Program-made: the position numbers and the translations under genes
Notes under the pieces: model-generated
The model's input: only the letters and a program-made list of their open reading frames with translations
The model's database searches: none
Told to the model about the DNA's origin: nothing
Assembly (NCBI RefSeq): GCF_039634785.1
Contig: NZ_JBBIAB010000021.1
Location: 1-64,000 of the forward strand
DNA from: Tistrella mobilis
GTDB taxonomy: Bacteria > Pseudomonadota > Alphaproteobacteria > Tistrellales > Tistrellaceae
Reading direction: 5' to 3'
Length of the DNA: 64,000 nucleotides
Shown here: positions 1 through 64,000 of the stretch, piece after piece
Layout: every line of letters begins with the position of its first letter
How positions within the stretch are numbered: position 1 is the stretch's first letter

Positions 1-254
1 CCCAATCGCTTCGCCCAAGGCCCCACACGGTTCCATCCATCCCTCCCAAGCCAACAACGTCGACAATGAGAGATTCAGACTTTTTCCGTCCTGTCACGCA
101 CAGTTTCACCCGATTGCCCTGCGGCACCCGGCCCCCGCCCTTGCCCGCCCCGGGGGCCATGATACACTGTTTCGTGGCCGGTCCGGCCCGGTGTCGCGCG
201 ATACCGCCTCCCGCAGTCAAGGCCGTCGCCCCGGCCACGAGGACAAGCTTTCCG

Positions 255-2393
255 ATGCCCTCCGCTCAGCTCCGCCCCCTCCGTCGTCTCGTCGCCGGCA
301 CCGCGCTGGCCCTGACGCTCGCCGCGCCCGCCATCGCCTGGTCGGCCCAGCCCGTGGCGGCCCCGGCCGCCGCGACGGCATCACGTGCCGCGACCATCGC
401 CCTGGTCCCGCCCGTGCGCGACATGTCGACGGTGCGGTCGGTCTTTGCGGCGGTCGATGACGGCCGCTACGACGATGCACGCGGCCTTGCCGCGGGGCTG
501 AACCTGCGTCCGCTGGACGATTACATCGACTGGGCAGAGCTTCAGGACAGCCGCACTCCGGCCGTCTACGACCGGCTGGAGCGCTTTGCCGCCGCCCATC
601 CCGAATGGCCCCGGATCTCGCGGCTGATGGCCCGCGCCGAAACGGTGCTGCCCGACAGCTGGACGCCCGAGCAGGTGGTCGGCTGGTTCGGCGCCGACAA
701 GCCGCGCACCGCAGAAGGGGCGGTGCGGCTGATCGATGCGCTGCGGCGGCTGGGTCGCGATGCCGAGGCCGGCCAGGTCGCCCGGGAGGTCTGGGACCGG
801 ATGGTGATGAGCCAGCGCCAGCAGAGCGCCCTGCTCGTCTCCGCCGCCGGGCTTCTTGGCCCTGCAGATCACCGCCGGCGGCTGGACATCATGCTCTGGC
901 GCGGCCAGGAAGGCGCCGCCCGCATGGTGATGCCGCTGGTCGACGCCGATGCCCGGGCGCTTGCCGAGGCGCGCCTGGCGCTGAATGCCGGCAGCCGCAA
1001 GGCGGATGCGCTGATCGCAGCCCTGCCGCCCGCACTGCGTGCGGATCCGGGCCTGACCTTCTCTCAGGCGCGCGCGGCACGTCGGGCCGAAGACCTGGAT
1101 CATGCCGCGGCCCTGATCACGGCGGCAACCAAGGCGGGTGCCGTCGATCTGGCCCCCGATGACTGGTGGCGCGAGCGCCATATCGTGGCCCGGATGCTGT
1201 TGGAGCGCGGCGACGTCGCCAAAGCCTATGACCTGGTTGCGTCGCATGAGCAGTCCGACCCGTCGGGTTTCTCCGAAGCCGAATGGCTGGCGGGCTGGAT
1301 CGCGCTCCGCTTCCTCGATCGCCCGGATGCGGCGCTGCGGCACTTCACCGCCATGTATGAGCGGGTCAGCAGGCCGATCAGCCGTGCACGCGCCGCCTAT
1401 TGGGCCGGGCGCGCCGCGGGCGCGCTGGGCGATGCCCAGGCCGCCCAGGACTGGCTGATGGAGGCGGCGCGCGACCGCACCACCTTCTACGGCCAGCTGG
1501 CCGCCGAGCGCATCGATCTGCCGACCACCCTCGCAAGCTTTGCCGCCCCCAACGAGGCGCGGGCACCGGAAGAGGCCTTCGCCGCCATCACCGGCCGGCC
1601 GCTGGCGGTGATGGTGGCGCTGATCGCCCGCACCGACGACAGCCGGCTGCTGTCGACCTTCGCCTATGCGCTGGCCGACAGCCTGGCCAAGCCCGACGAG
1701 CAGCACGCCTATATCGAAGCGGTGCGCGCCCTGGGCCGCCCGGATCTGGCGCTGCGCTTCGCCAAGCGCTTTGCTGAAATCGACGATCGCCTGGCGGTGG
1801 AACTGCGCTATCCGGCCGTGGGAGACGATGCCGGCGTCACGCCCGGTGTCGGCCGCGATCCGCGCCCCGATGATCCGGTCGATTTCGCCCTGGTCCATGC
1901 CATCGCCCGCCAGGAGAGCGAATTCAATCCCGAAGCCGTCAGCCCGGCTGGCGCAATCGGGCTGATGCAGCTGATGCCGGGGACCGCCCGTACCACCGCC
2001 GGCAAGATCGCGGTCGCCTATCAGCCCGAGCGACTGACCGACCCGCTCTACAACATGACCCTGGGCCGCGCCTATCTGGGGCAGATGATCGATCGCTTCA
2101 ACGGCAATCTGGTACTGGCGGTTGCGGCCTATAACGCCGGCCCCGCCAAGGTCGACGAGTGGATCGCCCGCTTCGGTGACCCGCGCGATCCCTCCATCGA
2201 CGTCATCGATTGGATCGAGAAGATTTCGTATGGCGAGACCCGCAACTATGTGCAGCGGGTGATGGAAGCGCTGACGGTCTATCGCCACCGCCTGGGGCGG
2301 CCGGATCCGGGCCTGGTGCCGACGCTGGCTCTCGGCACGGCCGCCGGTACCTTCGATGCCGCCATGCTCGATCGCAGCCGCCTGCGGGAGTGA
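255..2393 (+). CDS. slt: Soluble lytic murein transglycosylase (Slt70 type)
   Basis: Periplasmic muramidase that cleaves peptidoglycan between MurNAc and GlcNAc with formation of 1,6-anhydroMurNAc. The 712-residue protein has a signal peptide (basic start, then a hydrophobic segment ending near AWSAQ), a long Ala-rich helical superhelix region, and a C-terminal SLT domain from about residue 538. The catalytic Glu554 lies in ARQESEF, followed by GLMQLMPGTA and AAYNAGP, the classic family 1 SLT motifs. The reading frame is open further upstream to 66, but the ATG at 255 puts a normal signal peptide at the N-terminus. It is a stand-alone gene followed by the dehalogenase 96 bp downstream. Confidence 0.9.
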   Translation: MPSAQLRPLRRLVAGTALALTLAAPAIAWSAQPVAAPAAATASRAATIALVPPVRDMSTVRSVFAAVDDGRYDDARGLAAGLNLRPLDDYIDWAELQDSRTPAVYDRLERFAAAHPEWPRISRLMARAETVLPDSWTPEQVVGWFGADKPRTAEGAVRLIDALRRLGRDAEAGQVAREVWDRMVMSQRQQSALLVSAAGLLGPADHRRRLDIMLWRGQEGAARMVMPLVDADARALAEARLALNAGSRKADALIAALPPALRADPGLTFSQARAARRAEDLDHAAALITAATKAGAVDLAPDDWWRERHIVARMLLERGDVAKAYDLVASHEQSDPSGFSEAEWLAGWIALRFLDRPDAALRHFTAMYERVSRPISRARAAYWAGRAAGALGDAQAAQDWLMEAARDRTTFYGQLAAERIDLPTTLASFAAPNEARAPEEAFAAITGRPLAVMVALIARTDDSRLLSTFAYALADSLAKPDEQHAYIEAVRALGRPDLALRFAKRFAEIDDRLAVELRYPAVGDDAGVTPGVGRDPRPDDPVDFALVHAIARQESEFNPEAVSPAGAIGLMQLMPGTARTTAGKIAVAYQPERLTDPLYNMTLGRAYLGQMIDRFNGNLVLAVAAYNAGPAKVDEWIARFGDPRDPSIDVIDWIEKISYGETRNYVQRVMEALTVYRHRLGRPDPGLVPTLALGTAAGTFDAAMLDRSRLRE

Positions 2394-2489
2394 CGGGCAG
2401 ATCGGACTTCGCCTATCCGGCATATTGACGGCCGGGTTCCGGAACGCCAGATCCCTGGCACGTCATTTGTTGGAGGGGTAAGAGACGGC

Positions 2490-3191
2490 ATGTCCACCAT
2501 GGCTGAACCGCTGACAGGCATCCGCGCCTGTCTGTTCGACGTCTACGGAACGCTGTTCGACGTCCATGCCCCGGTCAGCTCGCGGCTGATCCGCGTCGGG
2601 GATCCGGCAGTGGAGCGCGCGCTCAGCGATACCTGGCGTCGCAAGCAGCTGGAATACACCTGGCTGCGCACGGTGATGGGAGAGCATGTCGATTTCTGGA
2701 CCATCACCGGCCAGGCGCTGGACTATGCGATGGCCTCGGTCGGGCTGAATGACAAGGTCCTGCGCGCGAAGCTGATGGAAGCCTATCTGGCCCTGCCGCC
2801 CTTCCCCGACACCCGTCCGGTGATCGAGGCGCTTTCGGCCGCCGGCATGCCGCTCGGCATCCTGTCCAACGGCACGCCGGTGATGCTGTCGGCGGTGCTG
2901 GCCACCGCCGGCCTTACCGGCCATTTCTCTCAGGTGCTGTCGGTGGAAAGCGTCGGCGCCTTCAAGCCGGCGCGAGAGGTCTATGCCCTCGGCCCCGAGG
3001 CGCTGGGCATGGCGCCCCACGAGATCGCCTTCGTCTCCAGCAATGGCTGGGACATCGCCGGTGCCGCCCATTTCGGCTACAGCGCCGTCTGGATCAACCG
3101 CGGCGACCTGCCGGCCGATGGCCTGCCGGGCGCACCCAAGACGGTGCTGGGCGGCCTGTCGCAGCTGCCGGCACTGCTTGGCAGGGCCTGA
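2490..3191 (+). CDS. Haloacid dehalogenase, type II
   Basis: HAD-superfamily hydrolase of the L-2-haloacid dehalogenase class, which displaces halide from 2-haloalkanoic acids with inversion. All four HAD motifs are visible: the nucleophile Asp17 in LFDVYGTLFD, LSNGTP, the Lys of FKPAREVY, and the FVSSNGWDIAGA loop. The WRRKQLEYTWLRTVMG cap segment is characteristic of the dehalogenase branch rather than generic phosphatases. The length (233 aa) is normal. A GGAGGGG ribosome site lies about 11 nt before the ATG. It converges on the ornithine decarboxylase across a hairpin terminator. True substrate in this organism is unknown. Confidence 0.85.
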   Translation: MSTMAEPLTGIRACLFDVYGTLFDVHAPVSSRLIRVGDPAVERALSDTWRRKQLEYTWLRTVMGEHVDFWTITGQALDYAMASVGLNDKVLRAKLMEAYLALPPFPDTRPVIEALSAAGMPLGILSNGTPVMLSAVLATAGLTGHFSQVLSVESVGAFKPAREVYALGPEALGMAPHEIAFVSSNGWDIAGAAHFGYSAVWINRGDLPADGLPGAPKTVLGGLSQLPALLGRA

Positions 3192-3219
3192 AGGCCCACA
3201 TATATCCATGCACGACGAA

Positions 3220-3250
3220 AACGCCGGCAGGGGCCTCCCCTGCCGGCGTT
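3220..3250 (-). terminator. Rho-independent terminator of the ornithine decarboxylase gene
   Basis: A perfect 14-bp GC-rich stem (3220-3233 with 3237-3250) with a 3-nt loop. On the minus strand it is followed by TTTTCG, the polarity expected for termination after the decarboxylase. It lies between convergent genes and may serve both. Confidence 0.75.
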
Positions 3251-3316
3251 GTCGCGTCTGTACCGGGGTGCCGCGGCACCCCGGTGGCCCTGCACGGATC
3301 AGATACCGTCCACGGG

Positions 3317-4456
3317 TCAGATATAGTAGGCCTGGATCGGCGGGAAGCCGTTGAAGCCCGTCGTGGCATAGGTGGTCGTATAGGCGCCGCAGGACAGGAA
3401 GGTGATCTTGTCACCCACCTGCAGGGCGTGCGGCAGCTCGTAGCCCGCCTTCTCGTACAGCACGTCGACGCTGTCGCAGGTGGGGCCCGCCAGGATCACC
3501 CGGCCGGTCTCGCTGCCGTCGCGTTCGGTGCGCAGGCGGTACTTGATCGCCTCGTCCATGGTCTCGGCCAGACCATTGAACTTGCCGACATCCAGATAGA
3601 CCCAGCGCACCGGGTCGTCGAAGCTCTTTTCGGCGATCAGGATCACCTCGGCTTCCAGCACGCCGGCGTCACCGACCAGGCCGCGGCCCGGCTCGATGAT
3701 CATCTCGGGCAGCTGATTGCCGAAATGACGGGTCATCGCCTGCGAGATCGCCAGCGCATAGGCGGCCATCGGGGCCACCTCGTCCTGGTAGCGCGCCGGC
3801 AGGCCGCCGCCCAGGTTGACCATGCGCGCCGAGACGCCCCGCTCCCCCAGGTCGCGGAAGATCGCCGCCGCCTGGCTGATGGCCCGATCCCACTGCTCCG
3901 GGTCGGTCTGCTGCGAGCCGACATGGAACGAGATGCCATAGGCATCCAGCCCCGCCGAAGCGGCGTCGGTCAGCAGCTCCAGCGCCATCTCGGGCGCGCA
4001 GCCGAACTTCTTCGACAGCGGCCAGTCGGCAGCCTGGCAATCGACCAGGATCCGGCAGAACACCTTCGACCCGGGGGCCGAGCGGGCGATCTTCTGCAGT
4101 TCACAGGCACTGTCGAAGGCGAACAGGCGCACACCCAGCTGATAGGCGCGGGCGATGTCCCGTTCCTTCTTGATCGTGTTCCCGAAGGAAATCCGATCCG
4201 GGCTCGCACCGGCGGCGAGCACCATCTCGATTTCCTGCAAGCTGGCGGTATCGAAGCACGAGCCGAGCTCGACCAGCATGGACAGGATTTCAGGAGCCGG
4301 GTTCGCCTTCACGGCGTAAAACACCCGCACGAGCGGCATCTGCTCGCTGATCTCCCGATACTTCTCGGCGATCACGTCGAGATCGACAACCACACAAGGA
4401 TTGCTGTCGTATTCTCGTCGGCCGGCGAGAAAGCGCTCGATCTTCGGAGTCATCAT
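3317..4456 (-). CDS. Ornithine/lysine decarboxylase, PLP fold type III
   Basis: Decarboxylates ornithine (possibly also lysine) to putrescine, the entry step of polyamine synthesis. The 379-residue protein has the alanine-racemase-type barrel with the PLP lysine, Lys50, in FYAVKANP, the GISFHVGSQ and NLGGGLPA phosphate-binding loops, the EPGRGLV motif, and the C-terminal GPTCDSVD box carrying the catalytic cysteine of the eukaryotic-type ODC family. The start is one of two adjacent ATGs (4456 or 4453), with an AGGGG about 9 nt upstream. The mRNA has a long, structured 5' leader (4457-4660), which suggests post-transcriptional control. ODC is preferred over diaminopimelate decarboxylase because of the short length and the CDSVD box. 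Confidence 0.88.
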   Translation of the reverse strand: MMTPKIERFLAGRREYDSNPCVVVDLDVIAEKYREISEQMPLVRVFYAVKANPAPEILSMLVELGSCFDTASLQEIEMVLAAGASPDRISFGNTIKKERDIARAYQLGVRLFAFDSACELQKIARSAPGSKVFCRILVDCQAADWPLSKKFGCAPEMALELLTDAASAGLDAYGISFHVGSQQTDPEQWDRAISQAAAIFRDLGERGVSARMVNLGGGLPARYQDEVAPMAAYALAISQAMTRHFGNQLPEMIIEPGRGLVGDAGVLEAEVILIAEKSFDDPVRWVYLDVGKFNGLAETMDEAIKYRLRTERDGSETGRVILAGPTCDSVDVLYEKAGYELPHALQVGDKITFLSCGAYTTTYATTGFNGFPPIQAYYI

Positions 4457-4640
4457 TGGCTGATCCCCTACAAACCGGCGGCGGCCCGGCATGGACCGGG
4501 ACGCTCAGGTTGTTCCCATTCCGCTGCCGTCGTCCCTGGTCACGTAGCGGACGGGCGCCATGTCGGCCCGTCATTTCGGGGGGGTACGTCGGTGGAGGCG
4601 GTTTATACGGGCAACCCACGGGCAGGAAAAGAGAAAAATG
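4457..4640 (-). ncRNA. Structured 5' leader of the ODC gene, candidate speF-type element
   Basis: The untranslated region contains at least two stems: GACGGGC/GCCCGTC (4550-4556 with 4566-4572) and a GGGACG/CGTCCC helix (4498-4503 with 4531-4536) extended by ACC/GGT with a bulge. These enclose purine-rich single-stranded segments and lie just ahead of the ribosome site. A possible -10 box TATAAA sits at 4602-4607 (minus strand). A speF RNA motif is known in front of ornithine decarboxylase genes in alphaproteobacteria. Assignment to that family is inference from position and structure; I could not align it to the family model. Confidence 0.5.
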
Positions 4641-4861
4641 GGATTTTTCTGCAGAAAAATTCGGGACCCCGAATGCCCCCTGAACGGCCGATTCAGGACC
4701 CCGCCCCCACGTCCGATGCAAGCTACGGAAATGACCCCAACGCGCTATTTTGGCCCTCCAGGGGGCGCATGCGGAATTGGCCCCCCTCGGGGCAAAACCC
4801 AAGGCCTCGCCAGCAGCCGTTCAGCGGCGCCCAGAAATATGACAGTCCCCGTGGCGGAAGC
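4641..4861. other. Intergenic region upstream of the ODC leader with overlapping inverted repeats
   Basis: No gene is supported here. It holds a perfect 18-bp palindrome, ATTTTTCTGCAGAAAAAT (4643-4660), immediately overlapped by ATTCGG/CCGAAT (4659-4664 with 4669-4674). The AT-rich tracts stand out from the surrounding GC-rich DNA and are placed where ODC promoter or operator elements would be expected. The rest, to the end of the SprT-like gene, shows nothing I can name. Confidence 0.5.
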
Positions 4862-5494
4862 TCATGTCTTCGCGGCCGGACCGTCGTCGCGCAGAGGCAC
4901 CAGCTCCTCCAGCCGTCCGCGATCGGGACCGCAGGCCCGGCAATGACAGCGGGCGACGGGCCGGCGCGGCCGGCGGACGAAGGCGTGCTCCCGCCCGCAG
5001 GAGACGCAGCGCCAGATCACCCGCGCCTGAGCCGAGGCGGAAAGATAGTCGATCCGGTGCGTGGTGGCAGGCACCTCGCCGATCGCCAGCATCACCGCGC
5101 GCCAGCGGGCATCATGGCCACAGGACCGGCCATGCTCCAGATCGGCGATCAGATGGGCGCATTCGTGGAGAAAGGTCTGATCGCGGTCGGTCTCGTGCCC
5201 CGGCTTCAGCAGATCGGGGTGCAGCATGATCAGCCGCCGTCCGGGCCAGGCACTGCCGGCGCGGGTGCGCATCCGGCGGCCGATGGTGACCTCGGCCCCC
5301 AGGCAGGCTGCAAGCCCCCGCACCGCCTTCCCGGCACCGTTCAGCCGTCCCAGCAGCCGCCAGCGGGTGGCCAGCGCCGCAACCGTGCCCAGCGTCTTCA
5401 GCCGATGGTCCAGCGGGTGATTGGGCACCGGCCCCGTGACGGCGTCGACGGGATCGGCTGCGGGCAGGGCGGGGTCAAAGGGAAGCGACGTCAT
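4862..5494 (-). CDS. SprT-like zinc metalloprotein
   Basis: A 210-residue SprT-family protein. The zinc-dependent HExxH motif appears as FLHECAHLIADLEHG with a further GHDARW histidine, and a C-terminal zinc-ribbon-like segment carries WRCVSCG and CHCRACG. SprT/Spartan-like domains are metallopeptidase folds; the bacterial members have no firmly established substrate. The frame is open upstream to 5947, but that extension lies opposite the hydroxypyruvate-isomerase-like gene. The ATG at 5494 gives a typical domain start and is the better choice. It is divergent from the downstream isomerase gene. Confidence 0.75.
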   Translation of the reverse strand: MTSLPFDPALPAADPVDAVTGPVPNHPLDHRLKTLGTVAALATRWRLLGRLNGAGKAVRGLAACLGAEVTIGRRMRTRAGSAWPGRRLIMLHPDLLKPGHETDRDQTFLHECAHLIADLEHGRSCGHDARWRAVMLAIGEVPATTHRIDYLSASAQARVIWRCVSCGREHAFVRRPRRPVARCHCRACGPDRGRLEELVPLRDDGPAAKT

Positions 5495-5609
5495 CCGGGC
5501 TCGACGAAGATTGCGGCCGGGTGCCAGACTGGGCCCAGCCGGGCCGCTTGGCAAGCCCCGGCGCATATCTCCCGCCCTCGATGCCGTTGCCACGGAGCCG
5601 CCCTGCCCC

Positions 5610-6401
5610 ATGCCCCGCCTTGCCGCCAATCTCGACTTCCTGTTCACCGATCGCCCGCTGGAGGCACGCTTCGATGCGGCTGCGGCCTGCGGCTTCTCGG
5701 GCATCGAAATGCTGTTTGCCGACCGCATGCCCGCCCCGGCACTCAGGGCCGCACTCGACGCCGCCGGGCTCGAGGCGGCCCTGATCAACATCGCCGTCGA
5801 CGACTGGGCGGCGGGCGGCCGCGGCTGTGCGGCCCTGCCCGGGCAGGAGGATCGCTTTCGTCGGGCGCTGATCGAAAGCGTGGAGCGTGCCGTTGCCGTG
5901 GGTGCCCGACGCCTGCATGTCCTGGCCGGCATCCCGGAAATCGGCACCGATCTCGCGTACGCGCGCGCGAGCTATATGCGCAACCTGCACGAGGCCGCCG
6001 AGACCGCAGCCGCAGCCGGTATCGTCGCCACGATCGAGGCGATCAATCCGCGCGACATGCCCGGCTATTTTCTGGCCGACCCGGACGAGGCGGCCGCCAT
6101 CGTGCGCGAGATCGACCATCCGGCGCTGAAGGTCCAGTTCGACCTCTATCACACCCAGATCACCCGCGGTGACCTGACCCGGCGCCTGGACGCCCAGCTG
6201 CCGCTGATCGGCCATGTCCAGATCGCGGGCGTGCCCGACCGTGCAGAGCCCGATCAGGGAGAGATCGCCCCGGCACATCTTCTCGACCGGCTCGACACAC
6301 TCGGCTATGACGGATGGGTGGGGCTTGAATACCGGCCCCGCGGCCGGACGGAGGACGGCCTGGGCTGGGCCACCCCCTGGGGTATCCGCGGGCCCGGCTG
6401 A
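5610..6401 (+). CDS. Hydroxypyruvate isomerase family protein (Hyi/OtnI type)
   Basis: A 263-residue TIM-barrel isomerase of the Xyl-isomerase-like/AP endonuclease 2 superfamily, interconverting hydroxypyruvate and tartronate semialdehyde or 2-oxo-tetronates and related sugars. The start MPRLAANLDFLFTDRP, the GIEMLFADR strand, the TIEAINPRDMPGYF metal-site loop, QFDLYHTQITRGD, and the C-terminal GLEYRPRGRTEDGLGW are all typical of Hyi. I chose the ATG at 5610 because homologues begin at this phenylalanine-rich strand. The ALDH gene follows after 72 bp, but no glyoxylate-pathway genes are adjacent, so the physiological substrate is uncertain. Confidence 0.82.
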   Translation: MPRLAANLDFLFTDRPLEARFDAAAACGFSGIEMLFADRMPAPALRAALDAAGLEAALINIAVDDWAAGGRGCAALPGQEDRFRRALIESVERAVAVGARRLHVLAGIPEIGTDLAYARASYMRNLHEAAETAAAAGIVATIEAINPRDMPGYFLADPDEAAAIVREIDHPALKVQFDLYHTQITRGDLTRRLDAQLPLIGHVQIAGVPDRAEPDQGEIAPAHLLDRLDTLGYDGWVGLEYRPRGRTEDGLGWATPWGIRGPG

Positions 6402-6473
6402 TCTCCGTCGATCGACGCCCCCTCAGAATGCGAAACGGCACCAGGCCGTCACCCTTGGGAGACGCCAGACCAG

Positions 6474-8066
6474 ATGAGCGACATCTTCGACGACACCGCC
6501 CCGCCGCGTGTCACCTATTCCAACACCGGTACCGATTTCGGCCCGGTGCACGACCGGCTGGACCAGCTTTTCCCGGCCCTGGAGGCCGGCCTCGGCCGTG
6601 AGGCCGTCCTGCCCCTGGTGGACGGGCATGCCGTAACCGGGCCGGTCACAACCGCCATCCGGAGCCCGATCGATCGCGACATGCTTCTGGCCGAGGTGGC
6701 GGAGGCGAATGCCGCAACGGTCGCACGCGCGGTCGCCGTCGCCCGGGCGGCACAGCCGGCCTGGGCGGCCCTGCCCTGGCCGGAACGTGCCGCAATCATC
6801 CGGCGGGCCGGTGACATTCTGGCCGAGATGAAATGGCGGATGGGCCCGCTGCTGGTTCTGGAGGTCGGCAAGTCACGGCTGGAAGCGATGGGCGAGGCCG
6901 AGGAAGCGGCCGACCTTGCCCGCTATTACGCCGCCGAGATGGAGCGGAACCTCGGCTACGAGCGCCTGCTGCCCCGTGCGAAACCCGAGGAAAGCTGTGG
7001 CTCTCTGCTGCGCCCCTATGGCGTCTTCGGCGTGATCGCGCCGTTCAACTTCCCGGTGGCGCTCTCGGTCAACATGATCTCGGCCGCCCTGGTGGCCGGC
7101 AACGCGGTGGTCTACAAGCCCGGCCAGATCAATGCGCTGACCGGCGCCCTGCTGGTACAGGCCTTCCTGAAGGCCGGGGTGCCGGCGGGTGTGCTCGCCT
7201 TCCTGCCCGGTGGTGCGGCAACCGGCGAAGCGCTGGTGGCCGATACGGGACTTGATGGCATCGCCTTCACCGGCAGCCATGCCGTCGGCATGGAGATCCA
7301 TCGCCGCTTCGCCGCCGGACGGTTCGCCCGGCCGGTGATCGTGGAGATGGGCGGCAAGAATCCGGCCTATGTGACCGCGACGGCCGATCTCGACCGGGCG
7401 GCAGAAGGCGTTGCTCGATCGGGCTTCGGCCTTCAGGGTCAGAAATGCTCGGCACTGTCCAAGGTCTATGTCGCGGCCGCGATCTATGACGACTTCCTGG
7501 ACCGGCTGACGGCCCGCACCGCAACGCTGCCCCTCGGCGATCCACGCCGGCGCGAGATGTTCATGGGCCCCGTGATCGACGACCGGGCCGCTGCCCGGCA
7601 GGCTGCTGCAGTCGACGAGGCCCGGCGCGACGGCCGGGTGATCATGGGCGGCGAGCGCCTCGGCGGCGGGATCTACGATCGGGGCTGCTATCTGGCACCG
7701 GTGATCGTCGACCGCCTCGGCGCCGACCATCGCCTGAACAGCGACGAGCTGTTTCTGCCTTTCGTCTCCGTACAGCCCTTCGACGACCTGGCTGCCGCAA
7801 TCGCCGACGGCAACCGCGTCGCCTATGGCCTCACCGCCGGCTGCTATGCAGGACGGCAGGCGGAGATCGACCTCTTCCTCGACCGGGCGGAGGCGGGCGC
7901 GCTTTATGTCAACCGGGCAAGCGGCGCCACCACCGGTGCCTGGCCCGGGCACCAGCCCTTCTGCGGCTGGAAAGGCTCCGGAGGCGCCGGCGGCAAGGGC
8001 GGCCTCGGCCCCTGGTATCTGCCCCAGTTCATGCGTGAGCAGAGCCGGACGGTGATGCTGCGCTGA
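6474..8066 (+). CDS. Aldehyde dehydrogenase, 1-pyrroline-5-carboxylate dehydrogenase-like
   Basis: A 530-residue NAD(P)-dependent ALDH. It shows the Rossmann region IAPFNFPVAL and YKPGQINALTG, the general base Glu291 in VEMGGKNP, and the catalytic Cys325 in GLQGQKCSALSKVYV. The GQKCSA box and the C-terminal NRASGATTGAWPGHQPFCGWKGSG resemble the RocA/PruA class that oxidises glutamate semialdehyde to glutamate in proline/ornithine breakdown, rather than generic ALDHs. Proximity to an ornithine decarboxylase 2 kb away is suggestive but they are on opposite strands. The ribosome site is GGGAG about 10 nt before the ATG. Confidence 0.8.
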   Translation: MSDIFDDTAPPRVTYSNTGTDFGPVHDRLDQLFPALEAGLGREAVLPLVDGHAVTGPVTTAIRSPIDRDMLLAEVAEANAATVARAVAVARAAQPAWAALPWPERAAIIRRAGDILAEMKWRMGPLLVLEVGKSRLEAMGEAEEAADLARYYAAEMERNLGYERLLPRAKPEESCGSLLRPYGVFGVIAPFNFPVALSVNMISAALVAGNAVVYKPGQINALTGALLVQAFLKAGVPAGVLAFLPGGAATGEALVADTGLDGIAFTGSHAVGMEIHRRFAAGRFARPVIVEMGGKNPAYVTATADLDRAAEGVARSGFGLQGQKCSALSKVYVAAAIYDDFLDRLTARTATLPLGDPRRREMFMGPVIDDRAAARQAAAVDEARRDGRVIMGGERLGGGIYDRGCYLAPVIVDRLGADHRLNSDELFLPFVSVQPFDDLAAAIADGNRVAYGLTAGCYAGRQAEIDLFLDRAEAGALYVNRASGATTGAWPGHQPFCGWKGSGGAGGKGGLGPWYLPQFMREQSRTVMLR

Positions 8067-8076
8067 CGCCATGAAC

Positions 8077-8112
8077 GAAGACGGCCCCGCAGTCGCCTGC
8101 GGGGCCGTCTTC
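8077..8112. terminator. Bidirectional terminator between ALDH and NTF2-like gene
   Basis: A 16-bp perfect stem (8077-8092 with 8097-8112) with a 4-nt loop, flanked by GAAGA/TCTTC that provide short U tracts in both directions. It sits between convergent genes. Confidence 0.8.
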
Positions 8113-8147
8113 ATCTCGTGCCCGGCCGGAACCGGATCCGTGAAGGA

Positions 8148-8783
8148 TCAGCTCTGCGCCTGGGGAAGCCGCGAGGAATGGTGCGACACGATACGCCAGC
8201 CATCCACGGTCTTGCGGTAGATCAGGGTGTAGCGCGCGGGTTCCGTCACCTGCTTGCCGCCCTGGGTATAGGTGAAGGTGTAAAAGCCGGTGGCGGTGCC
8301 GATATCGGGGCCGAGCACGGTGATCCAGCCGTCGCCGAAGGTCACCTTCAGGTCAGGGCGGTGCGAAACCAGCGCGCCGTAATAGCGCACGATACCGCCA
8401 TTGTTGAACATCACCTGGCTCTGATCGTCGCTCATCATGATGGCATCGGGGCCATACATGTTGGTGACCACGACGCCCTGCTGGCCGCTGTTCAGCGACC
8501 AGGCCCAGCTGGCCAGGGCCGCGTCGATCTCGGACTTCACCTTGTTCGGATCATAGGCCGCAGCGCCCGCGACAACGGACGGCGACACCGCAGCCACCAC
8601 CGTGCTGCCGGCCGGCGGGGTCGGCTTGGCGGTCGGGCGCGGTTCGGGGGCGAGGGCCGCGGTCTGGACGGGCTTGGCCTTCGCGGCGGCCGCCTGGGCG
8701 GCAGGTGCGAGCGGAAGGGCGGCACCCAGCGCGACGATCGTCACGGCGAACAGCCCGGCACGGATCGGGGACTTCACGGTCAT
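8148..8783 (-). CDS. Secreted NTF2/SnoaL-like (DUF4440-type) protein
   Basis: A 211-residue exported protein of unknown function. It has a signal peptide (hydrophobic stretch ending at AAQAAAA), a Pro/Ala-rich linker to about residue 75, then an NTF2-like cone domain recognisable from YDPNKVKSEIDAALASWAW, the TNMYGPDAIMM strand, and the terminal TLIYRKTVDGWRIVSHHSS strand. This pattern is typical of SnoaL/DUF4440/ketosteroid-isomerase-like folds; no catalytic residues can be assigned. The start at 8783 gives a clean signal peptide with a GGAG 12 nt upstream; an upstream in-frame ATG (8861) would run through a tandem duplication. Confidence 0.7.
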   Translation of the reverse strand: MTVKSPIRAGLFAVTIVALGAALPLAPAAQAAAAKAKPVQTAALAPEPRPTAKPTPPAGSTVVAAVSPSVVAGAAAYDPNKVKSEIDAALASWAWSLNSGQQGVVVTNMYGPDAIMMSDDQSQVMFNNGGIVRYYGALVSHRPDLKVTFGDGWITVLGPDIGTATGFYTFTYTQGGKQVTEPARYTLIYRKTVDGWRIVSHHSSRLPQAQS

Positions 8784-8800
8784 CGAGGCGAACTCCGGCT

Positions 8801-8840
8801 TCACGAGCAGGTCGGAAACTTCACGAGCAGGTCGAAACGC
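8801..8840. repeat. Tandem 20-bp duplication in the 5' region of the NTF2-like gene
   Basis: Two adjacent copies of a 20-bp unit beginning TCACGAGCAGGTC (8801-8820 and 8821-8840), differing by one indel and two terminal bases. The repeat lies just upstream of the start at 8783 on the minus strand. Confidence 0.85.
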
Positions 8841-9106
8841 GGGCACCGCCCGCCGCATCAATCACTGCCGCGGCATCGGTGCCAGCCCGGTCGACGGCAT
8901 GTATCCGCCGCCGGTGTCGAGGGACACAATGGCACGGTCCGACCGCTTCGCCAAGCCCTGATTCACAGGGGGCGCCATGCCGGCCATCCCGGCCATACCC
9001 TTGATCTGCCATCGATATCGGCCCCTGTGTGACCCCCGGTCACACGCTGTCCGGGCCCCCCTGCCCTACCGGACCTACCGTGGCTTGAGGCCGGCATCCG
9101 CCGGGC

Positions 9107-9457
9107 TCAGCGGCACTCCCCGATATACTGCAGCAGCCATTCCCGGCCCTGGGATGCCGGTGCATTGCCGATCACCCGTTCCTCGCGCTTCACGATACGA
9201 TAACCGTTCGGGCACAGGCGCTTACGGTCGAGTTCTCCGATCAGGAGTCCGGTTCGTGTCGCCTCCCCCTGGTCGCTGTCTTTGGCATAGCGCCCGCGAT
9301 CGAAGGCCGTCGCTTCGAACACGAAGTGCCGGTCATCCTTGACGATGATGTCCGACCGCATGTCGCGCTCGGCCGGAAACTGCAGGCAGCCGGTCAACAG
9401 CACGGCGCCCAGAAGCCCGGCGGTCACAGCCGGACGGAGCGGAAACGGCAAGCCCAT
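9107..9457 (-). CDS. Small hypothetical lipoprotein
   Basis: A 116-residue protein with a type II signal sequence: a hydrophobic segment and lipobox LLTGC with the acylated cysteine at residue 24. The mature part is charged and mixed alpha/beta, with two further cysteines (RLCPNGY and the C-terminal GECR) that could pair in the periplasm. I do not recognise a family. Codon bias matches its neighbours. It stands alone between the NTF2-like gene and the chemoreceptor. Confidence 0.6.
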   Translation of the reverse strand: MGLPFPLRPAVTAGLLGAVLLTGCLQFPAERDMRSDIIVKDDRHFVFEATAFDRGRYAKDSDQGEATRTGLLIGELDRKRLCPNGYRIVKREERVIGNAPASQGREWLLQYIGECR

Positions 9458-9588
9458 GACGTCCGCACACCCCCTTCATTGACAGGAGACGGGTTACAGG
9501 AACACGCAAACAGGGCGCCGCCTGATCCGCGACGCCCTGCTCATCTCATAGCACAGATATATCAGAGAGCTGTGGTGATATCCTCATG

Positions 9589-11310
9589 TCATGCCGCAGA
9601 CAGGCTCTGATTGCGCATGTCGGTGAGGAAGGCATCGATGTCGTGCCGCAGTCGCCCCGCCTGCGCCGACAGCAGATCGGTCGCCTGGGCCAGGCTGCGG
9701 GCGGCAGAACCGGTATCGTCGGCCGCACGATTGACCTGAGAAACCGTGGTCGACACCTCCTGAGAACCCACGGCGGCCTGCTGAACGTTCCGGGCGATCT
9801 CGCCGGTGGCGGCTGTCTGCTCTTCCACGGCACTGGCGATGGTGGTGGAGATTTCGTTGATGTTGTCGATCGTGCCACCGATCGCCCGGAAGGCCTCCAC
9901 CGAGCGCTCGGTCGCCGCCTGAATGGCCGAGATCTGGGCGGCGATATCGGCCGTGGCCTTGCCGGTCTGGCCGGCCAGGCTCTTCACCTCGCCCGCAACC
10001 ACGGCGAAGCCCTTGCCGGCATCGCCTGCACGCGCGGCCTCGATGGTGGCATTCAGCGCCAGAAGATTGGTCTGGCCGGCGATATCCTCGATCAGCCGAA
10101 CGATGTCGCCGATCCGTCCTGCAGCCTCGGCCAGGCTCTGGATGGTCTGATCCGCCCCTTCCGCCTGTGCACTGGCCTTGGCCGCGACATCGGTCGAGCG
10201 CACCACCTGATTGGAGATTTCCCGCAGCGTGCCGGCCATTTCTTCGGCGGCTGCCGCCACGGTCTGGACATTGGCCGAGGTTTCCTCGGCCGCCGCCGCA
10301 GAGGACCCGGCCCGGCCGCGCAGATCATCGGCGAGCCCGGACATCGTGCCGGCGGTCTCCTGCAGGTGCCGGATCGCCTTGTCGACCTCGGACAGGATGG
10401 CCACGACCTCGCGGTCGAAGCCCTGGATGCGCCGCTCCAATGCCTCGGCGCGCTTCAGGCGCTCGACCTGGGCCCGTTCACGCTCTTCGCCAAGCCGCCG
10501 CGCCGTCGCCTGCGCGCCCCGCAGCACCTCGAGCGCCCGGGCCATCACGCCCACTTCGTCCCGGCGATCGGTGCCGGGGACCGTCACATCGTCGGTGCCG
10601 GCCGCAATGGTCTCCATGGCGCCGCTGATCCGCCCCAGCGGCCGGCCGATGCCCGCGATCGCGACCACACCAGCCGCGGCCAGGCCGAGCAGAATACCGG
10701 CCGCAGCAACGCCCAGCAGCAGCAGCACCCGGCCATCATGGAAATCGCGCATGGCGTCGACCCCGGCCTCAACGGCCGCCGCGTTCTGCACGGCCAGCTT
10801 TTCCAGCTGGTCGTTGAACGCCTTGCGGTTCGCACGGTTGGCGTCGTTGTCGCCATAGGCACGTGCCGCTGCAGGCCCTTCGGTCCGCCCCAGACGCACC
10901 AGTTCGCTGCGGAACGCGATGAATTCCTGCGCTTTGGCCATCACAGGCACAAAATCGGCGCGCTGTGCCTCGGGAACCGCACGCTCCCAGGCGGCCATGG
11001 TTTCGCCCAGCTTGTCGAGGGCGGCCATCAGCGTCACCGCAAACTTTTCTGCCTTCTGGGAATCGGCGGACATATAGATACCGCGGCTGTCGGACACCAC
11101 CGACATCACCAGCCCGTTGGCGCGTTCGCCATAGGTGGCGCGTTCCGAGGCATTGCGCATCGTCTCGCCGTGGCGTTCGCTGACCATCAGCCCGTCATAG
11201 CTCAACACGGCGATAATCAGGGCCACCACCGCCATGATCACGATCAGCAGGGCTGATTTGATCGTGATGGTCATCCGTCCGAGAATTCGATCCATCGTCA
11301 ACATCCACAT
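9589..11310 (-). CDS. Methyl-accepting chemotaxis protein
   Basis: A 573-residue transmembrane chemoreceptor. It has TM1 at about residues 15-38, a roughly 150-residue helical periplasmic ligand domain, TM2 at about 192-216, a HAMP linker ([14 protein letters not shown]), and a long coiled-coil signalling domain whose hairpin tip reads [20 protein letters not shown], the conserved contact site for CheA/CheW. The ligand cannot be read from sequence. Several in-frame ATGs (11310, 11304, 11295, 11274) are possible and none has a strong Shine-Dalgarno; the longest is listed. No che genes are nearby. Confidence 0.85.
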
Positions 11311-11531
11311 CGGAGTGGTGCGGCCGCAGCTGCAGTCCGCTGTCCGACGCAGCTTAAAATGGATGTGGTAAATAAATCGAGAATGCCCGGTAAATGAATG
11401 GTAAACGACTATTCGTCAAGAATGATCGATCCTGAACCTAAGCTCATTATTTCAATGAGATTGAAAAAATATCCACCATCGGCGACAAGATGTTTCCGAT
11501 AAAGATGATTTCGGTGGTATGCCGTAACGAA

Positions 11532-11565
11532 GAAAGCGGCACGCTCCTGAGAGCATGCCGCTTTC
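11532..11565 (-). terminator. Terminator of the split tRNA-Lys gene
   Basis: An imperfect stem-loop, GAAAGCGGCA.GCTC with its complement (arms 11532-11546 and 11551-11565, one mismatch), starting only 7 bp beyond the encoded CCA. On the minus strand it is followed by TTCGTTA. Placement immediately after the tRNA supports a terminator role. Confidence 0.65.
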
Positions 11566-11571
11566 CAAAGA

Positions 11572-11897
11572 TGGTGAGCCCGCTGGGACTCGAACCCAGG
11601 ACCCTCTGATTACTCCACCACCACGGCTTTCGCCGCCGCAACCGCAACCGGTGCGTTTGTGGCCCGGACCATCCCTTCACCCTGTCGGAACGCCCTCGGA
11701 CGGGGCGCTTGAGTTAGGTGGGCGCCGTCTGGCCTCTACACCTTCCGATTCCTCGAACCGAGGGATCGGCTTGGCTCGGGATTGCCGTCGCCGCGACGCG
11801 GACGGGTTCCCCGACTTTGACGCCTGTTTCATCCGGCCGTTTCCGGCCGGCGCTCCCAATCGAAAGTCAGATGCTCTACCGGCTGAGCTACGGGCTC
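11572..11897 (-). tRNA. tRNA-Lys(UUU), interrupted by a group I intron
   Basis: Two exons, 11863-11897 (35 nt) and 11572-11612 (41 nt), join to a 76-nt tRNA with encoded CCA. The acceptor stem GAGCCCG/CGGGCTC is 7 perfect pairs, the D stem is GCTC/GAGC, the anticodon stem is TCTGA/TCAGA, and the T arm is CTGGG TTCGAGT CCCAG. The joined anticodon loop reads CUUUUAA, so the anticodon is UUU (lysine), with the intron between U35 and U36. Without removal of the insert the gene does not fold as a tRNA. It decodes AAA/AAG lysine codons and, if it is the only tRNA-Lys(UUU) gene, splicing would be essential. Confidence 0.9.
11613..11862 (-). ncRNA. Group I self-splicing intron (IC3-like) in tRNA-Lys
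   Basis: The 250-nt insert follows group I rules: the upstream exon ends in U and the intron ends in G. Internal sequence matches the core of bacterial tRNA introns such as the Azoarcus tRNA-Ile ribozyme. It has a P2 stem CCGGCCG/CGGCCGG capped by a GAAA tetraloop (intron nt 13-30), CCCGAGCCAAGC (nt 83-94), the P7/guanosine-site segment GAAGGTGTAGAGGCCAGACG (nt 118-137), CCCACCTAA, and GGTGAAGGGATGGTCC (nt 181-196). A tentative P1 pairs exon CUUU with GGAG at intron nt 7-10, including the U.G at the splice site. There is no room for a homing endonuclease, and none is encoded. Confidence 0.88.
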
Positions 11898-11963
11898 GCA
11901 GGATCTGCGGTTCGCCGCCACCGACTGCCCGGGAGAAGACCGCCCCGGCTGCGAACGGGCGTA

Positions 11964-11992
11964 ACCATAGGGGCGAGGCTGCAATCGGTCAA
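11964..11992 (-). promoter_or_regulatory. Sigma-70-type promoter for tRNA-Lys
   Basis: On the minus strand TTGACC (11987-11992) is separated by exactly 17 bp from TATGGT (11964-11969). Initiation near 11957 would leave a leader of about 60 nt before the tRNA 5' end for RNase P removal. Confidence 0.7.
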
Positions 11993-12187
11993 GCCGTGGA
12001 ACGCCGCGAAACACATGCCGATGCGATCCGGTTCAAACGTCGTGCGACATCGCACCTCGGGCGCGTGCAGCGACGGGTCTGGTCACGCCGGGCGTGCTGT
12101 GTCAATGATCGATGGACGAGAACGGCCGGCGCACCGCAGCTGCGACCGGTCGCGGCCGGAGGTACGACCTGAGAGGACCCTGTCGCC

Positions 12188-13909
12188 ATGACCATGAACT
12201 ATGCCGAGGCCCGCGCCTTTCTGCTGGCCCATCGCAAGGATTACGACCGCGCCTGTGCCGGATTTTCCTGGCCACGACCCGAGCGGTTCAACTGGGCGCT
12301 TGACTGGTTCGATGCCGTGCTCGCGACCGAGGCCGAAAGCCGCAACCGTCCGGCGCTTCGGATCGTCGACGTGCCGACCGGCGCCGAGACCTCGCTGAGT
12401 TTTGCCGAGCTGCGCGATCGCTCGGATCGGGTCGCCAATCATCTCCGCTATCTGGGCGTCGCGCGCGGCGACCGCATTCTGCTGATGCTGGGCAACACGG
12501 TCCCGCTTTGGGAGACGATGCTGGCGGCCATGAAACTGGGTGCCGTGGTCATCCCGGCCACCACCCTGCTTTCAACCGAGGATCTTGACGACCGGCTGGA
12601 GCGTGGTCGTGTGCGCCACATCATTGCCGGCGCCGAGCATGCTTCGAAGTTCGAGGCGCTGGAACGGGCCCGCGGCCTGACCCGCATCGCCGCCGATGGC
12701 AGCGCGCCGGGCTGGACCGACTTCGCCGATGCGCATGAAGATCCCCGCTTCGCCCACGGCTTCACCCCGGATGGCGAGACCCGGGCCGAGGATGAACTGC
12801 TGCTCTATTTCACCTCGGGCACCACGGCCAAGCCCAAGCTGGTGATCCACACCCATGCCAGCTATCCGATCGGCCATCTTTCGACGATGTACTGGCTGGG
12901 GCTGCAGCCCGGCGATGTGCATCTGAACATCTCGTCGCCCGGCTGGGCGAAGCATGCCTGGAGCTGCTTCTTCGCCCCCTGGATCGCCGGCGCCACCATC
13001 TTCATCGCCAATCAGCCGCGCTTCGAGGCTGCCAGCCTGCTCGACGCCATTGCACGGGGGGGCGTGACCACTCTCTGCGCCCCGCCGACCGTCTGGCGGA
13101 TGTTCATCCAGCAGGATCTGAAGTCGATCCGCACCAGCCTGCGCGAGGTCTGTGGCGCGGGCGAGCCGCTGAACCCCGAGATCATCGAGCAGGTTCAGGA
13201 GGCCTGGGGCCTGACCATCCGCGACGGCTATGGCCAGACCGAAACCAGCGCCCAGTTCGGCAACCCGCCCGGCCAGCCGATCAAAAACGGCTCCATGGGG
13301 CGGCCGCTGCCGGGTTATGTCGCGACCCTGCTCGACGCCGACGGCAACCAGGTCGAGGAGGGCGAGATCGCACTCGCCTTGGGCGATCGCCGCCCGGCGA
13401 GCCTGATGCGCGGCTACGAAGCCGCCGAGGGCAAGGCCCTGCTCGCCACCTCGGGCGAATTCTACCGCACCGGAGACGTCGCCATCCGTGATGATGACGG
13501 TTATTTCACCTTCGTCGGGCGCGCCGACGACGTCTTCAAGGCGTCGGACTACCGGATCAGCCCCTTCGAGCTTGAGAGCGTGCTGATCGAACACGACGCC
13601 GTCGCCGAGGCGGCCGTGGTTCCCGCACCAGACCCGGTCCGCCTGGCCGTGCCGAAGGCCTATATCTCCCTGATCAAGGGCTTCGAGCCCGATGCTGAGA
13701 CGGCACGGGACATTCTGGCCTATGTCCGCAGCCGGGTGGCGCCCTTCAAGCGCATCCGCCGCATCGAGTTCACCGAGGACCTGCCCAAGACGATTTCAGG
13801 CAAGATCCGCCGGGTCGAACTCCGCCGCGGTGAGAATGCGGGCGAGGCGCCCGAAAGCCGCGGCGGCGTCGAGTTCCGCGAAGAAGACTTCCCCGACCTC
13901 AAGGGCTGA
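12188..13909 (+). CDS. Acyl-CoA synthetase (AMP-forming)
   Basis: A 573-residue member of the ANL adenylate-forming family that activates a carboxylic acid with ATP and transfers it to CoA. Core motifs in order: YFTSGTTAKPK (P-loop-like A3), DGYGQTETS (A5), YRTGDVAIRDDDGYF (A7), GRADDVFKASDYRISPFELE (A8 hinge), and KTISGKIRR with the catalytic lysine (A10). The MNYAEARAFLLAHRKDYDRA start and the SSPGWAKHAWSCFFAPW loop resemble acetyl/medium-chain acyl-CoA synthetases; chain-length preference cannot be settled by eye. A single gene with a GAGAGGA site before the ATG. Confidence 0.85.
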   Translation: MTMNYAEARAFLLAHRKDYDRACAGFSWPRPERFNWALDWFDAVLATEAESRNRPALRIVDVPTGAETSLSFAELRDRSDRVANHLRYLGVARGDRILLMLGNTVPLWETMLAAMKLGAVVIPATTLLSTEDLDDRLERGRVRHIIAGAEHASKFEALERARGLTRIAADGSAPGWTDFADAHEDPRFAHGFTPDGETRAEDELLLYFTSGTTAKPKLVIHTHASYPIGHLSTMYWLGLQPGDVHLNISSPGWAKHAWSCFFAPWIAGATIFIANQPRFEAASLLDAIARGGVTTLCAPPTVWRMFIQQDLKSIRTSLREVCGAGEPLNPEIIEQVQEAWGLTIRDGYGQTETSAQFGNPPGQPIKNGSMGRPLPGYVATLLDADGNQVEEGEIALALGDRRPASLMRGYEAAEGKALLATSGEFYRTGDVAIRDDDGYFTFVGRADDVFKASDYRISPFELESVLIEHDAVAEAAVVPAPDPVRLAVPKAYISLIKGFEPDAETARDILAYVRSRVAPFKRIRRIEFTEDLPKTISGKIRRVELRRGENAGEAPESRGGVEFREEDFPDLKG

Positions 13910-13943
13910 CCCGAGGGGCCGGCCACCTTCGCCCGGGGGGACA

Positions 13944-16186
<2,243 letters not shown>

Positions 16187-16250
16187 CGAAGCTGAAGTAA
16201 CCGATGCAAAGGGTTGATAGGACTTAACAAGTTGAGAAGGCTCAGAACGG

Positions 16251-16288
16251 CGCGGGACGGTGACCGCCCTGGCGGACACCGTCCCGCG
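16251..16288 (-). terminator. GC-rich hairpin between coaD and queA
   Basis: A 12-bp perfect stem (16251-16262 with 16277-16288) in the short gap after the coaD stop. There is no U tract, so it could be an attenuator or mRNA-stabilising hairpin instead of a true terminator. Confidence 0.45.
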
Positions 16289-16312
16289 ATATTCATCGGG
16301 TCTGGCGGCAAC

Positions 16313-16852
16313 TCAGTCCAGCGGACGAAGGCCGTTTCGTTCTTCCTCGAACCGGACATCGAGGATCTTCTTCACCTGCGGGCTGACGAATTGCGAGATG
16401 TCGCCCCCCAGCCGCCCGATCTCTTTCACGAAGCGCGAGGAGATGAACTGCACCTTTTCGGACGCCATCAGGAAGACGGTTTCGACCTGGGTGTTCAGCC
16501 GGGCATTCATGCCCGCCATCTGGAATTCGTACTCGAAGTCCGAAACGGCGCGCAGGCCACGCATGATCACGCCTGCCCCCTGCTCCACCGCAAAATGCAT
16601 CAGCAGGGTGTCGAAGGATTTCACCTCGACCCGGGCTGCCTGATCCGGCGGCAGGGTCTGGAGCTCGGCGAGCACAAGGCTCACCCGCTCTTCCAGCGAA
16701 AACATCGGTCCCTTGCCGGGGTTGGCCGCCACGGCCACCACGAGCTTGTCCACCACCCTCAGGCTGCGTCGGATGATGTCCATATGCCCGTTGGTCACCG
16801 GGTCGAACGTCCCCGGATAGATGCCCTTGCCGCTCAATGCCTGGTCCTCCAC
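16313..16852 (-). CDS. coaD: Phosphopantetheine adenylyltransferase
   Basis: Fourth step of CoA synthesis: adenylyl transfer from ATP to 4'-phosphopantetheine. The 179-residue protein has the nucleotidyltransferase signature YPGTFDPVTNGHMDIIRRS (with the HxGH-like NGHMD), the RGLRAVSDFEYEFQMAGMN segment, and the ISSRFVKEIGRLGGDIS loop. It lies 21 bp downstream of gyrA on the same strand and is probably cotranscribed with it. Confidence 0.95.
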   Translation of the reverse strand: MEDQALSGKGIYPGTFDPVTNGHMDIIRRSLRVVDKLVVAVAANPGKGPMFSLEERVSLVLAELQTLPPDQAARVEVKSFDTLLMHFAVEQGAGVIMRGLRAVSDFEYEFQMAGMNARLNTQVETVFLMASEKVQFISSRFVKEIGRLGGDISQFVSPQVKKILDVRFEEERNGLRPLD

Positions 16853-16873
16853 TGGGTCTCCACCCGCGCCGGC

Positions 16874-19810
16874 TTACGCCTCGTCTTCGTCTCCGCGAAG
16901 ATCGGTCGTCTCCGTCGCGTCCTGCTCCCCCTCGTCACCGGCCTCGCCATCACCATTGGCCTCGCCGGCGCCGTTCTGATCTTCTTCCGCGGTCTCGCTC
17001 AGCCGGGCGGCCGAGACGACCTTTTCGTCCTGGGCGGTCTTGAACACGATCACGCCCATGGTGTCGCGGCCGGCGATACGGATATCCGCCACCGGCGTCC
17101 GGATCAGCTGGCCACCATCGGTCACCAGCATGATCTGTTCGCCCTGCGCCACCGGGAAACAGGCCACGATGTGCCCGTTACGCGCTCCGGTGGTCATGTT
17201 GACGATGCCCGACCCGCCACGATTGGTGGTGCGGTATTCATAGGCCGAGGTGCGCTTGCCATAGCCGCGGGTGGTGACGGCCAGCAGGAATTCCTCCTCG
17301 GCCTCCAGCCGCAGGGCGGTCTCGAGGTCGAGCCCGTAGCGGGCCGCGAGTTCGGCCTCGTCCCCGGGCAGGTCACCGGTCTCGACCGGTGCCGCCTCTT
17401 CGCCGTCCACCACTGCCGAAGTACCGGTCTCCAGCGCCTTCAACTGCGCCAGCCAGCGGCGCTTGGCATTGGCGAAGCGCAGGTAATTGTCGCGGGTGTC
17501 GACGTCCACCTCGCGGTGACGGATGATCGACATCGACACGACCTCGTCGCTGCCGGCCAGAGAGATGCCGCGCACGCCATCGGAGGTGCGGCTCTTGAAC
17601 AGCCGCACGGCCCCCACGGGGAAGCGGATCGCCTTGCCGGCCCGGCTGGCAAGCACCACGTCGTCACCGCCATTGCATGGCAGCACGCCGACCAGACGGT
17701 CGCCCTCGCCAAGCCGGATGGCGATCTTGCCATTGCTCATCACATTGACGAAATCGGCCAGGCGGTTGCGGCGGACATTGCCCTTGGCGGTTGCGAACAT
17801 CACATAGGCGTCGCCGTCGGCGATGGCATCCAGCGCCTCGGCCGCCTCTTCCGCCGCCTCGTCGGCCGCTGCCTCGTCGACCTCGGCGATCTCGGGCATG
17901 TCCGGATCATCGGGCAGCGGCATCAGGGTGGCGATGACCTCGCCTTCCTTCAGCGGCAGCAGGTTGACCATGGCCTTGCCGCGGCTCTGCGGCGTCCCGG
18001 CCGGCAGCTGCCAGACCTTCAGCTTGTAGACCTGGCCGGCGGTGGAGAAGAACAGCACGGCCGCATGGCTGTTGAGCACGAAGATCTGCGAGACGAAATC
18101 CTCGTCACGCACGGCCATCGAAGACCGGCCCTTGCCGCCGCGGCGCTGGGCGCGATAGGTCGACAGCGGCACGCGCTTGATATAGCCGCCATGGGTGACC
18201 GTGACGACCATCTCCTCGCGCTCGATCAGATCCTCGACATTGTAGTCGAACTCCGATTCCTCGATCACGGTGCGCCGCGGCGTCGCGAATTCGTCGCGGA
18301 CCTCGATCAGCTCCTCGCGCAGCACCTCGAGCATGCGGGCGCGATCATTCAGGATGCGGAGATATTCCAGGATCTTGTCGCAGATCTCGCGCAGCTCGGC
18401 ACCGATGCGCTCGCGCTCCAGCCCGGTCAGGCGATGCAGGCGCAGATCCAGAATGGCGCGGGCCTGGGCTTCCGACAGGCTGTACATGCCGTCGACCACG
18501 CTGCGGTCGGGCTCACCCACCAGCGCGATATAGGGCGCGATGTCGCCGGCTGGCCAGGGGCGGTCCATCAGGGCGTCGCGGGCAGAGGCGCTGTCGGGCG
18601 AGGCCTTGATCAGCTCGACCACCGGGTCGAGATTGACGACCGCCACGCCCAGGCCCATCAACACATGGGCCCGCTCGCGCGCCTTGCGCAGTTCATAGAT
18701 CGTCCGGCGGGTAATGACCTCTTCGCGGAACTCCAGGAAGGCCTGAAGCATGTCGCGGAGCGTCATCATCTCGGGCTTGCCGGCATTCAGCGCCAGCATG
18801 TTCACGCCGAACGAAGTCTGCAGCGGGGTGAAGCGATAGAGCTGGTTGACGACCACCTCGGGCGTCGCATCGCGCTTCAGTTCCACCACCACGCGGACGC
18901 CGTCGCGATCGCTTTCGTCGCGCAGATCCGCCACGCCCTCGATCTTACGCTCCCGCACCGCTTCGGCGATGCGCTCGATCATCCGGGCCTTGTTGACCTG
19001 ATAGGGGATCTCGCGAACGATGATCGCCATGCGATCCTTGCGGATCTCCTCCACCTCGACCTTGCCGCGCAGCAGCACCGACCCGCGGCCGGTCAGCAGG
19101 GCCTCGCGGCTGCCGCCGCGGCCGACGATGATGCCGCCGGTCGGGAAGTCCGGGCCGGGCACGATCCGCAGCAGCTCCAGATCGGTGATCTCGGGCCGGT
19201 TGACCATCGCGATGGCGGCGTCGATCACCTCGCCCAGATTATGGGTCGGGATGTTCGTCGCCATACCGACGGCGATGCCGCCCGCACCGTTGACGAGCAG
19301 GTTCGGGAACCGGGCGGGCAGAACCGTCGGCTCGCGGGTCGTGTCGTCGTAATTGTTCTGGAAGTCCACCGTCTCCTTGTCGAGATCCGACAGGAGGGTG
19401 CTGGCGGCCTTGGTCAGGCGGGCCTCGGTATAACGCATGGCCGCCGGGGGATCGCCGTCCATTGAGCCGAAATTGCCCTGGCCGTCGATCAGCGTCAGGC
19501 GCATCGAGAAATCCTGCGCCATGCGGACCATGGTGTCGTAGATCGCGCTGTCGCCATGGGGGTGATACTTACCCATGACGTCGCCGACCACGCGTGCCGA
19601 TTTGCGGAACGGCTTGTTCCACTCGTAGCCGCTCTCGTGCATCGAGAACAGAATCCGCCGGTGCACGGGCTTCAGGCCGTCGCGGACGTCGGGGAGCGCA
19701 CGCGCCACGATCACGCTCATCGCGTAATCGAGGTACGAGCGCCGCATCTCGTCTTCGATCGTGACCGGAGCGATGTCGGAAGCGATGGGCGGAACGGGCG
19801 TGTCGGACAA
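16874..19810 (-). CDS. gyrA: DNA gyrase subunit A
   Basis: Breakage-reunion subunit of gyrase. The 978-residue protein contains the N-terminal winged-helix region, the quinolone-determining segment [19 protein letters not shown] with Ser88 and Asp92 (the positions mutated in resistant strains elsewhere, here the usual residues), and the DNA-linking Tyr127 in AAMRYTE. It has a coiled-coil gate and a six-bladed C-terminal beta-pinwheel including the [10 protein letters not shown] GyrA-box. An acidic Ala/Asp/Glu-rich insert lies between pinwheel blades and the tail is strongly acidic. I chose the TTG at 19810 because upstream in-frame sequence to 19966 is low-complexity and unlike GyrA. Confidence 0.92.
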
Positions 19811-20070
19811 GGTACGATCCCGGAACTTGAACCGGTGCCGCCATCGATGGACGGCGCCGGAAAAGGGGGCGACGCCTGCCGTCGAAACGCGGGGGCGCGG
19901 CGTCGGCGGGCGATCAGTCGAAGGCTTACACGCATCGGCCGGGCCGCTCGGAGATCCGTGCGTCACCGGCCGGTCGTGAAATCGTCCCCGAAGCTACCCA
20001 ATTTTGCGCCGCCGAACAACCACGCCGGCCGGCCCCTGCATTCCGGGCGGATGCAGGGGTCCCGGAAGCC

Positions 20071-20484
20071 TCAGGCGACCTTCAGATCAACCTCGACATT
20101 GCCGCGGGTTGCCTTGGAATAGGGGCACACCTGATGCGCGGCTTCGACCAGCGCGTGCGCCGCAGCGGCATCGATGCCGGGCAGGCTGGCGGTCAGCGTC
20201 ACCGCCAGGCCGAAGCTGGTTTCGTCCTTGCCGATCGACACTGCGGCCGCGACCTGGGCGTCATTGCCCAGCTTCACGCCCTTCTGACCGGCGACGAGCT
20301 TCAACGCCGACAGGAAGCAGGCGGCATAGCCGGCGGCGAACAGCTGTTCCGGGTTGGTGCCTTTGCCGTTACCGCCAAGGGCGGCCGGCATGGCGAGCGG
20401 CAGGTCGATATGGCCGTCGTCGCTGGCGGCGCGGCCGTCACGGCCGCCGGTGGCGGTGGCATTGGCGGTGTAGAGGATCTGCAT
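20071..20484 (-). CDS. ohr: Organic hydroperoxide resistance protein
   Basis: Thiol peroxidase that reduces organic hydroperoxides, usually with lipoylated partners. The 137-residue OsmC-fold protein has the redox pair Cys56 (GYAACFLSA) and Cys120 (AHQVCPYSKATRGN), both in the expected context, and the short N-terminal ILYTANATATGGRDG typical of Ohr rather than OsmC. AAGGAG lies 7 nt before the start. The gene lies directly downstream of its regulator gene, and the intervening DNA carries an OhrR-type operator. Confidence 0.93.
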   Translation of the reverse strand: MQILYTANATATGGRDGRAASDDGHIDLPLAMPAALGGNGKGTNPEQLFAAGYAACFLSALKLVAGQKGVKLGNDAQVAAAVSIGKDETSFGLAVTLTASLPGIDAAAAHALVEAAHQVCPYSKATRGNVEVDLKVA

Positions 20485-20543
20485 GGCCTGTCTCCTTGGC
20501 TCGGCCGGCCCTCTCCGGTGCCGGTCATGTCGTCGTTCCGTGC

Positions 20544-20579
20544 CTTATATTGACATCAATTTAATTGTACGCAATACAA
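20544..20579 (-). promoter_or_regulatory. OhrR operator and ohr promoter
   Basis: Two overlapping inverted repeats in the only AT-rich stretch between the genes: CAATT-T-AATTG (20557-20567) and TTGTA-N5-TACAA (20565-20579). They resemble the TACAATT-AATTGTA sites of OhrR proteins. A -10-like TATAAG (minus strand, 20544-20549) lies just downstream, so bound repressor would cover the promoter spacer and -35 region. Confidence 0.75.
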
Positions 20580-20610
20580 AAGAACGTGACATATCACCCA
20601 TGCCCGGCCT

Positions 20611-21078
20611 TCAGCTGCCGCTGTCGGGCTCGGCGGCGGCATCGCTCAGCCGCGCCTGAAGGGCGTGCAGGCGCCGGCGGAGATCGCCCAGTTCGTCGAG
20701 TTCCAGCCCCATGGCGCAGAACATCCGCTCCGGCACATGGCGCGCCCGCGCCTTCAGCGCCCTGCCCGCCTCGGTCAGGGCCACCCGCACCTGGCGCTCG
20801 TCGCGCGGGTCGCGGCGCCGTGTCACCAGTCCTGCGGCCTCCAGCCGTTTCAACAGCGGGGTGAGCGTGCCGGAATCGAGCCCCAGCCTGCGCCCCAGAT
20901 CACCGACGGTGACATCGTCGCTCTCCCACAGCACCAGCATCGCCAGATATTGCGGATAGGTCAGCCCCAGCCCTTCAAGCACCGGACGATAGAGTTTGGT
21001 CATGGCCAGCGAGGCGCCATAGAGCGCAAAGCAGAGCTGCGCGTCGAGGCGCAGCGGATCATTGATGTCGTCGGCCAT
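20611..21078 (-). CDS. ohrR: OhrR, MarR-family peroxide-sensing repressor
   Basis: A 155-residue winged-helix regulator of ohr. The sensing cysteine is Cys16 in DAQLCFALYGASLAMTKLYRP, the hallmark of OhrR. The HTH is VGDLGRRLGLDSGTLTPLLKRLEAAGLVTRRR, and the wing carries RDPRDERQVRVALTEAG. A second cysteine occurs at RMFCAMG, so a two-Cys disulfide mechanism is possible. GGAGGG lies 8 nt before the ATG. The gene is 126 bp upstream of ohr, in the same orientation; oxidation of the cysteine should release the operator. Confidence 0.92.
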   Translation of the reverse strand: MADDINDPLRLDAQLCFALYGASLAMTKLYRPVLEGLGLTYPQYLAMLVLWESDDVTVGDLGRRLGLDSGTLTPLLKRLEAAGLVTRRRDPRDERQVRVALTEAGRALKARARHVPERMFCAMGLELDELGDLRRRLHALQARLSDAAAEPDSGS

Positions 21079-21136
21079 GAGCGGCCCTCCGGTGGCGGCT
21101 GGTCCTGGGCGGAATATGGGCGCCGGACAGCTGTGA

Positions 21137-22264
<1,128 letters not shown>

Positions 22265-22282
22265 TACCCGCACCTGAACGCA

Positions 22283-22321
22283 AAAAACCCGGCTGATGCG
22301 CGTCGCATCAGCCGGGTTTTT
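22283..22321. terminator. Bidirectional rho-independent terminator
   Basis: An 18-bp perfect stem (22283-22300 with 22304-22321), 3-nt loop, with A5 and T5 at the two ends. It separates the convergent aldo/keto reductase and ssb genes. Confidence 0.9.
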
Positions 22322-22348
22322 CATGTCGGTCTGTCGATCTGGCGCAGC

Positions 22349-22993
<645 letters not shown>

Positions 22994-23173
22994 GGCTCTG
23001 TCTTCCCTCGACCTAACGGTTGGAGGCGCCGCACCGACAAGGGGGCGCCCGCGAATTGGCCGCATCCTGCGACAGCCGGTCCCATCCTGCAATCGGCTAT
23101 TCTGTGTCTGATGACTGGACCGCCCGCCACGCGCTAGGCTGAGCCTGCATCTCAACCGCCGGGGACCCTGCGC

Positions 23174-24583
23174 ATGAGCGAACGCGGCACCACCATTGCG
23201 ATCATCGGGGCCGGTTTCAGCGGGGCCCTGCTTGCCGTACACCTGCTGGACCGCTGCCGGCGGACGGACAGGATCCTGCTGGTCGAGCGGAACAGCCAGT
23301 TCGGCCGCGGCGTCGCCTATGCCACCGGCAATCCGCACCACCTGCTCAACGTCCGGGCCGGCAATATGAGCGCCTTTCCCGACCAGCCGGGCCATTTCGT
23401 CCAGTGGCTGGAGGCGAACCGCAGCACCCTCACCGCCTTCCTGCCCGACGGCCCGGCCGGGCGCGACAGTTTCGTGCCGCGGCGGATTTATGGCTCCTAC
23501 ATTCAGGATCTGATCGGCGACCGGATCTGGCGCCAGGGCAAGGCCATGAATCTGCAGCTGATCCATGATGCCGCCGTGCGGCTCGACGCCGTGGAGGGCG
23601 GCGGTTTCGCGATGCAGGTCGATGGCGGTCGCAGCTATCGCGTCGATGCTGCCGTGCTGGCGCTCGGCAACTTCCCGCCCGGCTGCGATATGCCGGCCGG
23701 CCCCGCCTATGCGCCGGATCCATGGGCGCCGAACGCCCTCGACGGGCTGGATCGGGAGGCCGACGTCATCCTGGTCGGCACTGGCCTGACTGCGGTCGAC
23801 GTCGTGATCAGCCTGCTGGACCGCGGCCATCGCGGCACCATTCATGCCATCTCTCGCCGTGGGCTGCTGCCCCGTGCCCATGCCCCGGTGCCGGCCCCCA
23901 TCCCCTCACTCACGCCGGAAACCGCGCCCGACCGGCTCAGCGCCCTGGTGAAGACCGTGCGTCAGGCCGTGCGGGCGGCAGAAGCCGATCTGTCGACCCG
24001 CGGCCATGGCGGCGGCTGGCGGGCGGTGATCGACGGGCTGCGGCCGGTGACACAGCCGCTCTGGCAGGGGCTGGCTCCCGAAGAGAAGCGCCGTTTCCTG
24101 CGCCATCTCCGCCCCTGGTGGGACAGTCATCGCCATCGCATGGCGCCGGATGTCGCGGACCGCATCGCCGATGCGCGCGCCCGCGGCCAGCTGCTGATCC
24201 GGGCCATGCGCATCCGCGCCCGCCATGTGACGCCCGACCGGGTCGCCTTCGACCTGATCCCGCGGGGCGGCGGGGCGGTGGAACGCATCGTGGCCGCCCG
24301 CGCCATCGATTGCACGGGCCCCGGATCCGACCTCGCCTGCACGCCCGAGCCCCTGCTGGCCGGCCTGTTCGCCCGTGGCGCCATCCGGGCCGATGCGCTG
24401 GCGCTCGGCCTCGATGTCGACACGGATCTGCGCGTCATCTCGGCCGACGGCATGGCAAATCGCCGGCTCGCCGCCCTGGGGCCGCTCACCAAGGGCGTGT
24501 TCTGGGAAAGCACCGCCGTACCCGACATCCGCAACCAGGTCGCCGCCCTCGCCCGCAGCCTTGCGGAAGAGCTGATGGAATAA
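23174..24583 (+). CDS. FAD/NAD(P)-binding oxidoreductase (NAD_binding_9 type)
   Basis: A 469-residue flavoprotein-like protein with the dinucleotide motif [16 protein letters not shown] at residues 9-24. It also has the family segment [27 protein letters not shown], a second nucleotide-binding strand [21 protein letters not shown], and a C-terminal [17 protein letters not shown]. It matches the FAD-NAD(P)-binding family often annotated as hydroxyacylglutathione-hydrolase-associated or SidA-like. No substrate can be assigned. A single gene, divergent from ssb. Confidence 0.75.
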
Positions 24584-24705
24584 ACTAAAATATAATGTGA
24601 AATAACTCATAAAACATCATGTTCGTGTTTAATTGTTGACATCCACGGCTGCGGATGCACATTCTCGTCACACATCCCGGATGGGCTGCGTGCGTGGGGG
24701 AGAAT

Positions 24706-24804
24706 ATGTCCGAAGGCGACCGGCCTGAGGGCACGCCCCACAGTCTGCGCAGCACACCGGCCCGCGAGCTTCCCATCCCCGCCTTTCTGGAGCCTGCCAG
24801 ATGA
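24706..24804 (+). CDS. Candidate 32-residue upstream ORF coupled to sbp
   Basis: A short ORF starting at ATG 24706 with an excellent GGGGGAG site 4-9 nt upstream. Its TGA overlaps the sbp ATG (ATGA at 24801-24804). The peptide starts MSEGDRPEGTP and ends FLEPAR; it contains no Cys and no Met beyond the start, so it is not an obvious sulfur-sensing leader peptide. The arrangement suggests translational coupling or leader control, but sbp also has a GGAG of its own. Whether it is translated is unknown. Confidence 0.4.
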   Translation: MSEGDRPEGTPHSLRSTPARELPIPAFLEPAR

Positions 24805-25811
24805 AGCGCCTCGCTTTTGCCGCCGCCCTCGCGCTCGGCCTCGCCGCCGGCGCGCCGGCGCGGGCCGCCGACGACACCCTCCTCAACGCGTCTTACGACA
24901 TCGCGCGCGAGCTGTTCGCCGAGATCAACGAGAGCTTCGTGCCGGCCTGGAAGGCTGAAACCGGTCGCTCGATCGAGGTGAACCAGTCCCATGCCGGCAC
25001 CTCGCGCCAGGCCCGTGCAATCCTCGAAGGGCTGAAGGCAGATGTCGTAACCTTCAACCAGGTCACCGACATCGACTTCCTGGTGAAGCATGGCGGCCTG
25101 ATTCAGCCGGGCTGGCAGTCGGAACTGCCGAACAACGCCTCGCCCTGGTATTCGATGCCGTCTTTCCTGGTGCGTAAGGGCAACCCCAAGAACATCAAGG
25201 ACTGGTCTGATCTGGTCCGCGACGGGGTGGAGATCGTCTTCCCGAACCCCAAGACCTCGGGCAATGCGCGCTATACCTATCTGGCCGCCTATGCCTATGG
25301 TCTGGATGCCTTCAAGGGCGACGTCGCGAAGACCGACGAATTCGTGTCGCAGATCTTCGGCCATGTTGCGGTGTTCGACACCGGCGGACGCGGTGCCACC
25401 ACCACCTTCGTCGAGCGCGGCATCGGCGATGTGCTGATCACCTTCGAGGCCGAGACCAACCTGATCCGCAAGGAATATGGCGAGGACGACTACGAGGTCG
25501 TGACGCCGTCGCAGAGCCTGGTGGCCGAATTCCCGGTCGCCGTGGTCGACAAAGTCGTCGACGAGCGGGGCAGCCGCAAGGCAGCCGAAGGCTATCTGAA
25601 CTTCCTCTACGGCAAGCAGGTTCAGGAGATCGCGGCGAAGCGCTACAACCGCGTGGTCGACCCCGAGATCGCCGCGAAGTATGCCGGCCAGTTCCCCGAG
25701 CTGAAGCTGGTTCGCGTCGAAGACGTCTTCGGCGGCTGGGACAAGATCCAGGCCGAGCATTTCGCCGAGGGCGGTAAGCTCGACCAGCTCTTCGCGGCAC
25801 AGAGCCGCTGA
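24801..25811 (+). CDS. sbp: Periplasmic sulfate-binding protein
   Basis: Substrate-binding component of the sulfate/thiosulfate ABC importer. The 336-residue protein has a signal peptide (MKRLAFAAALALGLAAGAPARA), then the mature start LLNASYDIARELF and the Sbp hallmarks NQSHAGTSRQARAI, ADVVTFNQVTDID, NPKTSGNARYTYLAAY and TFVERGIGDVLITFEAE. It heads the sbp-cysT-cysW operon. A block of AT-rich DNA (24585-24640) containing TTGACA marks the probable promoter region. Confidence 0.93.
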   Translation: MKRLAFAAALALGLAAGAPARAADDTLLNASYDIARELFAEINESFVPAWKAETGRSIEVNQSHAGTSRQARAILEGLKADVVTFNQVTDIDFLVKHGGLIQPGWQSELPNNASPWYSMPSFLVRKGNPKNIKDWSDLVRDGVEIVFPNPKTSGNARYTYLAAYAYGLDAFKGDVAKTDEFVSQIFGHVAVFDTGGRGATTTFVERGIGDVLITFEAETNLIRKEYGEDDYEVVTPSQSLVAEFPVAVVDKVVDERGSRKAAEGYLNFLYGKQVQEIAAKRYNRVVDPEIAAKYAGQFPELKLVRVEDVFGGWDKIQAEHFAEGGKLDQLFAAQSR

Positions 25812-25818
25812 TCCGGCC

Positions 25819-26658
25819 ATGGCCACCGCTCTCTCGCGGTCCCGCGGCGTGCTGCCGGGCTTCGGCCTGACGCTCGGCATCACGCTGTTCTACACCGCAA
25901 TCATCATCGCGCTGCCGATCTTCGCCCTGGTGCTCAAATCCGCGAGCCTGGGACCGGCGGAGTTCTGGGCGATCGTGACCTCGCGGCGGGCGGTGGCCAC
26001 CTATCAGGTGACGCTGGGCGCCGCCGCCGGCGCCACCGTCTTCAATGCCGTCTTCGGCCTGCTGCTCGCCTGGGTGCTGGTGCGCTACCGCTTCCCCGGC
26101 CGCCGGGTGCTCGACGCTCTGGTCGATTTGCCCTTCGCCCTGCCCACCGCCGTGGCCGGCATCGCGCTTGCCAATCTGCTCGCCCCGACCGGCTGGCTCG
26201 GCGCGCCGCTCAAGGATCTGGGCATCAAGGTCGCATACACTCCGCTCGGCATCGCCGTCGCCATGGCCTTCACCAGCATTCCCTTCGTGGTGCGCACGGT
26301 TCAGCCAGTTCTGGAAGACCTGTCGCGCGAAGCGGAAGAGGCCGCCCATTCGCTGGGCGCCGCCGATCGGGCGATCTTCCTGCGCGTGATCATGCCGGCA
26401 ATCCTGCCCGCCTTCCTGGCAGGTGCCGCCCTCGCCTTCGCCCGCAGCCTGGGCGAGTTCGGCGGCGTGATCTTCATTGCCGGCAACCGCCCCTTCCAGA
26501 CCGAGATCACCGCCCTGCTCACCTTCATCCGGCTGGAAGAGTTCGATTATCCGGCCGCCGCGGCGATCGCGACCATGATCCTGGTCTGCGCCTTCGTGAT
26601 GCTGCTGCTGATCAACATCCTGCAATTCTGGGCCGCCCGCCATTCAGGCCGGGGATGA
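25819..26658 (+). CDS. cysT: Sulfate ABC transporter permease CysT
   Basis: A 279-residue inner-membrane permease (also called CysU). Six predicted TM helices, and the ABC-permease EAA loop EEAAHSLGAADRAIFLRVIMPAI near residue 175 that contacts the ATPase. It starts 7 bp after the sbp stop and precedes cysW by 24 bp, so it is clearly in the same operon. The KSASLGPAEFWAIVTSRRAVATYQVT segment is typical of CysT. Confidence 0.93.
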   Translation: MATALSRSRGVLPGFGLTLGITLFYTAIIIALPIFALVLKSASLGPAEFWAIVTSRRAVATYQVTLGAAAGATVFNAVFGLLLAWVLVRYRFPGRRVLDALVDLPFALPTAVAGIALANLLAPTGWLGAPLKDLGIKVAYTPLGIAVAMAFTSIPFVVRTVQPVLEDLSREAEEAAHSLGAADRAIFLRVIMPAILPAFLAGAALAFARSLGEFGGVIFIAGNRPFQTEITALLTFIRLEEFDYPAAAAIATMILVCAFVMLLLINILQFWAARHSGRG

Positions 26659-26682
26659 CAAGGACAGGATGAGGACTGGACG

Positions 26683-27579
26683 ATGACCGATATCCCCGCC
26701 ACCGCAAACCGCCATCAGAGCAGCCGCACCCCCGAAGCCTGGAAGGGGGTGGCGGGCGAAGGCTGGCTGCGCATCCTGCTCATCACCCTTGCCCTCGGCA
26801 TCTCCGCCCTGTTTCTGGTGGTGCCGCTGGCGGTGATCTTCGCCCAGGCTTTTGCCGCCGGCATCGAGGGCTGGGCCTCGAATGTCGTCGCCCCCGACAC
26901 GCTGCATGCGATCGGGCTCACCATCCTGACCGCCATCGTGGTGGTGCCGATCAATATCGGCTTCGGCCTCGCCGCCGCCTGGGCGATCGCCAAATTCACC
27001 TTCCCCGGACGCAAGCTGCTGATGACCGTGATCGAGCTTCCCTTCTCGATCTCGCCGATCGTCGCCGGCGTCGCCTATCTCTTCGTCTACGGCGCCCAGG
27101 GCCTGCTGGGGCCGACGCTCGACGCCGCCGGCATCCAGGTGATGTTCACCATCCCGGCCATCTTCCTGGTCAGCCTGTTCGTCACCAGCCCCTTCGTCGC
27201 CCGCGAACTGGTGCCGCTGATGCAGGCCCAGGGTACCGACGAGGAAGAGGCCGCCATCACCCTCGGCGCCTCGGGTCTCAAGACCTTCCTGCGCGTCACC
27301 CTGCCCAATGTGAAATGGGCACTGCTCTACGGCGCAATCCTGTGCAATGCGCGGGTGATGGGTGAATTCGGGGCCGTCTCGGTGGTCTCGGGCAATATCC
27401 GCGGCCAGACCAACACGCTGCCGCTCCAGGTTGAGCTGCTTTATAACGACTACAATGCCATCGGCGCCTTTGCGGCTGCCTCCACCCTCACCGTGCTCGC
27501 CCTGGTCACCATCCTGGCCAAGCTGATCGTCGAACGTCGGGCCGAAGGGGCCATTCGCCGCCGCGGCGGCGGTCATTGA
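26683..27579 (+). CDS. cysW: Sulfate ABC transporter permease CysW
   Basis: A 298-residue partner permease of CysT with six TM helices and the EAA loop EEEAAITLGASGLKTFLRVTLPNV. The terminal part VMGEFGAVSVVSGNIRGQTNTLPLQVE is diagnostic of CysW. It is the last gene of the operon. The expected ATPase gene cysA is not present; instead the convergent LysR gene overlaps the cysW end by 7 bp. Confidence 0.93.
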   Translation: MTDIPATANRHQSSRTPEAWKGVAGEGWLRILLITLALGISALFLVVPLAVIFAQAFAAGIEGWASNVVAPDTLHAIGLTILTAIVVVPINIGFGLAAAWAIAKFTFPGRKLLMTVIELPFSISPIVAGVAYLFVYGAQGLLGPTLDAAGIQVMFTIPAIFLVSLFVTSPFVARELVPLMQAQGTDEEEAAITLGASGLKTFLRVTLPNVKWALLYGAILCNARVMGEFGAVSVVSGNIRGQTNTLPLQVELLYNDYNAIGAFAAASTLTVLALVTILAKLIVERRAEGAIRRRGGGH

Positions 27580-28469
27580 CAAGCGGCCACCAGCTCCATG
27601 AACCGTGCCGCCGGCGCCGTCATCGGCGCCGCGCGGTTGCGCACGATCTCGATCGATGACCGGTAGGCATAGCGTTCGGGCAGAATCGGCCGGATGCGCC
27701 CGGCATAGCCGGGCCGCCGGGTAAAGTGCGTCGGCAGGAAGGCCAGATAACGCCCTGACAGAACAAGGATCGCCAGGGCCTCGACGCTCTGTGCCTCGGC
27801 CGTGAACACGAAGCCGCGATGGGCGTCAGGGGTCTGCTCGGTCGAGACATAGCCGCGATGGGCATGTTCGGCGGCCCGAACCATATCGGGCGTCGGTTCC
27901 GCCACATCGAACAGCGGATGCCCCGCCCCGGCGCAAAGTTCCATCACCACCTCGCAGGCCGGGGCATAGGTGAACTGGGCAAGCCGGCGCGGGAAATAGC
28001 CGATCGCCAGATGCGCCGCACCGCCCAGCACCATTTCCTCCAGCCGTGCCGGTGAGGCCGTGTCGATGCTGACCCGCACACCCGGCGCGCCGTCCCTGAA
28101 GCGCGCGATCAGCGCGCTCAGGCTGAAACTCGGGTGGGTGATCAGGTTCTCCATCACCGCAAGGTTCAGCCTGCCGGTCATGCCTCCGCCCAGACCGCCA
28201 ATCCGGGCCTGAAAATCCTCGATCTGGGCAAACAGCGCCTGCGCCGCCTCGTGCACCCGCCGGCCGTCCTCGGTGAGCGCGAAACCGCCGCGGCCCCGCC
28301 GGCACAACACAACCCCCAGCCGCTTCTCCAGCGTGCCGATCTGAATGCTGATCGTCGACGCGGCAACGTTGAGCGCGGCCTGAGCCGGCGCGAAGCCGCC
28401 CGCCTTCACCACCGCCAGGAAGACGCCCAGGAGCTTCAGATCCACCGTCGACAGGCTGGGCAGGGCCAT
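27573..28469 (-). CDS. LysR-family transcriptional regulator
   Basis: A 298-residue LTTR with the N-terminal HTH LKLLGVFLAVVKAGGFAPAQAALNVAASTISIQIGTLEKRLGVVL and a two-lobed effector-binding domain from about residue 95. It is divergent from an M20 deacylase gene, the typical arrangement for an LTTR and its target, with three 15-bp-spaced repeats in the 117-bp intergenic. It is therefore more likely the regulator of the deacylase than CysB for the sulfate operon it abuts. The start at 28469 gives the normal spacing to the HTH. Effector unknown. Confidence 0.85.
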   Translation of the reverse strand: MALPSLSTVDLKLLGVFLAVVKAGGFAPAQAALNVAASTISIQIGTLEKRLGVVLCRRGRGGFALTEDGRRVHEAAQALFAQIEDFQARIGGLGGGMTGRLNLAVMENLITHPSFSLSALIARFRDGAPGVRVSIDTASPARLEEMVLGGAAHLAIGYFPRRLAQFTYAPACEVVMELCAGAGHPLFDVAEPTPDMVRAAEHAHRGYVSTEQTPDAHRGFVFTAEAQSVEALAILVLSGRYLAFLPTHFTRRPGYAGRIRPILPERYAYRSSIEIVRNRAAPMTAPAARFMELVAACQ

Positions 28470-28483
28470 GATCCGCTTCCTTT

Positions 28484-28528
28484 GATATTTATCGAAACGA
28501 GATTTATCACATCGATATTTATCGAAGC
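28484..28528. promoter_or_regulatory. Three 15-bp iterated sites between lysR and deacylase
   Basis: GATATTTATCGAAAC, GAGATTTATCACATC and GATATTTATCGAAGC are arranged head to tail at exactly 15-bp intervals (28484, 28499, 28514), sharing GA.ATTTATC. The outer copies also create a TATCGA/TCGATA inverted repeat (28490-28495 with 28512-28517). The AT-rich block sits between divergent starts and is a likely LTTR operator and promoter. Confidence 0.7.
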
Positions 28529-28586
28529 AAACCGGCCTTCTACGCTCGACATCAGAGGCATAAGACCAAGGGAGGCCGGACCTCAG

Positions 28587-29933
28587 ATGACCGACACCAT
28601 CACACCCGCATCCGCCGCCCCCGCCGGGGCACATACCGAAGGCTCGCGGCTCGACCCCGCTCTGGCCGAGGCGATCCTCGCCTCGGTGAAACAGGGCTTT
28701 GCAGAGCAGATCGCTTTCACCCAGGATCTGATCCGCCTGCCGTCACTGCGCGGCCGCGAGCACACCGCCCAGGACTTCATGGCGAAGACCCTCCGCGACC
28801 GCGGCTATGCCGTCGACCGCTGGGCGATCGATGTCGACGAGATCTGCCATCATCCGGGCTTCTCGCCGGTGAAGGTCGATTATCAGAACGCCCTCAACGT
28901 CGTCGGCACCCACCGGCCGCGCAACGAGACCGGCCGCTCGCTGATCCTGAACGGCCATATCGACGTCGTGCCCGAAGGGCCGCACGACATGTGGACCAAC
29001 CCGCCCTACGAGCCGGTGATCGAGGGCGACTGGCTCTATGGCCGCGGATCGGGTGACATGAAGGCGGGCATCGCCGTCAATGTCTTCGCCATGGATGCCC
29101 TCCGGCGCCTCGGCTATCAGCCGGCCGCCACCGTCCATGTCCAGTCGGTGACGGAAGAGGAATGCACCGGCAATGGCGCCCTCGCCTGCCTGGTCCGCGG
29201 CTATCGCGCCGATGCCGCGATCATCCCCGAACCCGAAGACGAGATGCTGGTGCGGGCGAATGTCGGCGTGATCTGGTTCAAGGTCACCACGCGCGGCATC
29301 CCGGTCCATGTCCGCGAAGCAGGATCGGGCGCCAATGCGATCGAGGCCGCCTACCGGCTGATGCAGGCGCTGCGCCGGCTGGAGGCCGACTGGAACGCAC
29401 GCAAGACCGCCCATCGCTATTTCGAAGAGCTGGATCACCCGATCAACCTCAATTTCGGCAAGATCGAAGGCGGCGACTGGGCATCCTCGGTGCCGGCCTG
29501 GTGCACCTTCGATTGCCGGGTCTCGATCTATCCCGGCGTGGATCCCCGCGATGCCGCCGCAGAAATCGAGGCCTGCCTGTCCGAAGCCGCCAAGGGCGAC
29601 GCCTTCCTGGCCAACAACCCGCCCGAGATCGACTACAACGGCTTCTTCGCCGAAGGCTATGTTCTGGAAGAAGGCAGCGATGCCGAAAAGACCCTGGGGC
29701 GCGCCCATGCCCGCGCCTTCAGCCGTGGGCTGGAGAGCTTCGTGACGCCCAGCTATCTGGACGGCCGGGTTTTCGTGCTCTACGGCGACTGCCCCTGCCT
29801 CGTCTATGGCCCCATCACGGCGGGCGTCCATGGTTTCGACGAGCGGGTCTCCCTCGCCTCGATGGAGCGCGTCACCGGTGCCATCGCCCTCTTCATCGCC
29901 GAATGGTGCGGCCTCGAAAAAATTGATGCATAA
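28587..29933 (+). CDS. M20 family deacylase (ArgE/DapE-like)
   Basis: A 448-residue zinc aminoacylase/deacetylase. Metal ligands lie in LNGHIDVVPEGP and YGRGSGDMKAG, the catalytic/ligand Glu pair in VTEEECTGNGAL, and a further ligand histidine in ITAGVHGFDERV. The central dimerisation (lid) domain begins near FKVTTRGIPVHVREAGSG. ArgE/DapE assignments by similarity are broad, so the substrate (N-acyl or N-formyl amino acid or related amide) is not known. GGGAGG precedes the ATG. Likely controlled by the divergent LysR. Confidence 0.85.
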   Translation: MTDTITPASAAPAGAHTEGSRLDPALAEAILASVKQGFAEQIAFTQDLIRLPSLRGREHTAQDFMAKTLRDRGYAVDRWAIDVDEICHHPGFSPVKVDYQNALNVVGTHRPRNETGRSLILNGHIDVVPEGPHDMWTNPPYEPVIEGDWLYGRGSGDMKAGIAVNVFAMDALRRLGYQPAATVHVQSVTEEECTGNGALACLVRGYRADAAIIPEPEDEMLVRANVGVIWFKVTTRGIPVHVREAGSGANAIEAAYRLMQALRRLEADWNARKTAHRYFEELDHPINLNFGKIEGGDWASSVPAWCTFDCRVSIYPGVDPRDAAAEIEACLSEAAKGDAFLANNPPEIDYNGFFAEGYVLEEGSDAEKTLGRAHARAFSRGLESFVTPSYLDGRVFVLYGDCPCLVYGPITAGVHGFDERVSLASMERVTGAIALFIAEWCGLEKIDA

Positions 29934-29967
29934 GCATCGGAGCAACGTCATCTAATCTATACAATAG

Positions 29968-30003
29968 ACCTGAACTCTTGCATGGCGGGGGTTCAGGTTT
30001 TTT
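29968..30003 (+). terminator. Rho-independent terminator after the deacylase gene
   Basis: Stem ACCTGAAC/GTTCAGGT (29968-29975 with 29991-29998), a 15-nt loop, and a T tract ending at 30003. Confidence 0.75.
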
Positions 30004-30109
30004 CATTTTGTCGAACATCGATCGATTTTCTGGCGCACTTAAAAGAATTGATAAGGTTTTCGGGGCAGGATGATCCTCACTTAAGCCGGTCGAAGAAGGG
30101 AGTGTCCCC

Positions 30110-30787
30110 ATGCCCCGTACCGTCATCCCTCCCCGTTCCCATCGCCGCGTGCCGGCCTCCACCGCCGCGCATAACCCTCTGCCGCTGATGATGAAGGCCG
30201 GTCTCGCCGCCGGCATCGCCTTCGCAGCACTCTGCCTTGCCCTGCCCGTGCGTGCCGAAGGGCCGCCGGCCGAACTGGAGGCAGGGCTTGCCAAGGTCGA
30301 TGCCGGCCTGATGCACCAGCTCGTGACCGATCCCGGGATCATCGCCGCGATCCGGGCGCAGAACACGGCCAATGCCGGGCTGACCGAGGCCGATATCCTG
30401 GCGCAGGACAAGGCCTGGCGCGCAGAGGTCGGCACCGCCAGCACGCCCACCATCTCGGCCGTCGCGTCCAATCCGGCCTCGGCCATTCTGCACAAGGCCA
30501 AGGAAGGCTCTGAGGGGCTGATCACCGAGGCCTTCGTCATGGACAACCGGGGCCTGAATGTCGGTATGAGCGACACCACCTCGGACTATTGGCAGGGCGA
30601 CGAGCCGAAATGGCAGGAGACCTTCCTCAAGGGGCCGGGCGCCCGCCATGTCTCTGACGTCGATTTCGACGACAGCAGTCAGACTTACATCATCCAGCTC
30701 AGCGAGCCGGTGATCGACCCCGACAGCGGCAAACCGATCGGGGCCCTCACCCTCGGCCTCGATGCCGAGGCGCTCGGCAATCTCTGA
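30110..30787 (+). CDS. Exported Cache/PDC-like sensor protein
   Basis: A 225-residue protein with a long N-terminus and a hydrophobic signal segment (residues about 27-50, ending LPVRAEG). The exported part resembles a single Cache-type ligand-binding fold: a long helix (LAKVDAGLMHQLVTDPGIIAAIRAQN), then ITEAFVMDNRGLNVGMSDTTSDYWQGDEPKWQETF, and a final beta strand pair QTYIIQLSEPVIDPDSGKPIGALTLGLD. The D.W.G.E..W pattern is characteristic of PDC/Cache domains. It has no membrane or signalling domain of its own and is followed by a chemoreceptor gene, which may be its partner (inference). Confidence 0.65.
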   Translation: MPRTVIPPRSHRRVPASTAAHNPLPLMMKAGLAAGIAFAALCLALPVRAEGPPAELEAGLAKVDAGLMHQLVTDPGIIAAIRAQNTANAGLTEADILAQDKAWRAEVGTASTPTISAVASNPASAILHKAKEGSEGLITEAFVMDNRGLNVGMSDTTSDYWQGDEPKWQETFLKGPGARHVSDVDFDDSSQTYIIQLSEPVIDPDSGKPIGALTLGLDAEALGNL

Positions 30788-30872
30788 CGGCCGACGCCCC
30801 TCCGAATCCCTGATCGTTCCAGCCCCTGTGCCTGCCGACGGCCGCGATCTCTCCCCGGATCGCGGCCGCCCG

Positions 30873-30948
30873 GATGCCCCTTGCCCAAATGCCCCTTGCC
30901 CAGACGCCCCTTGCCCAGGCGCCCCTCGCCCAGACGCCTTTTTGCCCA
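30873..30948. repeat. 15-bp minisatellite, five units
   Basis: Five tandem units related to GACGCCCCTTGCCCA at 30873, 30888, 30903, 30918 and 30933. The last is 16 bp with an extra T run. Units differ at one to four positions. The array ends just before the GGAGG ribosome site of the chemoreceptor gene. Confidence 0.9.
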
Positions 30949-30964
30949 GACGGAGGCCCGAAAC

Positions 30965-32614
30965 ATGTCCCCAAAGCTCCGCCGCCGCCCGGTGAAACTG
31001 CATCTGCGCATCACGATCATGACCGTCATCATGGTCGGCATGGTTCTCACCGCCATCGGCCTTCGTGAAGCCTTCAGCCGGGCCGACGCGCTCTCCGATG
31101 CCTTCCGCCGATCCGACCGGACGCTCACCGACATGCTTGCGGGCCAGGTGTCGGGCGGCGTGCAATACGCCAAGGCGGCCGGCATCCAGGCGATCGTCGG
31201 CCCGCTGATGGAGCGCGACGGCAACCGCCTCGCCTCCTTCGCCGCCTTCTCGCTCGACGGCAGCCAGATCGTCGCCGTGGATGATCCGCGCCTGACGGCA
31301 GCCGATCTCGCCGCCCTTCACGGCCGCGCCGCCGCGGCCCTCGATCGGGGCGAAGCCTATGACGAAGAGACATCGGCAGCCACGCTGCTGGTGCGCCCGG
31401 TCTTCGCCGGCAAGGATCAGAAACTGGTCGGTGCCGTTGCGGCCGCATGGTCGCTGGCGGAGGTCGAGGCCGCAACCGCGACCGCCCTGCGGCAGAGCGC
31501 CCTTCTGACCGGAGTGGCCATGCTGGCGCTCATGATCGCCCTGATCCTGGGGCTGCGCACCCTGCTTGCCCGCCCGCTCGCCCGTGCGATCGGCGCGATG
31601 CGCGACCTGGCCGGCGGCCGCACCACGGTCGAGCTGGGCGGGCTCGACCGGCGCGATGAATTGGGCGAGATGGCGCGCGCGCTGCTGGTCTTCCGCGACG
31701 GCATGGCCGAAACCGAGCGACTGCGCGAGGTCAACGAGACCCAGCGCCTTCAGGCCGAGGCCGAGAAGGCCGCCGCAATGGACCGCCTGGCCGCCGATTT
31801 CGAGCGTTCGATCGGCGAAGTGGTCGCCGCCGTGCGGCAATCTTCGGAACAGATGCGCGACACCGCGCGCGCCATGAGTGCCGGTGTCGATCAGGCCCGC
31901 GAGACCAGTTCCGGCGTCGCCGGCTCGGCCGGCGAAACCGCCCGCAGCGTCCAGACCGTGGCGGGGTCGACCGAACAGCTGAGCGCCGCGATCAGCGACA
32001 TCCTCCGCCAGGTGGCGGAAGGTTCCACCATCACCACCGAGGCGGTGGGTGAAGCCCGCCGCTCGAACCACACCGTGACCGGGCTGGTGGAGGCCGCCAA
32101 CCAGATCGGCGAAGTCGTCCGCCTGATCAGCGACATCGCGGAACAGACCAATCTTCTCGCCCTCAACGCCACGATCGAGGCTGCCCGTGCCGGCGAGGCC
32201 GGAAAAGGCTTCGCGGTCGTGGCCTCCGAAGTGAAGAGCCTCGCCACCCAGACCAGCCGCGCCACCGCCGATATCGATGCGCGCATCGCCCAGATCCGCA
32301 CGGTCGCAAGCGAAGCCGCCACCACGATCAGCACGGTCGGTGCGACCATCGACCGGATCAGCCAGGTGGTGGAGGGCATCTCGGGCGCGGTCGACCGCCA
32401 GCGCAGCGCCACCAGCGAGATCGCCGCCTCGATCGGCCAGGCGGCGGCCGGGGCGGACCGGGTCAGCACCGAGATCGGCCGTGTCTCGCGGACCGCCGAG
32501 GATACCGGCGTCATGGCGCGGCGGGTGCTCGACACCTCGACGGCGCTCGTCGAGGAAGGCCAGCAGTTGACCGCCCGCGTCGGCGCCTTCATCCGCCATA
32601 TCCGCGAGGCCTGA
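30965..32614 (+). CDS. Methyl-accepting chemotaxis protein
   Basis: A 549-residue chemoreceptor: TM1 near residues 14-34, a short periplasmic domain of about 140 residues, TM2 near 178-200, a HAMP linker ([19 protein letters not shown]), and a signalling coiled coil with the hairpin tip [20 protein letters not shown]. It belongs to a different receptor group from the one at 9.6-11.3 kb (different sensor domain). The ATG at 30965 has GGAGG about 8 nt upstream. It follows the exported Cache-like protein gene by 177 bp, including the minisatellite. Confidence 0.88.
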
Positions 32615-32803
32615 GCCGCGGCCCTGATATGCCACATCCCGGCGCAGCCATGCCGTCAGCGCATGGCTGCCGCCATGGCTGCGGCGAATATACCGGGCCT
32701 CCTGACATGATTTGCCACGTGACGATCAGGCATCCGTGCACTATTTGTTCGTGTGCTGCCCTGCAGCGCGGGGCGCTGGAACGACATCCGGCCGGCGAGG
32801 CAC

Positions 32804-35695
<2,892 letters not shown>

Positions 35696-35929
35696 AGGAT
35701 AGATGCCGGATCAATTAAATCGACCTTCACCATAAATTTCATCGGATTTGCGAGATTCTCCCCGATTTTGCGCCTGCCATCTGCTCCGGATGTGCGCAAA
35801 TGGACCGATTCCGCAAAAAATGTTGACTGTGGAACGCGGGTGACTTGCCGTCACCGGCATCCTGTCATAGCGTGGGCACAGGACGGAACGCGCCGCGGTC
35901 AGAACTGCGCGTCCGGCCTGTAGCAGAAT

Positions 35930-36511
35930 GTGTTGATCGGGACAGACCGGGGGGTTTGCCACATGCTCGGAGCATCGGCGGCGAAGAACGATTCATTCGC
36001 GCAACATGCGGGCACCACACGCCACGGAGACTCCGTCCATACATTGCCCGCCATACTCGCCGCCAGTGATCCCCGCGCCCCGGGCCTTGCCGGGCTTGCA
36101 CCCGATGCCGCCGCCCAGGGCATCGCCCGTATCGGTCGCCGTCTGCTCACCGATGCGGCCCGTCCTGCGAACGGGGGCGACGCCGCCCACCCGGCCCAGG
36201 CACCGGCCCCCGCCGATATGGCGATGATTGCCGACACCATCGCCGATCTGATCTCGCGCGGTGCCCAGCGTCGGGAGCTGACCCAGCCGATGATCGCCCC
36301 GGCCGAGGCGCGGCGCCGCGCCGGTCTGGTGACCGCCCTTCTGGTGGGCGGCGCGCTGTTCGCCCTCACCGGGCGCGACGGCGTCACCTCCGATGCCGCC
36401 CGCCCCGATGACGTGGCGGTGATCGTGGCGGCCCTTGGCCTTGCCGGCTTTCATGCCGCCAGCGCACCCGCCGCTCTCGAATCCGCCAGCCGCGCACCGC
36501 GCCGGGTCTGA
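35930..36511 (+). CDS. Hypothetical Ala-rich protein
   Basis: A 193-residue ORF (or 182 residues from an internal ATG at 35963) whose codon use matches its neighbours, unlike the antisense frame. It contains Pro/Ala-rich low-complexity sequence to about residue 95, then ADMAMIADTIADLISRGAQ, a possible membrane segment GLVTALLVGGALFALTG, and a second hydrophobic stretch VAVIVAALGLAGFHAA. No family is recognised. It lies alone between uvrA and trmFO. The 234 bp upstream contain a TTTGCGC/GCGCAAA inverted repeat (35767-35773 with 35794-35800). Confidence 0.45.
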   Translation: MLIGTDRGVCHMLGASAAKNDSFAQHAGTTRHGDSVHTLPAILAASDPRAPGLAGLAPDAAAQGIARIGRRLLTDAARPANGGDAAHPAQAPAPADMAMIADTIADLISRGAQRRELTQPMIAPAEARRRAGLVTALLVGGALFALTGRDGVTSDAARPDDVAVIVAALGLAGFHAASAPAALESASRAPRRV

Positions 36512-36618
36512 CCGCAGGCCCGCAAGCTGCGGCTCCCGCTTGAGGGTCGGGCCCGACTGTAATATGTCCTGGGGCGACGGCTCGTCTCCGCCGTCGGCCA
36601 CAGGAAAGGTTGGTGCCC

Positions 36619-37986
<1,368 letters not shown>

Positions 37987-38003
37987 GGACCGATCCGCCG
38001 GTC

Positions 38004-38861
38004 TCAGCCCCGGGCAAGCAGCAGTGTGAAAGCCCGGCGTGCCGGGCTGAGCACGGCCGGGGCCGTGAACGGATCATGACCCGCCCGTGCCAGCCGTGCC
38101 AGATGCACCCGGGCGAGCGCCGCCTGCCCCGCCACAGGCCGTGGCAGGCGGCCGGCCTTGCGGGCATCGGCGATCAGCCCCCCGGCACGCCCGGCGAGAT
38201 CTGCGACCATGGTCGTAATCGCTGCCGTCACCGCCTGGTCGCGCAGATGCGGCTCGATCACCTGGCCGGTCCCCAGCCCGGCCGCCGCCATCCGGTCCCG
38301 GGGCAACAGCACCCGGCGGCGGCGCGCCTGGTGCGGCAGGGCCCTGAGCACACCCGCCAGGCCAAAGCCAGTGCCGACCGCCTCGGCCGCATCCAGCCGC
38401 ACGCCATCGGTTACCCCCAGCACCCTCGCCTGCAACCGCGCCAGCTGTCCCGCCGTGTCGCGGGCATAGGCTTCAACCGCAGCGGCATCGGCAAAGGGGG
38501 TCGGTTCGAAATCCGCCTCGCGGGCATCGATCATCCGCTCCAGCCGGTCCCGCGGCAGATCATGGGCCGCGATCGCCGGGGCCAGAAGATCGATCACCTG
38601 ATGGCGCCGCGGCGTGCCGGCCTCGATTCCGTCCAGGGCCTCGCGCCACCATTGCAGGCGGATGGCGCCGATCATGGTTTCGCTCACCACCTCGGCGGTC
38701 TTCGCGGTCTCGAAAGCAAAGCCGAGCAGGGCGACCAGATCGGCACGCCGCTCCGGATCGGCCAGCATCAGGCAGGCGAAACGATCCGGATCCAGCCGGG
38801 TCAGCTCTTCCGCACTCGCCGTCAATGCCGCTGCGCGTTCGGTATCGGAAACCGTGGTCAT
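38004..38861 (-). CDS. Squalene/phytoene synthase-fold protein, NDUFAF6-like
   Basis: A 285-residue protein of the trans-isoprenyl synthase fold. The family-typical AIRLQWWREALDGI and GFGLAGVLRALPHQARRRRVLLPRDRM are present, but the two Asp-rich DDxxD magnesium motifs expected in a prenyl-diphosphate synthase are missing (the first region reads FAFETAKTAEVV). This is the pattern of the NDUFAF6-type branch, connected in mitochondria to complex I assembly, so a catalytic role is doubtful. It is divergent from hpnCD with 159 bp between starts. A GGAGAG ribosome site precedes the ATG. Confidence 0.75.
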   Translation of the reverse strand: MTTVSDTERAAALTASAEELTRLDPDRFACLMLADPERRADLVALLGFAFETAKTAEVVSETMIGAIRLQWWREALDGIEAGTPRRHQVIDLLAPAIAAHDLPRDRLERMIDAREADFEPTPFADAAAVEAYARDTAGQLARLQARVLGVTDGVRLDAAEAVGTGFGLAGVLRALPHQARRRRVLLPRDRMAAAGLGTGQVIEPHLRDQAVTAAITTMVADLAGRAGGLIADARKAGRLPRPVAGQAALARVHLARLARAGHDPFTAPAVLSPARRAFTLLLARG

Positions 38862-39020
38862 CCGTCTCTCCGGGCCGGGCGTGGGAGCCGAAGCATGCTC
38901 CGGCGGGTTTTGGCCGACCATATAGGCTTCGGGGGCTCCACCGCAAACCGCGTGATGCTATTCTGAAGACGCGCAACCTTCCTCATCCCGGATCCCTTCC
39001 CTGCCGGAGACCCGCCGCCG

Positions 39021-40802
39021 ATGACGGCTGATGCCGATCCACGCCCATCCGCCGTCGCTACCCGTCTGACCGTGGCGTCCGCCGCCCCTGACCGGGTAAC
39101 CCTGCCGGTGCGCGCGCTGGCCGCGGGGCGCGAGGATTTTCCCGTGCTGGGGATGGCCGCCCCTCCCGGGCCGGGCCGGGCGGCGGTTCAGGCCTTCTAC
39201 CGGGCAGCACGGCGGCTCGACGACATCGCCGACGACCGCAACCTGCCGAAGGCCGACCGCCACGCCGCCATTACCGCCTTCATGGATGGTCTGGAAGGGG
39301 ACGGGCAGCCGCAGCTGACGGCGACGCCGGCCGCCGACGAACTGCGCCGGCTTGCGGCCGGGGCGGCCGCCGCCTTCGCACAGGCTGGCATCGACATCAC
39401 CCCGCTGCGCGATCTGGCCGAAGCCTCGCGCCGCGATGTCGACGGGTTCGTTCCGGCAGACTGGGCGGCACTCGACGACCATTGCCGGCTGTCGGCCGCG
39501 CCGGTCGCCCGCGTGTTGATGGCGGTGTCCGGCGACCAGGATCCCGCCCGTCGCCGGGCCGGCGACGATCTGGCCGTCGCCCTTCAATTGCTGAACCACA
39601 TTCGCGATCTGGGGGCAGATTATCGCACCGCCGGCCGGGTCTGGCTGCCGGGCAGCTGGCTGGCCGATGCAGGGCTCGGCGCCGCGGCGCTGGGTGCGCC
39701 CGCGGCACCGCCGCGCCTGCTCGCCGCGATCGGGCGGTTGCTGGAAGCGGTGGACGAGCTGCTCGACCGGGCGCGGCCGCTGCTCGCCACACCGGTGCGC
39801 CGACTGCGCATTCAGGCTGCCCTCACGCTCGGCATAGCGCGCCGCCATCGGCGCCGCTTCACCGGTGCCGACCCCCTGGCCCGGCGCATCCGACCGCGCC
39901 GCCGCGATTGGGCAGGTGCCCTTGCCGATGCCGGCCTCGCGGCCCTGCGGGTGCCGGGGCCCGAGAGCCAGACCGCCGGCAGCAGCTTCGGCATGGCCAT
40001 CCGCCTGATGCCGTCGGATGGCCGACCGGCCATGCAGGCCCTCTATGCCGTCAGCCGGCTGGTCGACGACATTGCCGACGGCCATGCACCCGCTGGCCGG
40101 CGGCGGCAGCTTCTGGACGCGATCGATGCGGATCTGCTGGCCCTTGGTGCCGACCATGCACCGACCGGGCCCGATGCGGCGCTGCTCAACGATGCTGTCC
40201 GCCGCCATCATCTGCCGGTCGACGCCCTTCGACAGATCGTCGCCGGCTGCCTGAGCGATTGCAGCGATCATCCCGGTGGTGCCCCTGCCTGGGCGGATCT
40301 GTTGCGCTACGCCGATCGCGTGGCCGGTGCCGTCGGCGAGGCCGCCCTGGTGGCCTTCGGTGTCCCCCAGTCTGCAGGCCGGGCCTATGCCCGTCATCTG
40401 GGCCGGGCGCTCCAGCTGACCAATATTCTGCGCGACATCGACGAGGATGCGATCCACGGGCGGATCTACCTGCCGGCAGAGGCCCTGATGGCCGCCGGTG
40501 CCGATCCACGCGCGGCCCCCGTGGTCATCGCCGAAGGGCCAGCACGCCTGCCCGCCGCACGCGCCCTTGGCCGTGCTGCCCGCGACGCCTTTGCTGCCGC
40601 AGATGCCGCCCTGCCCGATGATCCGCATCTGCGCCGCCGTCTGCGCCCGGCCATGGCCATGGCCGATGCCTATCGCGGCCTGTTGGCGGTGCTGGAGGCG
40701 CGGCGCTTCGCCGCCCTGCCCCCGGATCTGCGCCGGCAGTTGAAACGGCGGGCAGTCCGCGCGGCCCTGCGCCACGCCGTGCTTGCCCGGATCGGCGGCT
40801 GA
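39021..40802 (+). CDS. hpnCD: Fused HpnC-HpnD: squalene synthase halves in one polypeptide
   Basis: A 593-residue protein made of two complete squalene/phytoene-synthase domains. Residues about 27-300 match HpnC (hydroxysqualene synthase): REDFPV, AFYRAARRLDDIADD with Asp67-Asp71, and LLNHIRDLGADY near 190-201. Residues about 320-590 match HpnD (presqualene diphosphate synthase): SSFGMAIRLMPSD, ALYAVSRLVDDIADG with Asp349, and LTNILRDIDEDAIHGRIYLP near 466-485. Both domains retain their metal-binding aspartates. HpnD condenses two farnesyl diphosphates and HpnC converts the product to hydroxysqualene, reduced by HpnE encoded 5 bp downstream. No stop or frameshift separates the domains. Confidence 0.88.
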   Translation: MTADADPRPSAVATRLTVASAAPDRVTLPVRALAAGREDFPVLGMAAPPGPGRAAVQAFYRAARRLDDIADDRNLPKADRHAAITAFMDGLEGDGQPQLTATPAADELRRLAAGAAAAFAQAGIDITPLRDLAEASRRDVDGFVPADWAALDDHCRLSAAPVARVLMAVSGDQDPARRRAGDDLAVALQLLNHIRDLGADYRTAGRVWLPGSWLADAGLGAAALGAPAAPPRLLAAIGRLLEAVDELLDRARPLLATPVRRLRIQAALTLGIARRHRRRFTGADPLARRIRPRRRDWAGALADAGLAALRVPGPESQTAGSSFGMAIRLMPSDGRPAMQALYAVSRLVDDIADGHAPAGRRRQLLDAIDADLLALGADHAPTGPDAALLNDAVRRHHLPVDALRQIVAGCLSDCSDHPGGAPAWADLLRYADRVAGAVGEAALVAFGVPQSAGRAYARHLGRALQLTNILRDIDEDAIHGRIYLPAEALMAAGADPRAAPVVIAEGPARLPAARALGRAARDAFAAADAALPDDPHLRRRLRPAMAMADAYRGLLAVLEARRFAALPPDLRRQLKRRAVRAALRHAVLARIGG

Positions 40803-40807
40803 CCGCC

Positions 40808-42040
40808 TTGCCCGCTCGTCCCCCGCGCCCGACCCGCGTCCTCGTTGCCGGCGCCGGCATTGCCGGCCTCGCCGCGGCACTCGATCTGGCCGAAGCCGGG
40901 CTGACGGTCGATCTGCTGGAGACGGCGCCCCAGGCCGGCGGCCGTTGCCGGTCTTTCGACGACCCGGTCACCGGCCATCGGCTGGACAACGGCACCCATG
41001 TGCTGCTCGGCGCCAATCCGGCCGCGCTCGATTTCGTGCGCAAGGTCGGCGGGCGGTTTCGCGAGTTGCCGGCCATCTATCCCGCGGTCGCCCTTGATGG
41101 CCCCGGCGGCGAGGTCACCGGCCGACACGAAATCCGGCTCGGCAGCCCGATGCAGTTGATGCGCAGCCTGGGGCTCGGTGCGGGCGATCTGCTGGCCCTT
41201 GCCGGCCTTCTGCTCGACGGCCGCGTGAACGGCCCGCTCGGGACAGCCCGCCCCGGCCTGCTCTCGCGCAAGCTCGGTCAGGCGGTGCTGGCTCCGCTGG
41301 TCCGCGCCGCGCTCAACATCGATCCCGCGGCGGCCGATGCCCGGCTGGTCGCCCGCATGCTTCGCCGGCTTGCGCTCGCCGGCCCCCGCGGCTTCCGGCT
41401 GCACCTGGCCGAAGGCGGGCTGGACACCGCCTTGATCGCCCCGTCCGTCGCGCATTTGCGGGCACTGGGCGTCCGCCTGCATCCGACCACGCCGCTCGAC
41501 CGGCTGCCGCCGCCCGATCCCGACCGGATGATCGTGCTGGCCCTGCCGCCGGCGGCCGCCCGCCGCCTGCTGCCCAACATCACGGTACCCCGCACCAGCT
41601 CCGCCATCCTGAACATCCACTACGCCCCGGATCAGCTGCCCCCCGGCATGCCAGAGGCGCTGATGGTGACAGGCGGGATGGCCGACTGGATCTTTCATCG
41701 GGACGGCATCCTGTCCATCACCACCAGCGCCGCAGATGCGCTGATGGACCGGCCGGCAGAGGTGCTGGCGGCAACCGGCTGGGCGGAAATCCGGGCCTGC
41801 CTCGCCATGGCCGGGCTCCCGGCCGCGATGCCGCCGGTCCGGGTTGTGAAAGAGAAGCGGGCGACCATGCGCCACAATCCGGGCGGCGAGGCGCTGCGCC
41901 CGGGCCCTGTCGATCGCACCCGCCCCCGGCCGGATGTCGTGCTTGCCGGCGACTGGACCGCCACCGGCCTGCCGGCCACGATCGAAGGCGCGGTGGTCTC
42001 GGGGCAGCGGGCGGCAGCGGCCGTGCTTCGCCGTCGCTGA
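40808..42040 (+). CDS. hpnE: Hydroxysqualene dehydroxylase HpnE
   Basis: FAD-dependent amine-oxidase-fold enzyme that reduces hydroxysqualene to squalene, the precursor of hopanoids. The 410-residue protein has the FAD motif VLVAGAGIAGLAAALDLAEAG followed by ETAPQAGGRCRSF and HRLDNGTHVLLGANP, and the terminal VVLAGDWTATGLPATIEGAVVSGQRAA. The start codon is TTG at 40808, 5 bp after the hpnCD stop, so the two genes form an operon. No hopene cyclase lies in the window. Confidence 0.9.
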   Translation: MPARPPRPTRVLVAGAGIAGLAAALDLAEAGLTVDLLETAPQAGGRCRSFDDPVTGHRLDNGTHVLLGANPAALDFVRKVGGRFRELPAIYPAVALDGPGGEVTGRHEIRLGSPMQLMRSLGLGAGDLLALAGLLLDGRVNGPLGTARPGLLSRKLGQAVLAPLVRAALNIDPAAADARLVARMLRRLALAGPRGFRLHLAEGGLDTALIAPSVAHLRALGVRLHPTTPLDRLPPPDPDRMIVLALPPAAARRLLPNITVPRTSSAILNIHYAPDQLPPGMPEALMVTGGMADWIFHRDGILSITTSAADALMDRPAEVLAATGWAEIRACLAMAGLPAAMPPVRVVKEKRATMRHNPGGEALRPGPVDRTRPRPDVVLAGDWTATGLPATIEGAVVSGQRAAAAVLRRR

Positions 42041-42425
42041 TCCGGCGCACCATCGGTACATAACAACCCGTGACATGTCGAAGGCAGCCCTTGGCCCGGG
42101 CCGCGACTCGCCCCATATTCGGGCGGAACGGTGATCCGGGCGCCGCCTGCAGGCGGAACCGGGTGGCTGTTGAAGGGGTTTCGCCGGAAAGGCCCTGCCT
42201 CGTCCCATTCCGGTCCGGTGGTGAGCTGCCGGCGGTTGGCCCACCGAAGGTTGGCCCAGCGACAGTTGGCACGGGGCGGCATTTCGCGGTATCACCCCAT
42301 CGGGCTCCTCCCGACGGCATGCCGGCCTGCGGCATGTGGCCGGCGGGAGCCTGTCATCCGGCGGCAGCCCACGACAAGAGGGGTCCGCCGCCTGGGCATA
42401 ATGACAATTGAGGACGAGGATCGTC
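42041..42425. other. 385-bp intergenic region between hpnE and sodB
   Basis: No gene is supported. It contains about 2.6 copies of a 15-bp repeat, GGTTGGCCCACCGAA (42234), GGTTGGCCCAGCGAC (42249) and a decayed third copy from 42264. An open frame through the region has no coding character. The sodB promoter should lie here, but I could not identify a convincing -35/-10 pair. Confidence 0.6.
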
Positions 42426-43025
42426 ATGGCGTTCGAACTTCCCGCCCTGCCCTACGACAAGACCGCTCTGGAGCCGCATATCTCGGCCCAGACCTTCGAG
42501 TTCCATCACGGCAAGCACCACAACACCTATGTCGTGAACCTCAACAAGCTGGTCGAGGGCACCGATCTCGCCGACGCCAGCCTCGAGGACATCATCGTCA
42601 AGAGCCGCAGCGATGCGGCGAAGGCCGGCGTGTTCAACAACGCCGCGCAGGTGTGGAACCACACCTTCTTCTGGAATTCGATGAAGCCGAATGGCGGCGG
42701 CGCCCCCTCGGGCGATCTTGCCAAGCGCATCGATGCCGATTTCGGCGGCCTCGACAAGTTCAAGGAGGCGTTCAAGAACGCCGCCACCACCCAGTTCGGC
42801 TCGGGCTGGGCCTGGCTGGTGGTGAAGGACGGCAAGCTCGAGGTCGTGAAGACCGGCAATGCCGAGACCCCGGTCGGCACCGGCGCCACGCCGCTGCTCA
42901 CCATCGACGTCTGGGAGCATGCCTACTACCTCGACTATCAGAACCGTCGCCCGGATTTCGTCCAGTCCTTCCTGGACAATCTGGTGAACTGGGACTTCGC
43001 AGCCGAGAACCTCGCCAAGGCCTGA
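42426..43025 (+). CDS. sodB: Superoxide dismutase, Fe type
   Basis: Cytosolic dismutation of superoxide. The 199-residue protein begins AFELPALPYDKTALEPHIS and has the metal ligands His27 (EFHHGKHH), His in VWNHTFFW (about 74), and Asp/His in DVWEHAYYLDY (about 157/161). The AQVWNHTFFWNSMKPNGGG and ATTQFGSGWAWLV segments favour the Fe-SOD branch over Mn-SOD, although cambialistic use is possible. GAGGA lies 7 nt before the ATG. It ends in a strong terminator. Confidence 0.93.
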   Translation: MAFELPALPYDKTALEPHISAQTFEFHHGKHHNTYVVNLNKLVEGTDLADASLEDIIVKSRSDAAKAGVFNNAAQVWNHTFFWNSMKPNGGGAPSGDLAKRIDADFGGLDKFKEAFKNAATTQFGSGWAWLVVKDGKLEVVKTGNAETPVGTGATPLLTIDVWEHAYYLDYQNRRPDFVQSFLDNLVNWDFAAENLAKA

Positions 43026-43054
43026 TCCGGCCGGCGCAGGTTGTCCTGCATATG

Positions 43055-43089
43055 AAAACCCCCGCCCGGCAGCTCCGGGCGGGGGTTTT
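43055..43089. terminator. Bidirectional terminator after sodB
   Basis: A 15-bp perfect stem (43055-43069 with 43075-43089), 5-nt loop, flanked by A4 and T4. It separates convergent sodB and the Mth938-domain gene. Confidence 0.9.
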
Positions 43090-43109
43090 CGTTTGGCGCC
43101 GTTCTGTGG

Positions 43110-43493
43110 TCAGAGAACGATCAGGGCGGCCGCCGCCTTGCGGTCTTCCATGGTCATGACGTTGTAGGTGCGGGCGGCGGCGCCGGTGTCCATGCCTTCG
43201 ACACCGATGCCGGCGGCCTTCAGCGCCTCGCGCAGCGGCCGCGGCACCAGCTGGGTGCGCGGGCCACAGCCGATGATCAGCACTTCGACCGCCCCGGCAC
43301 GGCCGGCGGCCAGCACCGGCTCCAGGCTGTCGACCGAGGCGGTGGCGAGATCCGCCACCTGCCAGGCCTCGACCACACCCGGCATCACCAGCACCGAGTG
43401 CGGAAAAATCTCGCCGCCGATACGGAAACGGCCTTCCGCATAGCCCTGCACCACCTTGGCGCCGTCGGCGAGCTTGGGGGTCAGGTCCATCAT
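43110..43493 (-). CDS. Mth938-like domain protein (DUF498)
   Basis: A 127-residue single-domain protein of the Mth938/AAMDC family. The pattern GGRF..GGEIFPHSVLVMPG, the VEVLIIGCGPRTQLVPRPLREALKAAGIGVEGMDTGAAARTYNVM core and the acidic/helix end are typical. The family also appears fused or next to complex I assembly factor NDUFAF3. It follows secF by 48 bp on the same strand, a common alphaproteobacterial arrangement. Molecular function is not established. Confidence 0.85.
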   Translation of the reverse strand: MMDLTPKLADGAKVVQGYAEGRFRIGGEIFPHSVLVMPGVVEAWQVADLATASVDSLEPVLAAGRAGAVEVLIIGCGPRTQLVPRPLREALKAAGIGVEGMDTGAAARTYNVMTMEDRKAAAALIVL

Positions 43494-43541
43494 CGGTGGA
43501 ATACTCCGGTCTGAGGGGAAATGGGCTGGACGGTGGCGGCG

Positions 43542-44510
43542 TCAGGCCTTCACCTCGGCCTCCGCCTCCCCGTCACCGCTGCCATCGGTGCCCACACGGC
43601 CCCGCTGGCGCTTCTGCAGGTTCAGATAGACCAGGATCGGCACCGCGATGAAGATCGTGGAATAGGTGCCGATGAACACGCCCGCGATCATCGCGAAGGT
43701 GAAGCCCGCAAGCGCGGAGCCGGCCACGAAGTAGAGCGCGAACAGCGCGATCAGCGTGGTGAACCCGGTCATGATCGTCCGCGACAACGTATCGTTGAGC
43801 GCCCGGTTCAGCAGCTCCAGGATCGTCATGTCGCGGTACTTGCGCAGATTTTCGCGCACCCGGTCGAAGATGACCACCGTGTCGTTCAGCGAATAGCCGA
43901 TGATCGTCAGCACCGCCGCGACACTGGTGAGATTGAACTCATAGCCGGTCACCGCATACATGCCGATGGTCATGATCACGTCGTGGAACAGGGCCGCGAC
44001 GGCGCCCACGCCGAACTGCCATTCGAAGCGGAACCAGACATAAATCATCATCGCCGCAATCGCGACCACGAAGGCGATCACCGCCCCTTCGATCAGTTCC
44101 TGACCCACTTTCGGGCCGACGAATTCGGCACGCTGGATCTGGATATTCGGGTCGACTTTCTCGGACAGGGTCTGGCGCAGCGCCTCGACCATCCGCCCCT
44201 GGGCGTCGCCTTCGCCGGCATCCTGGCCAAGGCGGATCAGCACGGCGTTGTCGGCCCCGAAATTCTGCAGCGACACATCGCCGAAGCTGCCGTCGCCCAG
44301 CGCTTCGCGCATCGCCCCCAGATCGGCGGGGCCGGAGGTCTCGACCTCGACCAGCACACCGCCGGTGAAGTCGATGCCGAAATTCAGCCCCTTGCCGACC
44401 ACCAGACCGATGGTGGCGATCGTCAGAAGGGCGGTGAAGACCAGGGCCGCGATCCGGTAGCGCAGGAAGTCGATATTGGTCTTGCCGGGGTGGAGCGAGA
44501 ACTTGAACAT
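43542..44510 (-). CDS. secF: Protein translocase subunit SecF
   Basis: A 322-residue RND-like membrane protein that, with SecD, uses the proton motive force to assist late Sec-dependent export. Six TM helices with a periplasmic P1 domain after TM1. Signature IDFTGGVLVEVETSGP, TSVAAVLTIIGYSLNDTVVIFDRVRENLRK, and SRTIMTGFTTLIALFALY. The start at 44510 gives the standard MFKFSLHPGKTNIDFLRYR N-terminus; 19 bp separate it from secD. Confidence 0.95.
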   Translation of the reverse strand: MFKFSLHPGKTNIDFLRYRIAALVFTALLTIATIGLVVGKGLNFGIDFTGGVLVEVETSGPADLGAMREALGDGSFGDVSLQNFGADNAVLIRLGQDAGEGDAQGRMVEALRQTLSEKVDPNIQIQRAEFVGPKVGQELIEGAVIAFVVAIAAMMIYVWFRFEWQFGVGAVAALFHDVIMTIGMYAVTGYEFNLTSVAAVLTIIGYSLNDTVVIFDRVRENLRKYRDMTILELLNRALNDTLSRTIMTGFTTLIALFALYFVAGSALAGFTFAMIAGVFIGTYSTIFIAVPILVYLNLQKRQRGRVGTDGSGDGEAEAEVKA

Positions 44511-44529
44511 GTGATCGATCCCGGCGCGG

Positions 44530-46098
44530 TCAGAGGGCAAGGGTCTTCGGACGCGCCCGATGCAGCCAGCTGGCCACAAGCAGACGGGTCACGAACACGG
44601 CGCTGAACAACGTGGTCAGAATGCCGATCGACAGCGTGACCGCGAAACCCTTGACGGGTCCCGAGCCGAACTGGAACAGCAGTGCCGCGGCAATCAGCGT
44701 GGTGAGGTTGCTGTCGATGATGGTGGTCATCGCACCCTTGAAGCCCGCCTCCACCGCGGCGATCACCGATCGTCCGGCAGCGCGTTCCTCGCGGATCCGC
44801 TCATAAATCAGCACATTGGCGTCGACCGCCATGCCCATCGTCAGCACGATGCCGGCAATGCCCGGCAGGGTCAGCGTCGCCTGCAGGGCCGACAGGGCGC
44901 CCAGCAGCAGCACCAGATTGGCGAGCAGTGCCACATCGGCGTAAAGGCCGAGACGACGGTAGTAGAGCGCCATGAAGGCGATGACCAGAACGAAGGCCAG
45001 CACGCTCGCGAATTCGCCGCGGGCAATGGCGTCGGCACCCAGATCGGGCCCGACCGTGCGCTCTTCGATCACGGTCAGCGGTGCGGGCAGCGCACCGGCA
45101 CGCAGCAGAACGGCCAGATTGTTGGCTTCCTGAACCGTGAAGGTGCCGGAGATGACGCCCGAACCGCCCAGAATGGGCTCGCGGATCACCGGCGCGCTGA
45201 TCACCTTGTCGTCGAGGACGATGGCGAGGTTGCGGCCGACATTCTGCTGGGTGGCCTCGCCGAAGCGGCGGGCACCGACGCTGTCGAAGCGGAAGCTCAC
45301 CACCGGCTCGTTGTTCTGGAAGCTGGGCTGGCTGTCGGTCAGGCGTTCGCCCGACACCAGAACCCGGCGCTGGACCACATATTTGGTCGGCTGGCCACCC
45401 GGGCCGGTGCCGTCCAGCAGTTCCGAACCCGGCGGCAGCCGCCCGCCCGAGAGCACCTCGGCCGCGCTGACCGTGGGGTCGAGCAGGCGGAAGCTCATCT
45501 TGGCGGTGGTGCCGAGCAGGGCCTTGATTTCGCCCGGATTCTCGACGCCCGGCAGCTGAACGATGATCCGGTCGTCGCCCTGGCGCTGAATCGAGCTTTC
45601 GCGGGTGCCGAGTTCATCGACGCGCCGGCGCACGACCTCGATCGACTGGGCGAGCGTCTGGTCGCGGCGATGGGCGATCTCGGCCTCGGTGAAGGTGGCG
45701 CGGATCACCCCGCCATCGGTCGACACGTCGAGGCCGGCATTCAGGCCGCGCATCGCATCCGCGATCTTGCCGGCATCGGCGGCATCGCGTGCCCGGACCA
45801 CGATGGCGTCGCCGTCGACGCCGATCGCGGCATAACCGGTTCCGTCCTCGCGCAGCTTCGAGCGCACATCATCGGCAACCGAGGCCAGGCGCTCGCGCAG
45901 CACCGCCCCCATCTCGACTTCGAGCAGCAGGTGCGAGCCGCCACGCAGATCCAGCCCCAGGCTGAGGCGCTGTTTGGGCAACCAGTCGGGCAGCGCGTCG
46001 AGCGTCTGCCGGCCGATCAGGTTCGGAGCGGTGAAGAGAACGCCGATCAGGCAGATGCCGATGATCAGCGCCGTCTTCCACTTGGCGAATTGCAGCAT
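44530..46098 (-). CDS. secD: Protein translocase subunit SecD
   Basis: A 522-residue partner of SecF. TM1 near residues 7-28, large periplasmic P1 domain starting LSLGLDLRGGSHLLLEVEMG, the RVDELGTRESSIQRQGDDRIIVQLPGVENP repeat, and the C-terminal TM bundle with TLPGIAGIVLTMGMAVDANVLIYERIREE. The conserved Asp of the fourth TM, needed for proton coupling, is present. It follows yajC on the same strand and precedes secF. Confidence 0.95.
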   Translation of the reverse strand: MLQFAKWKTALIIGICLIGVLFTAPNLIGRQTLDALPDWLPKQRLSLGLDLRGGSHLLLEVEMGAVLRERLASVADDVRSKLREDGTGYAAIGVDGDAIVVRARDAADAGKIADAMRGLNAGLDVSTDGGVIRATFTEAEIAHRRDQTLAQSIEVVRRRVDELGTRESSIQRQGDDRIIVQLPGVENPGEIKALLGTTAKMSFRLLDPTVSAAEVLSGGRLPPGSELLDGTGPGGQPTKYVVQRRVLVSGERLTDSQPSFQNNEPVVSFRFDSVGARRFGEATQQNVGRNLAIVLDDKVISAPVIREPILGGSGVISGTFTVQEANNLAVLLRAGALPAPLTVIEERTVGPDLGADAIARGEFASVLAFVLVIAFMALYYRRLGLYADVALLANLVLLLGALSALQATLTLPGIAGIVLTMGMAVDANVLIYERIREERAAGRSVIAAVEAGFKGAMTTIIDSNLTTLIAAALLFQFGSGPVKGFAVTLSIGILTTLFSAVFVTRLLVASWLHRARPKTLAL

Positions 46099-46170
46099 GG
46101 ATACCGTCGTCTGGGCGGAAGGCAGTGAGGCGGCCGGGAAGCGGACCTCGGGGAGACGTCTTATCGGGAA

Positions 46171-46200
46171 GGCCGCCGCCGGATACCTCCGGCGGCGGCC
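46171..46200 (-). terminator. Hairpin between yajC and secD
   Basis: A 12-bp perfect GC stem (46171-46182 with 46189-46200), 6-nt loop, just after the yajC stop and before secD. It lacks a U tract, so it may be an attenuator or processing site that uncouples yajC from secDF levels. Confidence 0.45.
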
Positions 46201-46206
46201 TGGTCG

Positions 46207-46602
46207 TCACTTCCCGCTCTTCTCGGTGTCGGCGTCGGCGTCGTCGGCCTCGTCGGCCTCCTTGCCCTTACGGCCCGAGCGGGCCGGCTCGGTCGCCGCG
46301 ATCTTGTCGGTGATGGTGTGGCGCATCACCTTCACGCGCACGTCGGGCGCGATCTCGAGCGTGGCATAGGTGTCGTCATCGACCTTGGCGATCGTGCCGA
46401 CGATGCCGCCCGCGGTCACCACACGGTCGCCGCGACGCAGCGCCGAGATCATCTCGCGGTGCTGCTTGGCCTTCTTCTGCTGCGGCCGGATCAGCAGGAA
46501 ATAGAAGACGACGAAGATCAGGAGCAGCGGCAGCAGCTGCATGAGCATGCCGGCACCGCCGTCGGCACCGGCGGCCTGCGCATAGGCCGGAGAGATGAGC
46601 AT
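46207..46602 (-). CDS. yajC: Preprotein translocase subunit YajC
   Basis: A 131-residue single-TM accessory subunit of SecDF-YajC. After an alanine-rich N-terminus (MLISPAYAQAAGADGG) is the TM helix LMQLLPLLLIFVVFYFLLIRPQQKKAKQHREM, followed by GDRVVTAGGIVGTIAKVDDDT. The C-terminus is an acidic low-complexity tail longer than in E. coli. The start at 46602 is preferred over an upstream in-frame ATG because it has a GGGGA site and a normal family N-terminus. Confidence 0.92.
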   Translation of the reverse strand: MLISPAYAQAAGADGGAGMLMQLLPLLLIFVVFYFLLIRPQQKKAKQHREMISALRRGDRVVTAGGIVGTIAKVDDDTYATLEIAPDVRVKVMRHTITDKIAATEPARSGRKGKEADEADDADADTEKSGK

Positions 46603-46855
46603 CGATACGTCCCCGTGGGTATATATTGCGTTGGCAAGAGGAGGCCGCAGCCGCAAACCGGCTCCGGCGCAGTCGTGAGCGGACTATAGCGGTGCCCCGC
46701 AGCTTTGCAAAGCGAACCCGGCGGTCAGGGGACCGGGCCGGTACCGCGGTGTGGGGGTCCCCATCGTGGCCCGCCGCTTGGGCCTGCATCATCGACGCGA
46801 TATAACACCGCCTCACTGCCCCCTGTCCGACATCCGCCTGCAGGATCCTGCCCCG

Positions 46856-47749
46856 ATGACCGATACCGCCTCTGCTTCCCCCGACCTTCTGTCGGTGCTC
46901 GACCGCATCGCCTCGGCACTGGAGCGCATGGCCCCGCCGCCGGCCGCCGCGATCGATCTGGATGCCGCCGACGCCTTCGTCTGGGTCTCGACCAATCGCA
47001 GCCTGCAGCCGGTCCCCCGGGTCTCGCGGGTCGATATCGGCCTGCTTGAAGGCGTGAACCTCGCCCGCGATCAGCTGCTCGAGAACACCCGGCGTTTCGC
47101 CGCCGGCCTGCCGGCCAACAATGCCCTGCTCTGGGGTGCGCGCGGCATGGGCAAAAGCTCGCTGGTCAAGGCGGTGCACGCTAAGATCGTGGCCGAGACG
47201 CCGGCCGACCACCGGCCGATCAAGCTGATCGAAATCCACCGCGAAGACATTTCGCAGCTGCCCGACCTGCTGGCGGTTCTGCGCGGGGGCGATACCCGCG
47301 CGCTGCTGTTCTGCGACGATCTGTCTTTCGATCACGACGATACCGACTACAAGTCGCTGAAGGCCGTGCTCGACGGCGGCATCGAAGGCCGGCCCGACGA
47401 GGTGCTGTTCTACGCCACCTCCAACCGCCGCCATCTGATGCCGCGCGACATGATCGACAACGAGCGCTCGACGGCGATCAACCCGTCGGAAGCGATCGAA
47501 GAAAAGGTCTCGCTCTCCGACCGTTTCGGCCTCTGGCTCGGCTTCCATGCCTGCGATCAGAAGACCTATCTGGCGATGGTGCACGGCTATGTCGCCGCCT
47601 ATGGCCTGGGCGCCGGGGATGTCGATGTGGAGCGGGAGGCCGTCGCCTGGGCCCAGACGCGCGGCGGCCGGTCGGGCCGTGTGGCCTGGCAGTATATCCA
47701 GGATCTGGCCGGCCGGCTGGGCCGTCAGCTGGAAACCCGCAAGGGCTGA
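46856..47749 (+). CDS. DUF815 AAA-type ATPase
   Basis: A 297-residue ATP-binding protein of the DUF815 family. The Walker A is WGARGMGKSSLVKAVHA and the Walker B ALLFCDDLSFDHDD, followed by LKAVLDGGIEGRPDEVLFYATSNRRHLMPRD, a sensor-1-like Asn-Arg-Arg typical of this group. The family occurs next to secDF/yajC in many alphaproteobacteria, but its role is unknown. It is divergent from yajC with about 250 bp between starts. Confidence 0.85.
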   Translation: MTDTASASPDLLSVLDRIASALERMAPPPAAAIDLDAADAFVWVSTNRSLQPVPRVSRVDIGLLEGVNLARDQLLENTRRFAAGLPANNALLWGARGMGKSSLVKAVHAKIVAETPADHRPIKLIEIHREDISQLPDLLAVLRGGDTRALLFCDDLSFDHDDTDYKSLKAVLDGGIEGRPDEVLFYATSNRRHLMPRDMIDNERSTAINPSEAIEEKVSLSDRFGLWLGFHACDQKTYLAMVHGYVAAYGLGAGDVDVEREAVAWAQTRGGRSGRVAWQYIQDLAGRLGRQLETRKG

Positions 47750-47759
47750 ACCACCCGAA

Positions 47760-47786
47760 GGGCCGCGCTTGACGCGGCCCGCTTTT
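47760..47786 (+). terminator. Rho-independent terminator after the DUF815 gene
   Basis: Stem GGGCCGCG/CGCGGCCC (47760-47767 with 47773-47780), 5-nt loop, followed by GCTTTT. Confidence 0.7.
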
Positions 47787-47799
47787 GATGGTCCTGTTA

Positions 47800-47811
47800 A
47801 GTCAGTTGACT
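47800..47811. promoter_or_regulatory. Candidate TetR operator
   Basis: The inverted repeat AGTCA-GT-TGACT lies in a short AT-rich stretch 26 bp before the TetR gene start. Its placement suits autoregulation of the TetR-fabF pair. Confidence 0.5.
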
Positions 47812-47836
47812 AACTAAAACTGGACGAACCACCGGC

Positions 47837-48430
47837 ATGCGCCTCCCTGCCCGAGACCGCCGTGAGCGTCTGGCGCGAGCGGCGGCTGATCTCTTCCATG
47901 AACGGGGATATGATGCCGTCAGCCTGCGGGACATCGCCGCCCGGGCCGGCGTGCCGGCCGGTGCCGTGTTCTATCATTTCCCGACCAAGGCAGCCCTTGC
48001 GACGGTGGCGGCCGATGCGCAACTAAACCGGGCGGAGGAGATTCTGGCCCGGGCGGCCGAGGGCCGGTCTCCGGAAGAGCGGCTGACGATCATCGCAACC
48101 GGGCTGGCCGCCGGTGCACCCCTCGCCGCACGCCATGGCTGCCCGATCCAGCGGCTGGCCCGCGACCTGGCCAATGGCGGCGAGGCGGAGCGCGCCGCCC
48201 GCGAGACATGCATCCGGGCAGCAACCCTGTTGCGCACCAGCGTGGCCGCCGAACTGACGGCGGGCGGTATCGACGCAGACAGGGCGGACATCGCTGCCCG
48301 CGATTTCACCGCACGCTGGGCCGGCAGCGCCGTTCTCGCCTTTCTCGCCGGCGATCCCGCGCCGATGACCGATGGGATCGCCGCAGCCCTCAACGACCTC
48401 AGGACGCTGCTGTCCTCAGGGTCAAGATGA
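47837..48430 (+). CDS. TetR-family transcriptional regulator
   Basis: A 197-residue repressor with the N-terminal HTH LARAAADLFHERGYDAVSLRDIAARAGVPAGAVFYHFPTKAAL and an all-helical ligand domain containing ARHGCPIQRLARDLANGG. That segment is typical of the TetR/YxaF-LmrA-like C-terminal branch. Its stop overlaps or nearly abuts the ketosynthase gene downstream, and a palindrome sits in its promoter, so it probably controls both genes. Ligand unknown. Confidence 0.85.
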   Translation: MRLPARDRRERLARAAADLFHERGYDAVSLRDIAARAGVPAGAVFYHFPTKAALATVAADAQLNRAEEILARAAEGRSPEERLTIIATGLAAGAPLAARHGCPIQRLARDLANGGEAERAARETCIRAATLLRTSVAAELTAGGIDADRADIAARDFTARWAGSAVLAFLAGDPAPMTDGIAAALNDLRTLLSSGSR

Positions 48431-48441
48431 AGGACACCCCC

Positions 48442-49707
48442 ATGAGACGCATCGTCGTCACCGGTATCGGCGTGGTCTCGCCGCTCGGTCAGGGCGCGCC
48501 CACGGTCTGGCGGCGCCTGATCGAGGGGCGCTCGGGCATTCGCGCCCTGCCCGAGACCATGGTCCAGGATCTGCCGGCGAAGATCGCCGGCGTGGTGCCG
48601 GATGCAGCCGAGGATGCCGAGGGCGGTTTCGATCCCGCCCGCACGGTGCCGCCCAAAGACCACAAGAAGATGGACCGCTTCATCCTGCTCGCCCTGGCCG
48701 CCGCCGAAGAGGCACTGGGCCAGGCCGGCTGGCTGGAGGCGTCACAGGCGGAACGCGATCGCACCGCCACCATCATCGGCACCGGCGTCGGCGGCCTGCC
48801 CGCCATGGCAGAGGCCGTGCGCACCACCGACGGCAAGGGTCCGCGGCGGCTTTCTCCCTTCACCGTTCCGTCCTTCCTGCCCAACATGGCGGCCGGTCAG
48901 GTTTCGATCCGCTTCGGGCTGCGTGGCCCGCTCGGCGCGCCGGTGACCGCCTGCGCCGCCAGTGTCCAGGCGATCGGCGATGCCGCCCGACTGATCCAGT
49001 CCGGCGAGGCGGATATTGCCCTGGCCGGCGGCGCCGAAGGCAGCATCGACCGGGTCAGCCTTGGTGGCTTTGCAGCTGCCCGCGCCCTCTCGACCGGCTT
49101 CAACGATCGCCCGGCCGAAGCCTCCCGGCCCTTCGATGCGGCGCGCGACGGTTTCGTGATGGGTGAAGGTGCTGCCATGCTGGTCATCGAGGCACTGGAT
49201 CATGCCCTGGCTCGCGGCGCGGTTCCGATCGCCGAACTTACCGGCTATGGCACCAGCGCCGATGCTCATCACATGACCGCGGCCCCGGAAGACGGTGAAG
49301 GCGCCCAGCGGGCGATGCGGGCCGCACTCGCCTCTGCCCGTCTCGATCCGAAAGAGATCGGCTATCTGAACGCACACGCGACCTCGACACCGGTCGGCGA
49401 CGCCGGCGAACTGGCGGCAATCCGGGCGGTGTTCGGCGAGGGCGCCGGCGTGTCGATCTCGTCAACCAAATCGGCCACCGGCCATCTGCTCGGTGCCGCC
49501 GGTGCGATCGAGGCGATGTTCTCGGTGCTGGCGCTGCGCGACGGCATTCTGCCGCCGACGCTGAACCTCACCGATCCCGACCCTGCGGCGGCAAGGCTGG
49601 ACCTGATCGGGCCCGAGGCCCGGCACCGCTCCGTCGATCATGTGCTGTCAAACGGCTTCGGCTTCGGTGGCGTCAACGCCTCGGTGATCTTCAGCCGCTA
49701 TCGCTGA
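48442..49707 (+). CDS. fabF: Beta-ketoacyl-ACP synthase II family protein
   Basis: A 421-residue condensing enzyme. The catalytic triad is Cys171 (VTACAASVQAIGDA), His in NAHATSTPVGD, and His in SATGHLLGAAG, with the C-terminal SNGFGFGGVNASVIF loop. It lacks the usual acpP/fabG/fabH neighbours; instead it is coupled to a TetR gene, so it may be a second, regulated KAS II rather than the housekeeping copy. An AAGGA site lies 8 nt before ATG 48442; an alternative ATG at 48427 would overlap the TetR stop (ATGA). Confidence 0.88.
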   Translation: MRRIVVTGIGVVSPLGQGAPTVWRRLIEGRSGIRALPETMVQDLPAKIAGVVPDAAEDAEGGFDPARTVPPKDHKKMDRFILLALAAAEEALGQAGWLEASQAERDRTATIIGTGVGGLPAMAEAVRTTDGKGPRRLSPFTVPSFLPNMAAGQVSIRFGLRGPLGAPVTACAASVQAIGDAARLIQSGEADIALAGGAEGSIDRVSLGGFAAARALSTGFNDRPAEASRPFDAARDGFVMGEGAAMLVIEALDHALARGAVPIAELTGYGTSADAHHMTAAPEDGEGAQRAMRAALASARLDPKEIGYLNAHATSTPVGDAGELAAIRAVFGEGAGVSISSTKSATGHLLGAAGAIEAMFSVLALRDGILPPTLNLTDPDPAAARLDLIGPEARHRSVDHVLSNGFGFGGVNASVIFSRYR

Positions 49708-49735
49708 CAGCCGGCCCCATCATCGACACCCCAGC

Positions 49736-49760
49736 CTGCCCCGGCTCATCGCCGGGGCAG
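49736..49760. terminator. Hairpin at the convergent ends of fabF and the nlpD-like gene
   Basis: A 10-bp stem CTGCCCCGGC/GCCGGGGCAG (49736-49745 with 49751-49760) with a 5-nt loop. It covers the last codons of the nlpD-like gene. There is no U tract. Confidence 0.35.
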
Positions 49761-51068
49761 ATAACGTTCGGGATCAACGGCTTCGCGGCCCCGGCGCAGC
49801 TCGAAATGCAGCTGCGGCTGATCGACATTGCCGCTGGAGCCGACCCGGGCGATCACCTCGCCCTGCTTCACCCGCTGGCCGCGATCCACCAGCACCGCCT
49901 GGGCATGGGCATAGGCAGTCAGCCAGTTGCCGCCATGGCGGATCAGCAGCATATTGCCGAAGCCCTTCAGGTCGCTGCCGGCATAGACCACCACGCCATC
50001 GGCGGCCGCGCGGATCGGCGTGCCGCGCGGTGCCTGGATGTTGACGCCGTCATTGTGCAGACCGCCGGCCTTGTCGCCATAGCCCGAAACGACCCGGCCG
50101 TTGACCGGCCAGACGAAGCGTTTCGGCGCCGGCCCCAGATCGCCGGTGTCCACGGGCTTGGCCTTCACCGGCGCAGGCGCCGGTTCAGCCGCCGGCTGGG
50201 CCGGCTCAGGCGTGGCCACAGGTGCCGGTTCCGCCTTTGGCGGTTCCACCGGTGCCGGAGCCGGCTGCGGCGCCGGTTCTGCAGGTGCCGCGGGGGGCGG
50301 CGTGGCGTCTTCCGCAGGTGGGGCAAGCGTCACCGGCGCGCCACCGGTCGCGGGCTCGCCGGCCGAAGCCGGCGCCGTCGTCGTGACGGGTGCCACCGTC
50401 GTCGATGCGGCGGATGTGGTCTCGGTTCCGGGCGGCGGCAGGGGAGCGGACGAGATGCCAGTGCCGCCGGTGGCAGCGGTTCCCGCGGATGCGACGGCCG
50501 TGCCGCCGACCGCGGGCGACACCGAAATCGTCTCTGCCCCCTCGATCCGGGTCGAAGGCGGCCGGCCTTCCGGCCCCGCCGCAGCCACGGCCGCCGCCGC
50601 GGCCCGGGTCCCCGGCCCCTGCCCTTCAGGCACGACCAGGCGCTGGCCCGGCACCACGGGATAGGGCGGCTGCAATCCGTTTGCCTGGGCAAGCGCCGTC
50701 ATCTCCACACCATAGGCCCGCGAAATGCCGTAGAGCGTCTCGTTCTGGCGTACGGTATGGATGCGGTTCGCCGGCAGCACCAGCCGGTTGCCGGGATAGA
50801 TGGTATAGGGCGGTTGCAGATGATTCGCTTCGATCAGCGCCCGCAACGGCACATTGTTGCGCCGGGCAATGGCATACAGCGTATCGCCCCGCTCCACGAC
50901 GATCTCGCTCGCCCCGGCGGGAAGCGCGATCCCCGCAGGCTGGGCACCGCGAAAATCGACCGGCGCCGGCTCGTCGCGCCCGGCACAGGCGGCAACAAGA
51001 AGCACGAGCGCCGCTGCGGCGGCATGGCGAAAGGACAGGCTGGGTCTGATCATGGCGGCCCCGTTCAT
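49746..51068 (-). CDS. nlpD: NlpD-like LysM/LytM lipoprotein
   Basis: A 440-residue outer-membrane-type lipoprotein (lipobox VAAC, Cys28) with two LysM domains (GDTLYAIARRNNVPLRALIEAN and NETLYGISRAYGVEMTALAQAN), a long Pro/Ala/Glu linker, and a C-terminal M23/LytM domain. The M23 metal site is degenerate: the position of HxGxD reads NDGVN, although LHFELRRG is kept. Such domains act as activators of amidases in cell separation instead of as peptidases. It is last in the tat-serS-surE-pcm cluster. An alternative start is 51053. Confidence 0.88.
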   Translation of the reverse strand: MNGAAMIRPSLSFRHAAAAALVLLVAACAGRDEPAPVDFRGAQPAGIALPAGASEIVVERGDTLYAIARRNNVPLRALIEANHLQPPYTIYPGNRLVLPANRIHTVRQNETLYGISRAYGVEMTALAQANGLQPPYPVVPGQRLVVPEGQGPGTRAAAAAVAAAGPEGRPPSTRIEGAETISVSPAVGGTAVASAGTAATGGTGISSAPLPPPGTETTSAASTTVAPVTTTAPASAGEPATGGAPVTLAPPAEDATPPPAAPAEPAPQPAPAPVEPPKAEPAPVATPEPAQPAAEPAPAPVKAKPVDTGDLGPAPKRFVWPVNGRVVSGYGDKAGGLHNDGVNIQAPRGTPIRAAADGVVVYAGSDLKGFGNMLLIRHGGNWLTAYAHAQAVLVDRGQRVKQGEVIARVGSSGNVDQPQLHFELRRGREAVDPERYLPRR

Positions 51069-51141
51069 GGCGCGCCCAGTCTAAGCCGCATGTCGCACTG
51101 CGGCAACGGAAGCGTGATCCGGCACAAGCCGCCAGCGCGTC

Positions 51142-51807
51142 TCAACCCGCCGGCGAGCCCGGATCATCTTCGCGCGGCACGCCGGGCATCAGCGGCACGA
51201 AACGGACGCGGGCAATCTCGACGTCGTCGACGCCATCTTCGTTGCGGATCAGCTTCATCAGGCGCTGTTCGCGGCCATGGGCGCCGACCGGCATCACCAT
51301 CAGCCCGCCGATCGCCAGCTGATCGAGCAGGTCTTCGGGCACTTCGTCCGAAGCGGCAGTGACGATGATCCGGTCGAAGGGCGCCTGTTCCGGCCAGCCC
51401 CGCATGCCGTCGCCGATCCGGTTGACGACATTATGCATCGCCAGCTCGCCGAAGCGGGCCTGTGCCTCCCGCGCCAGGCTGCGATGACGCTCGACCGTAT
51501 AGACCCGGCGGGCCAGCCGCGACAGGATAGCGGTCTGGTAGCCAGATCCCGTGCCGATCTCCAGCACCTTGTGCCGGTCGCCCAGCTCCAGGGCCTGGGT
51601 CATCAGCGCCACCACCTCGGGCTGGCTGATGGTCTGGCCCTGCCCGATGGGCAGGGCGCGATTGGCATAGGCCTTGGGCACCAGAGGTGTCGGCACGAAG
51701 ATCTCGCGCGGCACCGTCTCGATGGCCTTCAGCACCCGCGTGTCGGTGATGCCCGCCGAACGCAGCTGCATCAACAGCTTGATCTTCGCTTCGGCGAGCG
51801 TCTCCAT
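51142..51807 (-). CDS. pcm: Protein-L-isoaspartate O-methyltransferase
   Basis: SAM-dependent repair of isoaspartyl damage in proteins. The 221-residue protein contains the PCMT signature VLEIGTGSGYQTAILSRLA, the preceding GQGQTISQPEVVALMTQAL substrate loop, and FDRIIVTAASDEVPEDLLDQLAIGG. The ATG at 51807 lies 2 bp after the surE stop, so the two are cotranscribed. Confidence 0.93.
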   Translation of the reverse strand: METLAEAKIKLLMQLRSAGITDTRVLKAIETVPREIFVPTPLVPKAYANRALPIGQGQTISQPEVVALMTQALELGDRHKVLEIGTGSGYQTAILSRLARRVYTVERHRSLAREAQARFGELAMHNVVNRIGDGMRGWPEQAPFDRIIVTAASDEVPEDLLDQLAIGGLMVMPVGAHGREQRLMKLIRNEDGVDDVEIARVRFVPLMPGVPREDDPGSPAG

Positions 51808-51809
51808 CG

Positions 51810-52565
51810 TCAGGCTCCCAGCACGTCCTCGAGCGCGCCCATATAGTCGCGGGCGGTCAGGTCGATATGCAGCGGAGTAACCGAGATGGCGCCCTTGCGG
51901 ATCACCGACAGATCGGTGCCTTCGGTCTCGTGACCGTCGCGGCGCAGGCCGCCGATCCAGTAATAGGGCACGCCACGCGGGTCGCGGCCTTCGACGATCA
52001 TTTCCCCCAGAACGCGCTGTCCCTGGGAGACGACCTTCACCCCGGTCACCGCCTCGGGCTCGACCGGCGGGTAGTTGACGTTGACCAGCACGCCCCTGGG
52101 CCATTTGGTGGCGATCAGCTTCTCGACCAGCGCGGGGCCATGAGCACGAGCCGTGCGCCACGGCACATCCTGCGGATCGACGAAAACCTGGCTCATCGCG
52201 ATCGCCTGCAGGCCCAGCAGCGTGGCTTCCTTGGCGGCGGCGATGGTGCCGGAATAGTGCACATCCTCGGCCAGATTGGCGCCCCGATTGACACCCGAGA
52301 GCACCAGATCCGGCGCGGTCTCGTGCATCAGCCGGCGGGTGGCGATCAGCACGCAATCGGTGGGGGTGCCGCTGACGCCATAGCGCCTGTCCGCGATCTT
52401 GCGCACGCGGAGCGGGTTATGGATGGTCAGCGAATGCGACACGCCGCTCTGATCGGTCTCGGGTGCGACGACCCAGACGTCGTCGGACAGCTCGCGCGCG
52501 ATCTGCTCCAGGATCGCGATCCCGGGGGCGTTGATGCCGTCGTCGTTGCTGATCAGGATGCGCAC
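51810..52565 (-). CDS. surE: 5'/3'-nucleotidase SurE
   Basis: Survival-protein nucleotidase acting on nucleoside monophosphates. The 251-residue protein begins MRILISNDDGINAPGI (Asp8, Asp9 bind metal), then VVAPETDQSGVSHSLT, YGVSGTPTDCV and LVLSGVNRGANLAEDVHYSGTIAAAKEA, the SurE signatures. The start is GTG at 52565 with AAGGAG exactly 8 nt upstream; the longer open frame is not coding. It is followed immediately by pcm. Confidence 0.94.
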   Translation of the reverse strand: MRILISNDDGINAPGIAILEQIARELSDDVWVVAPETDQSGVSHSLTIHNPLRVRKIADRRYGVSGTPTDCVLIATRRLMHETAPDLVLSGVNRGANLAEDVHYSGTIAAAKEATLLGLQAIAMSQVFVDPQDVPWRTARAHGPALVEKLIATKWPRGVLVNVNYPPVEPEAVTGVKVVSQGQRVLGEMIVEGRDPRGVPYYWIGGLRRDGHETEGTDLSVIRKGAISVTPLHIDLTARDYMGALEDVLGA

Positions 52566-52628
52566 GTGCCGAACTCCTTGAGGATCGGGAAAGCCGGGCT
52601 TGGATACCCGTTCTTGGCTTTCATGGGA

Positions 52629-52655
52629 AGTGCCGCCGATGCAATCGGCGGCACT
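52629..52655. terminator. Hairpin between serS and surE
   Basis: A 12-bp perfect stem, AGTGCCGCCGAT with its complement (52629-52640 with 52644-52655), and a 3-nt loop. There is no U tract. It lies between cotranscribed genes and could modulate readthrough. Confidence 0.4.
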
Positions 52656-52714
52656 CGTTTCCGGTATTCCGGTATGATGTGATGCGTGTCGCCTGCAGGG
52701 GACAGGCGAACGGA

Positions 52715-54004
52715 TCAGGCGCCGACGATCTCGGCACCGCCCAGATAGGGGCGCAGCGCCTCCGGGATGCGGATGCTGCCATCCGCCTGCTGATGGTTCT
52801 CGACCAGCGCAATCAATGCGCGACCGACCGCCACACCCGAGCCGTTGAGCGTGTGAACGAAGCGGGTCTCGCGCTCGCCGGCCTTGCGGCAGCGGGCCTT
52901 CATCCGCCGCGCCTGGAAATCGCGGGTGTTCGAGACGCTGGAGATTTCGCGATAGGTGTTCTGCGCCGGCACCCAGACTTCGATGTCGTGGGTGCGCGCT
53001 GCGGCAAAGCCCGTATCGCCCGAACACAGCACCACCACCCGATAGGGCAATTCCAGCAGTTGGAGAACCTTCTCGGCGCAGGCCGTCATGTACTCCTGTT
53101 CGTCGCGCGAAGCTTCGGCGGTGGTGATGGACACCATCTCCACCTTCGAGAACTGATGCTGACGGAGCATGCCGCGGGTATCACGACCGGCGGAGCCGGC
53201 TTCCGATCGGAAACAGGGGGTCAGCGCGGTCAGCCGCAGCGGCAGGGCCGCCTCGTCCAGGATCTCGCCGGCCACCAGATTGGTCAGCGGCACCTCGGAA
53301 GTGGGGATCAGCCAGCGGTCATCGGTGGTGCGGAACAGGTCCTCGGCGAATTTGGGCAGCTGGCCGGTGCCGTAGAGGGCATCGGTGCCGACCAGAAGCG
53401 GCGGCTGAACCTCGATGAAGCCATGCGTGCCGGTGTGCAGGTCCAGCATGAACTGCGCAAGCGCCCGCTCCAGCCGTGCCATCTGGCCGGCCAGAACCAC
53501 GAAGCGCGCGCCCGAAAGCCTGGCCGCCCGCTCGAAATCCATCGCGTTCAGCACCGGGCCGGCAGCCATCATCTCGCCCAGTTCATAATGGGCGCGCGGC
53601 GCGAAATCGAAGGCGCGGGGCGTGCCCCAGCGGCGCAGCTCGACATTCGCGGTCTCGTCCGGCCCGTCGGGCACGTCCGCATCCAGATGGTTGGGCAGGC
53701 TGGAGAGCGCATCGTCGAGTTCGCGGCCAAGCGCCGCCTCTTCGGCCTCCAGCTCGGGCATTCGTTCCTTGATCGCCTGAACCTCGGCGACCAGGGCCGC
53801 GGCATCGCCGCCGGTGCGCTTGATCTGGCCGATTTCCTTCGAGGCGACATTGCGCCGGGTCTGCAATTCCTGCAGCTCTCGGATCAGGGCGCGGCGCCGT
53901 TCATCGAGCGCCACGAGACGCTCCGACGACGCATCGAGGCCACGACGAGCAAGGGCGGCGTCGAAGGCGTCGGGCGCATCGCGCAGAAGGCGTATGTCGT
54001 GCAT
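52715..54004 (-). CDS. serS: Seryl-tRNA synthetase
   Basis: A 429-residue class II synthetase. The N-terminal antiparallel coiled coil (about residues 27-100, [21 protein letters not shown]) grips the tRNA-Ser long arm. Class II motifs follow: motif 2 [28 protein letters not shown] and motif 3 [33 protein letters not shown] and [19 protein letters not shown] are diagnostic. The start at 54004 gives [11 protein letters not shown], the family's usual beginning. Confidence 0.95.
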
Positions 54005-54103
54005 TGGTTCGCTCGCTGAATGAACGATGGTTCCGGAAACGACGAAGGGCGCGCCGGCCATCTGGCCGAAGCGCGCCCATCTAACGGCCCCGATCCCTTC
54101 GGG

Positions 54104-54937
54104 TCAAGCGCCGCTGTCGTCCTTGTCGGCGAGCGTCGCGGCGAGTTCCGCCTCCTCGGCCTTCTCCCGCTCTGCCCGCGCCCTCTCGATCCGCCGCGCG
54201 ATGAAGATCGAAATTTCATAGAGGACCAGCAGCGGCACGGCCAGAGAGCACTGGCTGATCAGATCCGGCGGGGTCATCACCGCCGCGGCCAGGAAGACGA
54301 TGACGATCGCAAACCGGCGCTTCTTGGCCAGGGCTTCGGCGCTCACCAGCCCGGCACGCACCAGCAGGCTCAAGGCCACCGGCAGCTGGAAGGCCAGACC
54401 GAAGGCGAAGATCAGCGCCAGCACCAGCGACAGATACTGATCGACCTTCGCCTCGAGCTCGATCGCCATATTGGTTTCGCTGCCGGTGGTCTGGAAGCCG
54501 GCGAAGAAGCCCCAGGCGAGCGGAAAGACGAAGTAATAGGCGAGCGCCGCACCGAGCACGAACAGGAACGGCGTGGCGATCAGGAAGGGCATGAACGCCT
54601 TGCGCTCGTTCCGGTAGAGCCCCGGCGCCACGAACATGTAGAGCTGGGAGGCGATGATCGGAAACGAGATGAACAGCGCGGCATAGAACGAGACCTTCAC
54701 ATAGGTGAAGAACGCCTCGGTCAGGCCGGTGTAGATCAGGCGCTTGTCGTGGCCGAGCACCTTGGCGAGGGGCTCGACCAGGAAGCCGAAGATGTCCTCG
54801 GCGAACATGTAGCAGACGCCGAAGGCGATCAGCAGCGCCACGACCGAATAGATCAGCCGGTTGCGAAGCTCGATCAGATGCTCGAGCAGCGGCGCTTTGG
54901 AGTTCTCGACCTCGTCGTCATCGTCATGGGTCGCCAT
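54104..54937 (-). CDS. tatC: Sec-independent translocase TatC
   Basis: A 277-residue six-TM protein that binds twin-arginine signal peptides. APLLEHLIELRNRLIYS at the N-terminus, the periplasmic FFTYVKVSFYAALFISFPIIASQLYMFVAPGLYRNE block and the invariant-Glu region TPFLFVLGAALAYYFVFPLAWGFF are typical. The C-terminal tail is longer and acidic/charged. It starts 6 bp after tatB. Confidence 0.95.
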   Translation of the reverse strand: MATHDDDDEVENSKAPLLEHLIELRNRLIYSVVALLIAFGVCYMFAEDIFGFLVEPLAKVLGHDKRLIYTGLTEAFFTYVKVSFYAALFISFPIIASQLYMFVAPGLYRNERKAFMPFLIATPFLFVLGAALAYYFVFPLAWGFFAGFQTTGSETNMAIELEAKVDQYLSLVLALIFAFGLAFQLPVALSLLVRAGLVSAEALAKKRRFAIVIVFLAAAVMTPPDLISQCSLAVPLLVLYEISIFIARRIERARAEREKAEEAELAATLADKDDSGA

Positions 54938-54943
54938 GAAGCG

Positions 54944-55450
54944 TCAGGCCTTCGGGGTGGTGGCATCGTCGGGTACCGCATCCGGCGCGGCCGGCTTCGG
55001 TCCGACCGGTGCGGCGGGCGTGGCATCCGTCGGTGCCGCAGGTGCGGGAGCCGAAGATGCGGGCGCCGGAGATGCAGGAGCCGGATGGGCGGCAGCCGGG
55101 GCCGCGGCAGGCGTCGTCGCATCCGCAGCCGCGGGCTTCGCGGCCGGGGCGTCATCATCCAGACGAACCGGAGATGTCGCCCGCTCCAGCGCGCCATCGG
55201 GATCGATCGCCCTGCGGGTCGCCTCGCCCATGTCGAAGCGCGACGCCTTCTCGGCCCGGTCGCGCAGCTCCTTGAGTTCGGATTCGCGCAGAACCTCGTC
55301 AACGCTCGACTGGAATTCGCGCGCCATCCGCCTCAGCCGTCCCATCCAGACGCCGGCCGCACGCAAAGCGACGGGCAGGTCCTTCGGGCCGATCACGATC
55401 AGGGCGACGACGAACACCAGGGCGAGTTCCGCCCAGCCGATGTCGAACAT
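54944..55450 (-). CDS. tatB: Sec-independent translocase TatB
   Basis: A 168-residue protein with the single N-terminal TM helix MFDIGWAELALVFVVALIVIGP, the amphipathic helix KDLPVALRAAGVWMGRLRRMAREFQSSVDE, and a long Ala/Pro-rich C-terminal tail as in other alphaproteobacteria. TatBC forms the substrate receptor. Confidence 0.93.
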   Translation of the reverse strand: MFDIGWAELALVFVVALIVIGPKDLPVALRAAGVWMGRLRRMAREFQSSVDEVLRESELKELRDRAEKASRFDMGEATRRAIDPDGALERATSPVRLDDDAPAAKPAAADATTPAAAPAAAHPAPASPAPASSAPAPAAPTDATPAAPVGPKPAAPDAVPDDATTPKA

Positions 55451-55506
55451 GGAGTCACGCAGACGGACGCAGCAGCCTGCGTCCGCTCCTCGAATGCGTC
55501 ACCGGA

Positions 55507-55755
55507 TCAGGCCTTCGGGCCGCTGACCTCATCACGACGGACCTCGTCCGCCATGCGCGCATCCTGCGGCTTGTTCAGCACTTTCGGATCCTGAGACGAC
55601 GAGCTGTTGTTCTCGGTCTCCTCGTCCTTCATGCCGGCCTTGAAGCTCTTGATGCCCTTGGCCACGTCGCCCATCACCCGCGGCAGCTTGCCTGCCCCGA
55701 ACAGGATCAGGACCAGAACCAGGATCAGGACGATCTGCCAAATACCGATGCTCAT
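55507..55755 (-). CDS. tatA: Sec-independent translocase TatA
   Basis: An 82-residue pore-forming subunit: TM helix [25 protein letters not shown], amphipathic helix [19 protein letters not shown], and a charged tail. It is first in the tatABC-serS-surE-pcm-nlpD cluster. GGAGG lies upstream of the start. Confidence 0.93.
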
Positions 55756-55840
55756 CGGGTACCCCTCCTCCGCAGTCCCCCGGACTGCCTAATCGTGCGG
55801 CGCATGATGGCAGAAGCACGGGGGCTGTGCAATGCAGCCG

Positions 55841-56901
<1,061 letters not shown>

Positions 56902-56902
<1 letters not shown>

Positions 56903-58629
56903 CAATTCCGGGCACCGGGACGGGACCGGGCGATCGCCCGGGACAACAGGATCACCGGCAGGATGCCGGCGGCGACGATGGTGAGAGCGGGCAGAGAGGC
57001 ATCGGCGAGGCGTTCATCGCCGGCCAGTTCATAGGTGCGCATGGCCAGCGTGCCGATGCCGAAGGGCCGGAGGATCAGGGTCGCCGGCAGTTCTTTCAGC
57101 ACATCGACGAAAACCAGCAGCGCCGCGGTCAGCAGGCCGCCCGAAACCAGCGGCGCATGAACCCGGACCAGCGTCGCCCCGGGTCCCAGGCCGAAGACCC
57201 GCGCGGCATCATCCATCGACGCCGTCACCTTGCCGAGGCTCGCCTCCACCGTGTTCAGCGACACCGCCAGGAAGCGGACCATATAGGCGTAAAGCAGGCC
57301 GACGAGCGTGCCGGTCAGAACCAGGCCCGGATTGCCGAGACCAAGGGCACGGGCGAGGTCGATGATCACCCCGTCAGCCGCCGCCAGGGGGACCACGATC
57401 CCGACCGCGATCACCGCCCCCGGCACGGCATAACCCATGGCCGCCACCCGCGCCGCCAATGCCGAGGCACGACCGGGGGCCAGCCTGCGGGCATAGGCGA
57501 CGACCAGGGCCGCCGCCACCGCCATCACCGCCGCTGCGGTCGCCAGCAGCAGGCTGGTGACCACAAGGCGCGGAAAGCCGCTGCCGGAATCGAGCCGCGA
57601 GGTCAGCGCCCACCAGCCGAGCGCCGCGGCCGGGATCAGAAAACCGCACAGGATCGGCAGGGCGCAGGCCGCGACGGCCCCCGCCTTGCGCAGGCCGCGG
57701 AGCTGCCAGCCCGGCAGCGGCCGATAGCGGCGCGAGGTGTGGTGGAAGCGCCGTTCGCCGCGGCTCGCCCGCTCCAGCAGCACCAGGATCAGCACCACCG
57801 AAAGCAGCACCGCAGCCAACTGCGCCGCGGCGGCCCGCTCCCCCAGGCCGAACCAGGTGCGGTAGATGCCGGTGGTGAAGGTATCGACGGCGAAATAATC
57901 GACCGTGCCGAAATCCGCCAGCACCTCCATCAGCGCCAGGCTGACGCCGGTAACGATCGCGGGACGGGCCAGCGGCAGGGCGATACGCCGGAAGCAGGAC
58001 CAGGGGCCATTGCCAAGCGTGCGGCCGATCTCCAGCACGCACATCGACTGTTCAAGAAAGGCCGCCCGGGCGAGCAGATAGACGTAAGGGTAGAGCACCA
58101 GCGTCATCACCACGATGGCGCCACCCAGGCTGCGGATCTGCGGAAACCAGTAGTCGCGGCGGCTGGTGGCGCCGATCAGGAGACGCAACGTCTCCTGCAC
58201 CGGCCCGGAATAGTCGAGCAGGCCGGAATAGGTATAGGCGATAACATAGGCCGGCACCGCCATCGGCAGCAGCAGCGCCCATTCGAAACTCCGCCGCCCG
58301 GGAAAGCGGCACATGGTCACCAGCCAGGCCGTGCCCACACCCAGCGTCAGCGTACCGGCACCCACCCCGAGCGCCAGCCAGAGAGTATTGACCAGATACC
58401 GGCCAAGCACGGTGTCGATCAGATGGGACCAGACGGCGAGATCGGGGGTGAGCCCTGCGCTCAGCACCACCACAACCGGTACCGCCACCAGCGCCGCCAG
58501 CAGCATCGCCGCAAGCGGCCAGGCCAACCCGCCCCGCCCGCCGCGACGGGCCTGCAGGACCGGTGCTACAGCGGCGCGGCCGGCCGCGGGCGGCTCGTCC
58601 TCCGGTTTGCCTGCATAGATGGTGGCCAT
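56902..58629 (-). CDS. fbpB: Iron(III) ABC transporter permease (fused two-domain)
   Basis: A 575-residue FbpB-type permease made of two permease domains in one chain, about 12 TM helices. EAA-like loops occur at LEIGRTLGNGPWSCFRRIALPLARPAI and DDAARVFGLGPGATLVRVHAPLV. The middle FGTVDYFAVDTFTTGIYRTWFGLGERAAAAQLA segment is a strong FbpB signature. It follows fbpA by 213 bp, with a hairpin terminator between, and is coupled to fbpC. Confidence 0.92.
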
Positions 58630-58783
58630 GGGGCGGATACGCCTCCGTCAGCTGCCGTGGGTGCCAGGCGTCCTGCCTGTGGGGCATGTCGCGATCGTGA
58701 CTGCGACACATCCGCAGCCCCGGGATCGAAGATGGGTACACGTCACCCGGCGATGGATCAAGTATTGCCGGCCTGAAACGATG

Positions 58784-58819
58784 AAAGGGGGCCGCGACAC
58801 TGCCGCCACGGCCCCCTTT
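58784..58819 (-). terminator. Terminator between fbpA and fbpB
   Basis: An 11-bp perfect stem, AAAGGGGGCCG with its complement (58784-58794 with 58809-58819), a 14-nt loop, and CTTTCAT on the minus strand. Partial termination here would give more of the binding protein than of the membrane and ATPase subunits. Confidence 0.65.
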
Positions 58820-58842
58820 CCGGAACGTTGCTGCCTGGTGGA

Positions 58843-59898
58843 TCAGCGCCAGCCGGCGCGGTCCATGATCTCCACGGCCTGACGGTTCAGCTCACCCAGG
58901 CGGGTGATCGCCACGGTGTCTTCCTTGAACGGCCCCCAGGACTGGATGATCGCCGAGGACGGCACGCCGGGCCGCACCGGGAACTCCTGGTTCACTTCGG
59001 CGTAGAACTTCTGAGCCTCTTCCGAGACCAGGAATTCCAGCAGCTTGACCGCCGCCTCACGATTGGGTGCGGTCTTGACCACACCGGCGCCCGAAACGTT
59101 GACGTGGGTGCCGCGGCCGTCCTGATTGGGGAAGAACACGGCCACCTTCTCGGCAGCCGCCTTCTGGGCCTCGTCCTTGCCGGCGAGCATGCCGCCCAGA
59201 TAGTAGGTGTTGACCACCGCGATATCGGCCTCGCCCGAGGCGACCGCACCAATCTGGTCGCGGTCGCCGCCCTGCGGCTTGCGGGCAAAATTCTCCACCA
59301 GCCCCTTCGCCCATTCCTCGGTCTTCTCGGGCCCGTTGGCCACGATCATGGCCGCGGTCAGCGACTGGTTGTAGGTGTTGCTCGACGAGCGGATGGCGAG
59401 ACGCCCCTTCCACACCGGGTCGGCGAGCTGTTCGTAGGTCGACAGCTCTTCGGGCTTCACCCGATCCTTGGCGTAGACGACCACACGCGCGCGCTTCGAC
59501 AGGCCGAACCAGGCATTGTCGCTGTCACGCAGATGCGCCGGCACCGCCTCTTCCAGCACCTTGGACGAGACGGGCTGGAAGATGCCTGCTTCCTTCGCCT
59601 GCTCCAGCCGCGCCACGTCGACGGTCAGCAGAATGTCGGCGGGGCTGTTCTCCCCCTCGGCCTGGATGCGCGCCAGCAGCTTTTCACCGCTGTCGGAGAG
59701 CAGGTTCACCTTGATGCCGGTTTCGGCGGTGAAGGTGTCGAGGATCGGGCGGATCAGCTGTTCCTGGCGCGCCGAGTAGAGGTTGACCTCTGCAGCGGAC
59801 GCCGCCGGGCCGGCGACCAGCAGGGCAAGGGCCGCGGCAGCGCCGCCGATGCTGCCGAACAGGCGATGACGGGCGGGACGGCGAAACATGTCGGTCAT
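58843..59898 (-). CDS. fbpA: Periplasmic iron(III)-binding protein
   Basis: A 351-residue binding protein with a signal peptide ending ASAAE and a mature start VNLYSARQEQLIRPILDTF. The iron-binding YY pair is present in VVNTYYLGGML, together with ADILLTVDVARLEQAK, SRYPV-like segments and VNQEFPVRPGV, all typical of class FbpA/AfuA. The start is ATG 59898, with an alternative at 59889. The upstream DNA (minus strand) contains two TGATAGG direct repeats, but no confident Fur or RirA box. Confidence 0.9.
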   Translation of the reverse strand: MTDMFRRPARHRLFGSIGGAAAALALLVAGPAASAAEVNLYSARQEQLIRPILDTFTAETGIKVNLLSDSGEKLLARIQAEGENSPADILLTVDVARLEQAKEAGIFQPVSSKVLEEAVPAHLRDSDNAWFGLSKRARVVVYAKDRVKPEELSTYEQLADPVWKGRLAIRSSSNTYNQSLTAAMIVANGPEKTEEWAKGLVENFARKPQGGDRDQIGAVASGEADIAVVNTYYLGGMLAGKDEAQKAAAEKVAVFFPNQDGRGTHVNVSGAGVVKTAPNREAAVKLLEFLVSEEAQKFYAEVNQEFPVRPGVPSSAIIQSWGPFKEDTVAITRLGELNRQAVEIMDRAGWR

Positions 59899-60270
59899 GG
59901 CAGTCTCGTCGATAAGCGGGGCAGGCGGAATCCGGGCCGCCGGGCCCAAGGCGCCGGCGACGTGCGATTGCGAATTCCTATCAGCTCTTGCCTATCATTC
60001 CGGAAGCGTCGCTTCAAGCGCGGGTGAGACTGATTTGCGATACGCGGCGATTCGCCGCCCTGCGATATCGGCCGTCGGATTTCGTGGAGTTCGCCGTTTA
60101 CAGCACAGCCCTGCATGGAGATACTGCGACGCGAAAGGATCGTTCCACGGCCTTCTGGTGTACAGAAGCGCACAGTGCAACATGTATGTCCTTTCCCCAC
60201 CTGATCGGGACGCGATCTACGCTCCTGCCCGGCGCAAGTGCTCCCGCCTGATCGACGAGGCGCCTTCGCG
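59899..60270. other. Intergenic region between fbpA and a small secreted protein
   Basis: Promoters for the divergent fbpA and the 60.27-kb gene should lie here. On the minus strand TGATAGG occurs twice about 15 bp apart (near 59977-60000) and GGCGA-T-TCGCC forms a small palindrome near 60047-60057. I see no confident promoter, iron box or coding frame. Confidence 0.4.
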
Positions 60271-60618
60271 ATGACCATCCGCTGCCTTCGTACCGCCCGC
60301 CTCGGGCGGATCCGTCTGCACAGCATCTTCCTGGCCGGTCTCATGGCAGGCATGTTTGCGGTCGCACTCCCTTCGGGCGAGGCCCGCGCCCAGGACGCCA
60401 CACGATCTTCATGTCGATCGGCCGTGCAGACCCTGGCGAAGCTGGTGGCCGATCCGCCGCGGCGGGATCGTCGCGTCGCCGATTACATCGCGGCGCGTCA
60501 GCATCTGGATCGCGCCAACCGCGCCTGCGACGGCAATCAGGGGGAACGCGCGATGGCGGAGGCCGATGCCGGCATCCGGCGTCTGGCCCCCGATCTCCGC
60601 GGCGGTGTGCTGCGCTAA
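60271..60618 (+). CDS. Small secreted hypothetical protein
   Basis: A 115-residue exported protein: signal peptide to GEARAQDA, then a short helical, Arg/Ala-rich mature part of about 75 residues with two cysteines (SSCRSAVQ and RACDGNQG) that could pair. No family recognised. Codon use fits the genome. It converges on the CorC-like gene with 15 bp between stops. Confidence 0.55.
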   Translation: MTIRCLRTARLGRIRLHSIFLAGLMAGMFAVALPSGEARAQDATRSSCRSAVQTLAKLVADPPRRDRRVADYIAARQHLDRANRACDGNQGERAMAEADAGIRRLAPDLRGGVLR

Positions 60619-60633
60619 GCCGGCACCTGCGGC

Positions 60634-61947
60634 TCAGATCCCCTCGCCCGGCAGCACATCATCCACAGGCCGCAGCCGGATCAGAACCTTGTCGATCCGG
60701 CGGCCATCCATGTCGACGACTTCGAAGCGGATGTCCTGCCAGTCGAAGACGTCGCCGGCCACCGGCACCCGCTCCATATGCCAGAGCAGGAAACCGGCGA
60801 GGGTCGCGTAGTCTCCTTCGCCGTGAAGGTCCTGACGGTCGAGCAGGCGCTCCACCTCGCCGATCGCCATCCGGCCATCGGCAAGCCAGCCGCCCTCGGG
60901 CCGCGCAACCGCCGCAGGCCGGTCATCATCCCAACCCAGCGCGGTCTCACCCGCGATCGCCGACAGGATGTCGGTGGCGGTGACGACGCCCTCGACACCG
61001 CCATATTCATCGACCACCAGGGCCATCGGCTCACGTTCATCGCGGAGCATGGCGATCATTTTCAACAGCGGCACCGCTTCATGCACCACCAGCACCGGCC
61101 GGGCAAGCGTCGCCATATCGGGGGTGCCGCCGGCCAGCACGACATCCAGGATGTCGCGCGTGGCGACGATGCCTACCGGCTCGTCCAGGCTGCCGCGGGC
61201 AACCGGATAGCGAGAGCGCGCGCTGCCCGAGATCCGGTCCAGCTGTTCGCCGAAAGGCCGGTCGGCATCCAGCCAGATGACGTCGTGGCGCGGGGTCATC
61301 ACGGTGCGCACCGGCCGGTCGTCGAGGGCAAAAACGCTGTCGATCAGGTTCTGTTCGGCACGATCGATGGCACCACTGTCCGCCCCTTCGCGAACCATGG
61401 CCCGGATCTCGTCCTCGGTGACCGCTTCGGCCGAGGCGGTGTTGACCCTGAGCAGCTTCAATCCGCCTTCGGTCGACACACGCAGCAGCCAGATCGCCGG
61501 GGTGGCGATCACCGCCAGCACCGACATCGGCCGCGCCACCGCCATGGCGATCGTCGTGGCATGGGCAAGCGCCAGCCGCTTCGGGATCAATTCTCCCACC
61601 ACCAGAGACACATAGGTGACGCCGGCGACGACAAGGCCCACGGCCACCGGCCGCGCATGGGGCTCGAAGCCCGGAATGGTCGCCAGCATATCGGCCAGCG
61701 GCCCGGCGAGGGTGGCGCCGGAATAGGCACCGGCCAGCACGCCCACGAGGGTGATGCCGATCTGCACGGTGGACAGGAACCGGGTCGGGTCGTCGGCGAG
61801 CCGCAATGCGGCGGCTGCCGACCGGTCACCGGCCGAGGCCCGCTCCATCAGCCGCGGGCGGCGGGCGGAGACCAGGGCCATTTCCGACATCGCGAAAACC
61901 GCATTCAGCAGGATCAGCGCGAAGACGATCAGTATTTCGAAGATCAC
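60634..61947 (-). CDS. CorC/TlyC (hemolysin C)-type membrane protein with CBS domains
   Basis: A 437-residue protein of the CNNM/HlyC-CorC group: an N-terminal CNNM transmembrane domain (VIFEILIVFALILLNAVFAMSEMALVSARR and GVTYVSLVVGELIPKRLAL), two CBS domains (VRTVMTPRHDVIWLDAD and VDEYGGVEGVVTATDIL), and a C-terminal CorC_HlyC domain (FEVVDMDGRRIDKVLI). The family is linked to Mg/Co ion transport. The start is GTG at 61947, overlapping the terC-like stop (GTGA), so the two are translationally coupled. Confidence 0.85.
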   Translation of the reverse strand: MIFEILIVFALILLNAVFAMSEMALVSARRPRLMERASAGDRSAAAALRLADDPTRFLSTVQIGITLVGVLAGAYSGATLAGPLADMLATIPGFEPHARPVAVGLVVAGVTYVSLVVGELIPKRLALAHATTIAMAVARPMSVLAVIATPAIWLLRVSTEGGLKLLRVNTASAEAVTEDEIRAMVREGADSGAIDRAEQNLIDSVFALDDRPVRTVMTPRHDVIWLDADRPFGEQLDRISGSARSRYPVARGSLDEPVGIVATRDILDVVLAGGTPDMATLARPVLVVHEAVPLLKMIAMLRDEREPMALVVDEYGGVEGVVTATDILSAIAGETALGWDDDRPAAVARPEGGWLADGRMAIGEVERLLDRQDLHGEGDYATLAGFLLWHMERVPVAGDVFDWQDIRFEVVDMDGRRIDKVLIRLRPVDDVLPGEGI

Positions 61948-62693
61948 GACGGTGCGACGTTGCTCATGGCCCGGCGGCGGCGCCGGCGGCTCTTGGCCAG
62001 GATGTTGAGACCTTCGACCAGCGCCGAGAAGGCGATGGCGAAGTAGAGATAGCCCTTCGGTATATGGAAATGCAGCCCGTCTGCGATCAAGGCCACGCCC
62101 ACCAGAAGCAGGAAGGACAGGCAAAGCATTTTCACAGACTGATGCCGCTCCACGAAACGGCCGACCGGGGCGGCGGCCACGATCATCACGATCATGGCCG
62201 CGATCACCGCGGCCACCATGACCGGCAGATGCTGCGCCATGCCGACCGCCGTGATCACGCTGTCGAGCGAAAACACGATGTCGAGCAGGGCAATCTGTAC
62301 CACGGCAGCGGCGAGGCTGAGATGGATCTTCGGTTCCCCTGCCCCGTGCTCTTCATCGCCGTCCACCGTGTGGTGGATCTCGGTCGTGGCCTTGGCGAGC
62401 AGGAACAGGCCGCCGGCGATCAGGATCACATCCCGCCAGGACAGGGCGAAGCCCCAGACGTCCACCAGCGGTGCAGTCAGGCCGGCCACCCACGAGATGG
62501 CCGCCAGCAGGATCAGCCGGGTGACGAGGGCCAGCGCCAGCCCCACCCGCCGGGCGGTGTCCCGCCGTTCAGGGGCCACCCGTCCGGCGATGATCTGGAC
62601 GAAGAGAAGGTTGTCGATACCGAGGACGATCTCCAGCACCGCGAGGGTGAGGAAGCTGAGAATGACCTGCGGATCGGTGAGCAGATCGAGCAT
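61944..62693 (-). CDS. TerC family integral membrane protein
   Basis: A 249-residue membrane protein of the TerC/YgdQ-type group with about seven TM helices. The metal-binding-type motifs LEIVLGIDNLLFVQII and ALLDIVFSLDSVITAVGMA carry the conserved aspartates in TM segments. Members export divalent metals, notably manganese. It is cotranscribed with the CorC-like gene; in E. coli YoaE/YegH the same TerC and CBS-CorC modules are fused. Confidence 0.88.
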   Translation of the reverse strand: MLDLLTDPQVILSFLTLAVLEIVLGIDNLLFVQIIAGRVAPERRDTARRVGLALALVTRLILLAAISWVAGLTAPLVDVWGFALSWRDVILIAGGLFLLAKATTEIHHTVDGDEEHGAGEPKIHLSLAAAVVQIALLDIVFSLDSVITAVGMAQHLPVMVAAVIAAMIVMIVAAAPVGRFVERHQSVKMLCLSFLLLVGVALIADGLHFHIPKGYLYFAIAFSALVEGLNILAKSRRRRRRAMSNVAPS

Positions 62694-62843
62694 GGAGCCC
62701 GTGCGCCTTCCTGAAACAAGAACATGCCGTTGCGGTCAGCATAACCGTCGGAGCCCTGACGGCGATGCCGACAATCCACCGGGGGGTGACGATTTTCGAC
62801 GACATGGCACCGAAGACACAGCTGCCGGGAGGTCCCGGCCCGT

Positions 62844-64000
62844 TCAGGCCGCCTCGGGCAATGGCAGCGCCACCCCATCCTCACTCCCGGCCTCGAACTC
62901 GGCCTCCAGCCCTTCCACCAGGCTGCCCAGCATCCAGAACAACCGCTCGCAGAGATTGGTTGCCAGGAGCAGGCGCCCGCGATCGGCCGGCGCCAGCGCC
63001 TCTTCCGCCGCCAGATAGCTGCTGCGGATGCGCCCCATGGTCTCGGCGCGATCGCCGGTCATCGCCCGCAGCAGCATCCGCTCGTCCGCATCGGCACTCT
63101 GCGCCACCTCGGCCAGCGTCATCACCACGGCATCGATGCCATCCAGCATGCCGCGCGAGACCCGCCCCATCACCCCCGGATCGGTCAGCCGGTCGATGAG
63201 CGTGCCGGCCAGCTCGGCGAAGGTGTGGATCACCCCGTCGAGACGCTGATGATTGGCCACCGCGCGGGCCAGCCGCTCATAGGCGGCAGCCGGGATGTCG
63301 GCGGCGCCGAGATCCCGCAGCACCTCGGCGATCCGCCCATGCAGGGTCAACAGCCCGTCGACCCGCTGGGCCATCGCCACCCTGCCGGCCGCCGGATCCC
63401 CCGGATCGGCCGCAATCGCCGACAGATGCGCCAGATGGGCGACCAGCCGGCGCTGCTCCAGAATGGCCAGATCGAGTGCACCGGCCGGGTCACGCAGCAT
63501 GCCGTCTTCCAGAAACGCCGGCTGGGCATCCGCCTCCACCCGCGTCACCGGCCAGGACCGTGCCAGAACCGGCGCGATCCAGGGCAGCAGCAGGCCCGAC
63601 AGCCCGGCCCCGATCAGATTGAACAGCAGAAAGGCCCAGGCGACGCTGCGCCCCGCGTCACCGGTCAGCGCCGCGATGGCGCCGATCGGACCGAAGCCGA
63701 TCAGCCCCGCGCTTTCCGCCAGCAGCAGCGGCAGCGTCACCGCCGTGCCGACAAGGTTGACCAGCACCTGGAACATGGCGAGCTGGCGGGCGCGGCCGGT
63801 CATGCTGCGGGTCAGCAGCGCCATGTTGAGCGCCGTGCCGAAATTGGCACCGAAGGCGAGCGCGATCGCCTGTTCGGGCCCGAACAGGCCGGCACCGGCC
63901 AGCGAGATGCCGATCATGCCCACGGCCGACGACGACTGCACCGCCAGGATCAGCAGGGCGGCCGCCAGGAAGACCAGGGTGTCGTGGCCGCTGATCGCCG
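62844..64000 (-). CDS. Na/Pi cotransporter family protein (5' end outside the window)
   Basis: The right window edge cuts this gene; at least 385 codons are visible and the frame remains open to base 64000. The Na/Pi motif QSSSAVGMIGISLA and the second repeat GANFGTALNMALL are in the membrane part, followed by a PhoU-like helical domain (LVAHLAHLSAIAA, DERMLLRAMTGDRAETMGRIRSSYLAAEE). NptA-type proteins move phosphate with sodium. A normal ATG is not in the window. Confidence 0.85.
   Translation of the reverse strand, partial: AISGHDTLVFLAAALLILAVQSSSAVGMIGISLAGAGLFGPEQAIALAFGANFGTALNMALLTRSMTGRARQLAMFQVLVNLVGTAVTLPLLLAESAGLIGFGPIGAIAALTGDAGRSVAWAFLLFNLIGAGLSGLLLPWIAPVLARSWPVTRVEADAQPAFLEDGMLRDPAGALDLAILEQRRLVAHLAHLSAIAADPGDPAAGRVAMAQRVDGLLTLHGRIAEVLRDLGAADIPAAAYERLARAVANHQRLDGVIHTFAELAGTLIDRLTDPGVMGRVSRGMLDGIDAVVMTLAEVAQSADADERMLLRAMTGDRAETMGRIRSSYLAAEEALAPADRGRLLLATNLCERLFWMLGSLVEGLEAEFEAGSEDGVALPLPEAA

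Follow-up and report, generated by a model that had tools for sequence, protein, structure and literature searches.

A predicted group I intron within the anticodon of the tRNA-Lys(UUU) gene of Tistrella

The window, by which is meant the whole 64,000-nucleotide stretch of DNA analysed here, carries on its minus strand a gene for tRNA-Lys(UUU) (11897-11572) that is interrupted between U35 and U36 by an insert of 250 nt (11862-11613). Read along that strand, the order is a 5' exon, GAGCCCGUAGCUCAGCCGGUAGAGCAUCUGACUUU, then the 250 nt, and then a 3' exon, UAAUCAGAGGGUCCUGGGUUCGAGUCCCAGCGGGCUCACCA. Joining 11897-11863 to 11612-11572 gives a tRNA-Lys(UUU) with an encoded CCA, and the fold of the joined molecule beats all but one of 200 shuffled sequences (ViennaRNA). 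An earlier, sequence-only reading had claimed just such a tRNA once the 250 nt are removed, and its coordinates prove exact to the base. That reading also had a U before the insert, a G as its final base and a GAAA loop capping P2; all three are correct in the sequence. The neighbours of the gene encode a methyl-accepting chemotaxis protein on one side and an AMP-binding enzyme on the other. The closest named record sharing the locus is Tistrella mobilis KA081020-065 (NC_017956.1; L153). Genome G154, classed with the window's genome in one species, matches that record in its tRNA-search results down to the coordinates, and the window is accordingly taken to be from Tistrella, probably T. mobilis.

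A consensus scan finds two promoter-like sites in the region, against 0.1 expected. The scan makes no call on the hairpin at 11533-11564, probably because its T tail is weak. With a promoter-like site upstream and a strong hairpin directly downstream, the intron-bearing tRNA gene looks like a single-gene transcription unit.

Programs that find tRNA genes do not, of course, expect such an interruption. Run without introns, ARAGORN reports zero tRNAs in the whole 64-kb window; run with introns permitted, it makes a wrong cut and gives the false name tRNA-Arg(UCG). The expectation that standard finders would miss or mis-call the gene was therefore justified on both counts. Alternative joins do as well in ARAGORN as the lysine join (123.7 for Thr(AGU) vs 123.7 for Lys(UUU)), and the splice site was therefore fixed from guide pairing and from relatives. 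The features are collected in Table 1.

Table 1. Positions in the window of the exons, the intron with its helices, and the flanking signals.
Feature	Positions	Strand	Basis
5' exon of tRNA-Lys(UUU): acceptor 5' strand, D arm, anticodon stem 5' strand, C32 U33 U34 U35	11863..11897	-	sequence; makes tRNA-Lys with the 3' exon
Predicted group I intron, 250 nt, no ORF of its own, last base the terminal (omega) G	11613..11862	-	RF00028, model R2, covariation
3' exon: U36 A37 A38, anticodon stem 3' strand, variable loop, T arm, acceptor 3' strand, encoded CCA	11572..11612	-	sequence; makes tRNA-Lys with the 5' exon
P1: exon CUUU (11866-11863) with guide GGAG (11856-11853), U35-G wobble at the 5' splice site	11853..11866	-	pairing and register covariation, 20/20 aligned copies plus L288
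P2: 7 pairs, GAAA tetraloop	11833..11850	-	alignment of copies
P3 (11824-11819 with 11726-11721), enclosing P4 (11814-11809 / 11781-11776), P5 and P6 (11769-11765 / 11749-11745)	11721..11824	-	covariation
P7: guanosine-binding helix (11734-11730 with 11671-11667), pseudoknotted with P3	11667..11734	-	5 pairs, 99% paired
P8 (11720-11717 with 11681-11678) and variable loop	11678..11720	-	alignment of copies
P9 region, including a GAAA-capped hairpin (tetraloop 11631-11628)	11618..11662	-	GAAA in 20/20
Promoter-like TTGACC-17-TATGGT, 66 nt upstream of the tRNA	11964..11992	-	inferred from a consensus scan
Probable terminator: GC-rich hairpin directly after CCA (AAAGCGGCA...TGCCGCTTT)	11533..11564	-	read from sequence

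Judged by covariance models and by covariation among orthologues, the insert 11862-11613 is a group I intron, as the sequence-only reading had proposed. The general model Intron_gpI (RF00028), named there as a check, agrees in part: it matches the core (11827-11720) at 26.9 bits (E 4e-4), but does not reach its gathering score of 50 bits, an operational threshold rather than a biological feature. A genome scan with RF00028 at the standard cut-off therefore reports no intron. Related introns in tRNA-Arg(CCU) and tRNA-Leu(UAA) score about 34-56 bits with RF00028, and several of these are likewise below the cut-off. The covariance model R2, whose training set holds tRNA-Leu, tRNA-Arg and phage introns and zero lysine introns, scores the insert at 78.5 bits (E 8e-16), its only match in the 64 kb. 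The score from model R1, which includes the window sequence, is not counted as evidence. Minimum-energy folding of the window sequence by itself is uninformative, with a z-score of only -1.6. The 250-nt intron has no reading frame of its own, and so encodes no homing endonuclease. Its size, its GAAA loops L2 and L9 and its host site in a tRNA anticodon loop fit subgroup IC3; the 11-nt receptor of P8 is, by eye, only a variant.

Comparison of orthologues shows the predicted structure. The alignment holds 20 tRNA-Lys pre-tRNAs from a genome search and from a pattern scan of named genomes (18 pattern hits, one of them spurious). One match of the pattern scan, L146 from Mucilaginibacter, was a chance hit in a tRNA that has no intron. 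Counted over the tRNA helices, P2-P9 and the P3/P7 pseudoknot, pairing holds in 97.7% of cells of the 20 orthologues, and both sides have changed at 35 of 67 pairs. When partners are slid by 1-3 columns as a control, just 29-45% of cells are paired; none of 500 shuffles matches the pairing of the structure. Pairs in P3, P4 and P7 are retained in 19 or 20 of the 20 copies, with compensatory changes, and the two inner pairs of P7 each come in three types (UA/CG/GC at one, AU/GC/UA at the next). The terminal G and the GAAA loop of P9 (L9) are present in 20 of 20 copies, the GAAA loop of P2 in 18. Among three Tistrella genomes the exons are identical, and the differences lie mostly in the variable arms.

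The same comparison locates the splice site. Every copy has four U in the anticodon loop, split 3+1 (U35|U36, as in the window) or 2+2 (U34|U35). The guide is GGGAG or GGAAG in copies split 3+1, with the site after U35 (15/15), and GGAG in those split 2+2, with the site after U34 (all five in the alignment, and L288 of G332 besides). In each of the 21 copies examined, splice register and internal guide sequence vary together. The guide thus moves by one base along with the site, a pattern that supports P1 (a short helix of four pairs, two being G-U) and defines both intron boundaries in the window. On the intron tree described below, register changes three times, always in step with the guide, which is too few for a formal test; the register-guide link has only about three independent changes behind it. 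Guide pairing and relatives also bear out the insertion between U35 and U36 that had been read from the sequence.

Whether the cell must splice this intron depends on whether it has another tRNA-Lys(UUU), a point on which the earlier claim of essentiality had been made conditional. RF00005 gives 59 matches in the window's genome, G000, and their anticodons were read locus by locus, except for two low-scoring matches that have no ARAGORN call. The sole other UUU anticodon is in an intact tRNA-Lys(UUU) on contig C48 (L106). This contig is 7.3 kb long and has 48% GC, vs 68% for the window. It carries 16S-23S-5S followed by Val-Thr-Lys-Leu-Gly-Leu-Arg-Pro-Ala tRNAs, an order known from the rRNA-linked arrays of Bacillus, and its 16S shares only 79.6% identity with the 16S of G001, a genome from the window's own genus. 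By these marks C48 is clearly a foreign contaminant, and its tRNA-Lys(UUU) is ruled out as a proof of redundancy. An intact second gene was indeed found in the assembly, but on a foreign contig, and there is no other copy among the anticodons read. C48 also carries the only 16S found in assembly G000, so that automatic 16S typing would err.

Absence elsewhere was judged from RF00005 lists together with anticodon reading. Absence by BLAST alone is unsafe; BLAST missed a tRNA-Lys(CUU) that was later found at 100%. For genomes G012, G056, G048 and G084, absence of tRNA-Lys(UUU) is at the BLAST level only. In two near-complete Tistrella genomes, no intact tRNA-Lys(UUU) was found among the Lys-length RF00005 matches of G001 (4 contigs) or among the matches listed for T. 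mobilis KA081020-065 (5 contigs); here, Lys-length matches were read, or recognised via identical scores in sister genomes, and none was UUU. Nor is an intact tRNA-Lys(UUU) among the Lys-length matches of Neomegalonema perideroedes and Sphingomonas sp. ID1715, and only a broken one is among those of Sphingomonas cremea. A tRNA-Lys(CUU) is present in these genomes; by established decoding rules, C34 cannot read AAA. The codon is in use, at 10 AAA vs 40 AAG in five genes of the window. Ribozyme splicing is therefore probably essential in Tistrella, because no other tRNA-Lys(UUU) is found that is not foreign, the CUU tRNA cannot read AAA, and AAA is used.

The intron is not peculiar to Tistrella. 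It occurs in the same gene in at least 20 other records, its site sliding within the U run from U34|U35 to U35|U36. Introns of the family were detected by the family model in 49 of 387 sampled alphaproteobacterial genomes (~13%), nearly all of which are at least 90% complete. With exons joined and tRNAs called, Leu(UAA) is the most frequent host, and Arg(CCU), Lys(UUU), Lys(CUU), Thr(GGU) and Thr(CGU) are hosts as well. Those in tRNA-Lys(CUU) use the same site (L281, L289 and L324, in genomes G213, G124 and G129, and L168 in a viral contig). Insertion is after U36 in tRNA-Thr(GGU) (L306, L309, L310, L313, L314 and probably L090; genomes G124, G245, G165, G258 and G325) and in tRNA-Thr(CGU) (L317, L318, L320 and L321; genomes G125, G210, G281 and G344). 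We know of no earlier report of group I introns in either threonine tRNA.

A tree of 68 introns (217 columns, quick method) clusters strongly by host tRNA. Of 21 Lys(UUU) introns, 19 share one part of the tree with those of Lys(CUU), Thr(CGU) and three phage tRNAs, and two (L065, L288) group with Thr(GGU). The data do not reject a clade uniting all 21 (p-AU 0.36), nor do they show a single origin. The tree suggests long residence at a site with occasional moves between tRNAs.

Phages carry the family too. Its motif AATCCCGAGCCAAGCC is found in at least 120 viral contigs (IMG/VR), and about 50 of the 80 viral loci read (L155-L234) look like real introns. Many of these lie in one conserved phage coding gene; others are in phage tRNA-Leu(UAA), Asn(GUU) and Gln. 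The only viral match to the lysine pattern, L275, which came from another scan, reads as a tRNA-Thr(UGU), a further phage tRNA with such an intron. A 2014 review knew phage introns in protein genes only; tRNA introns have been reported in Lak phages (PMC6784885).

Two loci recall mobile elements. In Sphingomonas cremea G124 (G406, C1:406700-409100; L460), an element of some 2 kb interrupts the native tRNA-Lys(UUU), which has no intron. Ten nucleotides of the anticodon loop are repeated on either side of the element, whose cargo is an intron-bearing tRNA-Lys(UUU) and an ORF that is TIR-like by eye. It is as if the element brought its own replacement for the gene that it broke. In G000, an intact tRNA-Lys(CUU) at C14:44884-44956 is followed, 11.3 kb downstream at 56240-56285, by a 46-bp copy of the gene's 3' half; the pair (L107, L108) resembles the two attachment sites that bound an integrated element.

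The kind of intron is already known; what appears to be new is the host gene, tRNA-Lys(UUU), and the site. Bacterial tRNA hosts named in the sources consulted are Leu(UAA), fMet, Ile2(CAU) and Arg(CCU) (PMC8450103, PMC4033280, PMC7717549; general review PMC3984707). A close parallel is BbgpI, in tRNA-Arg(CCU) of Bartonella bacilliformis, which splices in vivo and in vitro; other alphaproteobacteria have an intron in this tRNA too (PMC7717549, which also cites an Agrobacterium intron described by Reinhold-Hurek and Shub in 1992). Like the Tistrella intron, BbgpI is alphaproteobacterial, is small (~230 nt), lies in a tRNA anticodon loop and sits in a gene missed by annotation; tRNA-Arg(CCU) introns found here belong to the same core family. 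BbgpI differs in its host and in its insertion after U36, and its splicing is experimental, whereas splicing in Tistrella is deduced. The tRNA-Leu(UAA) intron of cyanobacteria and plastids, found here in many alphaproteobacteria also, likewise interrupts the anticodon itself, after U34, and the alphaproteobacterial examples have core motifs in common with the lysine introns; the tRNA is a different one, however, and the lysine introns are mostly in a separate part of the tree.

The Azoarcus group I intron (IC3) of tRNA-Ile(CAU) is small, with GAAA loops on P2 and P9 and a P3-P9 layout. The Tistrella intron resembles it in all of these, Azoarcus being compared by description alone, and differs in tRNA and guide. 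Earlier-claimed inserts in the anticodon loop of tRNA-Lys are 22-49 nt long; they are probably not group I introns, because a group I core takes at least some 100 nt and they are too short to hold one. In the part of the literature that was searched, no credible prior account of a bacterial tRNA-Lys with a group I intron came up.

We regard the following explanation as highly probable. The precursor would fold as P1-P9, with the guide GGAG pairing with the exon end CUUU and so placing the 5' site after U35. By the usual group I chemistry, an exogenous guanosine held in P7 would make the first cut, at the U-G pair of P1 and just behind U35, and the freed U35 would attack after the terminal G. 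The exons would thereby join in the anticodon loop to give the anticodon UUU, and the joined molecule would then be matured and charged as a working tRNA-Lys(UUU). That the intron itself catalyses these steps we infer from its structure and from relatives that have been tested.

Other explanations must, of course, be weighed. The insert might be another kind of element (a protein-spliced intron, a group II intron, an integrative element or an assembly error) that merely resembles a group I core, as its sub-threshold RF00028 score and its weak single-sequence folding would allow. This is scarcely credible: the same insert is present in independent Tistrella assemblies and in more than 15 other genomes, it has the P3/P7 pseudoknot, the guide covariation and the terminal G, and at the level of structure the covariation data refute the idea. 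Alternatively, the locus might be a relic, in which the tRNA gene is a pseudogene and its group I intron has decayed, with AAA read by a tRNA-Lys(UUU) encoded elsewhere. An intact gene does exist in the assembly, but GC content, 16S identity and tRNA array mark its contig as foreign, and the near-complete Tistrella genomes provide no intact copy, within the scope given above. Against a relic, too, three Tistrella genomes share identical exons and differ mostly in the variable arms, and every copy retains the helices; this view is very unlikely.

It is unlikely, though less so than the foregoing, that the intron is unable to splice by itself and depends on a host protein in the cell, either a maturase-like synthetase or an RNA chaperone. 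A need for protein is presumed for group I introns generally, according to the part of PMC7717549 that cites PMC3984707, and a P1 of four pairs is weak. However, the relative in tRNA-Arg(CCU) that has been assayed splices itself in vitro, and the Tistrella intron is compact and GC-rich, with the GAAA tetraloops of P2 and P9 retained. Splicing by the intron itself, with guanosine, remains the preferred explanation.

A broader history can be imagined, which we consider rather doubtful. Here, the lysine-tRNA introns would form a lineage that uses reverse splicing to pass from one anticodon loop to another (Lys UUU, Lys CUU, Thr CGU and phage tRNAs), its target shifted by one base through matching changes in the guide, and that has now become an essential step, possibly a control point, in the reading of AAA in its hosts.

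Tistrella mobilis is a producer of didemnins. Ordinary annotation would leave these genomes without a tRNA that reads AAA. Since the real gene relies on a ribozyme, translation of one sense codon in such bacteria would rest on RNA self-splicing. With two splice registers in a single UUU run, nature has set up an experiment on splice-site choice by a ribozyme. The tRNA host range of this intron family appears wider than that given in the literature consulted (Leu UAA, Arg CCU, Ile CAU, fMet), and claims of missing tRNAs in alphaproteobacteria merit rechecking.
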